A stretch of DNA of 64,000 bases from Allomyces macrogynus ATCC 38327 (lineage: Eukaryota; Blastocladiomycota; Blastocladiomycetes; Blastocladiales; Blastocladiaceae). The notes beneath the pieces are model-generated. The model made no database searches. It saw only the letters and a list, made by a program, of their open reading frames with translations, and was not told the DNA's origin. Where the stretch lies: contig GG745329.1 in assembly GCA_000151295.1 (NCBI GenBank), forward strand, positions 584,421-648,420, given 5' to 3'. Made by a program: the position numbers and the translations under genes. Positions within the stretch are counted from its first letter, which is position 1, and each line of letters opens with the position of its first letter. This document shows, piece after piece, positions 1 to 64,000 of this stretch.

Positions 1-9
1 GACAAGTTG

Positions 10-1714
10 ATGCGCTCCAAAAACGCCGTGACCAAGGAGCCCGCGCCGCTGTCGCAACGGCTCGGCGCGTTTGTCGAATGGTTGCACCGCAACGGTGTGT
101 CGCGAGACGTGCCCGTCCAATTCGTGTCCGGCTTGAACGAGGGCATTGGCGCGATTGCCACGCGCGACATCGCGGTATGTGAAGGGCCACTTTGCTGGCA
201 TCCGCAGGTCTGGTCGCGGCCGCGATTTATCAAAACGACCAACCAATCCTTCCGTATCGACGCGTAGGAAGGCGAGGAGCTCATTTCTATTCCGCGGTCG
301 GTTCTCTTCAGCTCTGTGACCGCGTACGAGTCGAAGCGCATGCGTGCGGCCATGACCTTGGTTCCGAACCTCGCGCAGCTGCCCGCACAATTGCTCTTGG
401 TGCTGCACCTTGTCGACGAAAAGAACGACCCAAACTCGTTTTGGAAACCGTACCTCGATATTCTGCCGGAAACGTTTGCTCTACCCGTTTTTTTTAACCC
501 CGAGGACATGACCGAGCTCCAAAGCACGACTGTATTCCGTACGTAAATAGCGAAGACAACCATTTTCGGGTGGAGAATCTCAAGCTAACGCGACCATGTT
601 CACAGGCGAAACGATCGAGCAGCTGCGCAGCATGCTCAACTCTTACGTGCAATGCTTCCGACTCGTCGAGGCGTCCAAGCTGCTGCCGATTCACAAGTTT
701 ACGTGGTCGACGTTCCGGTGGGCGCTCGGCGTGCTGCAGACGCGCCAAAACCTGATTCCGGCTTACACGGCCGAGGAAATGGATGGGTCCAATGGCCAGC
801 GCACGCCCGAGATCAAGGCGTTGGCGCTCATTCCGGGCTGGGATTTATTCAATCACCGTGAGGGGTTGCCAGTGCGTTTCCTTTCTCCTCGCGCCATGGC
901 ACTCTCGTGGTGTCCCCAACCGATTCTGACGAGCGCGCTCTTTGCCGTGCTTCTCTACCCATCAATCTAGATCACGTCCGAGTCCAACATCCAAGACGGG
1001 TCGCAGCAATGCGCATCTCCCGCCGCGTACAAGGCCGGCACCCAAGTTTTCATCGCCTACACGACGCACCGGCCGAATCGGCACCGGTTCCTGCACTCGG
1101 GGTTCCTGGGCGACGCGCCACGGTCGGTCGCGGGCGACTTTGTGCGCATTGTCTTCCGATTCCCGGCGCTCAAGAACGTGGACGCGCGCCAGGCCCTGGC
1201 GCGCACCAAATTTGGCCTGCAAGAACCGTTCCCGCTCGATCTGTGCGTGCCTATTACCAACAACTACGACAATGTGATCGGTACGCTCGCGTGCGCCATC
1301 GGCACGCCCGCCGACCTGGCGTGGATGCAAGACAAGCTCGAGGATCTGGTCGACGAAGCCACGTCGCGCGAGACGTATGCGCGCAACGCGCGCACCGTCT
1401 CGCGCGCGTTCAAGGCGGCGATTGGCGACGTGACGGCGAGTAAAGACGCGTACGTGCTCGAGTGCGCGGTCAAGATCATCAACTACGTCAAGCTGCAGGC
1501 GACGATGCTGCAGCGGCGGTTGAAGAACACGGCCGCGAGCGACACGGCCGCGCTCAAGAAGCTCGCCAACGTCAAGTCGGTCCGCGACCAGTTCCACAAG
1601 AACGTGCTGCAGATGCGCGCCGTCGAGCGCATCATTGCGCAGGACCTGGTGGTCGACGCCGACAAAATCTTGCAAAAGGCGCAGGCGGCGGCAGGGTCGA
1701 AGCCATCGTCGTGA
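10..1714 (+). CDS. SETD3-like SET-domain protein methyltransferase
   Basis: Four exons: 10-174, 268-538, 606-871 and 971-1714, joined in frame, about 481 aa. The N-terminal SET half opens with the usual RLGAFVEWL and DIA-EGEELISIPRSVLF segments. The C-terminal SET core has GWDLFNHREG, matching the WDxxNHxxG motif of SETD3 and Rubisco-LSMT enzymes, and AYTTHRPN-RFLHSGF, which aligns with the catalytic-tyrosine YGTRSN-HSGF segment. A helical Rubisco-LSMT substrate-binding domain follows and includes PLDLCVPI. In animals SETD3 methylates a histidine of actin; the substrate here is inferred only. The start at 10 fits the family's N-terminus, but it lies at the window edge, so an upstream exon cannot be excluded. 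Confidence 0.82.
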
Positions 1715-2242
1715 TCACCACGGCCCCGATTTTGTGGGTGCGGGGCGCCTCGGGCGTCGCCGTCGTCATCTTCGCCGTCGTCGTCGTCGCTCGCTCGCTC
1801 AACTTGCCCATAGACCCATTTCCTTATTGTCTTGATCGTTGGCCTCCTCGCCGTGCGAGACGCGTCTTTTCGCCGCGGGTCGTCATGATGTTGCGTCGCG
1901 GGTTCGAGGGCTCCATGATATTCGCCGATAGTCCGCACGTTGCAGCAAAAGCAGGGCGAAAGATGAAACAGAGCGCCCATTTCGCTCAAAAGCCCATGCT
2001 GAAACAGCAGAAATCGCACGTTTGGAAGGAAACTTGCAGAGTTTTTGGGCAGGAAAATGGCCACATAAATTCGAAAGCAGTGATCCACACACAGGCTCCA
2101 AGGGACACGGCCTGGGTTGTGCAGCTGGTGGGCCCGCCACCCACCTTGCCCACGACCGCAATCCACGACTCCTTCTCCTTTGTTGCCTGCTGCACCCGCT
2201 GCTGCAACCCCTTCAAGCACGAGACCTAACCGACCGACCACG
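1715..2242. other. Intergenic region between SETD3-like and M3 peptidase genes
   Basis: Contains the 3' flank of the methyltransferase gene and the promoter/5' UTR of the oligopeptidase. I see no TATA box and no coding frame that I can support. Confidence 0.5.
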
Positions 2243-4436
2243 ATGCCGGTCCCTACGCCCGCGGCCGCTGACCTGCACTTTGCGCTGACCGCCGAGGATG
2301 TGCGCGCGATTGGCGACCGTATCATCCGCGCGTCGACGCGCGTGTTCGACGAGATTGCCGCGCTCGACGAGGCCGAGTGCACGTTCGAGTCGGTGATTGT
2401 GCGCATGGCCAAGCTCGAGAACATGGCCGGGTCCGAGGCTGCGCGCGCGTCGTTCATGCAGTACGTTTAGATGAATCGGCCACGCGCCCGGTGTGGAGCG
2501 GCGGCGCGCGTGCCCCCGCCGGCGGCGAAATGCACGATGCAGGGTGCTGACGGTGGTCGACGACGTGAACGTAGGAACGTGGCCGTCGACAAGGCGACGC
2601 GTGACGCGAGCCAGGAAGTATCGCAGCAGCTCGAGGAGTTTGAGATCGAGTCGTCGATGCGCGAGGACCTCTACCGCGCCGTGCGCGCCGCGGCGAGCAA
2701 GCTACCCGCTGACGTGGACGACGAGGACCGCCGGCTCGTGGAGCGCCAGCTCCAGCAGTTTGAGCGCAACGGTCTGGCGCTGCCGACCGACAAGCGTGAG
2801 GAGCTCAAGCAGATCAAGAAGCGGCTCGCTGAGCTTGGCATCCAGTTTTCACGTAACAAGGCCGAGGACGCGACGTTTGTGCCGCTGACCGCCGAGGAGC
2901 TCGACGGTATGCCCGCCGACTACCTCGAGAGTCTGACCAAGCTCGATGACGGCCGGTACAAGGTGACCATGTCCTACCCGGACCGCCTGCCGTGCATGCG
3001 CAAGGCGCGCAACTCGGAGACGCGCAAGAAGCTCGAGGAGGCCGCGACGCGCATGTGCCCGGAGAACGTGGGCCTGCTCGAAGAAATGGTCGTGCTGCGC
3101 GCCAAGGCCGCGGCCCTGCTCGGATTCCAGACGCACGCGGCCTACAAGCTCGAGATCAACATGGCCAAGAAGCCCGAGACGGTGCTGTCGTTCCTCGATG
3201 ATCTCAAGACCAAGCTGATGCCCCTGGGCCAGCACGACTACGACCAGCTCCTGGAGATCAAGAAGGCGGAACGCGAGCAGCTCGGTCTGCCCGCCGAGAA
3301 CCAGCTCTTTGCGTGGGACCTGGCCTACTACAACAACCTGCTCATCGAGCGCGACTTTGACGTGGACCACGAGCTCGTCAAGCAGTACTTCCCGTTCGAG
3401 ATTGTGACCAAGGGTATGCTCAGCCTCTACTCGAAAATTCTCGGCATCACCTTCAAGCAGGCGACCGACGTGGCGGTGTGGCACTCGGACGTGACCGTCT
3501 GGCACGTGCACGACACCGAGACCAAGGACTACATTGGCACCTTCTTCCTCGACCTGCACCCGCGCGAGGGCGCCTACAAGCACGCGGCCGTCTTCCCGCT
3601 GCGCCCCGCCTGCCGTCTCGCCGACGGCGGGTACCAGACGCCCGTGGCGGCCATGAAAGCCAACTTCTCCAAGTCGGGCACCGACGCGCCGTCGCTGTGC
3701 AAGCACGACGAGCTGGTCACCTATTACCACGAGCTTGGCCACGTCATGCACGTGATTCTCTCGCAGACTAAGTACGCGCGGTTCCACGGCACGTCGGTCG
3801 CCGGCGACTTTGTGGAGGCACCCTCGCAGATGCTCGAGAACTGGTGCTGGGAACCCGAGATTCTCGAGTTCCTCTCGTCGCACTGGAAGTCGGGCGAGAA
3901 GATCCCGGCCGACTTGGTCGCGCGACTCGTCAAGACCGAGCACGTCAATGGCGGTCTCATGAACCTCCGCCAAATCTTCTTTGGTCTGTTCGACATGACG
4001 CTGCACACGCGCGACCCGGCGTCGGAGACGCCCGTCGAGTCGACCAACCTCTACAACTCGCTGCGCAAGGACGTTACGCTGCTGCCGGCGCCCGAGGACT
4101 CGTTCGGCCACGCCACGTTTGACCACCTTGCTGGCGGTATTTTTTTTTTTTCGACCATTTCGTTCCAACCGAGCGACTTGGCAGAACTAACGCACGCGTT
4201 TTCCGACACCAGGTTACGACGCAGGTTACTATGGTTACCTCTGGTCCAAGGTCTTTGCTGCGGACATGTACTGGTCGCGGTTCAAGGTCGACGGCATTAC
4301 GAACCCGAAGGTTGGTCTCGACTACCGCCGGTGCATCTTGCACCCGGGCGCGTCGCGCGACGAAATGGACCTGCTCATCGACTTCCTAGGCCGCAAGCCC
4401 ACGTCGGACGCGTTCCTCAAGAGTCTCGGCCTGTAA
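2243..4436 (+). CDS. M3 family metallo-oligopeptidase (saccharolysin/thimet oligopeptidase type)
   Basis: Three exons: 2243-2460, 2575-4136 and 4213-4436, about 667 aa, the usual length for the family. It should cleave short peptides in the cytosol; no mitochondrial presequence is visible. The zinc site HELGH is near residue 458 and the third ligand is in PSQMLENW about 30 residues later. The exon 1/2 junction rebuilds the conserved FMQ-NVAVDKATRDAS segment. The exon 2/3 junction rebuilds LAGG-YDAGYYGYLWS, a hallmark of Prd1/THOP1. Intron 2 begins with a T-run directly after the donor. The stop is TAA. The gene is convergent with the minus-strand gene ending at 4655. The S. cerevisiae counterpart would be Prd1. 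Confidence 0.93.
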
Positions 4437-4654
4437 GACTGACGCACCGTTGAGTTTTGATTGTTTTGCCGGCTGCGAGCCGTAATCGCGTGCGCCGACC
4501 ATTGCTGTTTTTCAAGTATGATTCCTACCCTGAAACACGAATAGATTGCATGGTGACTTGGTTTGCAACCCATGCCCTCCAAGAAACCGTCCAAAAGGAA
4601 GTACAGTGTGCAAACTAGGACTGCCTTGTATTCAATGATACCGAAGTGAAGCGA

Positions 4655-5481
4655 TCACGAGCGAAATGGACTCACTGCAAACCCCACATCGAACCGCACC
4701 GGTGCAGTCTTGCGCGGTGTTGGTGCAGGAGACGCGACCACGGTACGTGCGTCGGGCGAGTTGAGCGCGTCTTGGATCTCGCTCTCCTTTTGCGCCCAGT
4801 CAATCACGCCAACCGATTTCCGACCGCGGAGCGAGACCTAATTTGTGATCGTCGTGAGAACGAGGGCAATGCCGATCACCGATTCCACTCGGTCGCCGCG
4901 CACCTTGGAGCGCCTTGCAGACCGCTGCGGCGTCGTAACCGCCAGCAACTCGTCATCGTGCAATCCCAGCGCCGCCGCGGCCGCTGCCGGGGATGCAGCT
5001 ACGGCCGGGGATGCAGCAAGAGAGCTACTTGCAGCGGGTGCAACCACCACCGGGGTCGCGTGACGGACGGGCCGCCGGCGCATCGGCAAAGGTTCGTCCT
5101 CGTCGAGGTCGCTCAATGGGCTGTCGGAAACGTCGAGATCACTCAATGAGCTATCGCTAGCCTGGTCACCGTGCCGCCTCGGGGACCGGGTCGGCGTATC
5201 GGGCGCGCGTGGGCGCTTGTTTCTCCGCGGCACGGGCGTCTCGGCGACGGCGGGGCTCGAGTGCGCGTCGGTCTAGCGTCCGACACGGCAAAAGGTAAGC
5301 CTCTAAGTTGAGACCACGACGGCCGTTGCGGGCCGTTGAGAGGCTCGCGTCATGAACGAGAAATAGCATAAGGTGTGCTGACCTTGCGGCGCTTGGCCGA
5401 GGGGGTCCGAATCTCGTCGGTGCTTGGCCTGATCCGCGACGGGCTGGCCGCGGTTGTGGCGGTGGAGAAAGAGTCGTGCAT
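4655..5481 (-). CDS. Unrecognised nuclear-looking protein, Ser/Asp-rich
   Basis: I do not recognise the family. A three-exon model (5481-5383, 5272-4904, 4837-4655), all with phase 0 junctions, gives about 216 aa. Exon 1 is Ser/Thr-rich and ends with the basic cluster AKRRK, a possible nuclear signal. Exon 2 has several TP/SP dipeptides, basic patches and a doubled motif SDSSLSDLD / SDSPLSDLD, then an Ala/Val-rich stretch. Exon 3 carries the most ordered segment, RGRKSVGVIDWAQKESEIQ, and ends PVRFDVGFAVSPFRS. The 66-nt second intron is partly open in frame. The TP/SP sites suggest a CDK substrate, by inference only. An extra GTGAGT donor just before the stop could allow a slightly different C-terminus. 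Confidence 0.55.
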
Positions 5482-5834
5482 GGCGCAGTGCGGAAAGTCA
5501 GTAGCGGCAATGCTTGCAGTCAATTGCAGGTCAGCGCGGCAAGTGGCAAGTTGTCGCTGTCGTCGGTTCGTTTGTGAGCGAAGAAGCAAAAAGGACGAGG
5601 AGGCCAGTCGCGAAACACACCAACTCATTCCCACGTGCCCTCAAATCACACGTCCTTGCCGCATAAGCTCCAAAGATGACGTCGTCTGGTCATTTTGTTC
5701 GCGGTGATGACCGGGGAGCAACCGTGGAGCGCCGTGGAACACCATGGAGGGTTGCGGAACCGTGGAGCACAGCAGAGTATTGATATTATCTGTACAAGAA
5801 GCGAGGACCGAAAGCAAACACCGCAGCACCATGA
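5482..5834. other. Intergenic region, upstream of the Ser/Asp-rich gene
   Basis: Lies between the start of the unrecognised minus-strand gene and the stop of the SPX-SerB gene, so it should hold the promoter of the first and the 3' UTR of the second. I see nothing else in it. Confidence 0.5.
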
Positions 5835-7936
5835 TCACGGCGTGTTCATGAGCGTCGACACGTCCTCGTCCGAGTATCCGAGCAGGTAGAGCACGGCCGT
5901 CAGGCTGTTCTGGTTGATGCGCGTGCGCGCGCGCTCCTGCACCTTGGGCTTGGCGTTGAATGCGATCCCCAGGCCGGCGGCCGCGAGCATCCACAGGTCA
6001 TTGGCACCATCGCCCACGGCAATCACTTGCTCGGGCGAGATATTCTCGGCCTGCGCAATCACCTCGAGCAACTCGGCCTTGCGCTCGCCCGTGACAATCG
6101 GCCCCACTGTCTCGCCCGTCAGCTTGCCATCGGGCCCAACGCGCAACTGATTGGCAAACGCATAGTCGAGCCCGAGCTCGGCCTTGACGTAGTTGGCCAG
6201 GGGGATAAATCCACCGGAAATCACGGCCAGCTTGTATCCGAGTTTTTTGAGACACCTGCACAGTTCGCGCGCGCCCGGGTTGAACGTGATCGTGGCGCGC
6301 ACCGCGTCCAGGACCGTCGCGGGCGTGCCCTTGAGCAGTGCGACGCGCCGGCGCAACGACTCGGCAAACGCAATCTCGCCACGCATTGCCGACTCGGTAA
6401 TGGCCGCGACCTTGTCGACGACGCCGGCATGCCGCGCAATTTCGTCAATCACCTCCTGCTGAATCAGCGTCGAGTCCATGTCAAACACGACGAGCCGCTT
6501 GGACCGGCGGAAGACATTGGCCTCTTGCAGCGACACGTCGGTGCCGTGCGTGCGCGATAGCGCAAACAGGTCGGCGCGGAACACGTCCACATCCACGTCG
6601 CGCGGGACCGACAGCTTGTAGTCGACAGAGGTCATGGCGCCGGCCAGCGCCGAGTTGAGCCGCGCCATGCGTTCCACGGAAATGCGGTAAGTCAGCAGCA
6701 TTTTGGTGAAGTCGTTGAGGAACGCGGGCGTCAGACCGCGTTGGTTGAGCACGGTCGCCGCGTACTTGACGCGGTTGTCGTAGGGCGCGTCCTCGAGCGA
6801 CGGCGGCAGCGTCTTGGCGTCCTGCGCGTCAAACAACAGGTTCGCGTTCCACCGCTTGGCGGTCGCCGTTAGATCCTTGACAAAGGCCACGTCGAGCGGC
6901 GGCGACGCCGGCAGTTGCACGAGCACGGCAAACGTGACGTGGTGGTGCAAGCGCGCAAAGCTGAAGTCGTCGACGCGCAAGTTCGCCTTGCTGATGCACT
7001 CGAGCAATGCGGCAATGATATCGGTGCCGTGCGGGCCCGACATGGTGATGAGCACGCGCTGCGACGGCAAGAGCGCGGCGGGCGGGAACCACGGCGTCGG
7101 CGTCTTGCCCTCGCGCAGCAGCGGGACGGAACTCGACGGGCGGCGGTCGACAGCATCGTCCCCCGTGCCGTTACCATCCGCAACGGTCATGACTTGCGAC
7201 GTCGAGCCCATTTGGCGCGACGCGCGCAGTTGCGATGCCGGGCTCACGGGCGGGATAATCGGCGAATCCAGGTTGAATTCGGCCACACCAGCCAGCGACG
7301 CGAGCAACGAGGCCTTGAGCTCGGCCAACTTGTTGTTGTGGTAGAACCGGTGGCCGCGCGTCAGCTGCATCATGTAGGACTCAGCAATGTGCGGTCCCGC
7401 ACCCGACAGTCGCGCGTACTTTTTCAAAATCTTGGCGACACCCGTCAAGTTGAGAACTGCGTAGGATTCGAGCTTTTGCACGCTGCGCAGCGCTTCCTGG
7501 GCCTTGTCGGCGGGCAGTGGCTGGTCGGCGCTCGCGGGCAAGTAGAGCTTGAGGAGCCGGTCCTCTTCGGCCTCGTAAAAGGCTGAGACGACAGCGACCT
7601 GCTCGTCGAGCATCAGGAAGAATTCTTTGGTCTGCTCAGATCATCAGGGAGGGCCAGATTCGAGGTCAGCCGCTATTCAGCACGGCGCAATTGCAGCAAC
7701 GCGCCGGCACGCACCGCAACGGCAAGTGTGGCCAAATGGCGCGACGCAACGGCACCAACGTCAAACGGCGTCACGGCCTCGCCCTCGACGGACGCGAGGT
7801 GCGGCAAGGTGGACAGCGAGGCCGACGCGACCGTCTGCTTGAGCAGCAGCTTGAGGCGCCCATAGTCGAGGAACGCGGCCGCGTAGTTAGCCGGAAAACT
7901 CGCACGCTTGGCGAGCAGCGTGTTGCCAAACTTCAT
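5835..7936 (-). CDS. SPX domain-phosphoserine phosphatase (SerB) fusion
   Basis: Two exons: 7936-7715 and 7631-5835, phase 0 junction, about 672 aa. The N-terminus is an SPX domain split by the intron: MKFGNTLLAKRASFPANY and LDYGRLKLLLK in exon 1, then EFFLMLDEQ, LNLTGVAKILKKYARL (about residues 134-149) and the last helix HRFYHNNKLAELK in exon 2. After a linker come two ACT-like domains (about 265-345 and 360-440) and a HAD phosphatase: VFDMDSTL (about 456-463, catalytic Asp pair), SGGF (about 546) and VGDGANDLWML (about 613-623). This is the SerB2-like ACT-ACT-HAD order, which makes serine and phosphate from phosphoserine. SPX domains bind inositol pyrophosphates and report phosphate status. 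The exon 2 frame is open throughout, so SPX end and phosphatase are one polypeptide. The yeast enzyme Ser2 has no SPX. Confidence 0.88.
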
Positions 7937-8701
7937 GGTCGCAGTGCGCGCGAATCGATGGTCGAGGGGCGCGTCGTGGAAGGTGCCGACGAGTTGAAGG
8001 TCAAGAGCTGGCCGTGGAGCTCGCTGCAATCAATCGCTGCAATCACTATGCGCTGACCAAGTCGGGTGTCGCGCTTGCTGGAGAAATAGGCCCGCCGCGC
8101 GAGAGAGAGCGCGCCAAGCACGTTGTCCTTGCGCTGGAGTCCCGTCGTGGTTCGCGCAGGTGCGCAGGGTCGCGCATGGCCACTTGTGCGGTGATTGATC
8201 AACGTGGTGGTTCTTTTCGGGCGCGCCCGGACAAACGTGTTGATTACTGCACGTGCCAGTGATGCATAGTGCTGCGCTACGGAAAATCATGCATACGCCG
8301 TGGCTCAGCGGTACATATTCGACTAATGCTGTGGCTTGCAGCCTCACATCACACGCCTGCCAGGTGCAAAACCATGGGAACGCGGACGCGCGACCCCGTG
8401 CGTATCAGTGTTGATGGCACCACTGCCTTTACACGGTGATGCACGTGGAACGTGGTGGCGCAGTCACGCCTGTCGCTCTGATCACCTTCGCTCCACTTTA
8501 CATTTCCACTTCGACCTGCTCCGCTTTGGCCTGTCGCGACCCTCGACCCGCGGCGACGCCGGCAACCTCGTCAGCCCAGACTCAATCCGCAATTTACAGC
8601 GGCAAGACACGAGCGTGACCCGCTGCATTCATTCGTCTCTGGACCCGCCCAAAAGCAGCGCATCCCGCCGCTGCAGTGATCTCGGCCCAACCAGCTCGTG
8701 C
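7937..8701. other. Divergent intergenic region (SPX-SerB / CysRS promoters)
   Basis: The SPX-SerB gene reads leftward and the CysRS gene rightward from this stretch. The CysRS frame is open upstream to 8336, but that part contains no family-like sequence. No TATA box is evident. Confidence 0.5.
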
Positions 8702-11230
8702 ATGTTTGCGCGGCGCCTGCTCTCGCGCCCAACCTCGACCCCGACCGTACTCTGCCTGCTCCGGCCTGCTGCTGCCGTTGCTGCTACTGCTCCGCGTCTC
8801 GCCACGCCCGTAACGACGCTCTTGACCCGCGCCACCATGTCCATTTCGGCCCCGACCGCGGCTTCGGCCGCCGCGACCACCTCCACTCCGCGCCAGCCGG
8901 CGTGGCACCAGCCCGCACCCAAGGCCGAGGTGCCCGTGCTCAAGATCTACAACTCGCTCACGCGGCAAAAGGAGGTCTTCACACCCGCGAATGGCCGCCA
9001 GGTGACGTGGTACAACTGCGGCCCGACCGTCTACGACGCCGCGCACATTGGCCACGCGCGCCTCTACATGACCGTCGACGTGCTGCGCCGTGTCCTCGAA
9101 GAGTACTTTGGCTACGACGTGCTGCTCGTCATGAACATTACCGACATCGACGACAAGATCATCTTGCGTGCGCGGCAAACCTACCTGTTTGACCAGTTCC
9201 GCAACCAGCACGTCGAGTCTGGGAAGGGCCTGACTGACGACGTGCGCGAGCAGGTGACGGAACTGTGGAAGACGTATGTCGCGCGCACGTTTGGTGACGC
9301 CGCCGCGCACGCGTGGCCAAAGTTCTACACCAAGGCCGTCATGGAGCAGACGGGCGATCTTGTCGTCGACGCCAAGCGCGTGCTCAAGCTCAAGCAGGCC
9401 GCTGCCGCGTACGACGCGCTCCAGCAGCACGCCAAGGTACAGTCGGTCGAGGCGCTCGAGACGGTGCTCGCTGCGTCGCGCGACATTATCGCGACCGCGC
9501 TCGACGTGAACCTCGGGCACACGGTCACCGATCAGCAAGTCTTCCGCGACTTTGCCGCCTTCTGGGAAGATGATTTCCTCAAGGACATGGACGGTCTCGG
9601 TGTGCGCGCACCCGACGTGCTCACACGCGTCTCCGAATTCGTCCCGGAAATCATCACGTTCGTCGAGCAAATTGTTGCCAACGGGTACGCCTACGAGGCC
9701 GACGGGTCCGTCTACTTTGACACGCGCGCGTTCCACGCGAACCCGAACCACCACTACGCCAAGCTCGAGCCGTGGTCGGTCAATTCCGAGGCGTTGCTTG
9801 CCGAGGGCGAGGGCGACCTGTCGACCAACTTGACGCACCGCAAGCGCGCACCCGCTGATTTCGCGCTCTGGAAGAAGTCCAAGACGGGCGAACCGTTTTG
9901 GCCGTCGCCGTGGGGTAACGGCCGCCCTGGGTGGCACATCGAGTGCTCGGTTATGGCCTCGGCCGTGACGGGCACGCAGCTCGACCTGCATTCGGGCGGG
10001 ATCGACCTGGCGTTCCCACACCACGATAACGAGATTGCGCAGTCCGAGGCGCATTTCGGGTGCGACCAGTGGGTCAACTACTTTATGCACGTCGGCCACT
10101 TGCACGTCGAGGGCCAAAAGATGTCCAAGTCGCTGAAGAACTTCTTTTCGGTCAAGGACGCGCTGCAGCAGTACAAACCGTCGACGCTGCGCATGATGTA
10201 CCTGCAGCAGCACTGGCAGGGTGGGATGGACTTCAAGGCCGCGACCGCGCAGGAGGCCATGGCCGCGGAAGCGACGCTGCGCAATTTCGCGACCAATGTC
10301 CGCGCGCTGCTCGCCGACTACCGCGCCAACCCGCCGGCGTTCACGGGCGCACATGATTTCCGCAAGGGCGAGGCCGACTTGCTTGCGCACTTACAGTCGA
10401 GCCAGGCGCGCGTGCATGCGGCGCTCTGCGATAACTTGCACACGCCCGCGGCCATGGACGCCTTGCTCGACCTCGTCTCCAAGACCAACGTCTACCTGCG
10501 CAACGTCGAGGCCGCCAAGCAGCACGCCAACGCTTACCTCGTCGCTAAGGTCGCCAAGTACGTCACGCGCATGACCAAGATTTTCGGGCTTACCGAGCAG
10601 GGCGCCGAGATCGGGTACGGGTTCCCGGAATCCGACGCCGAGTCGGCGGCCGCGGGTGGCGCGTCGCGCGACGAAGTCGTCTTGCCGTATGTGCAGGCCC
10701 TGTCCAAGTTCCGCGACGACGTGCGTGCCGCGGCACGCACCGGTGGCAGCGACCTTGCGACCACGGTCCTGAAACTGTCTGACCAGGTGCGCGACGACGT
10801 GCTTCCGGACCTCGGTGTTGCGCTCGACGATCGTGATGGTGGCCGCGCGCTCGTCAAGCTCGTTGACCCGGCGCAGCTGCGCGCCGAACGTGCCGAGAAA
10901 AAGGCGCGCGAGGCCACCAAGCCGGCTGCCAAGGCTGAGGCGGCGCGCAAGGCTGCGGTCAAGAAGCTCGAGCGACTCTACAAGGGCCGTTTCTCGCCCA
11001 AGGACCTGTTCAAGGGCGACGAATACGGCAAGACGGATGCCGACGGCGTGCCGACCCACGATGCCAAGGGCGAGGAGCTGCCCAAGGCTCGGCGCAAGAA
11101 GCTTGCCAAAGAGTTTGATGCGCAGCGCAAGTTGCACGACGAGTACTTGGCCGCGATCAAGGAGGGGAAGATTGATTGGGCGCCGCTGCGCGACGAGTAT
11201 GCAGCCAAAGGCGAGAAGCTCGACGTCTAG
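8702..11230 (+). CDS. Cysteinyl-tRNA synthetase, probably dual-targeted (mitochondrial and cytosolic)
   Basis: A single open frame, 842 aa from the ATG at 8702 or 797 aa from the ATG at 8837. It charges tRNA-Cys. The class I signature HIGH is in DAAHIGHARLYM and KMSKS is in EGQKMSKSLKN. Zinc-site residues are visible in YNCGPTVYD, WHIECSVMAS and HHDNEIAQSEAHFGC. The length and the insert before EPFWPSPWG fit the eukaryotic cytosolic type. The C-terminal third is Lys/Glu/Ala-rich. The longer form begins MFARRLLSRP, a typical mitochondrial presequence. The second start, MSISAP, sits in GCCACCATG, a strong Kozak context, whereas the first has T at -3 and T at +4. No intervening ATG exists in any frame. 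This suggests leaky scanning gives both products. No introns are needed. Confidence 0.93.
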   Translation: MFARRLLSRPTSTPTVLCLLRPAAAVAATAPRLATPVTTLLTRATMSISAPTAASAAATTSTPRQPAWHQPAPKAEVPVLKIYNSLTRQKEVFTPANGRQVTWYNCGPTVYDAAHIGHARLYMTVDVLRRVLEEYFGYDVLLVMNITDIDDKIILRARQTYLFDQFRNQHVESGKGLTDDVREQVTELWKTYVARTFGDAAAHAWPKFYTKAVMEQTGDLVVDAKRVLKLKQAAAAYDALQQHAKVQSVEALETVLAASRDIIATALDVNLGHTVTDQQVFRDFAAFWEDDFLKDMDGLGVRAPDVLTRVSEFVPEIITFVEQIVANGYAYEADGSVYFDTRAFHANPNHHYAKLEPWSVNSEALLAEGEGDLSTNLTHRKRAPADFALWKKSKTGEPFWPSPWGNGRPGWHIECSVMASAVTGTQLDLHSGGIDLAFPHHDNEIAQSEAHFGCDQWVNYFMHVGHLHVEGQKMSKSLKNFFSVKDALQQYKPSTLRMMYLQQHWQGGMDFKAATAQEAMAAEATLRNFATNVRALLADYRANPPAFTGAHDFRKGEADLLAHLQSSQARVHAALCDNLHTPAAMDALLDLVSKTNVYLRNVEAAKQHANAYLVAKVAKYVTRMTKIFGLTEQGAEIGYGFPESDAESAAAGGASRDEVVLPYVQALSKFRDDVRAAARTGGSDLATTVLKLSDQVRDDVLPDLGVALDDRDGGRALVKLVDPAQLRAERAEKKAREATKPAAKAEAARKAAVKKLERLYKGRFSPKDLFKGDEYGKTDADGVPTHDAKGEELPKARRKKLAKEFDAQRKLHDEYLAAIKEGKIDWAPLRDEYAAKGEKLDV

Positions 11231-11701
11231 ATGGCTGGGTGGTTGTTTTTTACGTTGGTTTCGTTGGTTCCTTGCGCTTTCCGCTCAATATTACAGGCAT
11301 AGCTCGATTGATCTTTCTCGTTTCCGACTCTGGCTTGGCGTGTCGCGCATAGGTTGCGTCGAGCTGAGCCTTTGTGCTCATGTTGCTCGTGTCCGCAGCG
11401 ACCCACCGTGAAAAATATACGTTCTCTCGATTATCGCTTGCCTGTCTTTTGCTAGCGTGAGCAACGCCAGTCGTCTGCAAAAGCAACAGCAACTGCAGCT
11501 GCCGCACGCGACCACGAAATAGATGAGCGCCGTCTTCGCGCACCACTTGCCGCAACGACACCCGCACCACGATGCACTTGCCATGATGACCGACGCACGA
11601 CCGTCCTGGGCTCGTCGGTGGAATGCACGCGCCGAGGCCAAGTACGCAACGCATCATCCATGACCAACCGTTTGATGGCCAGGTGGACGAGTTGACGCGC
11701 T
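11231..11701. other. Gap between CysRS and the Atg14/UVRAG-family gene
   Basis: Holds the CysRS 3' UTR and possibly unrecognised 5' exons of the next gene. Several frames are open (for example one with HEIDERRLRAP near 11520), but I could not tie them to the downstream exons with confidence. Confidence 0.4.
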
Positions 11702-13569
11702 ATGTCGACAACGATTGACCACTCTACGCGCCGCGGTCCCAACCTCAGAGTGGCTCATTTGGCTAGCCGGCTCATTTGGCTCCGTCGCGACGTGGACCGC
11801 GCCAAGAGCGCAGCGTCGGCGCACATCATGCTCGCGGCCACAGTCGATCAGCCAACCGGTGGAGAGCCAGCGGTCGACGACGCTGGAGGCAAGTCTTTGC
11901 GTGCGGTTTCGAGCAGCACGCTGGATCATGGAATGTATGAAAGTATGACACAAAAACGCGCGCTTTCCCTCACGACGCTCATGATGCTGACGTTGATCGC
12001 CCGCGTGCGCACAACGCGACTTGTAGGCGGCAACAGCTAGTACGGGAGCGCGTCGACTTTTTGCGGAAGCAGCTCGCGGCGCGCAAGTTCCGCGTCAAGC
12101 AGAGTTTGTATACGTTGTCGTTTGACCGCGGCTGGTGGAGCCGCAGGGTGGAGAGGCGAGCGAAATTGATGGATGAACGATTGTTCCCCTTCCCCGTCTA
12201 GTCCGCGAGGAGGTCGAGGAAAAGCGGTCGTTCTTGCAGGTCCGGTGCAACGCCATTGTCGAGGCACGGCATCGACTCGACGAGGAAATGTCGTGGCTCG
12301 ATGCGAATTACGAGATGCTCTCCCGAAACCGGTACATCGTCTCCACCGTTTGCCAGTCGACCATTTGTGAGGCCGACTGATCGATCTCTCGCCGTTGCTA
12401 GCGAGTCGCTGTTTTCGGTGCTGCACGAAACGTTTCTCCTGCAAGCGACCGCTGCTCAAGAGCTCAGCAAAATCTTCCCAGTGGACACGGTCGACCGCAA
12501 CACCTACACGATTCGCTCGACAATCTTGCCCAACTCCAACTACAACAGTACAGCCGACTCTCCTCCGTGCACTCAACTTTCACTAAACTCACCTCGCTCT
12601 TCACTGACTCTTAGTCCGCCACGACGCCGAGCAAATCGCTGCCGCGCTCGGGTGGATCTGCGACCTGCTCCGCGTCATTTCGTCGCTGCTCGACATCCCG
12701 ACGCGGTTCCAGATTCGGATCTGCGGGTCGCGGTCGAACATCACGGATCCGTTCTCGGGGCACGTCTACCCGCTGTACGAGCGCGGCACGACGCCTGCGG
12801 CATTCGAGTACGGCGTCTACTTGCTCAACAAGTGCATCACGGAACTGTTGGCGGCGCGTGGGGTTCCGGCGATGCACTTGCAAATGACACTGGCCAATGT
12901 CAAGACGCTGCTCGATAGCGTGTGCCACGCGCACGTCGATTTGAACAAGTACAGATTGATCGAACACATTTTACTGCTTCTGGCGCAACACGATCACTGA
13001 CCGAAGTTGAATCCGATAGCCCGTCGCCCTACGTGACCCCAAAGAACGTCTCCTCCTCGTCGGCCTCCGTGATCCTCTCTCCACCGACGCTCCCACTCGC
13101 GACGCGGTCTATGGGCACGACCACGGCCACCACCCGATCCCTGGCGCTCTCCACGTCGATCCCCACGACCGCCGCCGCGACCGATCATCTGTACGACTTT
13201 CCCTCGCTCGGCGGTCGTGCCGCCGCAACGGGGTACGACTTTCCTGCCGCGTCCGACGGGTACCGGTCGCACCGGTCGCTCAGTCTGGCGTCGAGTGTGG
13301 GCGTGGACGACGACGCGGCTAGCAGCCACCTGGGGTTCCTGGCGCCCGTGGTGGATGCCAGGAGTCCCGGACGGTGGTCCGCGGCAGCGCGCCGCACGAA
13401 CCCGCTCAGTGGCGAGTGGCGGATTGTGAATGGGCAACTGAAGCGGATTGGCGGTGGTGCGGGGAGTGGTGGGGATGACGCGTCGATGCGGTCAACGTCG
13501 GTGTCGGTGTCGGGTGGACGATCGCCGCCGCCGCGGCCGCCATCGACGTGGTCGTATTTGGGGAGTTGA
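11702..13569 (+). CDS. Atg14/UVRAG (Vps38)-family subunit of the PI3-kinase complex
   Basis: Proposed exons: 11702-11934, 12027-12103, 12202-12331, 12402-12547, 12615-12948 and 13020-13569, all in frame, about 489 aa. The middle is a coiled coil (RERVDFLRKQLAARKFRVKQ, then EEVEEKRSFLQ and EARHRLDEEM). The conserved C-terminal part has ELSKIFPVD, TYTIRSTILPNS, AAALGWICDLL, GSRSNITDP, YPLYERG and FEYGVYLLNKCI. These match the Atg14/Vps38 family, which tethers Vps34-Vps15-Atg6 for autophagy or endosomal sorting. The tail from 13020 is Ser/Thr-rich. I see neither a clear CxxC zinc motif (Atg14) nor a C2 domain (UVRAG), so the subtype is open. The first exon and the 12103/12202 junction are the weakest parts. 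If the last intron is not spliced, the protein ends shortly after 12948. Confidence 0.68.
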
Positions 13570-13899
13570 ATATGGGAAATGGATTGCCTTGTGGTCTCAA
13601 ACAGTGGACGCGACGAAAAGAAAATGGGAAGACAAAGATGATTTCGTGGTGGTATTCCGTACACAAACGCAGCTCTCCTTCCATGGTCCGCAATCGCCCC
13701 CTCTCTCTCTGATCGCCAAGAAAAGCGGCGAGCGCGAAGCAACACAAACGAGAAAGTATACAAAACGTGCCCTCGCGTGGCAAATGACGACTCGACTAGC
13801 CGGCTGGTCAACGGGTCAAACCCAAAGGAAATCGACCAGCCAAGACGCAACACAGCACTGCATCGCGTAACTCGTGCGCATCCAGCGCCAATGCTCGCG
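13570..13899. other. Convergent 3' flanks (Atg14/UVRAG-family gene and HMT1-type gene)
   Basis: Two genes end toward each other here. A shared 3' UTR region is expected. I see no gene in it. Confidence 0.5.
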
Positions 13900-16800
13900 C
13901 TAGTGACGCGGCGACGACCCCGCACCGTGCCCGTCATCGGCCGGGTCCACACCATCGCCCGCGTCGCTACCGCTCGGGTCTGGGCTCGAATCCCCGTCAC
14001 GGTCCGTCGTCACGGTCAAGTCTGACTTGCTCGCGCCGAGCGGGAAATGCGCCTCGCCGGTATGGCCCTCGTCGATCGCTGCAATCTTGGCGGTCGGGCC
14101 CGTCTTTGCCACGTGCCGCGGCGACCCGCTAGAACTGCCGCCGCTGGAGCTCATCTCGGACGCGCGCTCGAGGTCGATTTCGTTGTCGCGCAGCTGCTTT
14201 TCCCACATGTCGTGGTAGACGCCCTGCGGGTTGCGCAGCAGCTCCTCGTGCGACCCGCGCTCGACGATTTCACCGTGGTGCACGACGAGGATCATGTCAG
14301 CGTGGATGATGGTGCTCAGGCTAGGAACCAGGTAGCGATGTGGTGAGCGGAGTTCAGCGAGCAATCAATTATCACTGAACAATCAGCGTACCGGTGGGCA
14401 ATGATCAGCGTCGTCTTGTTCTTGGAAATCGAACGCAGCTCGCGCTGCAGCATGCGCCTGTTTCGGCGAAACAAGGAGAGTCGGTGAGTCGACAACCTCG
14501 CTCCGTGTGCGATCCCAATCAAACAAACGATCACACGTACTCGGTCGCCGTATCGAGCGCGCTCGACGCCTCGTCGTACATGGCAATCACCGGGTTCTTG
14601 AGCACTGTGCGCGCAATCGCGACGCGCTGCTTCTCGCCACCCGACAGTCGTGTTCCGCGCTCGCCCACTTTCGTCTCATATTTGTCTGGGAAACCCATGA
14701 TGCGGTCGTGGATCTGCGCGGCGCGCGCCGCCTCCTCGACTTCTTGGTCCGAGCTCGTGACGCGGCCGTACCGGATGTTGTACCTGCGTCACCAATCGAA
14801 AAGTGAGCGCAGCGGTTCGAAAACCGTTGTTGGCTGCGGTCCGGGTGGATAGGCTCATACCGGATGGAGTCGTTGAAGAGCACCGTGTCTTGCGGCACGA
14901 CGCCGATCAGGCCGCGCAGGTCGCTCTGCGCCATGTACCGAATGTCGACGCCGTCGATTAGGATGCGGCCGCCCTGGACGTCGTAGAACCTAGAGTCGTC
15001 CGCACGTCGTTAGTCGGGTCATCCAGCATGGTGCAAGACATCGTGCCCGCCCACAATACCCACCGGAACAACAGACGCAGAATGGTCGACTTGCCGCTCC
15101 CCGATGACCCGACCTAAGCGAACACCGGAAACAGCATTCAGTCGCGACGCTCGCGATAATTGCGCTGGCGAAACAAATCTACGCACCAGAGCCACCGTCT
15201 TGCCCGCCGGAATCTCAAACGAGATGCCGCGCAGCGTCGGCACACGCGGGTCGTACGAGAACACGACGTTTTGGAACGTGACCTTACCGCGCATCTGTGC
15301 CGGGTTGATCGGCGCCGGCCGCGGCAAGTCGCGAATCTCGGGTTCTTGCGCGAGCAAGTCGAGCATTTTTTCCATGTCGACGAAATTCTTCTGCAGCTGG
15401 CGATAATAGCTCCCGAAGTAATTGAGCGGGCCATACAGCTACAAGGAGGTGACAAAAAATCGCGTCAACAGGGGAGGGAGCAATCGGTTGATGCAGAGGA
15501 TTAGCAGTGCATCAGACCGTACCTGCGTAATGTAGGCCATGTAGAGCACAAAGTCGCCGACCGACATGGTCTGGCGCACGGCGACGCGGTGCGCGCACAG
15601 CATCGACCCGGCGAGCAACCCAATCTGGATGATCGTGTTCTGCGCGAAATTGAGCGCGGCCGACGTGAACGACGACTGCCAGTCGGCCGCCTGGTAGGCG
15701 GCAATCGCCTTGGCATACTGCGCGCACTCAAACCGCTCAGCGTTGTAGAACTTGACCGTCTCGAAATTGAGCAGCGAGTCGACGGCTTTCGCCTCCATTT
15801 CGTTTTCGAGCGCGTTCGATTTGCGCCGGTACTTGGTGCGAATTTCGGTGATGTGAATCGTCGCCCAAATGTAGAGCACCATCGTCACAAAGACGATCAG
15901 ACCAAACCATAGGTCAAACTGCGCGACAAAAAAGATGACGGCAATCGCAATGTCGACGAGCGTCGGTAGAATGTTGAACAGAATCGTCGAGAGCAGCGAC
16001 ACGACCGAGGACACGCCGCGGTCCTGCACGCGCAGGATCTCGCCCGTCTTGCGCGTCAGGTGGAAGCGGTGCGAGAGCGAGTGCAGATGCTGGAACATGC
16101 GCAGCGAAATGGCGCGCGTCGTGTACTAGATCAGGTGTGCAGTCGGGATGGTCAGAGAATGACCTTGTTCGAGTCAACCAAACGGGGAAAGAGCGAGAAA
16201 AAACGCATACCTGGCCGACCGGAATCCACAGCACGTCCTGCGCCGTATTCACCATGCCGACACTACCCTGCAAGAATCGCAGCAGCACAAACACCGAGAT
16301 CGCCTCCCACGGCACGCGACCGGCACTCGGCATCGAGCCAGCGTCGCCATTCGTCGGCGTCAGACAATCCACGAGGGCCTTGTACTGGAGCGGCAAGAGC
16401 ACATTGACGACGCGGCCGACAAACAAGAGCAGACCGCACACGAGCACGAGACACTGCAGGTACCGGTCGCGCGCGGGCCAGACAAACGGCGCGAGCTTGC
16501 CAAACTTGTCGAGGTAATCCTGGAACGTCGTTGGTGGCTTGAACTTGTCGGCGGTGCTCGTCTCGACGCGCTGCCGACCGGTCGCCGGTGGCGGGGGAGC
16601 GGTTCCCGTCGCATCCGTCCCGGCTGCTGCTGCCGCGCCCAGCAGAGGCTCGCGCTGACCGTTGCCGTTCTCGACATCATCGTCCACGGGCTCGGGCGAC
16701 ATGGCCGGGTTCGAGAACCGGTCCGTGAGCCGCGTCGACGACGCCGTGGTCGCAGCCGTCGCGTGCGTCGACGTGCGCCGCGCCACATCCGCGACGCGCG

Positions 16801-18141
16801 GCCAGCGCGGGTTGGGCGCTGCGACGGGCGATGCCGGCGCCGCGCCCTTGCCATTGACGAGATGCGGCTGCTCCAAGTCGAGGTGCGCGAGCATGGCTTC
16901 CGTAACGCGCGCATCCGTCCAAACTGTATCAGACGCCTGCAAAATCGCGCGAGCGGGCGACCGGTAGTGGAACCGGACCATAACCGCGGCGAGGAGCGCG
17001 ACCGAGGCCAAGTGCCGGACGAGCAGCGGGACAAGGAGCACGGGCTGCAGCGACGCGCGCCCGTAGACAACATCGCCCGCGGCACCCCATGCGTCGGTGC
17101 CGTTCGGGTCCAGGACAGTCGGGCTCGACCAGTAGCAGACGTGGTTGTAGAGGTCCATGACATTGATCGAGGCCGCGAGCGCCCAGTACCCGCCAACGAC
17201 CCACGTGCAGTCCCACCGGTGCCGCCGCAGGTAGAAGAACACGCAGTTGAACGTCCACGCGGCCGCGGCAATCGCGTGCGAGATGGGCCACCACGGGAAG
17301 GCAGCCCACAGGTCGCGGTCGGACGATTGGTCGGTGGCCACCAGGTGGAGAGCGGCGAGGTAGACGAGGCAAAACAGGTGCGAGAGCGTCGAGGCCAAGG
17401 TCAGTGCCATGACCATCCAGGTCAGGGGCGTGGGCGGCGGCTCCTTAGTCGGGTCGGTTGCGGGCATCATGGGCAGCGCATGCACGCCGTCGCCGCCGTA
17501 CGCCTCGGACGTGTCATCGTCATCATCGTCGTCGAGCATGGACGTGTCCAGGTTGGTGATGGGGCTCCATGAGCGCGAAGGCGGGACCGTCGAGCGGCCA
17601 ATGGGCGTCCGGGATCCTGCGCGATTTTGGGCAAGCAAGCACACCGTTAGATCCCTCCACTTATCAGCACCCGACCAGAGGACCAAAAAAAAAAAAAAAA
17701 ATCCCGACCGGGCGTATGCGGCGGCGAATGCCGCAGAAGCGGCAGCGTTGCGTCGCGCACCTCGTCGCGAAACTCGTCGTCGGCCGACTCGTGGCCCTCA
17801 TCGCGAGGTTGCGATTGCAGGTTGGCGGCACCGGCGTGACGGCGGGGCACGAGCGCGTCGTCGATGACCGCGCTGGTCCTCCTGTGGTGCGTACGGCGCT
17901 TGGCCAGGTACCGGCGCGTCGCGACCGTCAACCAGCACAGCGTATAGATGAGGAGCGGAGCCGTGCACAACACCGCGTTGAGCCATGGTGCGAGGCGGCT
18001 CGCGTAGCCCCAGACGACAGCGTTCGTGCTGCTGCTTGTTGCCGTGAGCGGCTCGGTTGTTGTCGAGGTTGCAGCGTGCGCGAGCTCGCCGTGCTTGTTG
18101 AAATGCATTGCAGACGCAGCGGATCGCGTCTGATCATCCAT
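13900..18141 (-). CDS. HMT1-type half ABC transporter (ABCB, heavy-metal/phytochelatin type)
   Basis: Nine exons on the minus strand: 18141-17709, 17616-16211, 16125-15523, 15438-15187, 15113-15064, 14989-14861, 14783-14541, 14457-14392 and 14320-13900. Every junction keeps frame; about 1200 aa. An N-terminal extra membrane domain ([16 protein letters not shown] and further segments) precedes the usual six-helix domain, which has [19 protein letters not shown] and [14 protein letters not shown], as in ABCB6/HMT1/ATM-type proteins. The nucleotide-binding domain has GSSGSGKST (Walker A, on a 50-nt exon), [11 protein letters not shown] (signature), [11 protein letters not shown] (Walker B) and the H-loop IIAHRLST. 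Relatives pump glutathione- or phytochelatin-bound metals into the vacuole. Intron 1 contains a run of about 16 T on the sense strand. An acidic Asp run and a long polar linker follow the first membrane domain. Confidence 0.92.
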
Positions 18142-18824
18142 GATGCGAGCGGAAATGGCTGACTGTGATCAGAGGCGGAGCAGGCACGACGGCGCGGCTG
18201 GCGTCGGTGATGGTGAAGAACTCGGCCGCAGATTCGTTTGCTGTTGCCAACGACTCGGCGTAATGCTGGGAGCTGATTGCGCTCGGTGTCGGCACCGCCG
18301 AGGATGGTTGGTTGGTCTTCGTTGCTGATGGCTGTTGCTAGAAAGAGAGCGAGGGAGACGTGGGCGACACGTTGGCACCTTGAAGGAATCAAGAGAGAGC
18401 ATCCATCCATCACTCACAACCCGCATCGCTCCTCCGTCCTCGTAAATGGTCCTCGCTTCCCTCACCACGATGTGTCGTCGTCGCTCACGTCCGACCACGT
18501 TGGCCCCGACTCGCACAGAGGAATCGGTGCGTGTACGACGTGCACGCCGTGCCCCTTTTGTTTGCGTTTTCCATAATTTTTGTCGATGGAACGATGCCGC
18601 TGCGTCTTTTAATTTTCGACTCGAAAGCGCGGGGGCGCCGCGCTTCTCGATCGACGACGTGCGCTTCCATTTCATGCTTGCGGTGTGGTTTGATGAAAAA
18701 AGAACAGCGACCATTTTGCATTGCAACCAGGAAAACAAAAATCAACACAAACCGAGACAAACCAAAACGACAACAAACAACAGATCCCAAAACCCATCCC
18801 CTCTACCTCCACGCCGATGTCGAC
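18142..18824. other. Intergenic region (HMT1-type promoter, Nup205 3' flank)
   Basis: Both neighbours read leftward. The part next to 18142 should hold the transporter promoter; the part near 18824 is the nucleoporin 3' flank and is relatively A-rich (18,720-18,790). A long minus frame here looks non-coding. Confidence 0.5.
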
Positions 18825-21800
18825 TTAAAGCTCGGTCGGCGGCTTGAACGCCTCGATGCGCTCGAGCAGCACGTTGCACAAGTGCACCAAGAACGCGCAC
18901 CGCGCATCGTTCTCCTCGGCCCACGGAATCGCGGCAATCGCGGCCTTGAGCTTGGGTACGACCGTCGACGCGTCGTTGCGCAGACTGTTCAAGTCCATGG
19001 CCAGCCGACCGGACGCGCGCGCGCGCCAGGCCGTCGCCGACGTCTCGCCAAAGACTGACGTGCGCGCGGGAGCCGCCTGCGCCGCCGAATTGGCCAGCGC
19101 CGCCGAGACAGCGCCGCTCGTGTAGTATCGCACGTGCAAGTAGAGTACGGTCATGGCCATTTCGAGCGCGCGCACGTTGGACGCGGCTTCCACACCCACG
19201 TCGCGGAGGCGCGTCTGCATGGCCCGCCGAATCACGTCGACGCGCTTGCGTGCCGGGATCACGTCGTAGGCGATCTGGTGCGTCACGTCGCCGCGCGGCA
19301 TGTCGGCCACGTACGCGCGCCAGTCATCGATGGTGAGTCGCGCCGGGTCCTCGCGCAACTTCTGCTCGAGCACTTGCGCGAGCTTCCGCGCGTCAGTGAC
19401 ACGAGAAACGACCTGCGTCATGTAGAGCACCAACAGGCCGAGCGTCGGCCGCGTCGACGTGCTGTAGTACCGGTCGCGCGTCGCCGTCGACAAGTCCGGG
19501 TCAAACAGGACCGCGGGCCGGTCGGCGGTTGCGGGCGCCGCGTTGTTGCTCGCAGCAGCAGCCGTCGCACGCAGACTCGCGTTGGGCGCAAACACGTCGA
19601 CTTCGGGCCGGCGCGCGGGGGACGCGAGGGCCGGTGCTGCCGCGGAACCGTTAGCCGCAGCTGCGGCTTGCGAATCCGAGACGGCAACGAGGCAGTACCC
19701 AACAATGTTGCTGACCATCTGAATCACGAGCTTCTCGGCCTGCGTCGGGCGATCACGGCGCGCAAACTCGAGTCGCGTGCACCGCATGAACAGGACCGGC
19801 AACAACTCCGTGAGGTCGGGCGCGACATTGGCCTTGTTCTTGGCGAGGAACTGCACAATCCGGCAAATCTGCGCCGTCTGCTTGAGCAGCGCCATTTCGA
19901 GCTCATTGTCGTCGGCGGGCGCGCGCGCCGCGTCCTGCGTCAGGTTCACGCACGCGCGGGCGATGCGCACGAGCGAGTGCTGGTGCCGCGCGACGAGGCG
20001 CGCGACCGCGGAGACGTGCGCGGACCCGGGCGTGTGCGGCAGGACCGACGAGACGGTCACGACCAAGTCGAGCACGGGCTGCAGGACCTGGTTGTACCGC
20101 ACGAGCGTCTCGGAGACGCGGTCGAGCGGCAGAGATGCGGTCGCCGAAAAGTACTGGTAGGGGTCGGCTTGCTTGGACGTGGCGACCCAGTCCATGGCGT
20201 CGGTCGCGGCAGCGCCGGCAAACGACGCGCCCATGGTCGATGCGCCCGGCACAAACGCGACGCCCTGTGCGGCAGCAAGGTTGGCCCCGACGCGGTATGA
20301 CAGGAACGTTCCCTCGGCGAGCTTGCCGACAGCGTTGACGGCGAGGAGGCGCTCGCAGGAGACCTTGTTGAGACTGAGCCGGAGCAGCAGCGCCATGAGC
20401 GACTCGTAGATGAAGAGCGGCGGCAACTCATCAGGCGCAACGTCCTCGCTCGACGTCAGGTAGGTCAGCTGCGGCTGCAACTCGTCGACGGCGCGCACAA
20501 AGTACATCAGGTAGTTGTGCGCGTGCAGGTACTCGAGCACCCAGTGCCGCGGGGCATCACGGAAACTCCAGGCCGTGAGCACGTCGAGCAGCGACAGCGC
20601 GACCATTTGCCAGAGCCCCATGTGCGTCGCGTCGCGGCACAGAATATCAAGCAGTTTGTCGCCACCGTGGTTGCGCAGCAGCACCTGCGTGTGGTTCTCC
20701 ATGCGGTCGGCCGACGAATCGACGCGGATTGCCGACCGGCTCAGGCCCACACTTGCCCCGAGCGCCATGGCCTGCGAATGGCCAAACGCGCCCATCGACC
20801 GGCTGAACATGGACGTGGTCAAGTCGACGATGGCGGCGTCGGTCGAGGTAAACGACAAGAACACGAGCAGCGCCGCATAGAGGTTACCACGCACGACAAT
20901 GCTCGCGTCACTCGACTTAATCACGTCGAGCATGTTGCGCAGCAGCTGCGTGAGCAGCAGCTGGTCGACCTCAGTCGTGGCCGTCATGCGATCGAGCACC
21001 GACAGCAGCAGCACCAGTGCCTTGGAAAAATGTTCCTTGCACTCGGTCGGGCTCGCCTTGAGCTGTTCCGAGACGGCGGCCAGGAGACTGCGCGTCACGT
21101 CGCGCAGGTCGTCGCCGAGCACCTCGACGTTGGTCAGGAACGTGACGCTGAGGAGCTGCACCCAAGCCGTCACAGCCTGCACTTGGGCGTGGTAGACGCG
21201 GCGCTTGCAGTTCTCGTGGTTCAAGATGAACATGACGCCCTCGAGTACCGCGAAATCGACGGCCGCGCCAGCCGCCGGCGTCGACGCTGACATCGGCGCA
21301 CCCGGACGCGGCGTGGCGAACATGGCGCTGCCCTGACCAGCCGCGGCCGAAGCCGACGACGCCGCCGACGTGAGCACTTGCCGCGTGAGATGGTCGCAGG
21401 CCTTAAGGTCGTAGACGGTGCACCCGTCCGTGTTGACCATGGTCGGCCACCCTTGGTGCTGATTGGCAACGAGCGCAAACAAGTCGTCAATCTTCGGCCC
21501 GATCTCGTTGCGCCCTGCGGGAGACGCGACTTCGGGCACGGTCACGTTCATGACCGCGGACAGGACCGAGAGCATGCGCGATTGAGCGGCGTCGGGCGTC
21601 TTGAAGAGGGCCGTGACGAGGTCCGTCAGGTACGACTGATGGTCGTGGTTGGTCTTGACCTGCACTGCGAGCGACTTGAGCAGCCACGTCCAGGTGCCAA
21701 GGACCGCGACCGTATCGAGCACCTGCTTGGCCGCGTCCTCGGGCGTCGTCGAGTGTGCGTCAGGATGTGCAGCACCACCGGCTGTCGACCGGCGCAGCGA

Positions 21801-24800
21801 GCTGCTGAGCGACGTCGAGAAGAAAGACTTAGACGGGGTCGCCAAGATCATCGACGCGACAAGGTCTGGCACGCCAAACTGCGACGTCGATGGGATCATG
21901 CGCATGAACGGCGACGTGCGGGCATTGCGCGGACCCGTTGCAAATGCGAGCTGGTCAGCGCGCAAACTTGACTCGATCAGGTGCTGGTAAAAGTGCGCGG
22001 CCTTGAGACTCGCCGACAGCTGGTGCGTGGCCGGGTGCGCGACCAAGTGGTAGAGCATTTCCTGCGCGGGCTCCTGCAGCGCGAGCGGCAGCTGGTTGTG
22101 CTGAACGGTGCGCACAATCGACATGAACAGAGACTGGTCGGCCACGTTCGGGTCTTGCAAGTAGAGCTGCCCTTCCTTGGTGAGGCCTAGCAAAAAGTGC
22201 GCAATTGTCGGCACGGCCTTGGTGCGCAGGTTGGTCACGAGCAGCTTGAGCATCGCCAGTCGCACCGACTTGATCTCGACCCCGCCAAACGACCGGTGCA
22301 CAAGCGGATCCGCAACCGTGTCCGGGTTGACGAACCGGTCCTGGTAGGCCATGGTGATCGCCTTGCCGAGGTCCGACCCGGACAGGATCGAGACGAGCGA
22401 GTTGACGGCGCCGACCGACGACTGCTGGTAAGTGGGGGCCACCGACAGCGCCGACAGAATCTGGATCGAGAGAATGCTCAGGTCGTCCATGAACTTGTTC
22501 GTGTCGGGCGACCGGATGAAGAACATCAGGTCGACGAGGGCATGCTGGCGAGGGGCCAGCAGACGGTCGAGCTCGCGTTTCGACGACGTGAGCAGACCGC
22601 CGTTCACGGACCCGACTTGCGGCAGCACGCGGTGGAGGAACGTTGACTGCATGAGCATGACTTGGTGCAAGATGCGATAGGCCAGCAGCAGCGCGCCGTC
22701 AAAGTCGCGCGTGAACGTGCCAAACAGCGCGTTGTGCTTGTCGTTGGCCGCCGACTCTGTGGCAGTGCCATTCGTGGCATCTATGGCAGGGAAAGCAAGG
22801 GGATCAGCTCTCATGTCGCGTCAAACGGGACTGCTCGAAGAGAAAATATAAAAACTCACCAGTACCAGCCGTGACCAACGCCGACGTCGTGGTCAACTCA
22901 GCAGCGCGCTCCTTCTTGGCCGCCTCCTCCTCCTCGATCGCCTCGCGGCCGCGCGAGACGACGCGCAAGATCCCATCGAGCAACGGCTTGCCGTCAAGAA
23001 TATCCGACAGCATCTGGAACGCCGGGTGGCTCGAGAGCATGCGGAACAGCGTCGACGGCTGCGCCGTACCGTTCGCGGCCTTGTCACTGAGCGCGTCGGC
23101 CATGACCGCGTCAAGGTCGCACAGCGCATGGTAGACGATCCCGAGGCACACGCGCCACTGCGCCCACTGTTCGCGCACGTCCAAAAACTCGCGCGTCTCC
23201 ACCTTGAGGAACAGGTCCGAGACCATATAGTCAAAGTACGGGAAGACGCCCGGCGCGCGGTGCGTCGCACCGAGGTTATCGACGAGCGCGAACCCATACA
23301 TGGCGAGGGCCGATGACGACGTTGCCGATGCCGACGAGGCCGTAGGCGGTTCAATCAATGCGACCGTCGCGGGCGTGGGGCGCGGCGTCAGGTGCTCGAG
23401 CAGCTGCAGGTAGGCCATGGTGAGCGGGTAGTGCTTGAGAGGGGCCTCGCGCTCGGTCAGCTCCTGCTTGATGCCAGCGGCGGGCTTGCCAATCGCAAAC
23501 GAGACTTGCGGAACCATGGCGATCGCCTCCATGTAGCTCCAAATGCGCTGCGACACGTGCGACAGGTCCTCGAGCGGCATGCCGGCCTCATGCGAGACAA
23601 AGGCGCCAATGGCTTCGAGCACGCTGGCCTTGAGCCGCACGGGCACGGTGCACACAAACAAGTCAAAGAGCAGCGAGAGCACGTCGCCGTTCATGAGCAA
23701 GATCGTGCGGCGCGCATTCTCGTCGAACCGGCACACTTGGCGCATGAGCCTCAGCAGCGCCGTGAGCAAGTCGACGTCGCGTTGCGGGATAAACTCGGCG
23801 CTTGGTACGGCTTGCGGCCCAATCTTCTTGAACTCGGTCACGTAGTGCTGGATCGCCGAGACCACGTCGGCCCAGGTGATGCTGCCGAGCACACGGTTGT
23901 GCAAGTCCGTGAAGGCCTTGCTCGCCGACAGTTGGTCGTTGACGAGCGACGCGATCAGGTTGTAACCAGTCTGCTGCAACCGACGCTGCATAACGGCGCT
24001 CGCGTACTGCAAGAACCGACCAAACGTCGTGCAGGCCGTCTCGCCGCTCCAAAACACTTGACAGTCCTGGGCGCGGCCCTCGTGAAGCAGCGACAGGAAC
24101 AGCGAGAAGATTTCAAAGTCGGACCGGATCAGGGCCGGTGGTGCAGCACCAGCAGCGGCGCGCGCACCTCCTGCAGCGCCGGGCGTCGCAGGCCGGTGGT
24201 CGAGTTCGGCGGCCATTTGCGCGTCCTCCAGCTGCTTGTCCTCGGCCTTGCGCAGCGTGTCGAGCGTCTTGCTGAGCCGTTTGATGACGTGCGTTGCGAG
24301 CAGTCGAAGCTCGTTGCGCACACGCTCCTCGAGCCGCTCGCCGAGCACATAGCGCGTCACGGTCGCAGTGGATTTCGGGATCGACCGGTAGAGCGCTTCG
24401 ATGCCCGTCGAGAGCGGATCGTAGGGCTTGGACAGGTTGACGAGCACCTGCGTGATGAGCCACGGCAGCGCGTCGGAGCCCAGCACGGCCTTTTCCTCGA
24501 CGGGTTCGTCGCGGTCGTCGTTGGCGTCACGGCGAAACCCGGCCTCGGCCACGGCCAGCGCGAGCAGCGCCGTGTTCTTGAGGCCCGACTGCTTGAAGCT
24601 GGTGGTCTTCACGTCTTGCCGTACGGAGTGCAGGTGCTGCACCGAGGCGAGCTCGACGCGCTGGCCGGCCGGCGCGGGTGCCGCGGCAGGCTGCGGTGGT
24701 GCGGCCAGGTCGCGCACGCGCGGAATGGCGCGCGGCGGCTGGTGTGCGGGCGCCGCGGGGGCATTGGAGACGCGCATGCACGCGAGCAGGGTCATGGCCA

Positions 24801-25378
24801 GGGAAATGGAGAGGGCATCGCCCATTTCGACCGACGCAGCGAGATCGACAATGGCCTTGATGCCGAGGTTGTCGGGCACGGCAAAGCAGACTGCCGTGTG
24901 CAGAAGCGTGCCGAGCGAGCGACTTTGCGTGTGACAGTAACTGCGAGATGGCCGGGACCGCGCCTACGTTGAGCTCCACGTCCTTGGCAGCGGGCTTGTC
25001 GGCAATGGTCTTGTGCTGCGCCTGGATCTGCTTGATGCGCGCGATCAGGGCGCCAACGAGGTCGGCGTTGAGCGCGTCGCGGCACAGGCGCGCGACGGCG
25101 GGGGCCTTGTCGGCGTCGTGGGCGAGCGACTCGTGCATTTCAAAGACGATCTGGAAGACTTCGACGGCCAGCGCGCGCACTTCCTCGGTGCGTTCGACCG
25201 CCTTCTGGGAGGACACATCGGGCGCAGGCGCGGACTTGATGATGTCGGCGACGTGCAGCCGCGGCCTGAGCGAGGCGATCAGCTGCGGCACGTCGGCCGC
25301 GGGAACGTCGACGAGCCGCAGCAGTTCATTCTGCAGCTCCTGCAGAGCCGGCGCGCCGGCCGGGTTCGCGGCAGCCAT
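18825..25378 (-). CDS. Nucleoporin of the Nup205/Nup192 family (inner ring)
   Basis: A very large alpha-helical protein of about 2150 aa with no membrane segments. The start at 25378 has a perfect ccaccATGG context. Exon 1 is followed by a frame change near 24912-24922 that no GT-AG intron of normal size explains. A main block runs to 22860, then a 79-nt intron (22859-22781, donor GTGAGT), then an exon of 1318 codons to the TAA at 18825. Family-like features include DNLGIKAIVDLA, IRSDFEIFSLFLSLLHEG, CVFD-like FRMLSSHPAFQMLSDIL, GILRVVSRGREAI and HQVMLMQSTFLHRVL. Such proteins form the inner-ring scaffold of the nuclear pore. The assignment to Nup205 rather than Nup188 rests on general resemblance and length. 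Divergent from YIPF6. Confidence 0.75.
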
Positions 25379-25898
25379 GGTGGCCGGGCGGACGGGCGGG
25401 CGAGCGGGGTGCGGGGAGGGGCGGCGTGGCGGGTCGTTGAGCCCAGCCACGGGGAGACCGACGCGTATGCCGGGGCAGCGAGAGTTGGTGCGGTGCGCGG
25501 GGTCGTGGTCGGCGCCGTTCGGTGTTGACGGCCTCCACGCGCTCGTCGTCGTGCGTGCGTGCTCGAGTGCTCGTCGTCGTCGTCGTCGTCGTCGTGGTCG
25601 CTCGAGGCGGCGGGATCACGACGGGCGACTGGCAGAGCCTGCGTCTGGGTCAGACGACATCAGGTGACGCACCCCCAGAAGGCATCAGGCATCTCGGGTG
25701 CGTGCACGTGGCCCGCCCGCGTCGCGTCGGACGCTTCTTTCGGGCCCATCCCACCGCAAGCCAAGCGACGCCGACCGTCGTCGACAGCTTCAACGACTGA
25801 GCCGACGACGTGGACGTTGATCCGCCCCGACGCGCCGTCGAGCACAACCACAAGTCCCCGCATTCAGTTGGTCAGGCCCCGATCTCAACGGCAGCACC
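25379..25898. other. Divergent intergenic region (Nup205 / YIPF6 promoters)
   Basis: A 520-bp bidirectional promoter region. It contains a (TCG)8 run at 25571-25594, flanked on each side by GCTCGAG (25561-25567 and 25599-25605). No TATA box is evident. Confidence 0.55.
25571..25594. repeat. (TCG)8 trinucleotide microsatellite
   Basis: Eight uninterrupted TCG units in the divergent promoter region, bracketed by two GCTCGAG heptamers. It is not within either coding model. Confidence 0.9.
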
Positions 25899-26987
25899 AT
25901 GGCCAACGCATTCACGCCGCTGACTCAAGACGAGCTCAACATCCTCGCTGCGCCCAACCATGCCTCGCCACCAACGCTCATGAGCTCGCCATCTCCACCC
26001 GCAGCTGCGCCGTCATTCTCCACCTCGTCTGCCGCGAACGCGCCCTTGTTGGGCCACATTGGGGGCCCCGCCACCGCAAACGCATCCGCTCCCGCTCCCG
26101 CACCTGCATCAGTTGGCGGTGCTGGCGGCGCGAGCTGGTTTGGCGCAACGCTGCTCGAGAATGCGGTCGGCGCCCCGTTTGGCGAGAACGAGATTCGCAC
26201 GTTTGCTGCGGGCGACACGCTCGACGAGCCCGTGTCCGTGACGCTGGTACCGAATCGTGGTTTGTCATATGGACATGGGAAACGGATGCTGATCCCCACG
26301 CGCGTGTGCTCTTCGGCGCTCTTTGAGTAGCTCCGCGACCTCAAGGCGATTGGCCGGAAGTTGCAGCGCGTTTGTTTCCCTCGCGGCAAGTCGGACGTGC
26401 TGCGCGACTGGGATCTGTGGGGCCCGTTGCTCCTGTGTTTGGCGCTCGCGTCGACGCTGTCGATTGCCGCGCCCGCCGACCAGACGGCGCACGTCTTCAC
26501 AGGCCTGTTTGTGCTCGTATGGGCGGGTGCTGCCGTCGTCACGCTCAACGCCAAGCTGCTCGGTGGTCGCATGTGCGTCGGTGCCGCATTCACGATTTGA
26601 TGGCCAACGTTGTCGCGATCTGACCCGTTTCATTGCAGCTCGTTCTTCCAGTCGGTGTGTGTCCTCGGCTACTGCACGTTCCCGCTGCTGCTCGCGTCCA
26701 TTATCGCGCTGTTCGTGGGAATGCTGGTCGTGCGCGGGCCCATTGTCGCGCTCTGTTACGTCTGGTCGACCTACGGTACGCATCGGATCACGATTTCTCG
26801 GGCGAGTTGTGCTGGACTGTCACATTCGCTGACCACTCTTGCTCCCGCGGCTCGCCCTGATTCGCGCCGAACAGCATCACTCTCGTTTTTGAGCGGCGTC
26901 AACTTGGCCGGCCGACGGCTGCTCGGCATCTATCCCGTCTACCTGTTCTTTTTCGTGCTTGCGTGGATGATTTTGATCCAACCATGA
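25899..26987 (+). CDS. YIPF6 (Yip1-domain Golgi membrane protein)
   Basis: Four exons: 25899-26246, 26331-26572, 26639-26775 and 26875-26987, about 279 aa. It is a multi-pass Golgi/ER protein of the Yip1 family that works with Rab GTPases in vesicle traffic (known of the family). The cytosolic N-terminus is Ala/Pro/Ser-rich and leads to GDTLDEPVSVTL-LRDLKAIG, the YIPF6 signature. Then come RDWDLWGPLLLCLALA, FVLVWAGAAVVTLNAKLLGG and ISFFQSVCVLGYC, and the last hydrophobic stretch IYPVYLFFFVLAWMIL. Each splice junction restores a sequence conserved with animal YIPF6 (for example LLGGR-ISFFQS across exons 2/3), which supports the model strongly. Confidence 0.95.
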
Positions 26988-27416
26988 GCAGGTCGTGGAC
27001 CAGCGCGTCCCGCACGCAACTTTTTGCAACACGATCACGTTCCTCTGAACGAGCGCCGTTTCGTTTTGGGAGAGCCAAAGCTAGCAAAAATACACGGGAC
27101 AATGGATGCCCGACAAGGGGGGCAGAGTGGCCAACCGACGTGGCAGACCCCGCCATGAGCACCAAGCCGCGGGCGCAGAGTATGCCCCCAGCATCCCGAT
27201 CAGTGCGCCACGGGGAAGACGCTCCAATCTCTACGAGGGGGTGTTAGATCTATATAGAGAATAATTCCGGCGAATCGGCAAGTGTTTTATTCGATCGTGT
27301 TTGGCAAGTCCACGTGCAACGTTGTCAAGAAATAGCTGCGGTGCCATGCGGCATGGCCAACCATCAGCCCTCCCAGTCCGCACCCCGCCAACTCTCCCAA
27401 CGCGACGCGGCACTTG
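26988..27416. other. Intergenic region between YIPF6 and the double-Myb gene
   Basis: Holds the YIPF6 3' flank and the promoter of the Myb gene. A small AT-richer patch is near 27245-27300. No gene seen. Confidence 0.5.
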
Positions 27417-28715
27417 ATGCATTCCGTGATGCCGAAAGTGCTCTGGACCGACGACGAAACCGAAGCGCTCAAGCTCGGCATCGACAAAGTAAGGCCATCT
27501 GCAACCAGAGTCCGCCACCGTCCGTCCGGTGCCGATGAACCCCACCACCAAACCAACCCATCGACTAAAACCACAGGCCCCGCGTGCACTGTCTAGCACG
27601 GCGTTGGCAACTGGAAAGCGATTCTCGTGGACGCGCAATTCCGGCACCGGTTCCACGCAACGCGCAGCGAAGTCTCGCTCAAGGACCGGTACCGGATCAA
27701 GTGGGGCAAGCGGTCGCTTGCGGAGCGCGCCAAGGCGAATCCGAGGCCCAAGACGCAGCGACGGCCACGGAATCCATGGACCGACGAAGAGGATCAGGAG
27801 GCGCTGCGGCTGTTTGCGCTGCTCGGGCCGCATTGGACGGCGATTGCCAAGCGCAGCCCCGTGCTGTCCAGGACGAACCGGATGGGGACCGACGTTCGGG
27901 ACCGGTGCGTTGATGTTTTTGGGTGGAGAAGGCACGCGACGGTGCAATGAACTCATGGGCTTGTTGGTGGGGGGAGATTGCGAAACAAGTACCCGCACCT
28001 GCTCGAACACCCGTCGCACCCGAGCCCTGCGCTGACGACGGTGATGCCGGCCCCGGAGCGCGCGACTCCCAGAGCTGCGAGCGACGACACAATCTCGGAA
28101 TCAAACCAGCCCGACCTGGTGCGAGACGACGCAGCGCGTTCCACCGTGTCGGACACGCCGCCGCCCGCTTTGGCTTTTCCTCCTCTCCCGACCACCCCTG
28201 CAATCCCACCCGCGGACCCGATTGCACCAAGCACCCCCGTGTCTCAACACGATCACCCACCGCCGTTCCTCCCGCCCTGCTGCCAATCCGACCCGCATCC
28301 ACCGCTCGTCGTGTGCTGTGGGACCGACTGCTCGTCTGAACTCGTCGCGTGTCCACCCGAGTGCACGGCCGACGCAGCGTGCTGCCAGCTGGACCCGATG
28401 TGCCCCGACTGTATCCCGCTACCACCACGACCATCCGCACGTTCTGATCCGACCGCGCCCGTTTGCCGCGACCCAAACTGTACGTTTGCGCCGCCTGCCG
28501 AGTCGAGACCGTGTGGCGACCCGCAGTGCGAGTGGCTACAGGGGACCACCATCGCAACGTGGGACCCGGACCGCCGGTCGGACACGACGGGACCGTTTTT
28601 GGCCGGCGCGCCCTTAAGCGGCGCGGGGCCAGTCCCGCCGCCACCGCCGACGCCCGCATGGCCGAGTGCGCTCATGGACGACGGGCCGTTCCAGATGGGG
28701 TTCCATCCGTGGTGA
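27417..28715 (+). CDS. Double Myb/SANT (telobox-like) DNA-binding protein with Cys-rich tail
   Basis: Three exons: 27417-27488, 27597-27904 and 27977-28715, about 372 aa. The first Myb repeat has WTDDETEALKLGIDK-HGVGNWKAIL and ends SEVSLKDRYRIKW, which resembles the VDLKDKWR telobox of telomere-repeat binders. The second has PWTDEEDQEALRLFALLGPHW and ends GTDVRDRLRNKYP, the pattern seen in fungal Teb1/Tbf1-like proteins. The repeats are separated by a basic linker. From about residue 229 to 312 the protein holds some 15 cysteines in a Pro/Asp-rich setting, including two CxDPxC motifs (CRDPNC, CGDPQC). This could be a metal-binding region, by inference. Expected role: binding TTAGGG-like repeats at telomeres or promoters. 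An alternative ATG lies at 27429. Confidence 0.82.
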
Positions 28716-28789
28716 ATGTGAATACATTATTGAGAAGACCACCAAAATTGCCATCTGTGCCCATCACGGGCATCCGAACCCCCAGGCTT

Positions 28790-29263
28790 TTAGACGCCGT
28801 AGGTCCACTCATACCATTTCTTGCCGTAATACGCCGACCCGGCGAGGCCCTGAGAGACCGATCGCGATGGTGTGCGGCTTCTTGCCGCGCAAAGCGGCGC
28901 GGGCCCATGGCGCCGTGGAGCACGAGCGACGTGCGAGCGCGAGCTCGGTGCCGTAGTTGGCGTTGTCTTGAGCAGGTATCTGTTGCCGGGAAACCAGGAC
29001 GTCAGCAAACAGGGTTCCAGAGGACGACGCAGACTCGAGGATACGCACCCGCTCGCGCCATAGAGCGCGCCAAACGCAAGGCCGGCGGCGAGCGAAGCGC
29101 GCGACCGCTGGCGCAGGAAACCGACGGTGCCGCCAATGGTGCCTGGAGTGAATCCGACGGGGTCGAGTCAGATTGGACGAGATCATTGAGGATCGGCGCG
29201 GCATGTCCTCGGCGACCCGAGCGTACAGAGGGCTGAGAGCGTGTAGGCAGGGTGGTGCGACAT
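28790..29263 (-). pseudogene. TMEM14-family membrane protein gene with disturbed frame
   Basis: Exons 29263-29227, 29142-29049 and 28979-28790 are well spliced and encode a start like fungal TMEM14 proteins: AYTLSALC-TIGGTVGFLR, ASLAAGLAFGALYGASG and YLLK. In exon 3 the family-like sequence then jumps frames: DNANYGTELALA (second frame), TSLVLHGAMGPR (third), ALRGKKPHTIAIGLS (second again), and GLAGSAYYGKKWYEW back in the first frame up to the TAA. The first frame itself stays open, giving about 108 aa with a non-family middle. Either small indels have damaged the gene or the sequence has errors here. TMEM14 proteins are small inner-membrane proteins of mitochondria or ER. The gene is convergent with the Myb gene, 75 bp away. 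Confidence 0.65.
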
Positions 29264-30043
29264 GGCGGGCAGTCGTTTGATGCGGGGGGGAGCGTGGGGC
29301 TGGGCGAGCGGGCCGGGGCGCTGATCTGGGTCGTGGATACGAGGTGTTGTTGATCACGGACGGCTGGTGGGGGTTCGCGTTGTTGCCGACAGTGGTTGCT
29401 CGCGGGTTGCTCGACGCGGTTGCGCGTGCTTGCGGCAGGTCGAAGCAGCAGCAGCGTGTGGAAGACGATGATGCAGATGCCGGTGGCCGACGGTGTCCGT
29501 CCTCGGTGGCAGCCTGCCGGTACCGTTCCTCGGGTTGGCTGTCGGTTTCGCGTCGTTCCGCGTCGTTTCACAGGGCATCGGGCCACTGTCGCCAGTCAGT
29601 GGTCACGTGGCCGCGTCGCTCTGGTTTGGCCTGGTTCGACCTGCGATTGACGCATCCGACTCGTCGTTTCTCCCGCCCGGCGTGCTCTCGCCATTGCAAA
29701 CGACACGACGACGACGCGACGCTCCAGCGCCAGACGCGACCAGAACGATCCAACCCGCCGCACTCAGCTGCGCGAACACGGCTGACCACGCCAGTGCCGG
29801 CGCCGCCTCGGGGACTCACCGTGCGCCGTGATCACTGGGCTCGTCGAGTGACGTGAAGTTGGCCCCCTGCCGCCGTGCGCGCCAAGTGTTCTTGTCGCCA
29901 CTGTTCGCCACGGACGCAGCGGACACACGTTTATCAACGCGCCTATAAATCCAGTCGCGTCCCGCGCCCAACAAGCCAGCGATCCATCCCGTTTCGGCAC
30001 GCCCACGCGCGCGTGCTGCCTACCAACCAACCGCGCCTACAAC
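29264..30043. other. Divergent intergenic region (TMEM14 / GTPBP1 promoters)
   Basis: A 780-bp stretch. The GTPBP1-proximal end has a TATA box (29944-29949). Open frames exist on both strands but none starts with a supported ATG or resembles a family I know. Confidence 0.5.
29944..29949 (+). promoter_or_regulatory. TATA box of the GTPBP1 gene
   Basis: TATAAA in the context CCTATAAATCC, about 95 bp upstream of the ATG at 30044. Position and orientation fit a core promoter. Confidence 0.6.
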
Positions 30044-32571
30044 ATGTCCTCTCTCCCGAAGCCCGCGACCACCACGGCCATGGCCGCAACCGCCATCGAG
30101 TCGCTGTCGGCGTCGCTGGCGACCCAGCTCGACCTCGCTGACCTCGGTATCGGCACGCCCGACGCGCTCGCCAACCTGCACAACCATGCCCAAAACGATG
30201 GCGACGACTTTGCCGGCCTGTTCTCGCCGTCGGTCGACGACGACGGCGCTCTGAACGCGGGCCCAACAATCGAGGACCGCGTGCGCGCCGAGTCGCGCAA
30301 GTATCTCGAGCCCAATGACACCGATATCACGGCCATTACCGAGCTGCTCGAGCACCGTATGAAGCTCGGCCGTGGCGAGTGTGTGCTGGAGCTCGGGTCG
30401 CTCGATGGTATGCATTGCAATGCTGATTTTGCGGGATTTCGCGTCTGATGCGCCCTCGCTGACCAGTGCTTGCTCGCCATTTGGTAGAGGACGGCACGCC
30501 GCTCGGATGGACCGCTGCCGACCTGCAGCGCGCGCTTGCCACGCTCCAGACCGTTGCCGATACACTCAACGCCGACGCGACGCTGCTCGGCGAAAAGACG
30601 CTCGACCACGTAACACCGCAAACGCTCGACGCCGTCCTGCCCAACGCCGACTCTGGCACCCCCGCTGCGGCGACCACGACTCACAAGGACACTGACCGGC
30701 AGGGCTTTGTCCTGGTTCGCCGTCGCCCGACCAAGGTTGAGGACATGCTCGAGGTGCGCGTGGCCGTGTGCGGCAACGTGGATGCCGGCAAGTCGACGCT
30801 GCTCGGTGTCATGACGCGCAACGCCCTCGACAATGGCCGCGGCAAGGCGCGCGTGAACCTGTTCCGGCACAAGCACGAGCAGGAGACGGGCCGCACGTCG
30901 TCGCTCGGCATGGAGTGCATGGGGTTCGACGCGAAGGGGAACCAGGTCGGCGTCGAGTATAACCCGGCGACCGACGCGACGTATTTGCTCGACGAGGGCA
31001 CGATCAAGGCTGTCCCGGCTGCGAATGGCTCAAATGCGGCCACGACGTCGGAGCGCAAGGCGTCGTGGGACGAGATTGCGCAGGGCGCGTCCAAGATGAT
31101 TACGTTCATTGATCTGGTACGCACGTTTGCTGTTTGGTTCTCTGCAGATCCTCGATCTGAACTGACCTTGCTCTTCAAATACTCTAGGCTGGCCACGAGC
31201 GCTACCTCAAGTTCGTGTCATTTCTCTCCACCCTGCCGCATTTCCCTTCGGCGCCTAGAACCAAAACTCAATTCCGACTCTGCTTCTAGGACGACCGTCT
31301 ATGGCCTGTGCGGCGCCGCGCCCGACTTTGCCCTGCTCTGCGTCGGCGCCAACATGGGCGTTATTGGCATGACCAAGGAGCACCTGGGCCTGTCGCTCGC
31401 GCTGAACGTGCCCGTCATGGTGGTCGTGACCAAGGTCGACATGTGCCCGCCGCAGGTGCTCGAGCAGACGCTCAAGCAACTGCTCAAGATCCTCAAGTCG
31501 CCCGGGTGCCGCAAGATCCCCATGTTTGTGCGCACGTCCGAGGACGTTGTGCGCGTCGCGGCCAGTTTCGTCTCGGAGCGCATCTGCCCAATCTTCCTCG
31601 TGTCGAACGTCGACGCGACGGGCCTGCCGTACCTGCGCCAGTTCCTGAACGTCCTGCCGATGATGGGCAAGTACGACATTACCTCGCCCACTGAGTACTC
31701 GGTCGTCGAGACGTTTTCGGTGCCCGGTGTCGGTACCGTAGTCTCGGGCACGCTCACGTCCGGCATCGTGCACGTGGGCGACTCGCTGCTGCTCGGCCCG
31801 GACTCGCTCGGCCACTTCATGCCGACACAAGTCAAGGGCATCCACATGAAGCGCGTGCCCGTCCCGGTTGCACTCGCGGGCCACTCGTGCTCGCTGGCGC
31901 TCAAGAAGGTGAAGCGGTCGCAGCTGCGCAAAGGTATGGTGCTGGTGTCCAAGGACGTGCAGCCGTTTGCGTGCCGCGAGTTTGAGGCCGAGGTGCTCGT
32001 GCTCAACACGACCTCGACCACGATTCACCAAAAGTACCAGGCGATGCTGCACTGCGGTAACGTCCGGCAGACGGTGTCGCTCGTTGACCTCGAGTCGGAC
32101 GTCCTGCGCACGGGCGACCGCGCGCGCGTGCGGTTCAAGTTCCTGACGCGGCCCGAGTATATCAAGCCGGGCGTGCGCGTACTGTTCCGCGAGGGACGCA
32201 CCAAGGGGATCGGCAAGATCACGCGCGTCTACCGGCCGGGCGAGGTTATTCCGTGGTATAACCAGACAGGGAACGCGGCCAAGACTGCCGCGGATGCGGG
32301 CCAGGGGGTGGAGAAGGGCCAGGCCGGTGGGGCCGCGACGACGCCCGCACCCGCGATAGCTGCACCGCCGCCAACCGCTGCTCGAGGGGGTGGAGTAGCA
32401 GCGCCGATGTCGGCCCAGGTCGCAGCTGCCGCGTCCAAGGCGACGGCGATACCAAAGCCGACGACTGCCAAGGGCGCCGCCGTCAAGACCGAGTCGGTCG
32501 TTGCCACGGCGCCTATACCAGCGGCTCGCACGGCAGACTCGGCCACATCGAGGAGGCGGGCCAAGAAGTGA
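30044..32571 (+). CDS. GTPBP1-type translational GTPase
   Basis: Four exons: 30044-30407, 30467-31116, 31188-31210 and 31290-32571, about 772 aa. The GTPase has G1 GNVDAGKSTLLG (about residue 223), the conserved block LFRHKHEQETGRTSSLG, G3 split by introns as FIDL-AGHERYLK-TTVYGL and G4 TKVD. EF-Tu-like beta-barrel domains follow (TVVSGTLTSG, CRIFEAEVLVL-type CREFEAEVLVLN, KPGVRVLFREG). GTPBP1/GTPBP2 proteins act on ribosomes in elongation or quality control and are mostly absent from Dikarya. Exon 3 is only 23 nt and encodes AGHERYLK. The C-terminal 110 residues are Ala/Pro/Gly-rich and end in a basic RRRAKK. A TATA box lies upstream. Confidence 0.94.
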
Positions 32572-34153
32572 GTGTGCGGTTGGCGGCCGTTGGGTCGCGG
32601 ATGAGGAAGTTGGATGATGAACGACGATGAGTGTTGCAGCAGGTAACAGAGAAAAAAACAGTAAATGATTATAACGACTTGTGTTGGATGTAATGGGCAG
32701 CGTCGGGATCGTCCGCATGCTCTGCCTGCCAGCAGCCATCGCGGAGAACACGCAGGTGAGAAATACGAGATGGGAGCAGCCTGGACTTTTTTTGACTACT
32801 TTCGACAACATGCCACGCCTCTTCAGTCTTGTCGAGACACCGGCCACCACTGACATAGAAAAGGTCCGGGCTGCTCTCATCTCTCTTTTTATTCTTTTCG
32901 CAGTGACGTCAACCGCTGATACATTCAGTGAGTCTCGTTGATGCGACGAGCAGAATCAGTGTTGGTCATGAGCATGCAGAGTTCTGTGTAATGTTGTGGG
33001 ACCGAAGACAGCACAACAGTCCCTAAACCCACCTTTCGTACTCGGATTTGCGCTCTGGGCGGTATCGATATTTTTTGGGCGCCCTCTTCGTAGCCGCTTG
33101 CTGCACTTGTTGACTGAGATCACCAGTGGTAGAAAACCAACTCTTTACATACATCTACCTGCTCAACTCTCCACTACCTCCTCTTCCTCGCCGCCATCTG
33201 CGGCAGCCCGCACCTGCAAGTCACTGCGCCGCGCCGTTAACTGTTTCTCGATCGTCCCGCGCGTCACGAACCACGTGGGCGCGTTTTGGGCTGTAGTCGC
33301 GGAGCATCAGCAGCGACCGCAAATGCGCGAGTTGATCGTGCCGATCATGTCGAGCCGTGTGGTGCAGGCGCGGGGTTGGCCGCAGCAGCGACTGCCCGGC
33401 GACGAGTCGTGGGCAGGTGGTGCTGATGCGTTTAGAGTCGCTGAAGCAGCGTTCAAGTTTGCAGCAAGTGATCGTGGCAGTGGCGACAGCGTCGCACACA
33501 ATGTCGGTCGGACTGCCCCTGGTTGGTGGCGAAAGTGCAGGACGCACTGCAAGCCAGGGGTCGCTGCGACTTGCTGAGAGCATCGGCAGCATGCAAGCAT
33601 CAACAGTCTCGGCAGTCTCAGCAAGTATCAACAATAGGACCGGCACCAGCACGATGCAGTGTGCTCGCAGAGGATTGAGAGTGGCGCGGCCGTGTTTGCA
33701 GCATGAATGGCCAGCTGGCCACCATCATCCACAACCAAAAAGCAAGAACCTGTCGGCAAGAAGCATGTGCGGACCATGAGTCATGATCCATGTTGGAAGT
33801 GGTCGCCAGGATATCGACCAGCAGTGCCGAGGAAGCGTGATCAATGCATGCTGCTCTCTACGCGAAATTGTCCACGCTTCCGCGACGGTGCTGAAAGTAT
33901 GCAGAGCGCAATGCTCACTTGCAATCTCTTGTACTTGATTTTGCTGCTCGCGGCCATCTGCTACAAACCGGGTAACAAGCGATGCTTTATTTGTGGTGGA
34001 GAACGCTGCCCTCGTGCAACATCGCCGGTTATCCCCCATCACTCAACAAAGCAACCTCGAGCTGATTGCTAATTGACTCTGAGAATATTTTCGGTGGCAA
34101 CAATTATCCCCGCCCACCCACTCCTCCTTTTCAAACGCGGTCCACGGCCCTCT
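32572..34153. other. 1.6-kb stretch without a supportable gene
   Basis: Open frames on both strands compete around 33,000-33,650 (one minus frame starts with MLVPVLLLILAET, signal-peptide-like; another offers QNAPTWFVTRGTIEKQL). None joins to a known family or to convincing splice pairs. Base composition is more AT-rich than in the neighbouring genes, especially 32,600-33,100 and 33,900-34,130. It may be a long regulatory region, a decayed gene or a fast-evolving one. Confidence 0.45.
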
Positions 34154-35107
34154 TTACCAGGGCAGAACCTGACCGTCGCGATGCAGGAACTGGCCCGTCT
34201 GCGCGTGCGTGGCCCCATGAATGACCTTGAACAGGCGCCTGGCACACTCGTCGGCGTCCATGTCGCCGGACCCGCTCGTCATGCGCGTCTGAATGTACCC
34301 CGGGTGGAGCGCAATACACGTCACGTCCTTGACGTCCTGCGCGAGCGAGGCGTTGAGCATGTTGAGCGCGCACTTGGACGCGCGGTACCCGTAGCTGCCA
34401 CCCGACGTGTTGTCAGCAATCGAGCCCATGCGCGACGTGATGTGCACAATCTTCTTGGCGGCGTTAGGCGACGCGCGTAGCGACGGCAGCAGTGCCTGCG
34501 CAACGAGCAGCGGCGCGACCGAGTTGACACGGAACTGCGTGAGCAGGTCGGTCGCGTTCAACTCGCCAAACTTGTCCTGCAGGTACATGCCGGCGTTGTT
34601 CACGACCACGTCGAGGTGCGGCACGTAGGCGCGCACGCGGTCGGGCAGCGCCGAAATCGACGCCTCGTCGGCCACGTCGAGCGGGACGACAGCCACGGCC
34701 ACGGCCGACAGGTCGGCGATCGTTGCCGCGTCCGTTTTGCGCGACGTGCCAATCACATTGTAGCCTGGGAAGAGAGTATTGTCGACGCGTCAGCTAGAGA
34801 AGAGAGAAGACTTGCGAGAATTGGCGACACGCCAACGAACGTACCGTTGTTGTGGAACTGCTTGGCCAGGCTCAGACCGATCCCGCTATACACGACGTCA
34901 CAAATCAAGGGACATTGTACAGTGTGAGTGTCGTGCTCTAACGAAATCGTGGTGCTGCTCCAACACGCAATTCGCGCTTGGGTCGCGACGATCGATGCGC
35001 ACGCGTGCGCCGCGCCAGCTTGTGGCCAATGACCGGCTTGATCCATACCGGTTGGCACCCGTGATCAGGACGTTGAGAGCATTGGAGCGGAGGTTGACGG
35101 CGGCCAT
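34154..35107 (-). CDS. Short-chain dehydrogenase/reductase (sniffer/C-factor-like)
   Basis: Three exons: 35107-35049, 34885-34845 and 34764-34154, about 236 aa, typical for a classical SDR. Splicing rebuilds the cofactor motif LITGANR-GIGLSLAKQFHNNG across exons 1 and 2, and GYNVIGTSRK across exons 2/3. The basic residues after beta-2 suggest NADP(H). Further motifs are NNAGMY, the catalytic Ser in HITSRMGS, the YxxxK pair in YGYRASKCALNML, and HPGYIQTRM. Substrate unknown; the closest style is the carbonyl-reductase/sniffer/C-factor group. The second exon is only 41 nt. Confidence 0.92.
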
Positions 35108-35668
35108 GTTTTCGTTTGCTGCGAGTCGCGTCGGTTGTGAAGCACGATCGTGGAGGCAGGAGCAGAGAGGGCAGGGGTCGACTGTTATGGTGTGCGGCCG
35201 CGACGTTTTCGAACCGAAAAGCCGAAAAGGCTCGCTCTGATCACAAAGCCCCACGATGCTTGCTGACAAACACGCGTATTGCAACTTCCAATCAAAAAAT
35301 GGCCAAGAACTCGCACGATTGGAACGAAGGAGCTAACAGAGATGCACCCGAGAAAAAAATTGATATTTCAAGGAAAACAACCCAAAACAGTGCATGCTTA
35401 TGGTACAGGTGGCAGGCCCGGCTCGCGACAGTCAGAAACCGTCGTGAACCAAGGTCGACCAGACGACGCGGACCATACCGGACTTAAAGAGACCCGAAAC
35501 AAAACGCGCACAAACCCGATCGAGGCAGCCGACGGTTCAAGGACGCGCATTCACGCGCGCCGTCGCCAAAGAGATGGCCCGCCTCGACAATAGCTCGCGC
35601 GTGTCTACCCGTTGCCGTCGCACAACGCGTCACAAAAAAGACAGGGGAAGTGAGGAGGTGGAGATCGC
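35108..35668. other. Intergenic region between SDR and ornithine aminotransferase genes
   Basis: Both neighbours are on the minus strand, so this contains the SDR promoter and the aminotransferase 3' flank. AT-richer around 35,280-35,400. No gene seen. Confidence 0.5.
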
Positions 35669-37274
35669 TTAATGGTGGCCGTGACCGGGAATGTCCGACG
35701 CCTTCATCGTCGGGATCTCCTTGAGAACCTTCTCGATGATGGCAACACCGCGGTCGAGCTCCTCCTCGGTGATGACGAGCGGCGGCGCGAAACGAATGAT
35801 GTTCTGGTGCGTGGGCTTGGCGAGCAGACCGTAGTGCTTGAGCAGCAGGCAAATTTGCCATGCCGTCTTGTCGGACGCCGACTCGTCAATGACCACGGCG
35901 TTGAGCAGACCGCGACCGCGCACAAGCGTTACGAGCGGCGATTTGAGCGCGCGAACCTTGGAGCGGAACCGCTCACCGAGCTTGTCGGCGCGCTCCGCGA
36001 GCTTCTCCTCCTTGAGCACGTCGAGCGCAGCCACGGCCACCGCACACGCCAGCGGGTTGCCACCGTAGGTCGACCCGTGCTCGCCCGGGCGAATGCACAG
36101 CATGATGTCCTTGTTGGCGAGCACCGCCGAGACCGGGTAGAGACCGCCCGAGAGCGCCTTACCGAGAATCAAAATGTCCGGGTGCACGTCCTCCCAGTCG
36201 CACGCGAGCAGACGACCGGTACGCGCGAGGCCCGTCTGGATCTCATCGGCAATCAGCAGGACATTATGCTTTTTGCACAGCTCGTGCACGGCCTTCAGGT
36301 AGCCCTCGGGCGGGACAAAGATCCCGGCCTCGCCCTGAATCGGCTCGAGCAGGACCGCAGCCACGTTCTTGCCGTGCAGCTCGAGCGCGCGGCGCATCGA
36401 GTCAATGTTGCCGTACTCGAGCGTGTGGCCCGACGGGCACATCGGACCAACGTTGGGCAGGTAGGGGCCAAAACCGTTGCGCGCGTCTGGGTCGGTCGAC
36501 ATGGAGATGATGCCCATCGTGCGACCGTGGAAGTTGCCCTCGGCCGAGAGAACAATGGCCTTGTTGGGCGCAATGCCCTTCTTCATGTAGCCCCACTTGC
36601 GCGCGAGCTTGATGGCCGTCTCGACGGCCTCGGCACCCGTGTTCATCGGCAGCACCATGTCGAAGCCGAAGTATTCAGACATGTACTTGGCGTACTTGCC
36701 AAACTCCTCGTTGTAGAAGGCGCGCGACGAGAGCGCGCACTTGGAGGCCTGGTCGACGAGCGCCTTGACAATTTTGGGGTGCGAGTGGCCCTGGTTCGTC
36801 GCCGAGTAGGCCGACAGGAAGTCCATGTACTGCTTGCCCTCCGGGTCCCAGACGTGGATGCCCTGCGCCTTGGAGAAGACAATCGGGAGCGGGTGGTAGC
36901 TATTCGAGTGCCATGGAGCGAACAGCGTTAGAAACCCGTGCGCGATTTTGATGGAATTTGCTGTCGTCGCACCCATTTTCCATCGGCCGCTCTCATTCCC
37001 AACCGTGGCGAGCCCGTAACATCGAGAAAATAACGTACTTATGCGCGCCATACTCCTCGGTCAGGTGCATCACGTCCTCGGACGAAATCTGGGTCGACGT
37101 CGACTTTGCAGCGGCGGCGGCAGGGGCAGCGGCCTTGGGTGCCGGAGCGGCAGCCTGCGGGGCCGGCGCAACGGACTTGGGTGCCGCAACGGGCGCAACT
37201 GCGGCGGTCGCGGCCTTGCCGTTGGTCGCGGCGGTGGCTGCGGCCTTGGTGGTGGTCTTCGGCGAGGTCGTCAT
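35669..37274 (-). CDS. Ornithine aminotransferase
   Basis: Two exons: 37274-37039 and 36899-35669, about 488 aa. Class III PLP aminotransferase that converts ornithine and 2-oxoglutarate to glutamate semialdehyde and glutamate (arginine catabolism/proline supply). The splice junction rebuilds [18 protein letters not shown], diagnostic for OAT. Further motifs are [53 protein letters not shown] and the PLP lysine in [14 protein letters not shown], then [13 protein letters not shown]. The first 60 or so residues are an Ala/Pro/Lys/Thr-rich low-complexity extension without the Arg-rich start of a mitochondrial presequence, so a cytosolic location, as for yeast Car2, is likely. A TATA box lies about 95 bp upstream of the ATG. 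Confidence 0.96.
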
Positions 37275-37947
37275 GGTGGTTGCAGCGGTCGAGGACACTT
37301 GTTGAAGGGTGGTTGCGCCGAGTCGAGGACGAGAGCAATGCCGGGCGTGGGTGGGCGCGTGGGCTTTATAGGGACCGGCGGTGGGCTGTGCTGTGCAGGA
37401 AAATTCGGTGTTGGGGATGGTGGAGAAGGGGAACAGGGTGAAAGCGAACAGGCACGAACAACTAGGCTGCAAGGCGGCCAACATGGCAGGAACGAAACTG
37501 GAAGCGATCGACGCGCAACAGCGATTGGAACTACCGTGAGGCGCAAGCCCCTTGGCCGCTCAGTTTCCAAGCCGCGCTGAGCCACCCGTCGCATGCGACC
37601 AGCAACTGCCTGGCCGCCTCCTCGTGCCCTTTTTCCTCGTGGTTTGCTCTCGGTTCAAACACCGAGAAGTTCCGATCCGCAAACTTGGGCGGCCCGAGAA
37701 ATTCCGAGCTGTCCAGCGTTCCGCTTGTGCTCCGCGATTCCGCGATCGGCGACGGGGACGACGGAAGAGCAGGGGCCGATGCAAATTGCACAATGCAACA
37801 GACAAAATTGCATTTTAATTCACGTCTTTCTATCTGCGTCTATATCACTTAACCACGTCATTAGGTCTGGCAAATTGTTGTTGGTAGACGCGTCATTGGT
37901 TCAGTCAAAGCTTGCGACGATCGAGACAGTGGCCGCCAGCGCCCAGT
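37275..37947. other. Intergenic region upstream of ornithine aminotransferase
   Basis: Contains the OAT promoter with its TATA box and, further left in transcription terms, the 3' flank of the GPI-protein gene. A minus frame at 37531-37791 is open but lacks an ATG. Confidence 0.5.
37365..37370 (-). promoter_or_regulatory. TATA box of the ornithine aminotransferase gene
   Basis: TATAAA on the minus strand in the context CCCTATAAAGCCC, about 95 bp upstream of the ATG at 37274. Confidence 0.6.
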
Positions 37948-38677
37948 CTACACGACAAAAAGGCCAGCCGCACAAGCAAGCGCTGCCACCAGGACCGCGG
38001 CAAGCGCAAGCGTGTTCCCACTCTCAGCACGACGCGTCGCCACACCCGTCGACGCGGACTTGGTGGTCGACGTGGCCGTGGCCGTGACCGAGGTCGATGT
38101 CGTTGCCGTCGCCAACACGGGCGGCGTATTCGCAGCCGACACGCACGCAGCCCCACCCTGCGGCAGCCCAGTACACGTGTCGTGCTTGGCATTGAGCCCT
38201 GCGAAAATGGCGGGGCACCCGCGCATCCAATCAATGGACGCCTTGCAGTCGTCGTAACACAGCAACTTGTCGGCGGCACCGGCCTTGGTCGCGACCGGCG
38301 TCAGATCGCCGAGTTGCACCGCGTTGTAGAAAGCAACGGCACCGCGCAGGTCCGTGTCGTTGGCGGGCAGTGGCCACGCCTGGCCGTTGCAGTTGCCAAG
38401 CGGCGTGAAGCACAAGAACAGCGGCATCGTTGCAGGCACGGCGCCGCACTGGAAGACGGTCGCGGCAGCACGGATGCTGCGAATATGGCTGCCGGATGAG
38501 CCGGGCGGCAGAGCCGAGTCGAACGGGAACACGGCACACACCGGATCTTGCTTCGCGTCGAGACGCGTACAGTTGAAGTCAGCCGGTCGAGGCGGGTGCC
38601 TTTTGCGCGAGGACCGTGTTGGGGGCCGATGAGACGAGCAGCGCGGCCACGAGAAAAATGGCGATCGCTGTGGTCAT
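37948..38677 (-). CDS. GPI-anchored cysteine-rich surface protein, frame broken near its N-terminus
   Basis: The ATG at 38677 begins a strong signal peptide (MTTAIAIFLVAALLVSS, cleavage near VLAQ), but that frame ends in TGA after APASTG. The next frame continues with DFNCTRLDAKQDPVC and runs to the stop at 37948. Removing one base near 38582-38588 would join them, and no good GT-AG intron does so while keeping the first cysteine. The ectodomain then has ten cysteines, an even number, including FLCFTP, GNCNG, LLCYDDC and RGCPAIF. A Thr/Ser/Ala-rich stalk follows, then AESGN and a hydrophobic tail (TLALAAVLVAALACAAGLFVV), typical of a GPI signal. Function unknown; a Frizzled/Mid1-like cysteine-rich fold is one possibility. 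A weak alternative intron (donor GTCCTC) would give nine cysteines. Confidence 0.7.
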
Positions 38678-39207
38678 GGTAGTCGGTGCGGTCCGCCGAG
38701 ACAGTTGCTGTTCGGACATATTTCGAGCTTGAAGTACGGCTGCCGCTTGGCCCTTGCTGCTGGTTGTCGTCGAGATTCACTCTCGGTTAACTTGGATGAG
38801 AGCCAGAGAGAAAGCGACAGCGCCCCAAGTTGCCTGGGGCCGGGCGAGTTTATGGCGGCGATGACATGCAAATCCTCTTGGAGTCGGTGGCCGGCTGAGG
38901 CAGAAATGTTGCACAAGCGCGTGCTGAAGGCGAAGCGCTGCAGTGAGCTGAAACGCGACGCTGAAAAGGCCAGAAAATTGGATGCGCAGGTGGCCCCAGT
39001 GGCGTGATTGGTGTGGATTCCACGTGGCCTCCACATCACACTCTGATCCTGTTCGGCCAACCACGGTCAGCTCAATCCTTTGACTTGATTCCAACTTGAT
39101 TCCAACTTGATTTCTCGTCTGGCTTCCACCCGACCGACGACGAGCCTCGACACTCCCCTGCACTCGGCCGCAATAACTGCACCGCACTGCCCGCAACCGC
39201 TGCAATC
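38678..39207. other. Divergent intergenic region (GPI protein / RPAP1 promoters)
   Basis: A 530-bp bidirectional promoter region. It holds an 11-bp tandem repeat at 39083-39112 about 100 bp upstream of the RPAP1 ATG. Confidence 0.55.
39083..39112 (+). repeat. 11-bp tandem repeat (ACTTGATTCCA, about 2.7 copies)
   Basis: Units start at 39083, 39094 and 39105; the third is cut after ACTTGATT. They lie in the RPAP1 5' region, 95-125 bp before the ATG, where a protein-binding array would be plausible. Confidence 0.85.
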
Positions 39208-42200
39208 ATGGAAGGCCACCCGTTGAGGTCGATGCTGCGGCCCAACCGCGCCGGCCGCGGCCGCACGTTTGTCGACGACGAGGATCTCGAAGCCATGCAG
39301 CGCCGATTCCTCGAGCAAAATCAGCAAAATCAGCAACATCAGCGGGAACAAGATGATCACGACGACGACGACCAAGGAACTCCATCGCTCGGGTTCGACG
39401 AATCGGTTGTCCCGCAAAGTGTCCAGAACCGCGTGTCGCTCGCCGCTGCCAAGGCTGTTCGGACCAAGGCCCCGCCCGTCGTGCGCTCGGCCGCAGATAC
39501 TACATCGTCCCGCGCAAGCGATCCCGTCGAAGACCGCTCGTCACACTCGCAAAGGCGATCCGTGTCTATTGCTCCTGCTACTGCTCCCGCCACGACGCCC
39601 GAGGCACCACCGGCCCCGCCCAATAAGCTTTCGCTATTCGCGCAACGACGCGCCGCGGCTGCCGCAGCAGCAGCGGCAGCTAAAGCGCCTTCGGCTCCGC
39701 CCAAGCGCGATCTCCTGCCGCCGCTCGAAGAAGTTAAGGTCCCCGTCGTAACCAACGACATTCGCGAGCGCCATGACGACCACGGCGACAGCGACGCGCT
39801 CTCATCCCATCGCACTTCGCGTGCGCGGTTTGCTGCGCCATCAACCGGGTTTCCGCAGGTCGTACACCGGAGCGAGGCGACCGAATCGGCAAGGTCCGAC
39901 ATGTCACAGCGCAAGTCACTGGCTGCCCGGATTGCCGAGACGTTTACCGAGCCGACGGGGCTCGACGACGAGCACGCAGGGATTCACCGCGAGAGTCTCG
40001 GCATGATCGAGCAAATGTCGACCGGCGAGATTCGCGAGGCGCAGGATCATTTTCTGTCCACGCTCGACCCGGCGATTGTGCAGATGCTGCAGTCGCGCGC
40101 CAAGGCCAAGTTCCCGAATGTCGCGACAGTGGACTCAGAAACTGAGCAAGGTATGAATAGACTGGGCGTACCGTTGCTGCAGTTTATCGACCGCTCTTCA
40201 AGCTCAATTTCAATTCACTATTTGGGGACAGGACTGGAAAGCTCGACGATGACCCCTCAGCCAGATCAGCAAAAGTACGAGATCCCGCCGATCACGGAAC
40301 CGGCCGAGTTGCGCAAACTCGAGTGGACGGGCCAAACCGACGCGACCACGACATTGGCGGCGGCGCCGGGCCCGGATCTCATCGAAACGACTGACGCGGA
40401 CCCAAACAACCCGCTCAACTTGGGTCGCGAGCTCGAAGGGTCGCAGCTCCGGTTTGATTTCTCGGGCAGGCTGCTCACCAAGGACGTGGCCCAGTCACTC
40501 CCGACGCACCTCGGGCTCCACCATCTCGGCGACGACCCTTCGCTTGCGGGTTACACTGTGCCCGAACTGCTTCACCTGTCGCACAGTACCGTCCCGGGCC
40601 AGCGCCAGATCAGTGCGCGTATTCTCGGCCATATTGTTGCGCGCCTGTGGGCGTTCGAGTACCCAGTCGTCGAGCACAACCAGATCGTCGACTAAGTCTT
40701 GGACCTGCAGGGCATCCTGCACCTCCGCACTCTGCTCGACGACACGACGCGCACCGCGCTCGATGAGGCCGTGCTTGCCCTTGCCAAGCTCCTCTACGCG
40801 ACCGAGATCAGCGCCAGCTCGTCGTCGATTCGCGACGCGTTCCATCTTGTCGCGCTCGAATAACTCGTGCATGTGCCCGACGAGGAGGCCACGATCCAGG
40901 ACCACGCCGGCATGCTCCGACTCAACTTGCCGCGTGGGCTCGTTGACACGGACGTGGTCGCGCGCGTCGCGTTCCTGTTGCAGCATCACTACCGTGTTAC
41001 CGAGCCCGACTTTCACTGGCTCGCCAACGTCCTGTTCCGGCTGTGTGCGCAGTCGCGCGAAGCGTGCCAGCAGGCCATGGACCAGCCGAATCTCGCGCGG
41101 GCACTCGTGGCGCCGTTGAGCAAAATAACCTGGCCGTCGACCGAGCAGCGCGACGTGACGTACGCGACGGCCGTGGTGCGGCTCTTCCAGCACCTGGCGC
41201 AGCACGCAAGCGCGTTTGTCCAGCAGACGCACGGGCAGTGGATGACGAGCGTCATCAAGTTTTTGTCGGTCCCGGTCAAGGATGACGCTGGCCTCGCGCT
41301 GCAGCGCGAAGTGCTGCACCTCATGACCATTGTGTTTTCGTACGGCATGCACATCAACGTCCAAGAAGTGTGCCAGATGACCTACGAACTGAGTTCGCCC
41401 GCGACGCAGCCGGCCACGTTCCTCGCTGCGCGTGCGATTATCCAGCACCTGCCCGACTTTGCGATCTTGACCGTGCCGATTGTCGACAACGCGTTCTTGC
41501 TGTTGACCGGTCGGGAGGGTCGGCCCCTCGCCGCTGCCACGTCGCCAGATCTCGCCGACCTCGAGTGTTTAGTTGCTGCACTGAGCCTGATTGCGGCACG
41601 GCGGGTCAAGGCGCCCATCAAGGCGCTCGTGGAATTGGCCAAGGCCCTTGTCGATCGCGCTCTGGAGCTGACGCCGATGCCGGCGCCCGACGAGCTGTCA
41701 GTGACACCCGCGCCGAAACGGCAATTCTTTGCCGTGTTCCCGTCACCCGCCGCAACGTTTGCCGTGCAGAGCCCCGAATTGCGTCTCGTGATGCTGGCCC
41801 TACAGGGCATCTTGCAGCACTTGCCCGAATCGCACGACGCTGTAGCTGTACTCGGCGCGGTCGAGGACCTGTTCCGCCAAGTCTTCCACCTCGGCATGCT
41901 CGAGCCCATGGCCCTGCTCGCGCCGCTCGCCACGACGTGGCTGCAGTACGCTGATTTCCAGTGCCCGCTGCACCATGCGCTCGCCTACTTTGCCGTGACG
42001 TTTTTCCCGGTGCCCATGGAGGCCAACCACAAGGCATTTGTGCAGCACTTGATCGACATGGAGCCCACATCAGAGTGGCACGTGCTCGATGCGTTGCTCG
42101 TGCCGCAGCTCACGTCGCCGACGCTCGACTCGCTCTTCATTCCTGTGGGTGCCGCGCATCATTCGTTGGTGTGGACGCCCGCGATCTTGCCGCGCAACTG

Positions 42201-42858
42201 GCTCGCCAAGGCCGCGCACCAGGACCCGAGCAAGGGGATTCCGCTGCTCGCCCAAGTCCTGCAGTGGCTCGACGCCGTCGCCGACGACCAAATGCCGCCG
42301 GCAATCGTTCCCGAGGACCTGTTCCCGCTCTTTGTCAATGACGCCGCGCCATACCTGGATCCAGCACTCGTGCCGCACTTTGCAACCATTGCGGCACTCG
42401 TTGGGCCGTGCGGGATTCCGGCATCCGAGTCGACGCAGACGCAATTCGACGCGGTCGTAGACGCGTACCTTAACGTGTCCTACCACGCACCGGCGTTCCA
42501 GGCGCTGCTCGCCACGGCGCTCCTGCAGGCGCCGCGCACCGACGTCTATTTTGTGACCAGATTTTTCGACGAGGTCGGCAAGGCGCGCGCGGCGCGGCAC
42601 TTGACGTGGGCCGGCAGCGAGTGTCCGGTTGCGACGGCCGTGCTCGCGTGGGACGAGGCTGCAATTGCGCCCCTCCTGCGCGTGCTGCCGGACGTGCCTG
42701 TGGCGTCTTTCTGGTATGCCGCGATTGGGTGGCAGATCCAGGGCGCGCGCAAGGCCGGTGTCGCGGTGCCCGACGCTGTGTGGCGCACCGTGCCGGAAGC
42801 GCATCGCCGCCGGGTGGAGACGGTTCGTGTTGTGAATGGGCGGTATTGCGTCGAGTAG
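39208..42858 (+). CDS. RPAP1 (RNA polymerase II-associated protein 1) with two in-frame TAA codons
   Basis: Exon 1 39208-40150 and exon 2 40232-42858 join in frame; about 1190 codons. RPAP1 links RNA polymerase II assembly and mediator (family knowledge). The N-terminal RPAP1 domain is HRESLGMIEQMSTGEIREAQ followed by LDPAIVQML. The C-terminal domain has LRFDFSGRLL, LGLHHLGDDPSLAGYTVPEL and PGQRQISARILGHI. The rest is HEAT-like helices to RRVETVRVVNGRYCVE. Two TAA codons, at 40693-40695 and 40861-40863, interrupt the same frame, while the 56 codons between them and the 660 after them remain RPAP1-like. TAA is a normal stop in other genes of this window, so recoding of the genome is unlikely. 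A poly-Ala run and Gln/Asp repeats occur in the N-terminal half. Confidence 0.85.
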
Positions 42859-43511
42859 TTAATTCTTGCGATTTTGATCATGCTTACATGTATTTCTGGG
42901 TGAGGTGTTGTCAGTCTTGCCGCGGTTTGCACACCCCAGATTCTTGAACACTGCGCGTCAGTAGGAGATTCACGTCAATCGAAAGACAAGATTGGATCGG
43001 CGATCTGCAGGCACTGCAGGCATCTGCAGGCGGTCGAGGACATGTCATTCAAATTACCGTGATCAACTCGGTCACGACGGCGCACAACGACGGGACCCTG
43101 CCCCTGCCGACGGTCCACCCCCCGCCAGCCACCACGGAGCGTCATCGCGGGGCGTGCCGGACCCCGCACTTGCTGCAAATCGTCGCGACCAGCGCCGGCA
43201 CCCGCGCGCCGCATCCAAAGGCCACTGTTGGCACTCACACACTGGCTGCTCTGCCAAAGATTGCATTGCGCCCGACGCTGATCGGGCCTGATCCGCACAA
43301 CGTCAAGCTTCCGCACTGCTGAACCAACCCCACGCCGCACGCTTCCTTGACATACGCATCATCTTCCACGATCTGCCCATTCGGCGCGCTTCAAGTCGTT
43401 GTACCGCCGTCGCGCTCGCCGTCTGCAACGACTCCACCCTCCTCCCTCCTCGGACGAACGCGGCTCGGATTCGATCGCAAGTTTTCGGGGTCGCCCCTTT
43501 CCGCTACCGCC
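42859..43511. other. Intergenic region between RPAP1 and the Kin1-type kinase
   Basis: Contains three CTGCAGGC copies spaced 9-10 bp apart (43005, 43014, 43024). Open frames here show no recognisable sequence. Confidence 0.5.
43005..43031. repeat. Three spaced CTGCAGGC octamers
   Basis: CTGCAGGC at 43005-43012, 43014-43021 and 43024-43031, about 480 bp upstream of the kinase ATG. The core CTGCAG is palindromic. Confidence 0.7.
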
Positions 43512-46500
43512 ATGCATTGCCCCACCGATGGCACTGTCCCCGCCACTCGCGAGCCTGTCGCCGCGGCAGGGACTGGGGCTGCACCAGCTCCCGCCGGCCC
43601 GCCACTGCTGCACGCTGCGCATGCCGATCGGACTGCCAGTCCGAGCATGTCGTCGACCGACATGACAGCCGGACCGGATTCAGGCTGTGTCGATGCAGAC
43701 TTGGCGGCCACCAGCGAGTCGAGCATCGACCCGTCGCCCGAGTACACGGGCGCGCAGCAGCAGGCCGACGCGCATCTCATGTGCGAACTACGCCGCAACC
43801 CGAACGAACCCGCCGAGATTGGTGCCTACAAGATTGGCAAGACGCTCGGCCAGGGCGCGTACGGCAAGGTCAAGCGTGGTGTGCACACAACGACTGGTGA
43901 GGAGGTATGCTGCATCAGTGAGATGGCGCAGCAAGTGTGCTCCTTGACAAACGAATGGTCGTGCTGACTGTATTTGTCGACAAATTTGTATAGGTCGCCA
44001 TCAAGATCATCGAAAAGTCGACGCTGCGCCAGCCCAAGGAGATTGCCCGTGTCCAGCGCGAGATTCGGTACCTCAAGCTCATCCACCACCCGCACATTGT
44101 CAAGGTGCACGACGTGCACGAGACCAAGGACCAGATCTTCATTGTCATGGAACACGTTTCGGGCGGCGAGCTCTTCGAGTATATCGTGTCGGAACGGCGC
44201 GTCAGGGAGTCGGAGGCGCGCGTGTTTTACCGGCAACTGCTCTCGGCAATGCACTACTGCCATGTGGTTCGTAGCGCTGGGGCTCTTTCACTCGAGGCGT
44301 TGCTGTCAAGAGCAATCAAATTGACAATGTTCACTTTTTACTAGAGCGCCATCGTGCATCGCGATTTGAAACCCGAGGTCTGCCAGTTTCTCGTTTCTTG
44401 ATCCCTGACGCCCGTTTACTGACGGCTCCGCGTCCTCCCCACCTACACAGAATCTCCTCCTCGATGCCAACAAGTCGCTCCGCATCATCGACTTTGGCCT
44501 CAGCACCATGTTCCAACCCAATAGCTTACTCGAGACGTTTTGCGGCTCGGTATGAATTTCATTTCGTCTCGGCGGCTCGTCGCGCAAGGCATTGATCCCC
44601 GCGCGCCTGCTCAGCCGTTTTATGCGGCACCCGAAATGATCGCCGGTCGTCGCTACGAAGGTCCCGAAGTTGACGTGTGGAGGTTCGAATCGACTCCTCC
44701 TTGCATCTGCGCCGCATCACCATCACCTTACTTGCTGCGTTTCCGGTGCGCATGATTAGCCTCGGGGTCATCCTCTTCGCGCTCGTGTGCGGTCACTTAC
44801 CCTTCGTCAACGAAAACGTCAAGGAGCTCTACAAAGAGATCGCCACGGCCAAGTTCAATTGCCCGCCGCATCTCAGCACCGAGGTCATTCATTTAATCCA
44901 GCGCATGATTGTCGTTGACCCAAACAAGCGCGCGACGCTGCAGGAAGTGCTCGACCATCCTTGGGTCAACGAAGGGCACGCTGGTCCGCCGCCGTCCTAC
45001 TTGCCCGACCGGCCCGCAATCCGGATCCTGAACAAGCTAAGCCCGCCGATTGTCGCGCGGCTCGCCACGTTCGGTTACACGCCGGCCGAGATTGACGCGG
45101 CGTTTCTTGCGCCCGACCACACCAAGCCGCACCCGATTCGCGCAACCTACTACCTGATCTTTGAAATGCTACGATGCGAGGAAAAGAAGCAGCGTGACGT
45201 GGCAGCTGCGACTGCCAAGCCCGCTGCCGCCATTGCTGCCGCTCCGACACCACCGTCGCAGGCATCCGTTGCTGGATCGCGCCGCAACAGCGGCCAAGGT
45301 GTCTCAAGTAGTTTGCTCATGCCGTCAATGCCGCAAAGTTTGCCGCCGACCATAGAGCGGTCCGGGTCGGCCGTCACGAGCACCAACGCGCTGACGGCCA
45401 ACACGGGCTCGATTGCGACGGCAACTGCCGCAGGAGCCTACGCCGCGCATCCACCCTCTGACGGCACCGCGGCACCGCTGACGGAAGCCGACAAGCAGAC
45501 CGCGCGCGATCACGGGATTGCTGCAGCCATGGCAGCCATGTGCGGCTCGTCGTCAGGCTCGTCGCTCGCGAGCGACGACGATTGGCCCACTCCTTCCGAG
45601 TCGAGTCGGCAGCCAAGCGGGTCCACCAACTCGGCGCCAACGCCGCCGTCCGTGAGCACGTTGCACCTGTCACGGTCGGGCAGTCATCTTCGGAGCGGTG
45701 ACATGATGCTCGCGACCCCGCCCAGCCCCGGATTGGGCACGCCGCCATCACCGCACGTCAACGACATGTTTGGCACGCCGCACGGGTCGCTGAATCGCGG
45801 CATCCGCCGCCCGTTCATGGTAACCGCTGGCGCGCCCACCGCGGCGGGTTCCCGTGTCGCTGGGCTCGTCGAGACGCGGCGCACGTCGCATGGAACGCCG
45901 CCACAGTCGAGCACGCCGCCGAGGTCGGGCGATTCGAGTCCGCGGTACAGCCCGACGCCGGGTCGGTCTTCGGCGACGCATCAATTGTCGTCGGCCACGC
46001 TTCCGCGGTCGGTTCCGGCCCCTGTCTCGACGGCCGTGCCGACTACGACCTTGGCCCAGGTCGAGACGATCTCATCGCCTTCGTCGCCTGTCTCGCCCAT
46101 CTCGCCGCAGTATGGACCTCCAAGCATGCTCACGGGTCGCCGGTCGTCGGCCGTCGACACGATCGGGTTCGGCGACCATAGACGGCATGCCGGCGCACCC
46201 GTGGCCGTGGATCCTCGTGTGCGCGCAGGGATTTCGGGCCCGTCCAGTTTGGTGCCGAGCCGGACCGGGTCTACGGACGGGACGACGGCCTCTGCGGCCA
46301 TTGCTGCTGCGACGGCTGCCGCTGCCGCGGCTGTCGCGGCAAGTCGTGCCACGAGCACGCGCGCGTCGACTTCGACGCTCGCGTCGACGCTCGGCGCCAT
46401 GACCACGTCCGCACTGGAAGATCTCGACGAGCACGGTCCGAGCGCAAACGCTGCTCACCCGAGCGCCGGTCCTCCAAGCGCTGCTCATCCAAGCACTGCC

Positions 46501-46815
46501 CATCCGAACCCAGATTCTCAGCCACCGCCCCCCACAGCGGAGACGGCAGTGCTCGACACGATCAAGTTTTTGAGCGCGCGCTCAGAAATGGATATCATGG
46601 CCGCGTTCAAGCGCGTTTTGCTCGACAATCTCGTCGCGTTCACACACGATGACACGCTCACATTACGGTGCACGGTGCTCGACTTGGTCTTCACGATCGA
46701 CGTGCACAAGACTGAGCGGCCGCAAGTGCGCGGTGTGCGGATGACGCGGGTCACGGGCAATACGTGGACGTTTCAGCACATGGCCAAACGGCTGCTCCAG
46801 CAGCTCAACATCTAG
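43512..46815 (+). CDS. Kin1/Kin2 (PAR-1/MARK)-type Ser/Thr protein kinase with KA1 domain
   Basis: Six exons: 43512-43904, 43994-44266, 44345-44377, 44451-44549, 44615-44682 and 44760-46815, about 973 aa. The kinase has IGKTLGQGAYGKVKRG (G-loop), VAIKII (VAIK Lys), IVHRDLKPE-NLLLD (catalytic loop), IIDFGLS (DFG), ETFCGS-PFYAAPE (activation loop) and GPEVDVW-SLGVILFALVCG. After it come HPWVNEGHAGPPPSYLP, typical of fungal Kin1, a long Ser/Thr/Pro-rich linker (about residues 350-860), and a C-terminal KA1-like domain (LRCTVLDLVFTIDVHK, RGVRMTRVTGNTWTFQHMAK). Such kinases act in cell polarity and secretion, and KA1 binds membranes. Exon 3 (33 nt) encodes just SAIVHRDLKPE. The ATG follows a favourable gccATG context. 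Confidence 0.92.
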
Positions 46816-47054
46816 GACGACGGGGACTTGATGCAGACGGGCGGGTGGACGCTTGCGCTTTGAGGTGTGGAATGATGGAGACTGAGAACGCGCTCGTTTG
46901 GCAACAGCAAAAGGCTCGGTTACTAGGTGAACGCACATCCTAAAAAATATACACTGATTGTGGAGAAGAGCAAATGGATCTACAAATGGGTCACACACAA
47001 CGGGAACTGGAAACGGAGAAAAGGCAACGCGAACGAAAAATAAAAGCGGCGCGG

Positions 47055-48649
47055 TTACTCGTGGTCGTGCTCGTCATGGTCGTGGTCCTCACACCCCTCG
47101 CAATCCTCGTCGTCACAGCAGTCGTCGTCCTCCCAATCCTCGTCGTCTGAGTCGGCAGCGGCCTCGGCGCGCTCGGCCCACTCGCGCGCCTTCTCCTCCG
47201 ACTTGGCCACGCCCTGGCCCTTCTCGTACATTTCCGAAATGGCGTGCATCGACGAGGCATCGCCGCGCGACGCCCCCCGAAGGTACCACTCCATTGCCTT
47301 GGCGTAGTCCTTCTTGACCCCGGTGCCCTGGTCACTGCCCTCATGGTAGAGCTGGCCGAGGACGTACATCGCATCTAAAAGAGAAGGAAAATTGGGTGAG
47401 GTTCAACGATCCGGCGCAATGATGACGAGCCAAGTCTGCGGATACGGACCAGTATCCTTGAGGGCGGCAGCGCGCTCGTGGAGCCTGATGGCCTTATCGA
47501 CGTTGATCGGGATGCCCTCACCCGTGAAGTTGAGCATGCCGAGAGTGTTAAGCGAGACTGTGTGGCCCTTGTCGCCGGCCTTTTCCAACCACGGGACGGC
47601 TTTGGGGATGTTCTCCTCCGACAAGTAGTTCTGCGCCAGCGCGAACATGGCCTAGCAACGAACCAAAAGACGTTGAGTGAGTGACAGTCGTCAGACCAAA
47701 CAAAGCGGAGGTCGCCGTGGTCAAACACAACGCACCTCGGCATCGCCCTCGTTCGCGGCCTGCTCCCAAAGCTGAATCGCCTTGGCCTCGTCCTTCTCCA
47801 GCCCCTCGCCCTCCATGTACATCGCGCCCAGACCGACAAGCCCGTCGGTGCACTGAAACTCGTTGTAGGCGCGCTGGTACAGCTCCTTGGCGCGGTCCGC
47901 GTCCACGTCGCACCCAACACCCTGCAACAACATGTCGGCGAGCGTGCACATGGCGACCGGGTGGTTCTTGTCCGCGGCCATCGAGATCCACTTGAACGCC
48001 TTCTTGAGGTCCTCCTCGGACGACGCGTTGCTCTGGTAAACGACGCCCGTCGTGCACATGGCCTCCACCGACCCGAGCTTAGCCGCGGCCTGGAGCAGCT
48101 CGAGCGCCTTTTCAACGTCCTCGTCGACAAAGTCGCCGTCGAGGTAGGCATTGGCGAGCCAGTACATGGCGGCGCGGTCCGGATTCGCGCGCTCCGACCG
48201 CTCCTTGAGGCCGGGAAGGGCCTTGTCGAACCACTCCTGCGCCGTTTCCTTGGACTCCTCGACACCGTCGCCGTCGAGGTACAGGAACGCCAAACCGGCA
48301 GCGGCCATTGGGACCCGGCCAGCCTCCCACGCCTTCAAGTACCCCTGGGCAGCCTTGACGTAGTCGGCCTCCTTCTTGCCGGGCACCATCTCGTGGTCTT
48401 CCATGTATGAGGTTGCGTAGATGGCCTCGGCATTGCCGAGAGCAGCGGCCTTGGTGTACGCGTCGAACGCGGCCTTCAGGTCGATCGCCGTTCCATTTTC
48501 GCCGTAGTAGTGCTTGTGGCCAGCGTTGAGCAGCTCGACTGGGAGATACAATGAATAGGCGGACAATCAAGTCAATTCTTGCGCTTGCAGGGTGCGGCTG
48601 GGTCGGATCATGATGGTTGCGGTGATGGCGTACGGGCGGTGGCAGTCAT
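47055..48649 (-). CDS. Sel1-repeat protein with acidic His/Asp/Cys-rich tail
   Basis: Four exons: 48649-48634, 48538-47736, 47651-47450 and 47374-47055, about 446 aa. The first coding exon is 16 nt (MTATA plus one base); the next frame has no ATG of its own, so the short exon is needed. At least eight Sel1-like repeats are visible, each with an A-x-x-x-L/Y-A-x-x-Y-L-D-G type core (for example MYWLANAYLDGDFVDED, MCTLADMLLQGVGCDVD, LGAMYMEGEGLEKDEAKA, LNTLGMLNFTGEGIPI). They form a superhelical protein-binding scaffold. The C-terminus (DDDCCDDEDCEGCEDHDHD and a few more residues) could bind metal. No signal peptide or membrane segment, so cytosolic or nuclear. Convergent with the kinase gene. 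Specific partner unknown. Confidence 0.82.
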
Positions 48650-49129
48650 GGCGGTCGGTTGGTCGAGTCTCGGCAGCAGCGTCGATGGAACAGCAGCGAG
48701 AGCGTCGTCGGGTGGTCACAGGCCGGCCGGATTGGATCAAGATCGTTGCCAGACGAGGCGGTTGCTGACACCAACACGTGGTGCGTTGCCATGCAGCGAA
48801 CCTCTTTCCTTGCGGCCAACATGGATTGTGTTCGCCCCCAGAAGCCACAGCCCGAACAACAGGTGAGATTGACTTTCCGGGCTCGCAAAACTAACGGCCA
48901 GCGACGGCCAACGACGACAAGAAGCGACTGATGAGAAACTGATCTGCTCACGGCCAGACAAAAAGCACCACGGAATCACGACAAGACAACACTCCCAACA
49001 ATGCAAAACCAAAACGAATAACGTTAAACCGTCCCCGCGGAACGCGAAGCAGCCGTTACTCGCGCAGCGCGCGCAGCTGCCCAACACCCCATCACCGAGG
49101 ACAAAGCAAACCGCATTTCAAAATCCATC
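48650..49129. other. Intergenic region (Sel1 promoter, permease 3' flank)
   Basis: Upstream region of the Sel1-repeat gene and 3' flank of the permease gene. No gene seen. Confidence 0.5.
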
Positions 49130-50673
49130 CTAGTTTGCCGAAGACGCTGCCCGCTTGAACCCGCGCGACTGTGGCCGGTAGACGACAAAGTAATATGCCG
49201 GGATCCCGAGCGCCATGCAAACGAGCCCAATCCCCGCCGCCAGCGCCTGCTTCCCGCCCTGCGTGAACGGCAACACCGAAACAAAAATTCCCGCTGCAAT
49301 CACGATCAGCGGAGCGACGAGCCAGACGCGGAACGGGCGGTCCATGAGCGGCTCGCGCCGGCGGAGGACGAGCAGACCGACGAGCGTGATCGAGTAGAGC
49401 ACCCAGACGGGCCACTGCGCCGCGTCGCAAATAAAGAAGAACGTGTCGAGCCCTGGTGGCGCAATCGCCAAGACGACCGACATGACGTAGTGCAGGACGA
49501 GTGCATTGAACGGCGTGCCGAACCGCGGGTGCAGCTTGGAAAAGGTGGATGCGAACGGCACGAATTCGCGGCGCGCGGCCTCGAACAAAACGCGCGAGGC
49601 CGCAAACGAAATGGCGAGGCAGGTGCCGTACGCCGAGAACGTGATGAGCAGTGCCATGACCTTCTTGCCAAATACTTCGCCATACACACGCGTCGCAAAC
49701 TCGGCGGCCAGGACCTCCTTGGAGCCCTTGACGTCGGACGCCGACAGGGCCGACAGGTAGGCGAGGTTGGCGCCAATGTAGAGGGCCGAAACGGTCGAAA
49801 CGCCACCAACAATTGCGCGCGGGGCGTTGCGCTGCGGGTCCTTGAGCTCGCCCATGGCCGTCGACAGGTACGACCATCCGTCGTAGCAGAAAAACACGGT
49901 CAGCAGCGCCGTCGCGTAGTCGCCTGGCGACGTTGACGTGCCTTCAAACGAATCGGCAAACGTGCTCGGGTTCGGGACCGACGGGAACCCACCCGCCGCC
50001 ATGACAATGCCCGTCACGACGACAAACAGGATAATCACGAGCTTGAGCGCTGTGATGATGGACGTCGACTTGGTCGCAATCGTATTGGAGAACGCGAGTA
50101 GGCAAAACACGGTCGTGATCGTAGCCACGGCAATCGCCTTGGTTACCCACTCTTCATAATCGAGCGCAGCGCCCGCCAACGGGAACGCGTACTTGAGGTA
50201 GATGGCGACGACGGTACCGAGCGCGGCCGTGTACCCGGTGTGCACGAGCACGATACGGCACCAGCAGTAGAGGAACGCCATGAGCTGCTTGGGCTTGCGG
50301 TAAATGAACTCGAGGTACGGCAGGTCACCCCCGGATTCTGGCATCATCATGCCGAGCTCCGTGTACGAAAAAGCGCCTGCAAGCGAGACGAGGGCTGGTG
50401 ACGCGACAAAAATTGATCAGTACCAGAGAGCGGAACCGAGTGTCAAACCGCGAGGGCTGCAGGCGTACCGCCAGTGAACCAAATGATCATGGCCATTCCT
50501 GGTGAACCGACCAGCGCAAGGATGCGACCACCATTGCTGAACACACCGGTTCCGACCATGCATCCAATGATCAACGACGTTCCGCCCCACAGCGACATGG
50601 TGCGGCTCAGGCCCGCGGCCGGGGCGACTTCAACGTCGACCAAACTTGAAGAGTCGAATGTTTTCGTGTCCAT
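49130..50673 (-). CDS. Amino-acid permease, LAT/Mup1-like APC superfamily
   Basis: Two exons: 50673-50469 and 50394-49130, about 489 aa with about 12 hydrophobic segments. Helix 1 has the broken-helix motif SLIIGCMVGTGVFSNG. The splice junction rebuilds FTGGA-LVSLAGAFSYTELGMMMPESGGD, the conserved helix 2/3 motif of LAT-type carriers. Other family segments are FFCYDGWSYLSTAMGELKDP and GGVSTVSALYIGANLAYL. Fungal relatives (Mup1, Mup3) carry methionine and other neutral amino acids at the plasma membrane; the substrate here is inferred. The N-terminal 20 residues are polar and face the cytosol. Confidence 0.9.
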
Positions 50674-51651
50674 GGTCGGTCGAGATGGTGCTGCTGCTGC
50701 TGCTCGAGGTCAAGGCCGAGAAACGTTGACCCGTGGGGAGGAGAGCAAAAGTCTGGAGCGCGCTGGAGACTAAAATGCCGCGGCGGGGGGCACCTCCACC
50801 TTTATGGCGCTGCTGTCTGTGCTGCTCGTTGACCTTACCAAATCTTGTGGTGGGGCAGTCTGGACGTGTAGAGGGCGGTCGTGAGTCCCGCCGACCCCCA
50901 CGACTCCGAGCAAGCGGAGGCACTGGTCGGTACAACGTCGACATGAATGATCCACGGTCATCGGCCCAATCGTTGCAACGAACCACGCCCCGCGGAGAGA
51001 GGGATTGGTTGGTGCCGTGGCTGGAGTGGGGAGTCTGTTGTTCCTTCCAGGCGCGTTCGACGCTCACGGACCAACATCAAGGCCAACTTGTGTCCCATGG
51101 CTGTGCGACTTCATATCAACGTTGGCTGGCTGGGCCGTCGCTTGTGGCCACTCGTACTGCTCTGTGCGGAGTAGGAGCACATGGTCGCGTTGGCAGACAC
51201 TGGGTGCTCCATGCTGCTGTGCCCCATGGCAATGGCACAGTCAGTTCGTGCAGGCCGCTTCTCACGAATTAGCTTGCGCGCAGAGTCGCTTCAGTATTTC
51301 GGACTGTGGCGAAGCGCGGCCGACGATCCAATACCGGGGGTTGCGCGCGAGGAAGGATTTTGATCATGAGTTGATCAACCGTTACGCCGTAGACGCCGCG
51401 AAGTTCGGCGCTTTCGCGGGCGTCAGGTTCGTTGCCCAGTGCGCCGCGTCCAAACCGTCATGTGCTCTATTTCGATTCGGACCATCCTTTCATGAGACCC
51501 ATCGTCGACCCTTTCTTCGCCTCACAGGCGCAACGGCCAAGAGCGGAGCGGATAAACCAAAATGCATTCTCAAGACGTTGACTCGCCGCGCGCGCATGCG
51601 TCTCCGAGCGCGCCAGGCACTCCACGGCTCCATCGGCCACCACCACGATCA
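50674..51651. other. Intergenic region, nearly 1 kb, no supportable gene
   Basis: Permease promoter at the left and M20 peptidase 3' flank at the right. Plus-strand frames around 51,005-51,560 are open but look like non-coding GC-rich frames, and none shows family motifs. Confidence 0.45.
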
Positions 51652-53525
51652 TCAACGGCGCGGTGCACCCATGGCCTGGTCATACGACGGCGGCGGCCCC
51701 TGCAGCAGCGGCGTCGTTTCCGTCGTGCAGTGCACAGCCGGCTCTGCACCCCCATGACGCAGCTTGGTCGGCGGCGGCACCGGCGCGCTCGCCTTTGCCA
51801 CTGCCGGCTGCTCATCGACACGGATCGCATCCTCGTCGGTGCCCGCGCGTTCCTTCTCCTCCAAATACTCCTTGTAAATCTTCTTGACGAGCTTGTGCGG
51901 ATGCTCGACGACCGTAAGCGCCGCGCACGCAAGCGCCGCCGCCGCGCGCAACGTGAACGTATGCGCGACCTCGGACCGCGCCGCGGCCGCAAACTCGCGC
52001 GTGTGCGTGTCGACGCCCGGCACGCCAATGTAGAAATGCGGATGCAGCGCCGGGACCGAGTAGGACACGTTTCCAAAATCGGTCGACCCCATCGACTCGG
52101 CACGCATGTCGGGGCCCGACGGGAAATGCACGCCGCGCGCTTCCATTTCGCGCTGGTAGAGGCGCGAGAGCACCTTGTTGTGCAGCAGGTTCGAGTAGGC
52201 CATGGTGTACCGCACGTCGAGCTGCGTGCCCGTGGCGACCGCGGCGGCCGTGAAGCACGCTACCGTGCGTTCCACGAGCGCGTCGCGCTGCGCGGTCGTC
52301 GCCGACCGCACGATCCACTTGGCCGACGCGAGCGCCGGGATAATGTTGGATTTCTGTCCGCCGTCCGTAATGATGCCGTGAATCCGGTCGGTCGGCAGGA
52401 TCTGTTGCCGCAGTTGCGCCACGTTCGAGTGCGCCAGGCACACGGCATCGAGCGCGTTGACGCCGTCCCAAGGGCGCGCGGCTGCGTGCGCGGCACGGCC
52501 CGTGTAGTGAATGTCCATCCACTGCATGGCGAGCGCCTGCGACTGCGAGTTGTCGGCGTCGCTCGGGTGCAGCATCACGCAAAAGTCGAGGTCCTCGAAC
52601 GCGCCGCGCTCCACCATGAGCACCTTGCCGCCACCGCCTTCTTCGGCGGGGGTGCCGAACAGCCGGATGCACGCCTTGAGGTTGTGCTTGGTGATGGCCT
52701 CCTTGGCGGCTACAAGTTGCAAAGAATAAACGGGTCAGGACGGGAGCATGGACGAGGAGGAGAGTGTGGCCCGCTCAGACGTACCAACCGCACAGGCAAG
52801 ACCAGAGATCGCAATCAAATCTGTTCAAAGAAATCCATCAGTTTTCAGATCCGAGCGAGCGATTTGAGCCGTACTTTTCCGAGCAAGAACGTACTGTGAC
52901 CTACAGAAACGAGCAATAGTGAACAATGAGTTGGAGTGAGCATGACTCTCCTCCACTACCCACCACCAACGCAAAATACAAACCGCAAGCATGACCAAGG
53001 TCGGGCAACGCGTCGTACTCGGAGCAGAACCCAATCTGCACGGGCCGCTTGTTCGCTGCCGGCTTGTCATTGGCCGGAACGTGTTCAAACGTGGCGACAA
53101 ACGCCGTCTCGATGGCGAATGCGCCGCGCTCCACGACAAACCCGATCTCCTCAAGATACTTGGTCAGGACCTGCACGGCGTGCTTTTCCTGGAACCCGAG
53201 CTCCGGGTGGTCATGAATCTACCCAACACGAACGCGCACTGGTCAGTCGTGGTGTCGGTAAGAGCGCATTCGACGCGACGATTGATCGAACCTGCAAGCT
53301 GATCTCGCGCAACCGCGGTGAAATCTCGGCCAGGACGCGGTCGACAGTCGCGCGAACGTCCTTGGACAACTTGGGCAGGCCCTGCATATCGGCGCCGTCG
53401 CCATTCGTGCCGACCGAAGCGCACCACGGCGCGCTGGCGCCACAAAACAGGCGCGACAGCCAGGTCGACCACGCGTCGTTGGTGGTCGCACCGTCGTGGT
53501 CGCGACCCTTGTTCAATTGATCCAT
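51652..53525 (-). CDS. M20 family metallopeptidase (PM20D2-like), with a 6-nt microexon
   Basis: Five coding exons: 53525-53292, 53218-52984, 52900-52895, 52820-52785 and 52709-51652, about 522 aa. M20 amidohydrolase/dipeptidase of the PM20D2 type. Visible motifs are IHDHPELGFQEKHAV, the metal site [50 protein letters not shown] and the dimerisation part MQWMDIHYTGRAAHAAARPWDGVNALD. The His and Asn of GHACGHN come from the 6-nt exon GTCACA between a TAG acceptor and a GTACGT donor; skipping it would delete a zinc ligand and leave HACGDLIA. The C-terminus is extended and Pro-rich (TTPLLQGPPPSYDQAM). Cytosolic, with no signal peptide. Substrate inferred only. Confidence 0.9.
52895..52900 (-). 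other. 6-nt microexon of the M20 peptidase gene
   Basis: GTCACA, preceded by TTTCTGTAG and followed by GTACGTTC. With the flanking phases (G before, AT after) it encodes Gly-His-Asn of the conserved GHACGHNL motif. Flanking introns are 83 and 74 nt. Confidence 0.8.
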
Positions 53526-53960
53526 TGAGGCGACGAGGACGCGTTGGCGGTTCGGTTGCGAGCAGTGGCCGTGTCTTGTGCGCTTGCTGAAGGGAAGTTG
53601 CCGTCGGCGCCGCCGGTGCCGTTGGTCGACTCGGTCGTTTGGAAGAAAGAGCGATGGAAGCCAGTCGCGTAATAACACGAACGCGTCGCGTGCAGCATGC
53701 CGGTGGATGTGTTCGCAAGTCGGACACTCTTCTGCCAACCAACATCAATCCAATCAGCCCGTCGTGCACCGGAGCGACCATGACGAGAATCGCGCTGACC
53801 CACGCGTCGCGGTGGTCGATGGGTCAAAGACGAAATGGTGGTGGACAGTTCCAGGTCTTCATCAAAAACGGGCAAACAAGCCAAGAAAGAATCTGAACCA
53901 AATTACCCCCGAACCAAACCAAATCCCAACCCCAAACGAGCCTCGACAGCAAGGATCCTC
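53526..53960. other. Intergenic region (M20 promoter, calnexin 3' flank)
   Basis: No gene or clear signal seen between the peptidase start and the calnexin stop. Confidence 0.5.
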
Positions 53961-56005
53961 CTACTCGTCGTCCTCGGACGTGGCTTCCTTGGCCGGACGC
54001 TTGGTCGTCTTGGCCGGGGATGCCTTCTTGGGCGATGCCTTGGCGGCTGGCTCCTCGTTCTCCTCCTCCTCTTCCTCCTGCTCGACCTCGGCCTCGTCGG
54101 CATCCGCGTCGTCGTCCTTCTTCTTCTTGGCCGCGGCGGACTGCACTTTCTGCTTCTTCTTGTCGGCGGCCGACGGGCCCGTAAGAAGCGCAAGAATGAA
54201 GGCAATGACAGCGGCCACCGAGAGACCGGCGGCACCGGCCGTGATGGGCAGCGACGCCGCGGCCTTGGCCGGGTCGACGAGGGCCTTTTGCGCAAACTTG
54301 ACAAACGACGCGGGCGTGAGCTGCTCAGCAATGTCGCCGAATGTGAGCTGGTTGATCGACTTGACAATCTCGTCGGCATCCGCGTCAACGTCCTTGGCCT
54401 TTTCGGGCTCATCGGCCTTGGTGAGCACCTCCTCGGCCGTGTGCTTGACCTCCCACGTGTCCTTGGTCCACTGGTCGAGCGTGGCGGCATTGACCGAGTC
54501 CGACACGAGAATGTTGTCGAAGTGAATGTTGTTCTGCATGGTCCACAGCTCAAACCCGACGGCGCCAATCGGCGTCATGTAGCCCGGGTGCTTTTCGTCG
54601 ACATAGTCCGGGTTGGCGATCTTGCGCGGCGCCCAGGGGCCCTTGTACGCCGGGTTGTCGATCAGCGGCGCCGCCCACTTGCCCTTGTAGTCCGGGTTGC
54701 GCTTCATTGGCCGCTTCCACGGCCCGCAGCCCGACGCCTCGGCGCACTTCGGGTTCGCGACCGTCGGGGCCACCCACTCGCCGTCCTCTTCTGCGTCCCA
54801 GTCCTCGGGCTGCTTGGCGTCCGGATCCGGGATGTACTCGAGCTCGTTCTCGAGCCAGTCGGCGGGCATCGTCGCGTCGGCATCCTCAATCTCGAGCGGC
54901 GCGTCCTCGTCCCAGTCGGCCGGCTTGGCCGCCTTTGGGTCCGGGATCTTGGCTTCGTCGACCCAGTCGGCGGGCTTCTTGTCGTTCGGGTCATCAATCT
55001 CCTTGGGCGCAACGACCGGCGGTTCAAAGTCGTCGAGCAACGAGCCGGTCTGCTTGGACACGCCGTCGATCTTGATCTCAAACGTGTTCTTTTCCGGGTG
55101 CACAATCAGCGTGTAGAGGTGCGTTTCCTTGGAGTAGGTCGACGGCACCGACGGCGGGTTCTTCAAGTGGTGCTCGACAATCTTACCCGTCTTCTTGTTC
55201 TTGTGCCGGAAAATGAAGTGCACCTTGTTGGTCGCGCCGCACTTGTCGGGCCCAAACATGATCGTGTAGGGCGTCTTGTCGGAGAACGTCGCCGGGTCGT
55301 ACGGCTTGCTCGCGTCGTGCGAAAGCAGCTTCAAGTAGGCCCCACCGCACTCGAGCCCGTTCTGCAGCTTCACCTCGTACTGGACTGTGACCGCATCGTG
55401 GCCGTCAAACGTGATCGGATGCGGCAGCGCGCGCGAAATCGCGTGGTGAGCCGCCGCCGACTTGAGTACGAGCCCCAGGTCGCCGGCGTGCGCGCCGACC
55501 GTCTCGGTGGCCTCCTCGACGGCCCACTGGCCGCGGTACCGCCACAGGTCGGCGTCCTCGGTCGCGTCCTTTTCGCCGGCGGGCACGTCCTCCTTGGACG
55601 CGCGCGACGGGATCCAGTGCTTTTCGAAATCGGCAACCGACGCGAATTGCTCGCCGAGGGAGCCGGCGGGCAGGGTCACGGTCGACGGCTAGGTACATGG
55701 CGCACGCGGAAGATGAGTTTGTGCCAAACAAACGGACTGATCGACAAAAATGCAGGTGTTTGGACGCTGCTGGCCGGCCCGGGCGGAACAGGCACGATCG
55801 TGCATCCCTTCCGTCCCCAATGTGCCGCAGCGTCGCACGATCACGATCGTGACGCTTGGCGTACCTTCCACAGGGGCTTGGCAGCGGAAGCAGCAGCGTC
55901 ATCGGGCTTGGTGGCAGCAGCGGCGGCGGGCGCGTCGGCAGTGACGGCCGAGGACAGCGCGAGCAGTGCGAGGGCCGCAGCGGCGGTCTTGGAGGGCGAC
56001 GGCAT
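53961..56005 (-). CDS. Calnexin
   Basis: Two exons: 56005-55865 and 55688-53961, about 622 aa. ER membrane lectin chaperone for glycoproteins. The signal peptide is on exon 1 ([20 protein letters not shown]). The lectin domain has [22 protein letters not shown] and [10 protein letters not shown]. The proline-rich arm carries the calreticulin-family repeats: [27 protein letters not shown] and [13 protein letters not shown], then [16 protein letters not shown] and [35 protein letters not shown] follows. One membrane segment (about [17 protein letters not shown]) precedes a cytosolic tail rich in Lys, Glu and Ser. Two paired cysteines are visible in each usual position (LECGG with DKCGA, and [12 protein letters not shown]). 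Confidence 0.97.
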
Positions 56006-56580
56006 CGTGTCGAACAGGCGTGTGGCAGAGGTTGGATATCGGAGTGTGCGCGCGCGGCAGGTTCAGGCGCGTTGGCGAAGCGGCGGCAGGAACAAGAAGT
56101 CGCCGAGAAAGGGGGACGGTGGGGTTGAAGAAAGAAAGCAGCGAGGGCGACGGCAACGTTGGTCGTGGCGGCGGTAGTCGGCAACGGTCAGCGGCCAAGC
56201 CGACCGACGCGAAAGTGGAGCCCGCGATCAGACGCGTGCAGAAACGACCGCCTGCCACGCAACTCCGGAACACGTGCTGCTCGACGTGTCGCGGCTCTCG
56301 CACGATCCACCGCAACTTGATCACGCACTCCCACAGCAACTTGTTTTCCAAAAGACGTCCAAGTCTTCCAAAACTTGCGTTCATTTCTGTTTCGCGGCCA
56401 GCTTTGACGAACTCCGACAAACGACAGGAAGCCTGGTGCGGGAGACTGTGGGAGAAGTATTGGGACGCGGCGACAGCAGAACAAATGATAAAGGGAAAAA
56501 GTAACAATCAATTCAAATATCAGCGACGCGGCGCGTCGTATCAACAGATTCATCACAACAATCACACCAGCACCCGCCAC
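56006..56580. other. Intergenic region upstream of calnexin
   Basis: Calnexin promoter plus the 3' flank of the fatty-acid-hydroxylase gene. No gene seen. Confidence 0.5.
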
Positions 56581-57728
56581 CTACTCGGCCTTCAACTTAT
56601 CATCGCCCTCCACCTTCTCCACCTCCTGCCGCGCGTCGTACCTGCGCACGTACCGGCGCCACCGGTCGCCCCCTTCGGTGCCGCACACGGCATCCAGCAG
56701 CCCAAGCACGCCAAACTGGTAAATGAATGCGTAATGGTGCCAGTCGTGCTTGCGCGCCGACGGCATCCCCCACAACTCGTATCCGGAATGCGTGTGAATC
56801 GTCGTCGCAATCGCGACCACCGTCCACAACCCCGTCGTCAATGGGTGCGAGCCCATGACCACGGGCCCAAGCAACACCGGGCCCAAATTCGACAACGCGT
56901 GTTCGACCGGGTGCGCGTAGGTGGCGGCCAATCCAATCGGTGCGGTAAACTCGTGGTGCTGCTTGTGCACGGCCTTGTAGAGCGGGGCCCAGTGGAACAA
57001 GCGGTGCGACCAGTAGAACAGCACTTCCTCGACCACGATGAAGATGACCAGGTCGCGCGCGACCGTTGCGGCGTCCGGGATCGTCGCGGCCCATGCGTTG
57101 CACTCGACTTCGCTGACGCACGGCACGCGCGACGCGTGCAGTTGCATGAACAGGTACCCGACGATCGGGTTGAGGATGATTTGGTTGAACAGGACCGTCT
57201 TGGCACACTTGACCCAGTCACGCCATGGGACGATCTTAGCGTCCTGGATCTTGTGCTGCAATGCGAACCGACCGAGTGCCGACGTCGGGTACCGCAGTGA
57301 CCAGTCGAGCACGCCGAGCGCAAGCGCGTGGAGCCAGTACGACGCGGCTATGCAGGTGCGAGAAAGCGACAGCGTCAGTGTTCCACATCCGAGGCCGAGA
57401 AGCGAGAGAAATGTACGCAACTTGTCAAGAGGAACAAGTCCACTGTCATGATCCACGCGAGCCCGTGCCGTGCGGCCAGCGCCGTCCACGCAGCACGCAT
57501 GCTCATGACCGCGTCGTACACGACGGGCGCTGCCATCGCGATCCACTCGGGTTTGAAAAACACAACGACCACGGCCGCGACAGCCGTGTGGAACAAGGAC
57601 TCGCGCGGCATCATAGGCCGCAACACGTTGATCTCAAAGTTGGACGGCAGCATTTCGACGTCGTCGACGGGCTTGCGCTTGCCTGTCGGCGCCTGGTCGG
57701 TCGGGGTCGCTGTAGTAGTCGTGGCCAT
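56581..57728 (-). CDS. Fatty acid hydroxylase/sterol desaturase family membrane protein (FAXDC2-like)
   Basis: Two exons: 57728-57422 and 57347-56581, about 357 aa. Di-iron membrane oxygenase of the ERG3/ERG25/SUR2 superfamily. Three histidine boxes are visible: SHRLFH, HKQHH with HEF, and HDWHH. Hydrophobic segments are FHTAVAAVVVVFF, VVEEVLFYWSHR and ATTIHTHSGYELWG. The arrangement is nearest FAXDC2-type proteins; the exact lipid substrate is not predictable. The donor used (GTTGCG after an A) is weak, but it restores frame into TASYWLHALALGVLDW. A TATA box lies about 75 bp upstream of the ATG. Confidence 0.86.
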
Positions 57729-58494
57729 GATATCAAGGTCGAAGAAGCGGCCAGCTTGGTCGGATTCGGTCGAGTGCGCACCGGCGCGGGTGGGCAGCGA
57801 CTTTTATATCATCGCGGGCGACTTGTTGACGCTACGCGCGCCCTTGGCGGATTCACGGCGCAACCTCGAGATTTGACCCTGCCGCGGAGAAACGGCGGCC
57901 CTGGCCGCCGGCCCTCGCAACGAGCGCGTGCTGCCGATGGGTTCCATTGCCGCCAGTGCCGATGTTGATATGCGCGCGGAAAACAGTGGTCTGGCTCCAG
58001 TGAAAAGATCAACGTTGAGGTCGTGCAAACGGCTGCGAACAAAGCGCAAGTTTCGCCACAGGCCGCCGGCAACTGTCGCTCGCCACCGCAACAGAAGGCG
58101 TTCATTCCTGCTCACCATCCCGTCGGCGATGCTCAACTGACCCGTCGACCACGACCTGATCGACGACGAGCAAATCGTCCTGCCTGTAGAATGACTGTAT
58201 AAATGGTGAACAGGAACGGCAGTAGGTACAGGAAAACAGACGGAGCCCCGACCCGCGCGACCCGCGACCCGCAAACTCCAACGACGCAACTGAAAACCGA
58301 GACTCTTTGCTGTGGTCCCCGGCGCGCGCAAAAACGAAGAGACAGGCCGGGAGGCCGGGGGCGCTGCTCGCGCGCGCACGAGCTCGGGACCAAAACCCCA
58401 CCCAAATCAAACACAAAAAACCTGAAAGCACGCCAAACGACACGGAACGCTGGAGACAAAGCTGCTCTCGCGACGGCAGTTGCTCGCCACGAAC
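57729..58494. other. Intergenic region (hydroxylase promoter, citrate synthase 3' flank)
   Basis: Carries the TATA box at 57803-57808. The rest shows no supportable gene. Confidence 0.5.
57803..57808 (-). promoter_or_regulatory. TATA box of the fatty acid hydroxylase family gene
   Basis: TATAAA on the minus strand within GATATAAAAG, about 75 bp upstream of the ATG at 57728. Confidence 0.6.
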
Positions 58495-60400
58495 TTACTG
58501 CTTCTTCGCCGTCTGCTGGGCGACCAGCTGCTTGAGCGCCTCGGTCGACATCGACTTTGGCCGCTCAATCGGGAGACCGAGCGCGCGCGACCAGATGAGG
58601 CCCGACATGCAGCCAAGGGCGCGCGAAACGGCGAAGAGCACCGTGTAGTAGTCCTGCTCGACGAAGCCGTAGTGCTGGAGGAGCACACCCGAGTGCGCGT
58701 CGACGTTGGGCCAGGGGTTCTTGGTCTTGCCGTGTTCGGTGAGCACGCCCGGCACAATGTTGTACATTTGGCTCGTGAGCTTGAACATCGGGTCGTTCGG
58801 GAGGTGCTTGAGTGCAAACTCACGCTGCGACATGTAGCGCGGGTCGGTCTTGCGCAGCACGGCGTGGCCGTAGCCAGGCACGACCTGGCCGGACTTGAGC
58901 AGCGACCACAGGTAGTCCTTGATCTGCTGGTCGGTCGGGTTCTCGCCAACGGCGTCCTTCATCTTGAGCGTGAACCGCAGCACCTCCTGGTTGGCGAGAC
59001 CATGCAGCGGGCCGGCGAGACCGTTCACGGCCGCAGCAAACGACAGGTACGGGTCCGAGAGCGCCGAACCGACGAGGTGCGACGTGTGCGCCGAGACGTT
59101 ACCGCCCTCGTGGTCCGAGTGGATGACCATGTAGAGGCGCATGAGCTCGACAAACTGCGGGTCGGTGTAGCCCAGCATGTGCGCGAGGTTGGCCGACCAG
59201 TCCTTGGCCATGTCGACGGGCGCGACCTTGCCGTCCTTGTAGACGTTGCGGTAGATGCGCGCGGCGACGACGGGCAGCTTGGCAATCAGATCCATCGAGT
59301 CCTCGTAGACGTACTGCCAGTACTGCGTCTTGGGCACGCCCTGCGCGTAGGCCTTGGCAAACGCCGACTCGCCCTGCAGCGCGTTGATGGCCACCGACAG
59401 CTGCGACATCGGGTGCAGCGTGTTCGGGCACCGGTCGATCACTTCCTCAACGTAGGCCGGGATGGCCGACCGCGCAGCCCACTCGGCCGAGATCGCCTCG
59501 ACCTGCGCCTGCGTCGGGACCTCGCCCGTGACGAGCAGGTAGAAGAGACCCTCGGGAAGGGGCTCCTCGCCGCCCTTGGCCTTGGGCAGCTGCGCCTGGC
59601 ACTCGGGGATCGTCTTGCCGCGGAACCGAATGCCCTCCTCGGCGTCGAGCACCGAACCCTCCCAGAGAAGGCCCTTGATGCCGCGCATGCCACCGTAGAG
59701 CATGTCGACGGTCACGTTGCCAATCACCTTGTCGCCGTGCTCAGCACGGAACTTCTTGATCTCCTCCTGCTTTTCCGGGATCATCTCGGTCAGGCGGTCG
59801 CGAAGGCTCTAAAGAAACGTGAAGAATCCGTGCGGGGGTGGCAGAGAAGGGGGCGTTGTCGAATTCGGGTCAGTAGATCTATCCAGCGAGCAAGGAGGGG
59901 CGCGACCCTCGCCACACGTTTCAGAGCGGATTAGGGGCGCGGACGAGCGGGTTGTTGTTGTCTGATCACATTCGGCGCCAGCTTCTGGGTGCGAGCAAGC
60001 AAGACACTTCAACCCGTCGCAAGTCGCAATCGATCAAAGACAGCTCGACTCTGTGCCGAACCGACTAAAAAGGTCGATGGCAAGAGACAAGACTGTGTAC
60101 GCAGTCCCACTGCGCACCTCTCGTCCGCGACCCCGCAAGTGCACGCTGAAACGGCTCGATTGGCAGCAGTGGGAGAGAGAGAAATAGGCGAGCGTACCTT
60201 GGGCTTGGCCGTGGCAAAGGCGCGAGCGGCCTGGAAAGTAGCGGCGGAGGCCTAGAGCACGAAAACCGACACGGTGCACAAGCGCATGCGGCCCAAGGTC
60301 AGCTTGATTTGCTCGTTCCAGGGACCGGGTGCAGGCACAACGGGCGCAAAGAGGGCCGGACCTTGGCCGACCGCGAGAGGACGGTGCGCGGGACAAACAT
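58495..60400 (-). CDS. Citrate synthase, mitochondrial
   Basis: Three exons: 60400-60362, 60251-60198 and 59808-58495, about 468 aa. Condenses acetyl-CoA and oxaloacetate in the TCA cycle. The first two short exons form a mitochondrial presequence ([13 protein letters not shown], then [15 protein letters not shown]); the mature start [17 protein letters not shown] matches animal and fungal CS. Catalytic residues are visible in [19 protein letters not shown] (His), [15 protein letters not shown] (His) and [16 protein letters not shown] (Asp). [16 protein letters not shown] and the end of the protein are conserved. The stop is TAA. Intron 1 uses a weak GTCCGG donor; the acceptor at 60252 is clear. 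Confidence 0.96.
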
Positions 60401-61648
60401 GGTAATCAAGTCGGCAGGCCTGAGGAGGAGAGGTTGGTGCTGATGCTGCTGAAAGGTGCAGGTGCTGCGTGCTACTGCTACTGGTGCTGCTGCTGCTGCT
60501 GAAAGGTGCTCGCCGCCGCGGTTCCGAGGAGAGAGAGAAAGGGCGCGCGGCGGGGTCGGGCGAGCACTTGTATTCGGCGTCGATGGGCGCGCCGGGTCGA
60601 GCAGGGATGGTCAACAACTCCCAAGTGACCCGGCCAGGTTTGTTGATGACATTTCGCGGTTTGGGTGCCGTCGAATTTCCGGCCGAAATGCGGGGGCCAA
60701 ATCACGGCCGCGCGCCACACGTGATGCGCCCATTCCGGGCGAGCCCTGGTTGGCGCGGTTTTTCCAGTTTTCGGAGCTCTTCCCTTTCAGCCCGGCGTGC
60801 GACATCACATCTCTCCATGCCGGTTCCCGTTCGCGACTGATCGGTGCGATGGGTCCCGCCGGCATGGCGTGGGCGCGCACAACCTCCCCTCGCCCATCTC
60901 GAACCCCTGTCGAACTCGTCGAATTTGCCCTCGACTTGGATCCAGTCAACAGTCAAGTCAACGCGTGCACGATGCCAGCAGCAGCGGCACCTCACAGCAG
61001 CAGACAGCCATGGTCAACGGCAGGCAGGGACGACGCGCACACGAATGGTCGTGCCGCCCCCAACACGCCGCGTGTCCGGTGGGGCGATTTCGACAAATAT
61101 CGAGGCACGACACGCTGCCAACGGCCGCACGACTCTCTCGCTCGCCAGTGTTTGCGTGCGAACGGTGCCTCGTCGCGGTGCTGCCCGCAGTCGCGCTGCC
61201 GCCGAGACGCGATTGGCGCGCGGATGGCTGGCAGCGTCCGCGACGCGTGGCCGGGAGACAAGGGAGACAATCACAGTTCGATCACGCGTGTGCGTGACAG
61301 CTGTGGCAGGTCCGCCGGCAGGAAGGCCTGCGCCACACAAGCCTCGGGCTGGTGGGCTTGCCTCGGCCAGCAAGCCGCCACTTGGCTTCGGTCGGCACCC
61401 CACTGGCCGACCGCTCACTCTTGCATCTCGTCTCGCATCCGCTCCACCACCCCAAACGACGCGGCTGTACCGCCGACTCCTCATAGACGGTCGTGCTCGA
61501 CAACAACTTGGCGCACTTGCTCGCCCACCTTCTGCAACCTCGGCGGCCCGCGCGCGCTACGCTCGCGCCCGCCGTCCTGACCGCCCGTACCCGCCCCGCC
61601 GCCTTGGCCGGGCCTTCGCGCCTCTCTTTGCGCACCTCCTGCACCAAG
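60401..61648. other. Divergent intergenic region, 1.25 kb (citrate synthase / SH3 membrane protein)
   Basis: Two divergent promoters. Long plus-strand frames are open in parts, but no family motifs or consistent splice pairs are seen. CTG/CAG-rich patch near 60,440-60,500. Confidence 0.45.
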
Positions 61649-63969
61649 ATGACCACGGCCATGCCGCGTGCACACGCGCTCGTCGTCGTGGTGCTCGCCG
61701 CCATCCTCGCCGTGCTGCTCGCTGCGCCGGCGCCCGCACTTGCGCAGCGCACCAAAGTGTCGGCGCTGCCCACCGATACCATCAACAACAACTGTCTGCT
61801 CATCAAGCCCGAGTGGAACTTTTGCTTTGCCTACGAGGGCGCCTACATTGACCTGTCGCTGCCGTCGTCGTTTGCCTACTCGACGCTGTGGCGCCGGCCA
61901 AACACGACCGTTTCCTACACGGTCGCGTTCGACGAGCGGTTCCGCCTCTGGCTGCGCGGCGAGGCCGCGACCCTGCCGGGTGACAACAATGCGACCTACC
62001 CGTCGTGGTTTGCCGAGCAGTACGGCTGCAAGGGCTACCGTAATTTGCTGCAGCGGTACCTGATTTCGGTACGTTTCGCGCGCATTTGGCCAAGACCCGG
62101 CCAAGACCTGAAACGCCGCGCGTGCGTTCGTGCAGCTTGCTGACAACCCTTCGCCCGTCTCTGTACCACCAATCTTGCGACGGCGTCCTCCAGATGACCT
62201 GTATGAATATCATCGACCGGTCGAATCGTTGTGCCGGCCTCATTGCCAATGACAAGAAGCCCAAGGCGCTATGCAAGGTGCGCCCGTCCGTCCCCACACA
62301 CCCGCCGTTCTCTTCCTCTCACCACGACCTTTCTGGCTCCCAATAGTCGACCTGCGAAGCCTACCAGTCGGGTTTCCAGGCCACGTTTGCCAACTCCACC
62401 TTCTGCCCGGGCACCAACGCCGCGCGGCAAACCGCCCTGACCAACCTCGCCGCCACGTGCAACAACGCCAACGGTCCCTACGGCGGCCCGCCCGGCAACT
62501 GCATTTCGGGCGACACCAATGAGCCCAACACTTGCGGGTACACGGAAAAATCGTCGATTTGCGACGCGTCCAAGTGCCCAACCGGCGCCAAGACCAATGA
62601 AGCCTGCCCCGGCGCCTCCTCCAGCGCGTCTCCCACCCCGTCGCCTGACGCGGGCGCCTCGTCGTCGTCGTCCAACACGGCCACCGATGCGGGCAACGTC
62701 TCCGAGTCGTCGTCCGGTCTCGGCACGGGCGCGATCATCGGGATCGTGATTGGCGTGCTCGTTTTGATTGCGGCCGCGGCGTTCTTTGTCATGCGGTCGC
62801 GCCGCGGGAAGCGGGCGGCCGGTGCCGAAATCGCTAAGCCGCGCGGCGGAGGGTCGTGGAACTCGGAGGTCCCGCAGCAGCCGATGCAGCAGCCGCAGTC
62901 GCCGTATGGCGCGTCGCCACAGTCGCCCATGCAGCAGCAACAGCCATATGGCACCGCGACAAATTACGGCAATTCGGCCGCGTACGGCGCCGCGCCGCTC
63001 ACGCCGGCCCCGCCCGTCCCGACGTCGCCGCAGTACGCGAACCCGCAGGTAACCCCGAACTCGTTTAGCAACAGCGCGCCCGTCTCGCCGCAGCAGTCGC
63101 AGATGATGTCGCCGCCCGCGTCAGCCGTTGGCGCCAACTCGGCGAACGGGTCGAATGTGGGCATGGGCATGACCGTCGGCGCTGGCATGGTCGCGGGTGC
63201 CGCTGTTGCTGGCGCAGCGATGGCAGCGTCGCGCGGGATCAACGAGCCGCAGCAGCAGCAGCAGTCGCCCAAGGCCAGCAAGCGCGTGTCGTCGATGATG
63301 ATGGTCACGAACTCGCTCTCGCAGCACCTCGAGAACATGCCGCCGGTGCCGTCGTCGCAGGTCGGCGCGAACACGGATAGCATGTTCATTGATATCCCGG
63401 TCAACGGCAAGCAGGTGCGCGCGGTGCGCGGGTACATCCCGGAAATGAACGACGAAATGGAGCTGGTCGTGGGCGACACGATTGCCATCACGCAAGAGTA
63501 CGACGATGGGTGGGCGCAAGGGTGCGTTACTTCTTCTCGAAGGCTGGACGACTCTGGTGATGCAGCAAGACTGACGTCGTAACCTTTTTTTTTTTTTTTC
63601 CCACAGTGTCAACCTGTCAACGGGCCAGATTGGCGTGTTCCCGCAAACGTTTGTCGAGGCCGTGGCAACGCCCGAGGAGCCCAAGTCGGTCAAGACACGG
63701 CAGTCGGCCTACGGTGACCTGACGCGGCTCTCTCAGTACTTCCACCAGCAGGAGCACGCGCAGGAAGGGTCGAATGTCGGCACCGTCAAGTCGGTCCAGC
63801 TCAACGTGGCCATTGATTCGGCACCGCTCGACTTTAACATGTCGCTCGACCGCGACCCTGCGCCGCCGTCGTCGGCGTCGGCCATGAGCAGCAGCAAGCC
63901 GCTCGCGTCGGTGCCCGTGAAGCTCCCGCAGCTCCCGCCGTTGCAGCAAACCCCGCCGTCGCTCGTCGG

Positions 63970-64000
<31 letters not shown>
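61649..64000 (+). CDS. Single-pass membrane protein with Cys-rich ectodomain and cytosolic SH3 domain (partial)
   Basis: Exons 61649-62068, 62194-62277, 62347-63521 and 63607 to the window edge; incomplete at the 3' end. The signal peptide (HALVVVVLAAILAVLLAAPAPALAQ) is followed by an ectodomain with about 17 cysteines and N-glycosylation sites (NNCLLIKPEWNFCFAY, QYGCKGY, MTCMNII, STFCPGTN). Then come a Ser/Thr-rich stalk, one membrane helix (GAIIGIVIGVLVLIAAAAFFVM) with a basic stop (RSRRGKR), a Pro/Gln/Ser-rich cytosolic region, and an SH3 domain (VRAVRGYIPEMNDEMEL, GDTIAITQEYDDGWAQG-VNLSTGQIGVFP). The layout resembles fungal Fus1/Sho1-like surface sensors, but orthology is not shown. The reading frame enters a poly-Gln run. 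The last intron has a 15-T tract before its acceptor. Confidence 0.85.
63971..64000 (+). repeat. (CAG)10 repeat at window end, coding poly-Gln
   Basis: Ten uninterrupted CAG units in the frame of the SH3 membrane protein; the run continues to the last base of the window, so its full length is unknown. Confidence 0.95.

Follow-up and report, generated by a model that had tools for sequence, protein, structure and literature searches.

An SPX domain joined to a predicted two-ACT phosphoserine phosphatase in Allomyces macrogynus

Introduction

Can a receptor domain of phosphate signalling be built directly into an enzyme of amino-acid biosynthesis, and might it then govern that enzyme? The question is raised by a locus within a stretch of 64,000 nucleotides from the genome of Allomyces macrogynus (the whole of which is referred to here as 'the window'). 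The SPX outputs described in the available portions of the literature comprise the transport and export of phosphate, the synthesis of polyphosphate, SPX-RING proteins and the control of transcription, and the accessible parts of papers on dinoflagellates and on phosphate evolution list SPX partners without SerB. No description of an SPX-SerB fusion was found, by title or abstract opening, among the literature matches listed (a set that subscription papers mostly fall outside, so that one may have been published), nor was any paper on SPX in Allomyces found in the literature searched. Nothing among those matches contradicts the original prediction on the point that no characterised enzyme has this architecture. 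The parts of the protein are known; their combination appears to be new. If SPX acted on a soluble enzyme of amino-acid biosynthesis, phosphate signalling would reach into central carbon, nitrogen and one-carbon metabolism. Since the receptor sits in the same polypeptide as a phosphatase, whose activity is simple to read out, the purified protein would also be a convenient system for examining how ligand binding at SPX is relayed to an enzyme.

Gene structure and domain organization

The gene consists of two exons on the minus strand (Table 1), which together specify a single protein of 672 residues. The second exon occupies most of a frame of 601 open codons, extending from 7640 to 5835, and the AG acceptor before 7631 places it back in frame with exon 1; an in-frame TAG inside the intron would stop an unspliced message. 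The exon and intron coordinates originally predicted proved correct, with the ATG, donor, acceptor, phase and stop all fitting, and the two exons are presumably joined in the cell.

Table 1. Coordinates of the SPX-SerB gene and its predicted domains in the window
Feature	Position	Strand	Description
Exon 1	7715..7936	minus	SPX N-terminal part, residues 1-74 (MKFG..., LDYGRLK); ATG at 7936
Intron	7632..7714	minus	83 nt, GT-AG (GTGCGT...GAGCAG), phase 0; donor after 7715
Exon 2	5835..7631	minus	rest of SPX, linker, ACT1, ACT2, HAD phosphatase; stop ends at 5835
SPX C-terminal part	7299..7631	minus	residues 75-185; whole SPX approximately 1-185
Linker	7068..7298	minus	residues 186-262; pLDDT mostly <50 in model
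ACT1	6822..7067	minus	approximately residues 263-344; HGTD replaces D-x-P-G
ACT2	6522..6770	minus	approximately residues 362-444; from M. avium SerB2 alignment and model secondary structure
HAD-IB phosphoserine phosphatase domain	5838..6500	minus	residues 452-672; DMDSTL, SGGF, K592, GDGANDL

Comparison of the spliced protein with Pfam returned SPX (PF03105, E 2.8e-10; 41.2 bits, above the gathering cut-off of 27.8), ACT_6 (1.4e-8) and HAD (3.1e-24), and the exon-2 frame matched the NCBIfam serB equivalog TIGR00338 with 280 bits against a cut-off of 144.15, the profile being covered over positions 1-219 of 219. The catalytic motif set of HAD phosphatases consists of DxDxT, a serine, a lysine and GDGxND; all are found in the exon-2 frame, as DMDST, SGGF, K521 (K592 of the protein) and GDGAND, and frame residues D387, D389, S475, K521, D544 and D548 are invariant across 16 alignment rows. 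Only one ACT domain is named by Pfam, and the second was recognized from a continuous alignment with the two-ACT SerB2 of Mycobacterium avium and from a structure model, in which two beta-alpha-beta-beta-alpha-beta units precede the HAD domain as tandem ACT folds. That model, which covers the exon-2 part, also contains three long helices in the SPX portion (block pLDDT 54-71); no SPX chain stands among the structure matches listed for it, which says little, since a single domain takes up that listing and the model's SPX is truncated. No membrane domain was reported by Pfam in the protein, a search of a viral sequence collection with the pattern gave no match, and an Rfam scan over positions 5000-9000 returned nothing above the gathering score. 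These matches mark the protein as the phosphoserine phosphatase of this fungus, with predicted activity at the final step of serine synthesis by the phosphorylated route.

A second copy of the gene

A homeolog with the same two-exon layout and intron position is located on contig C68 of the genome (53,996,887 bases in 75 contigs), and duplicated segments were observed in the genome. The exons of the two copies align without a gap over 2019 columns, with 656 of 672 residues identical (73 of 74, again gapless, in exon 1). Nucleotide identity is 91-96% across four exon stretches, 75% (with 15 gap columns) in the intron and 73-79% across three flanking stretches; the flanks and the intron contain insertions and deletions, and the intron, bounded by GT-AG in both copies, is 78 nucleotides long on C68. 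Gapless exons set between a diverged intron and diverged flanks indicate one selected coding gene that contains an intron. The ratio of dN to dS between the copies (Nei-Gojobori) is 0.056 for SPX residues 1-185 (5 replacements), 0.027 for the ACT region, 0.019 for the HAD domain and 0.184 for the linker, which is the fastest-changing part; at the level of codon substitution these rates demonstrate purifying selection on the gene, its SPX part included. The fusion of SPX, two ACT domains and SerB, as originally predicted, is thus borne out by the spliced frame, the domain matches and the presence of two gene copies.

The two copies have the same genes next to them. One neighbour is a peptidase M3 frame, identified by Pfam in each copy; the opposite neighbour is a frame resembling cysteinyl-tRNA synthetase, identified by Pfam in the window and by an NCGPTVYD stretch on C68. 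In the window the latter frame (8327-11230, plus strand; PF01406, 2.3e-115) is of the cysteinyl type and divergent from the SPX-SerB gene, and the order on C68 is the same.

Recognition of the SPX domain and its ligand pocket

When the first 36 residues of exon 1 were compared with the SPX N-terminus encoded by an SPX-RING gene from this genome, a reference picked after the N-termini had been seen, the score was 56; the runner-up among 918 methionine-started 36-mers of the window scored 16, and none of 100,000 shuffles reached 56. Of four further SPX N-termini, two gave local scores that 155 of 2000 and 92 of 2000 shuffles attained. Pfam reported nothing for exon 1 alone, for the homeolog's exon 1 or for the whole frame of exon 1, and a six-frame SPX scan of the genome reported the homeolog's exon 2 and not the window copy. 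Derivation of the SPX part from another SPX gene of the genome was considered and set aside, as tblastn gave weak, mixed matches with no clear donor.

In rice SPX1, InsP6 is contacted by Y25, K29, K147 and K151, and in the accessible text of that report a Y25F/K29A/K151A triple mutant lost binding while K147A had little effect (PMC8639918). Alignment with OsSPX2 and with part of OsSPX1 gives these four residues identical counterparts in the Allomyces protein, namely Y25 (codon 7864-7862) and K29 (7852-7850) in exon 1, and K141 (7433-7431) and K145 (7421-7419) in exon 2, the latter two within LNLTGVAKILKKY. The OsSPX2 chain likewise carries Y and K at positions 25 and 29, and KILKKY occurs in both rice chains; because K147 and K151 are spaced four apart, they correspond to the first and last lysines of KILKK, and so to K141 and K145 here. 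Among the helix 1 contacts of OsSPX1 (M1, K2, F3 and K5), the place of K5 is taken by N. For yeast VTC, the portion of the report consulted describes effects at the equivalents Y19/Y22, N121 and K127 (PMC10167327); by motif reading the places of Y22, N and K appear to be kept in SPX-SerB, with F at that of Y19. With the main residues of the inositol phosphate pocket intact, gating of SPX-SerB by inositol pyrophosphates is plausible, and the proposal can be tied to particular residues.

The first ACT domain and serine feedback

From cocrystals, a 2023 study of SerB2 hypothesised, in the part available, that L-serine contacts D17 and I126 of M. avium SerB (PMC10564941). In our alignment D17 falls on frame residue H204, that is, H275 of the protein (frame residue 192 corresponding to residue 5 in the numbering of the entry), and the D-x-P-G loop of ACT1 reads H-G-T-D in both gene copies. 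For comparison, 17 of 24 bacterial and archaeal loci were used, yielding 16 usable frames (L049 failed the motif filter), 15 of which contain ACT1 (L036 is truncated). Asp occupies the D17 place in all 15 relatives and the P-G pair follows in 14 (L046 has P-T). Replacement of the motif at the proposed serine site means that serine sensing of the SerB2 kind should not be assumed, and the amino-acid (serine) feedback through the ACT pair that had been proposed for this protein is weakened accordingly. As the comparison set holds no unfused fungal SerB, the change in ACT1 may be older than the fusion.

Relationship to known SerB enzymes and SPX proteins

When 40 serB places in the 54-Mb genome were scored, the family cut-off was passed by two, both of them the SPX fusion (window and homeolog). 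The third best, on C26 (32.7 bits, DFDQTLT), reads as another HAD hydrolase and was rejected as a separate, unfused SerB; the rest score below it, and a gene split by many introns could escape such a scan.

Relative to SerB2 (M. avium 3p96 and 5jlp, and M. tuberculosis SerB2), the Allomyces protein possesses an additional N-terminal SPX domain and linker, and it differs from the M. avium enzyme in the HGTD sequence of its ACT1 loop. Its best matches in the contig collection are bacterial two-ACT SerB enzymes (labelled Myxococcales, Desulfuromonadales, Deltaproteobacteria and others), and those bacterial loci that span ACT-ACT-HAD are 37-45% identical to it over the best segment. None of the 24 bacterial and archaeal loci reaches the SPX part, the matches starting at frame residue 147 or later. 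With the SPX receptors (OsSPX1/2, VTC, PHO1/XPR1, SPX-RING and Gde1) the protein has in common an N-terminal SPX domain with the Y-K-K-K pocket, but the known partners are a transporter, a polyphosphate polymerase, a ligase and a phosphodiesterase, whereas here the partner is an enzyme of amino-acid biosynthesis.

Allosteric control through a domain attached to an enzyme of serine synthesis has a precedent in the ACT-regulated phosphoglycerate dehydrogenase, SerA. That enzyme, which is also mentioned in the available portion of PMC10564941, belongs to the same pathway and embodies the same principle; in SPX-SerB, by contrast, the ligand would be an inositol pyrophosphate and the step the last rather than the first.

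SPX genes, inositol phosphate kinases and the serine pathway in the genome

Other SPX genes of the genome carry RING and ankyrin-GDPD partners in one frame, and EXS and CitMHS-type partners in adjacent frames; on C56 an SPX frame directly precedes a VTC frame. VTC-DUF202 genes are present in two copies (C53:483823-484611 and C56:459727-460515). Upstream of the C56 copy lies a frame with the end of an SPX domain, and none was seen in three further frames scanned at the C53 copy.

An IPK-family kinase (PF03770) on C72 contains PCILDLKMGTRQHG, which we take to be the mark of an IP6K; among solved chains its closest are IPMK (E 1.4e-17) and then IP6K (1.2e-7). The IP6K-like kinase domain (C72:1232442-1233149) resides within an unusually long open frame of 2798 codons. 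A search with the PPIP5K N-domain (PF18086) gave no match in the genome, nor in the controls. A SerC-like gene is present (E 4.3e-107, below the curated cut-off), as are SerA-like genes, including a C51/C67 pair with a weak ACT-like C-terminus that is likewise below cut-off.

Possible roles of the SPX domain

The reading that we favour, with a confidence only somewhat better than evenly balanced, is that phosphate status, conveyed by inositol pyrophosphates, would control the last step of serine synthesis in cis. Inositol pyrophosphates, reporting phosphate status, would bind the pocket formed by Y25, K29, K141 and K145; binding would alter the packing of the SPX bundle on the ACT-ACT-HAD body by way of the long linker; and the change in packing would affect oligomer state or access to the active site, and with it the rate of serine formation and phosphate release. 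Binding, coupling and the direction of control are all steps that we infer. Consistent with control in cis are the presence of the fusion in two copies with the same intron position, the SPX dN/dS of 0.056, the retention of the pocket, the identity of the only SerB above cut-off with the fusion, and the occurrence of an IP6K-like kinase, SPX genes and SerA-like and SerC-like genes. Arguing against it are the substitution of N for K5, the modest SPX score, the lack of a Pfam match for exon 1 alone, an SPX dN/dS above those of the ACT and HAD regions, and the closer similarity of the kinase to IPMK than to IP6K; the long, low-confidence linker of the model may also provide little mechanical coupling.

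As to direction, restraint of the enzyme in the ligand-bound, phosphate-replete state and its release on ligand loss in the phosphate-poor state is slightly more likely, because the reaction is a source of phosphate; the opposite sign, with activation during phosphate-replete growth, is nearly as likely. Serine synthesis, as a phosphate source, has been predicted in the accessible part of one report to rise in phosphate limitation (PMC7864628), and a SerB restrained by inositol pyrophosphates at high phosphate and freed at low phosphate would give that rise. The altered ACT1 site would be compatible with a shift of control to the SPX domain. That control of serine synthesis moved, in this fungal lineage, from serine feedback at ACT to phosphate status at SPX is possible but rather doubtful; if true, SPX would act directly on a central step of amino-acid synthesis, and that step would serve the cell as a regulated internal source of phosphate.

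Several other readings of the same protein were weighed. The SPX domain could instead be an inositol-phosphate-dependent docking or localisation module, which would anchor SerB, itself constitutively active, to a partner or a membrane (for example VTC or acidocalcisomes) and leave its catalysis unchanged. Such a role, which we judge unlikely although deserving of some weight, would agree with the ligand-dependent protein contacts through which SPX works in the available account of OsSPX1 and PHR2 (PMC8639918), with the homotypic SPX contact described in the accessible part of a VTC study (PMC10167327), and with the long low-confidence linker; no partner is known, however, and one would be needed, given the lack of a Pfam membrane domain. 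A quite improbable alternative is that the SPX part now has no ligand-regulated role and is carried along as a fused element of structure or stability. The modest score, the K5N substitution and the weak similarity to the other SPX domains of the genome would all be expected of it, but the pocket retains all four of its main residues, and the SPX dN/dS of 0.056 is set against 0.184 in the linker. The long open frame formed by exon 2 on its own might also suggest two adjacent genes or an artefact of the gene model, with exon 1 in a separate message and exon 2 encoding an ordinary SerB. Yet the intron splits the SPX domain itself, the second copy preserves its splice sites and phase although the intron there is 5 nucleotides shorter, and the exons are alike in coding composition (third-position GC of 0.81 for the first and 0.82-0.85 for the second); this reading, to which we assign very little probability, was rejected on the strength of the second copy and its intron.

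Other receptor-enzyme fusions in the genome

Two copies of a 2-hydroxyacid dehydrogenase (PF00389, PF02826), at L024:526-2178 on C58 and L025:1444-2925 on C61, both carry, in one frame, an N-terminal cyclic-nucleotide-binding domain (PF00027, 2e-10); this is another sensor-enzyme fusion. Fusions of rhodopsin to guanylyl cyclase are known from the Blastocladiomycota, and one is encoded in a single frame on C63 (L031:1186-2889), where the four solved chains that match with E below 1e-30 bear the names nucleotide cyclase or rhodopsin/guanylyl cyclase fusion protein.
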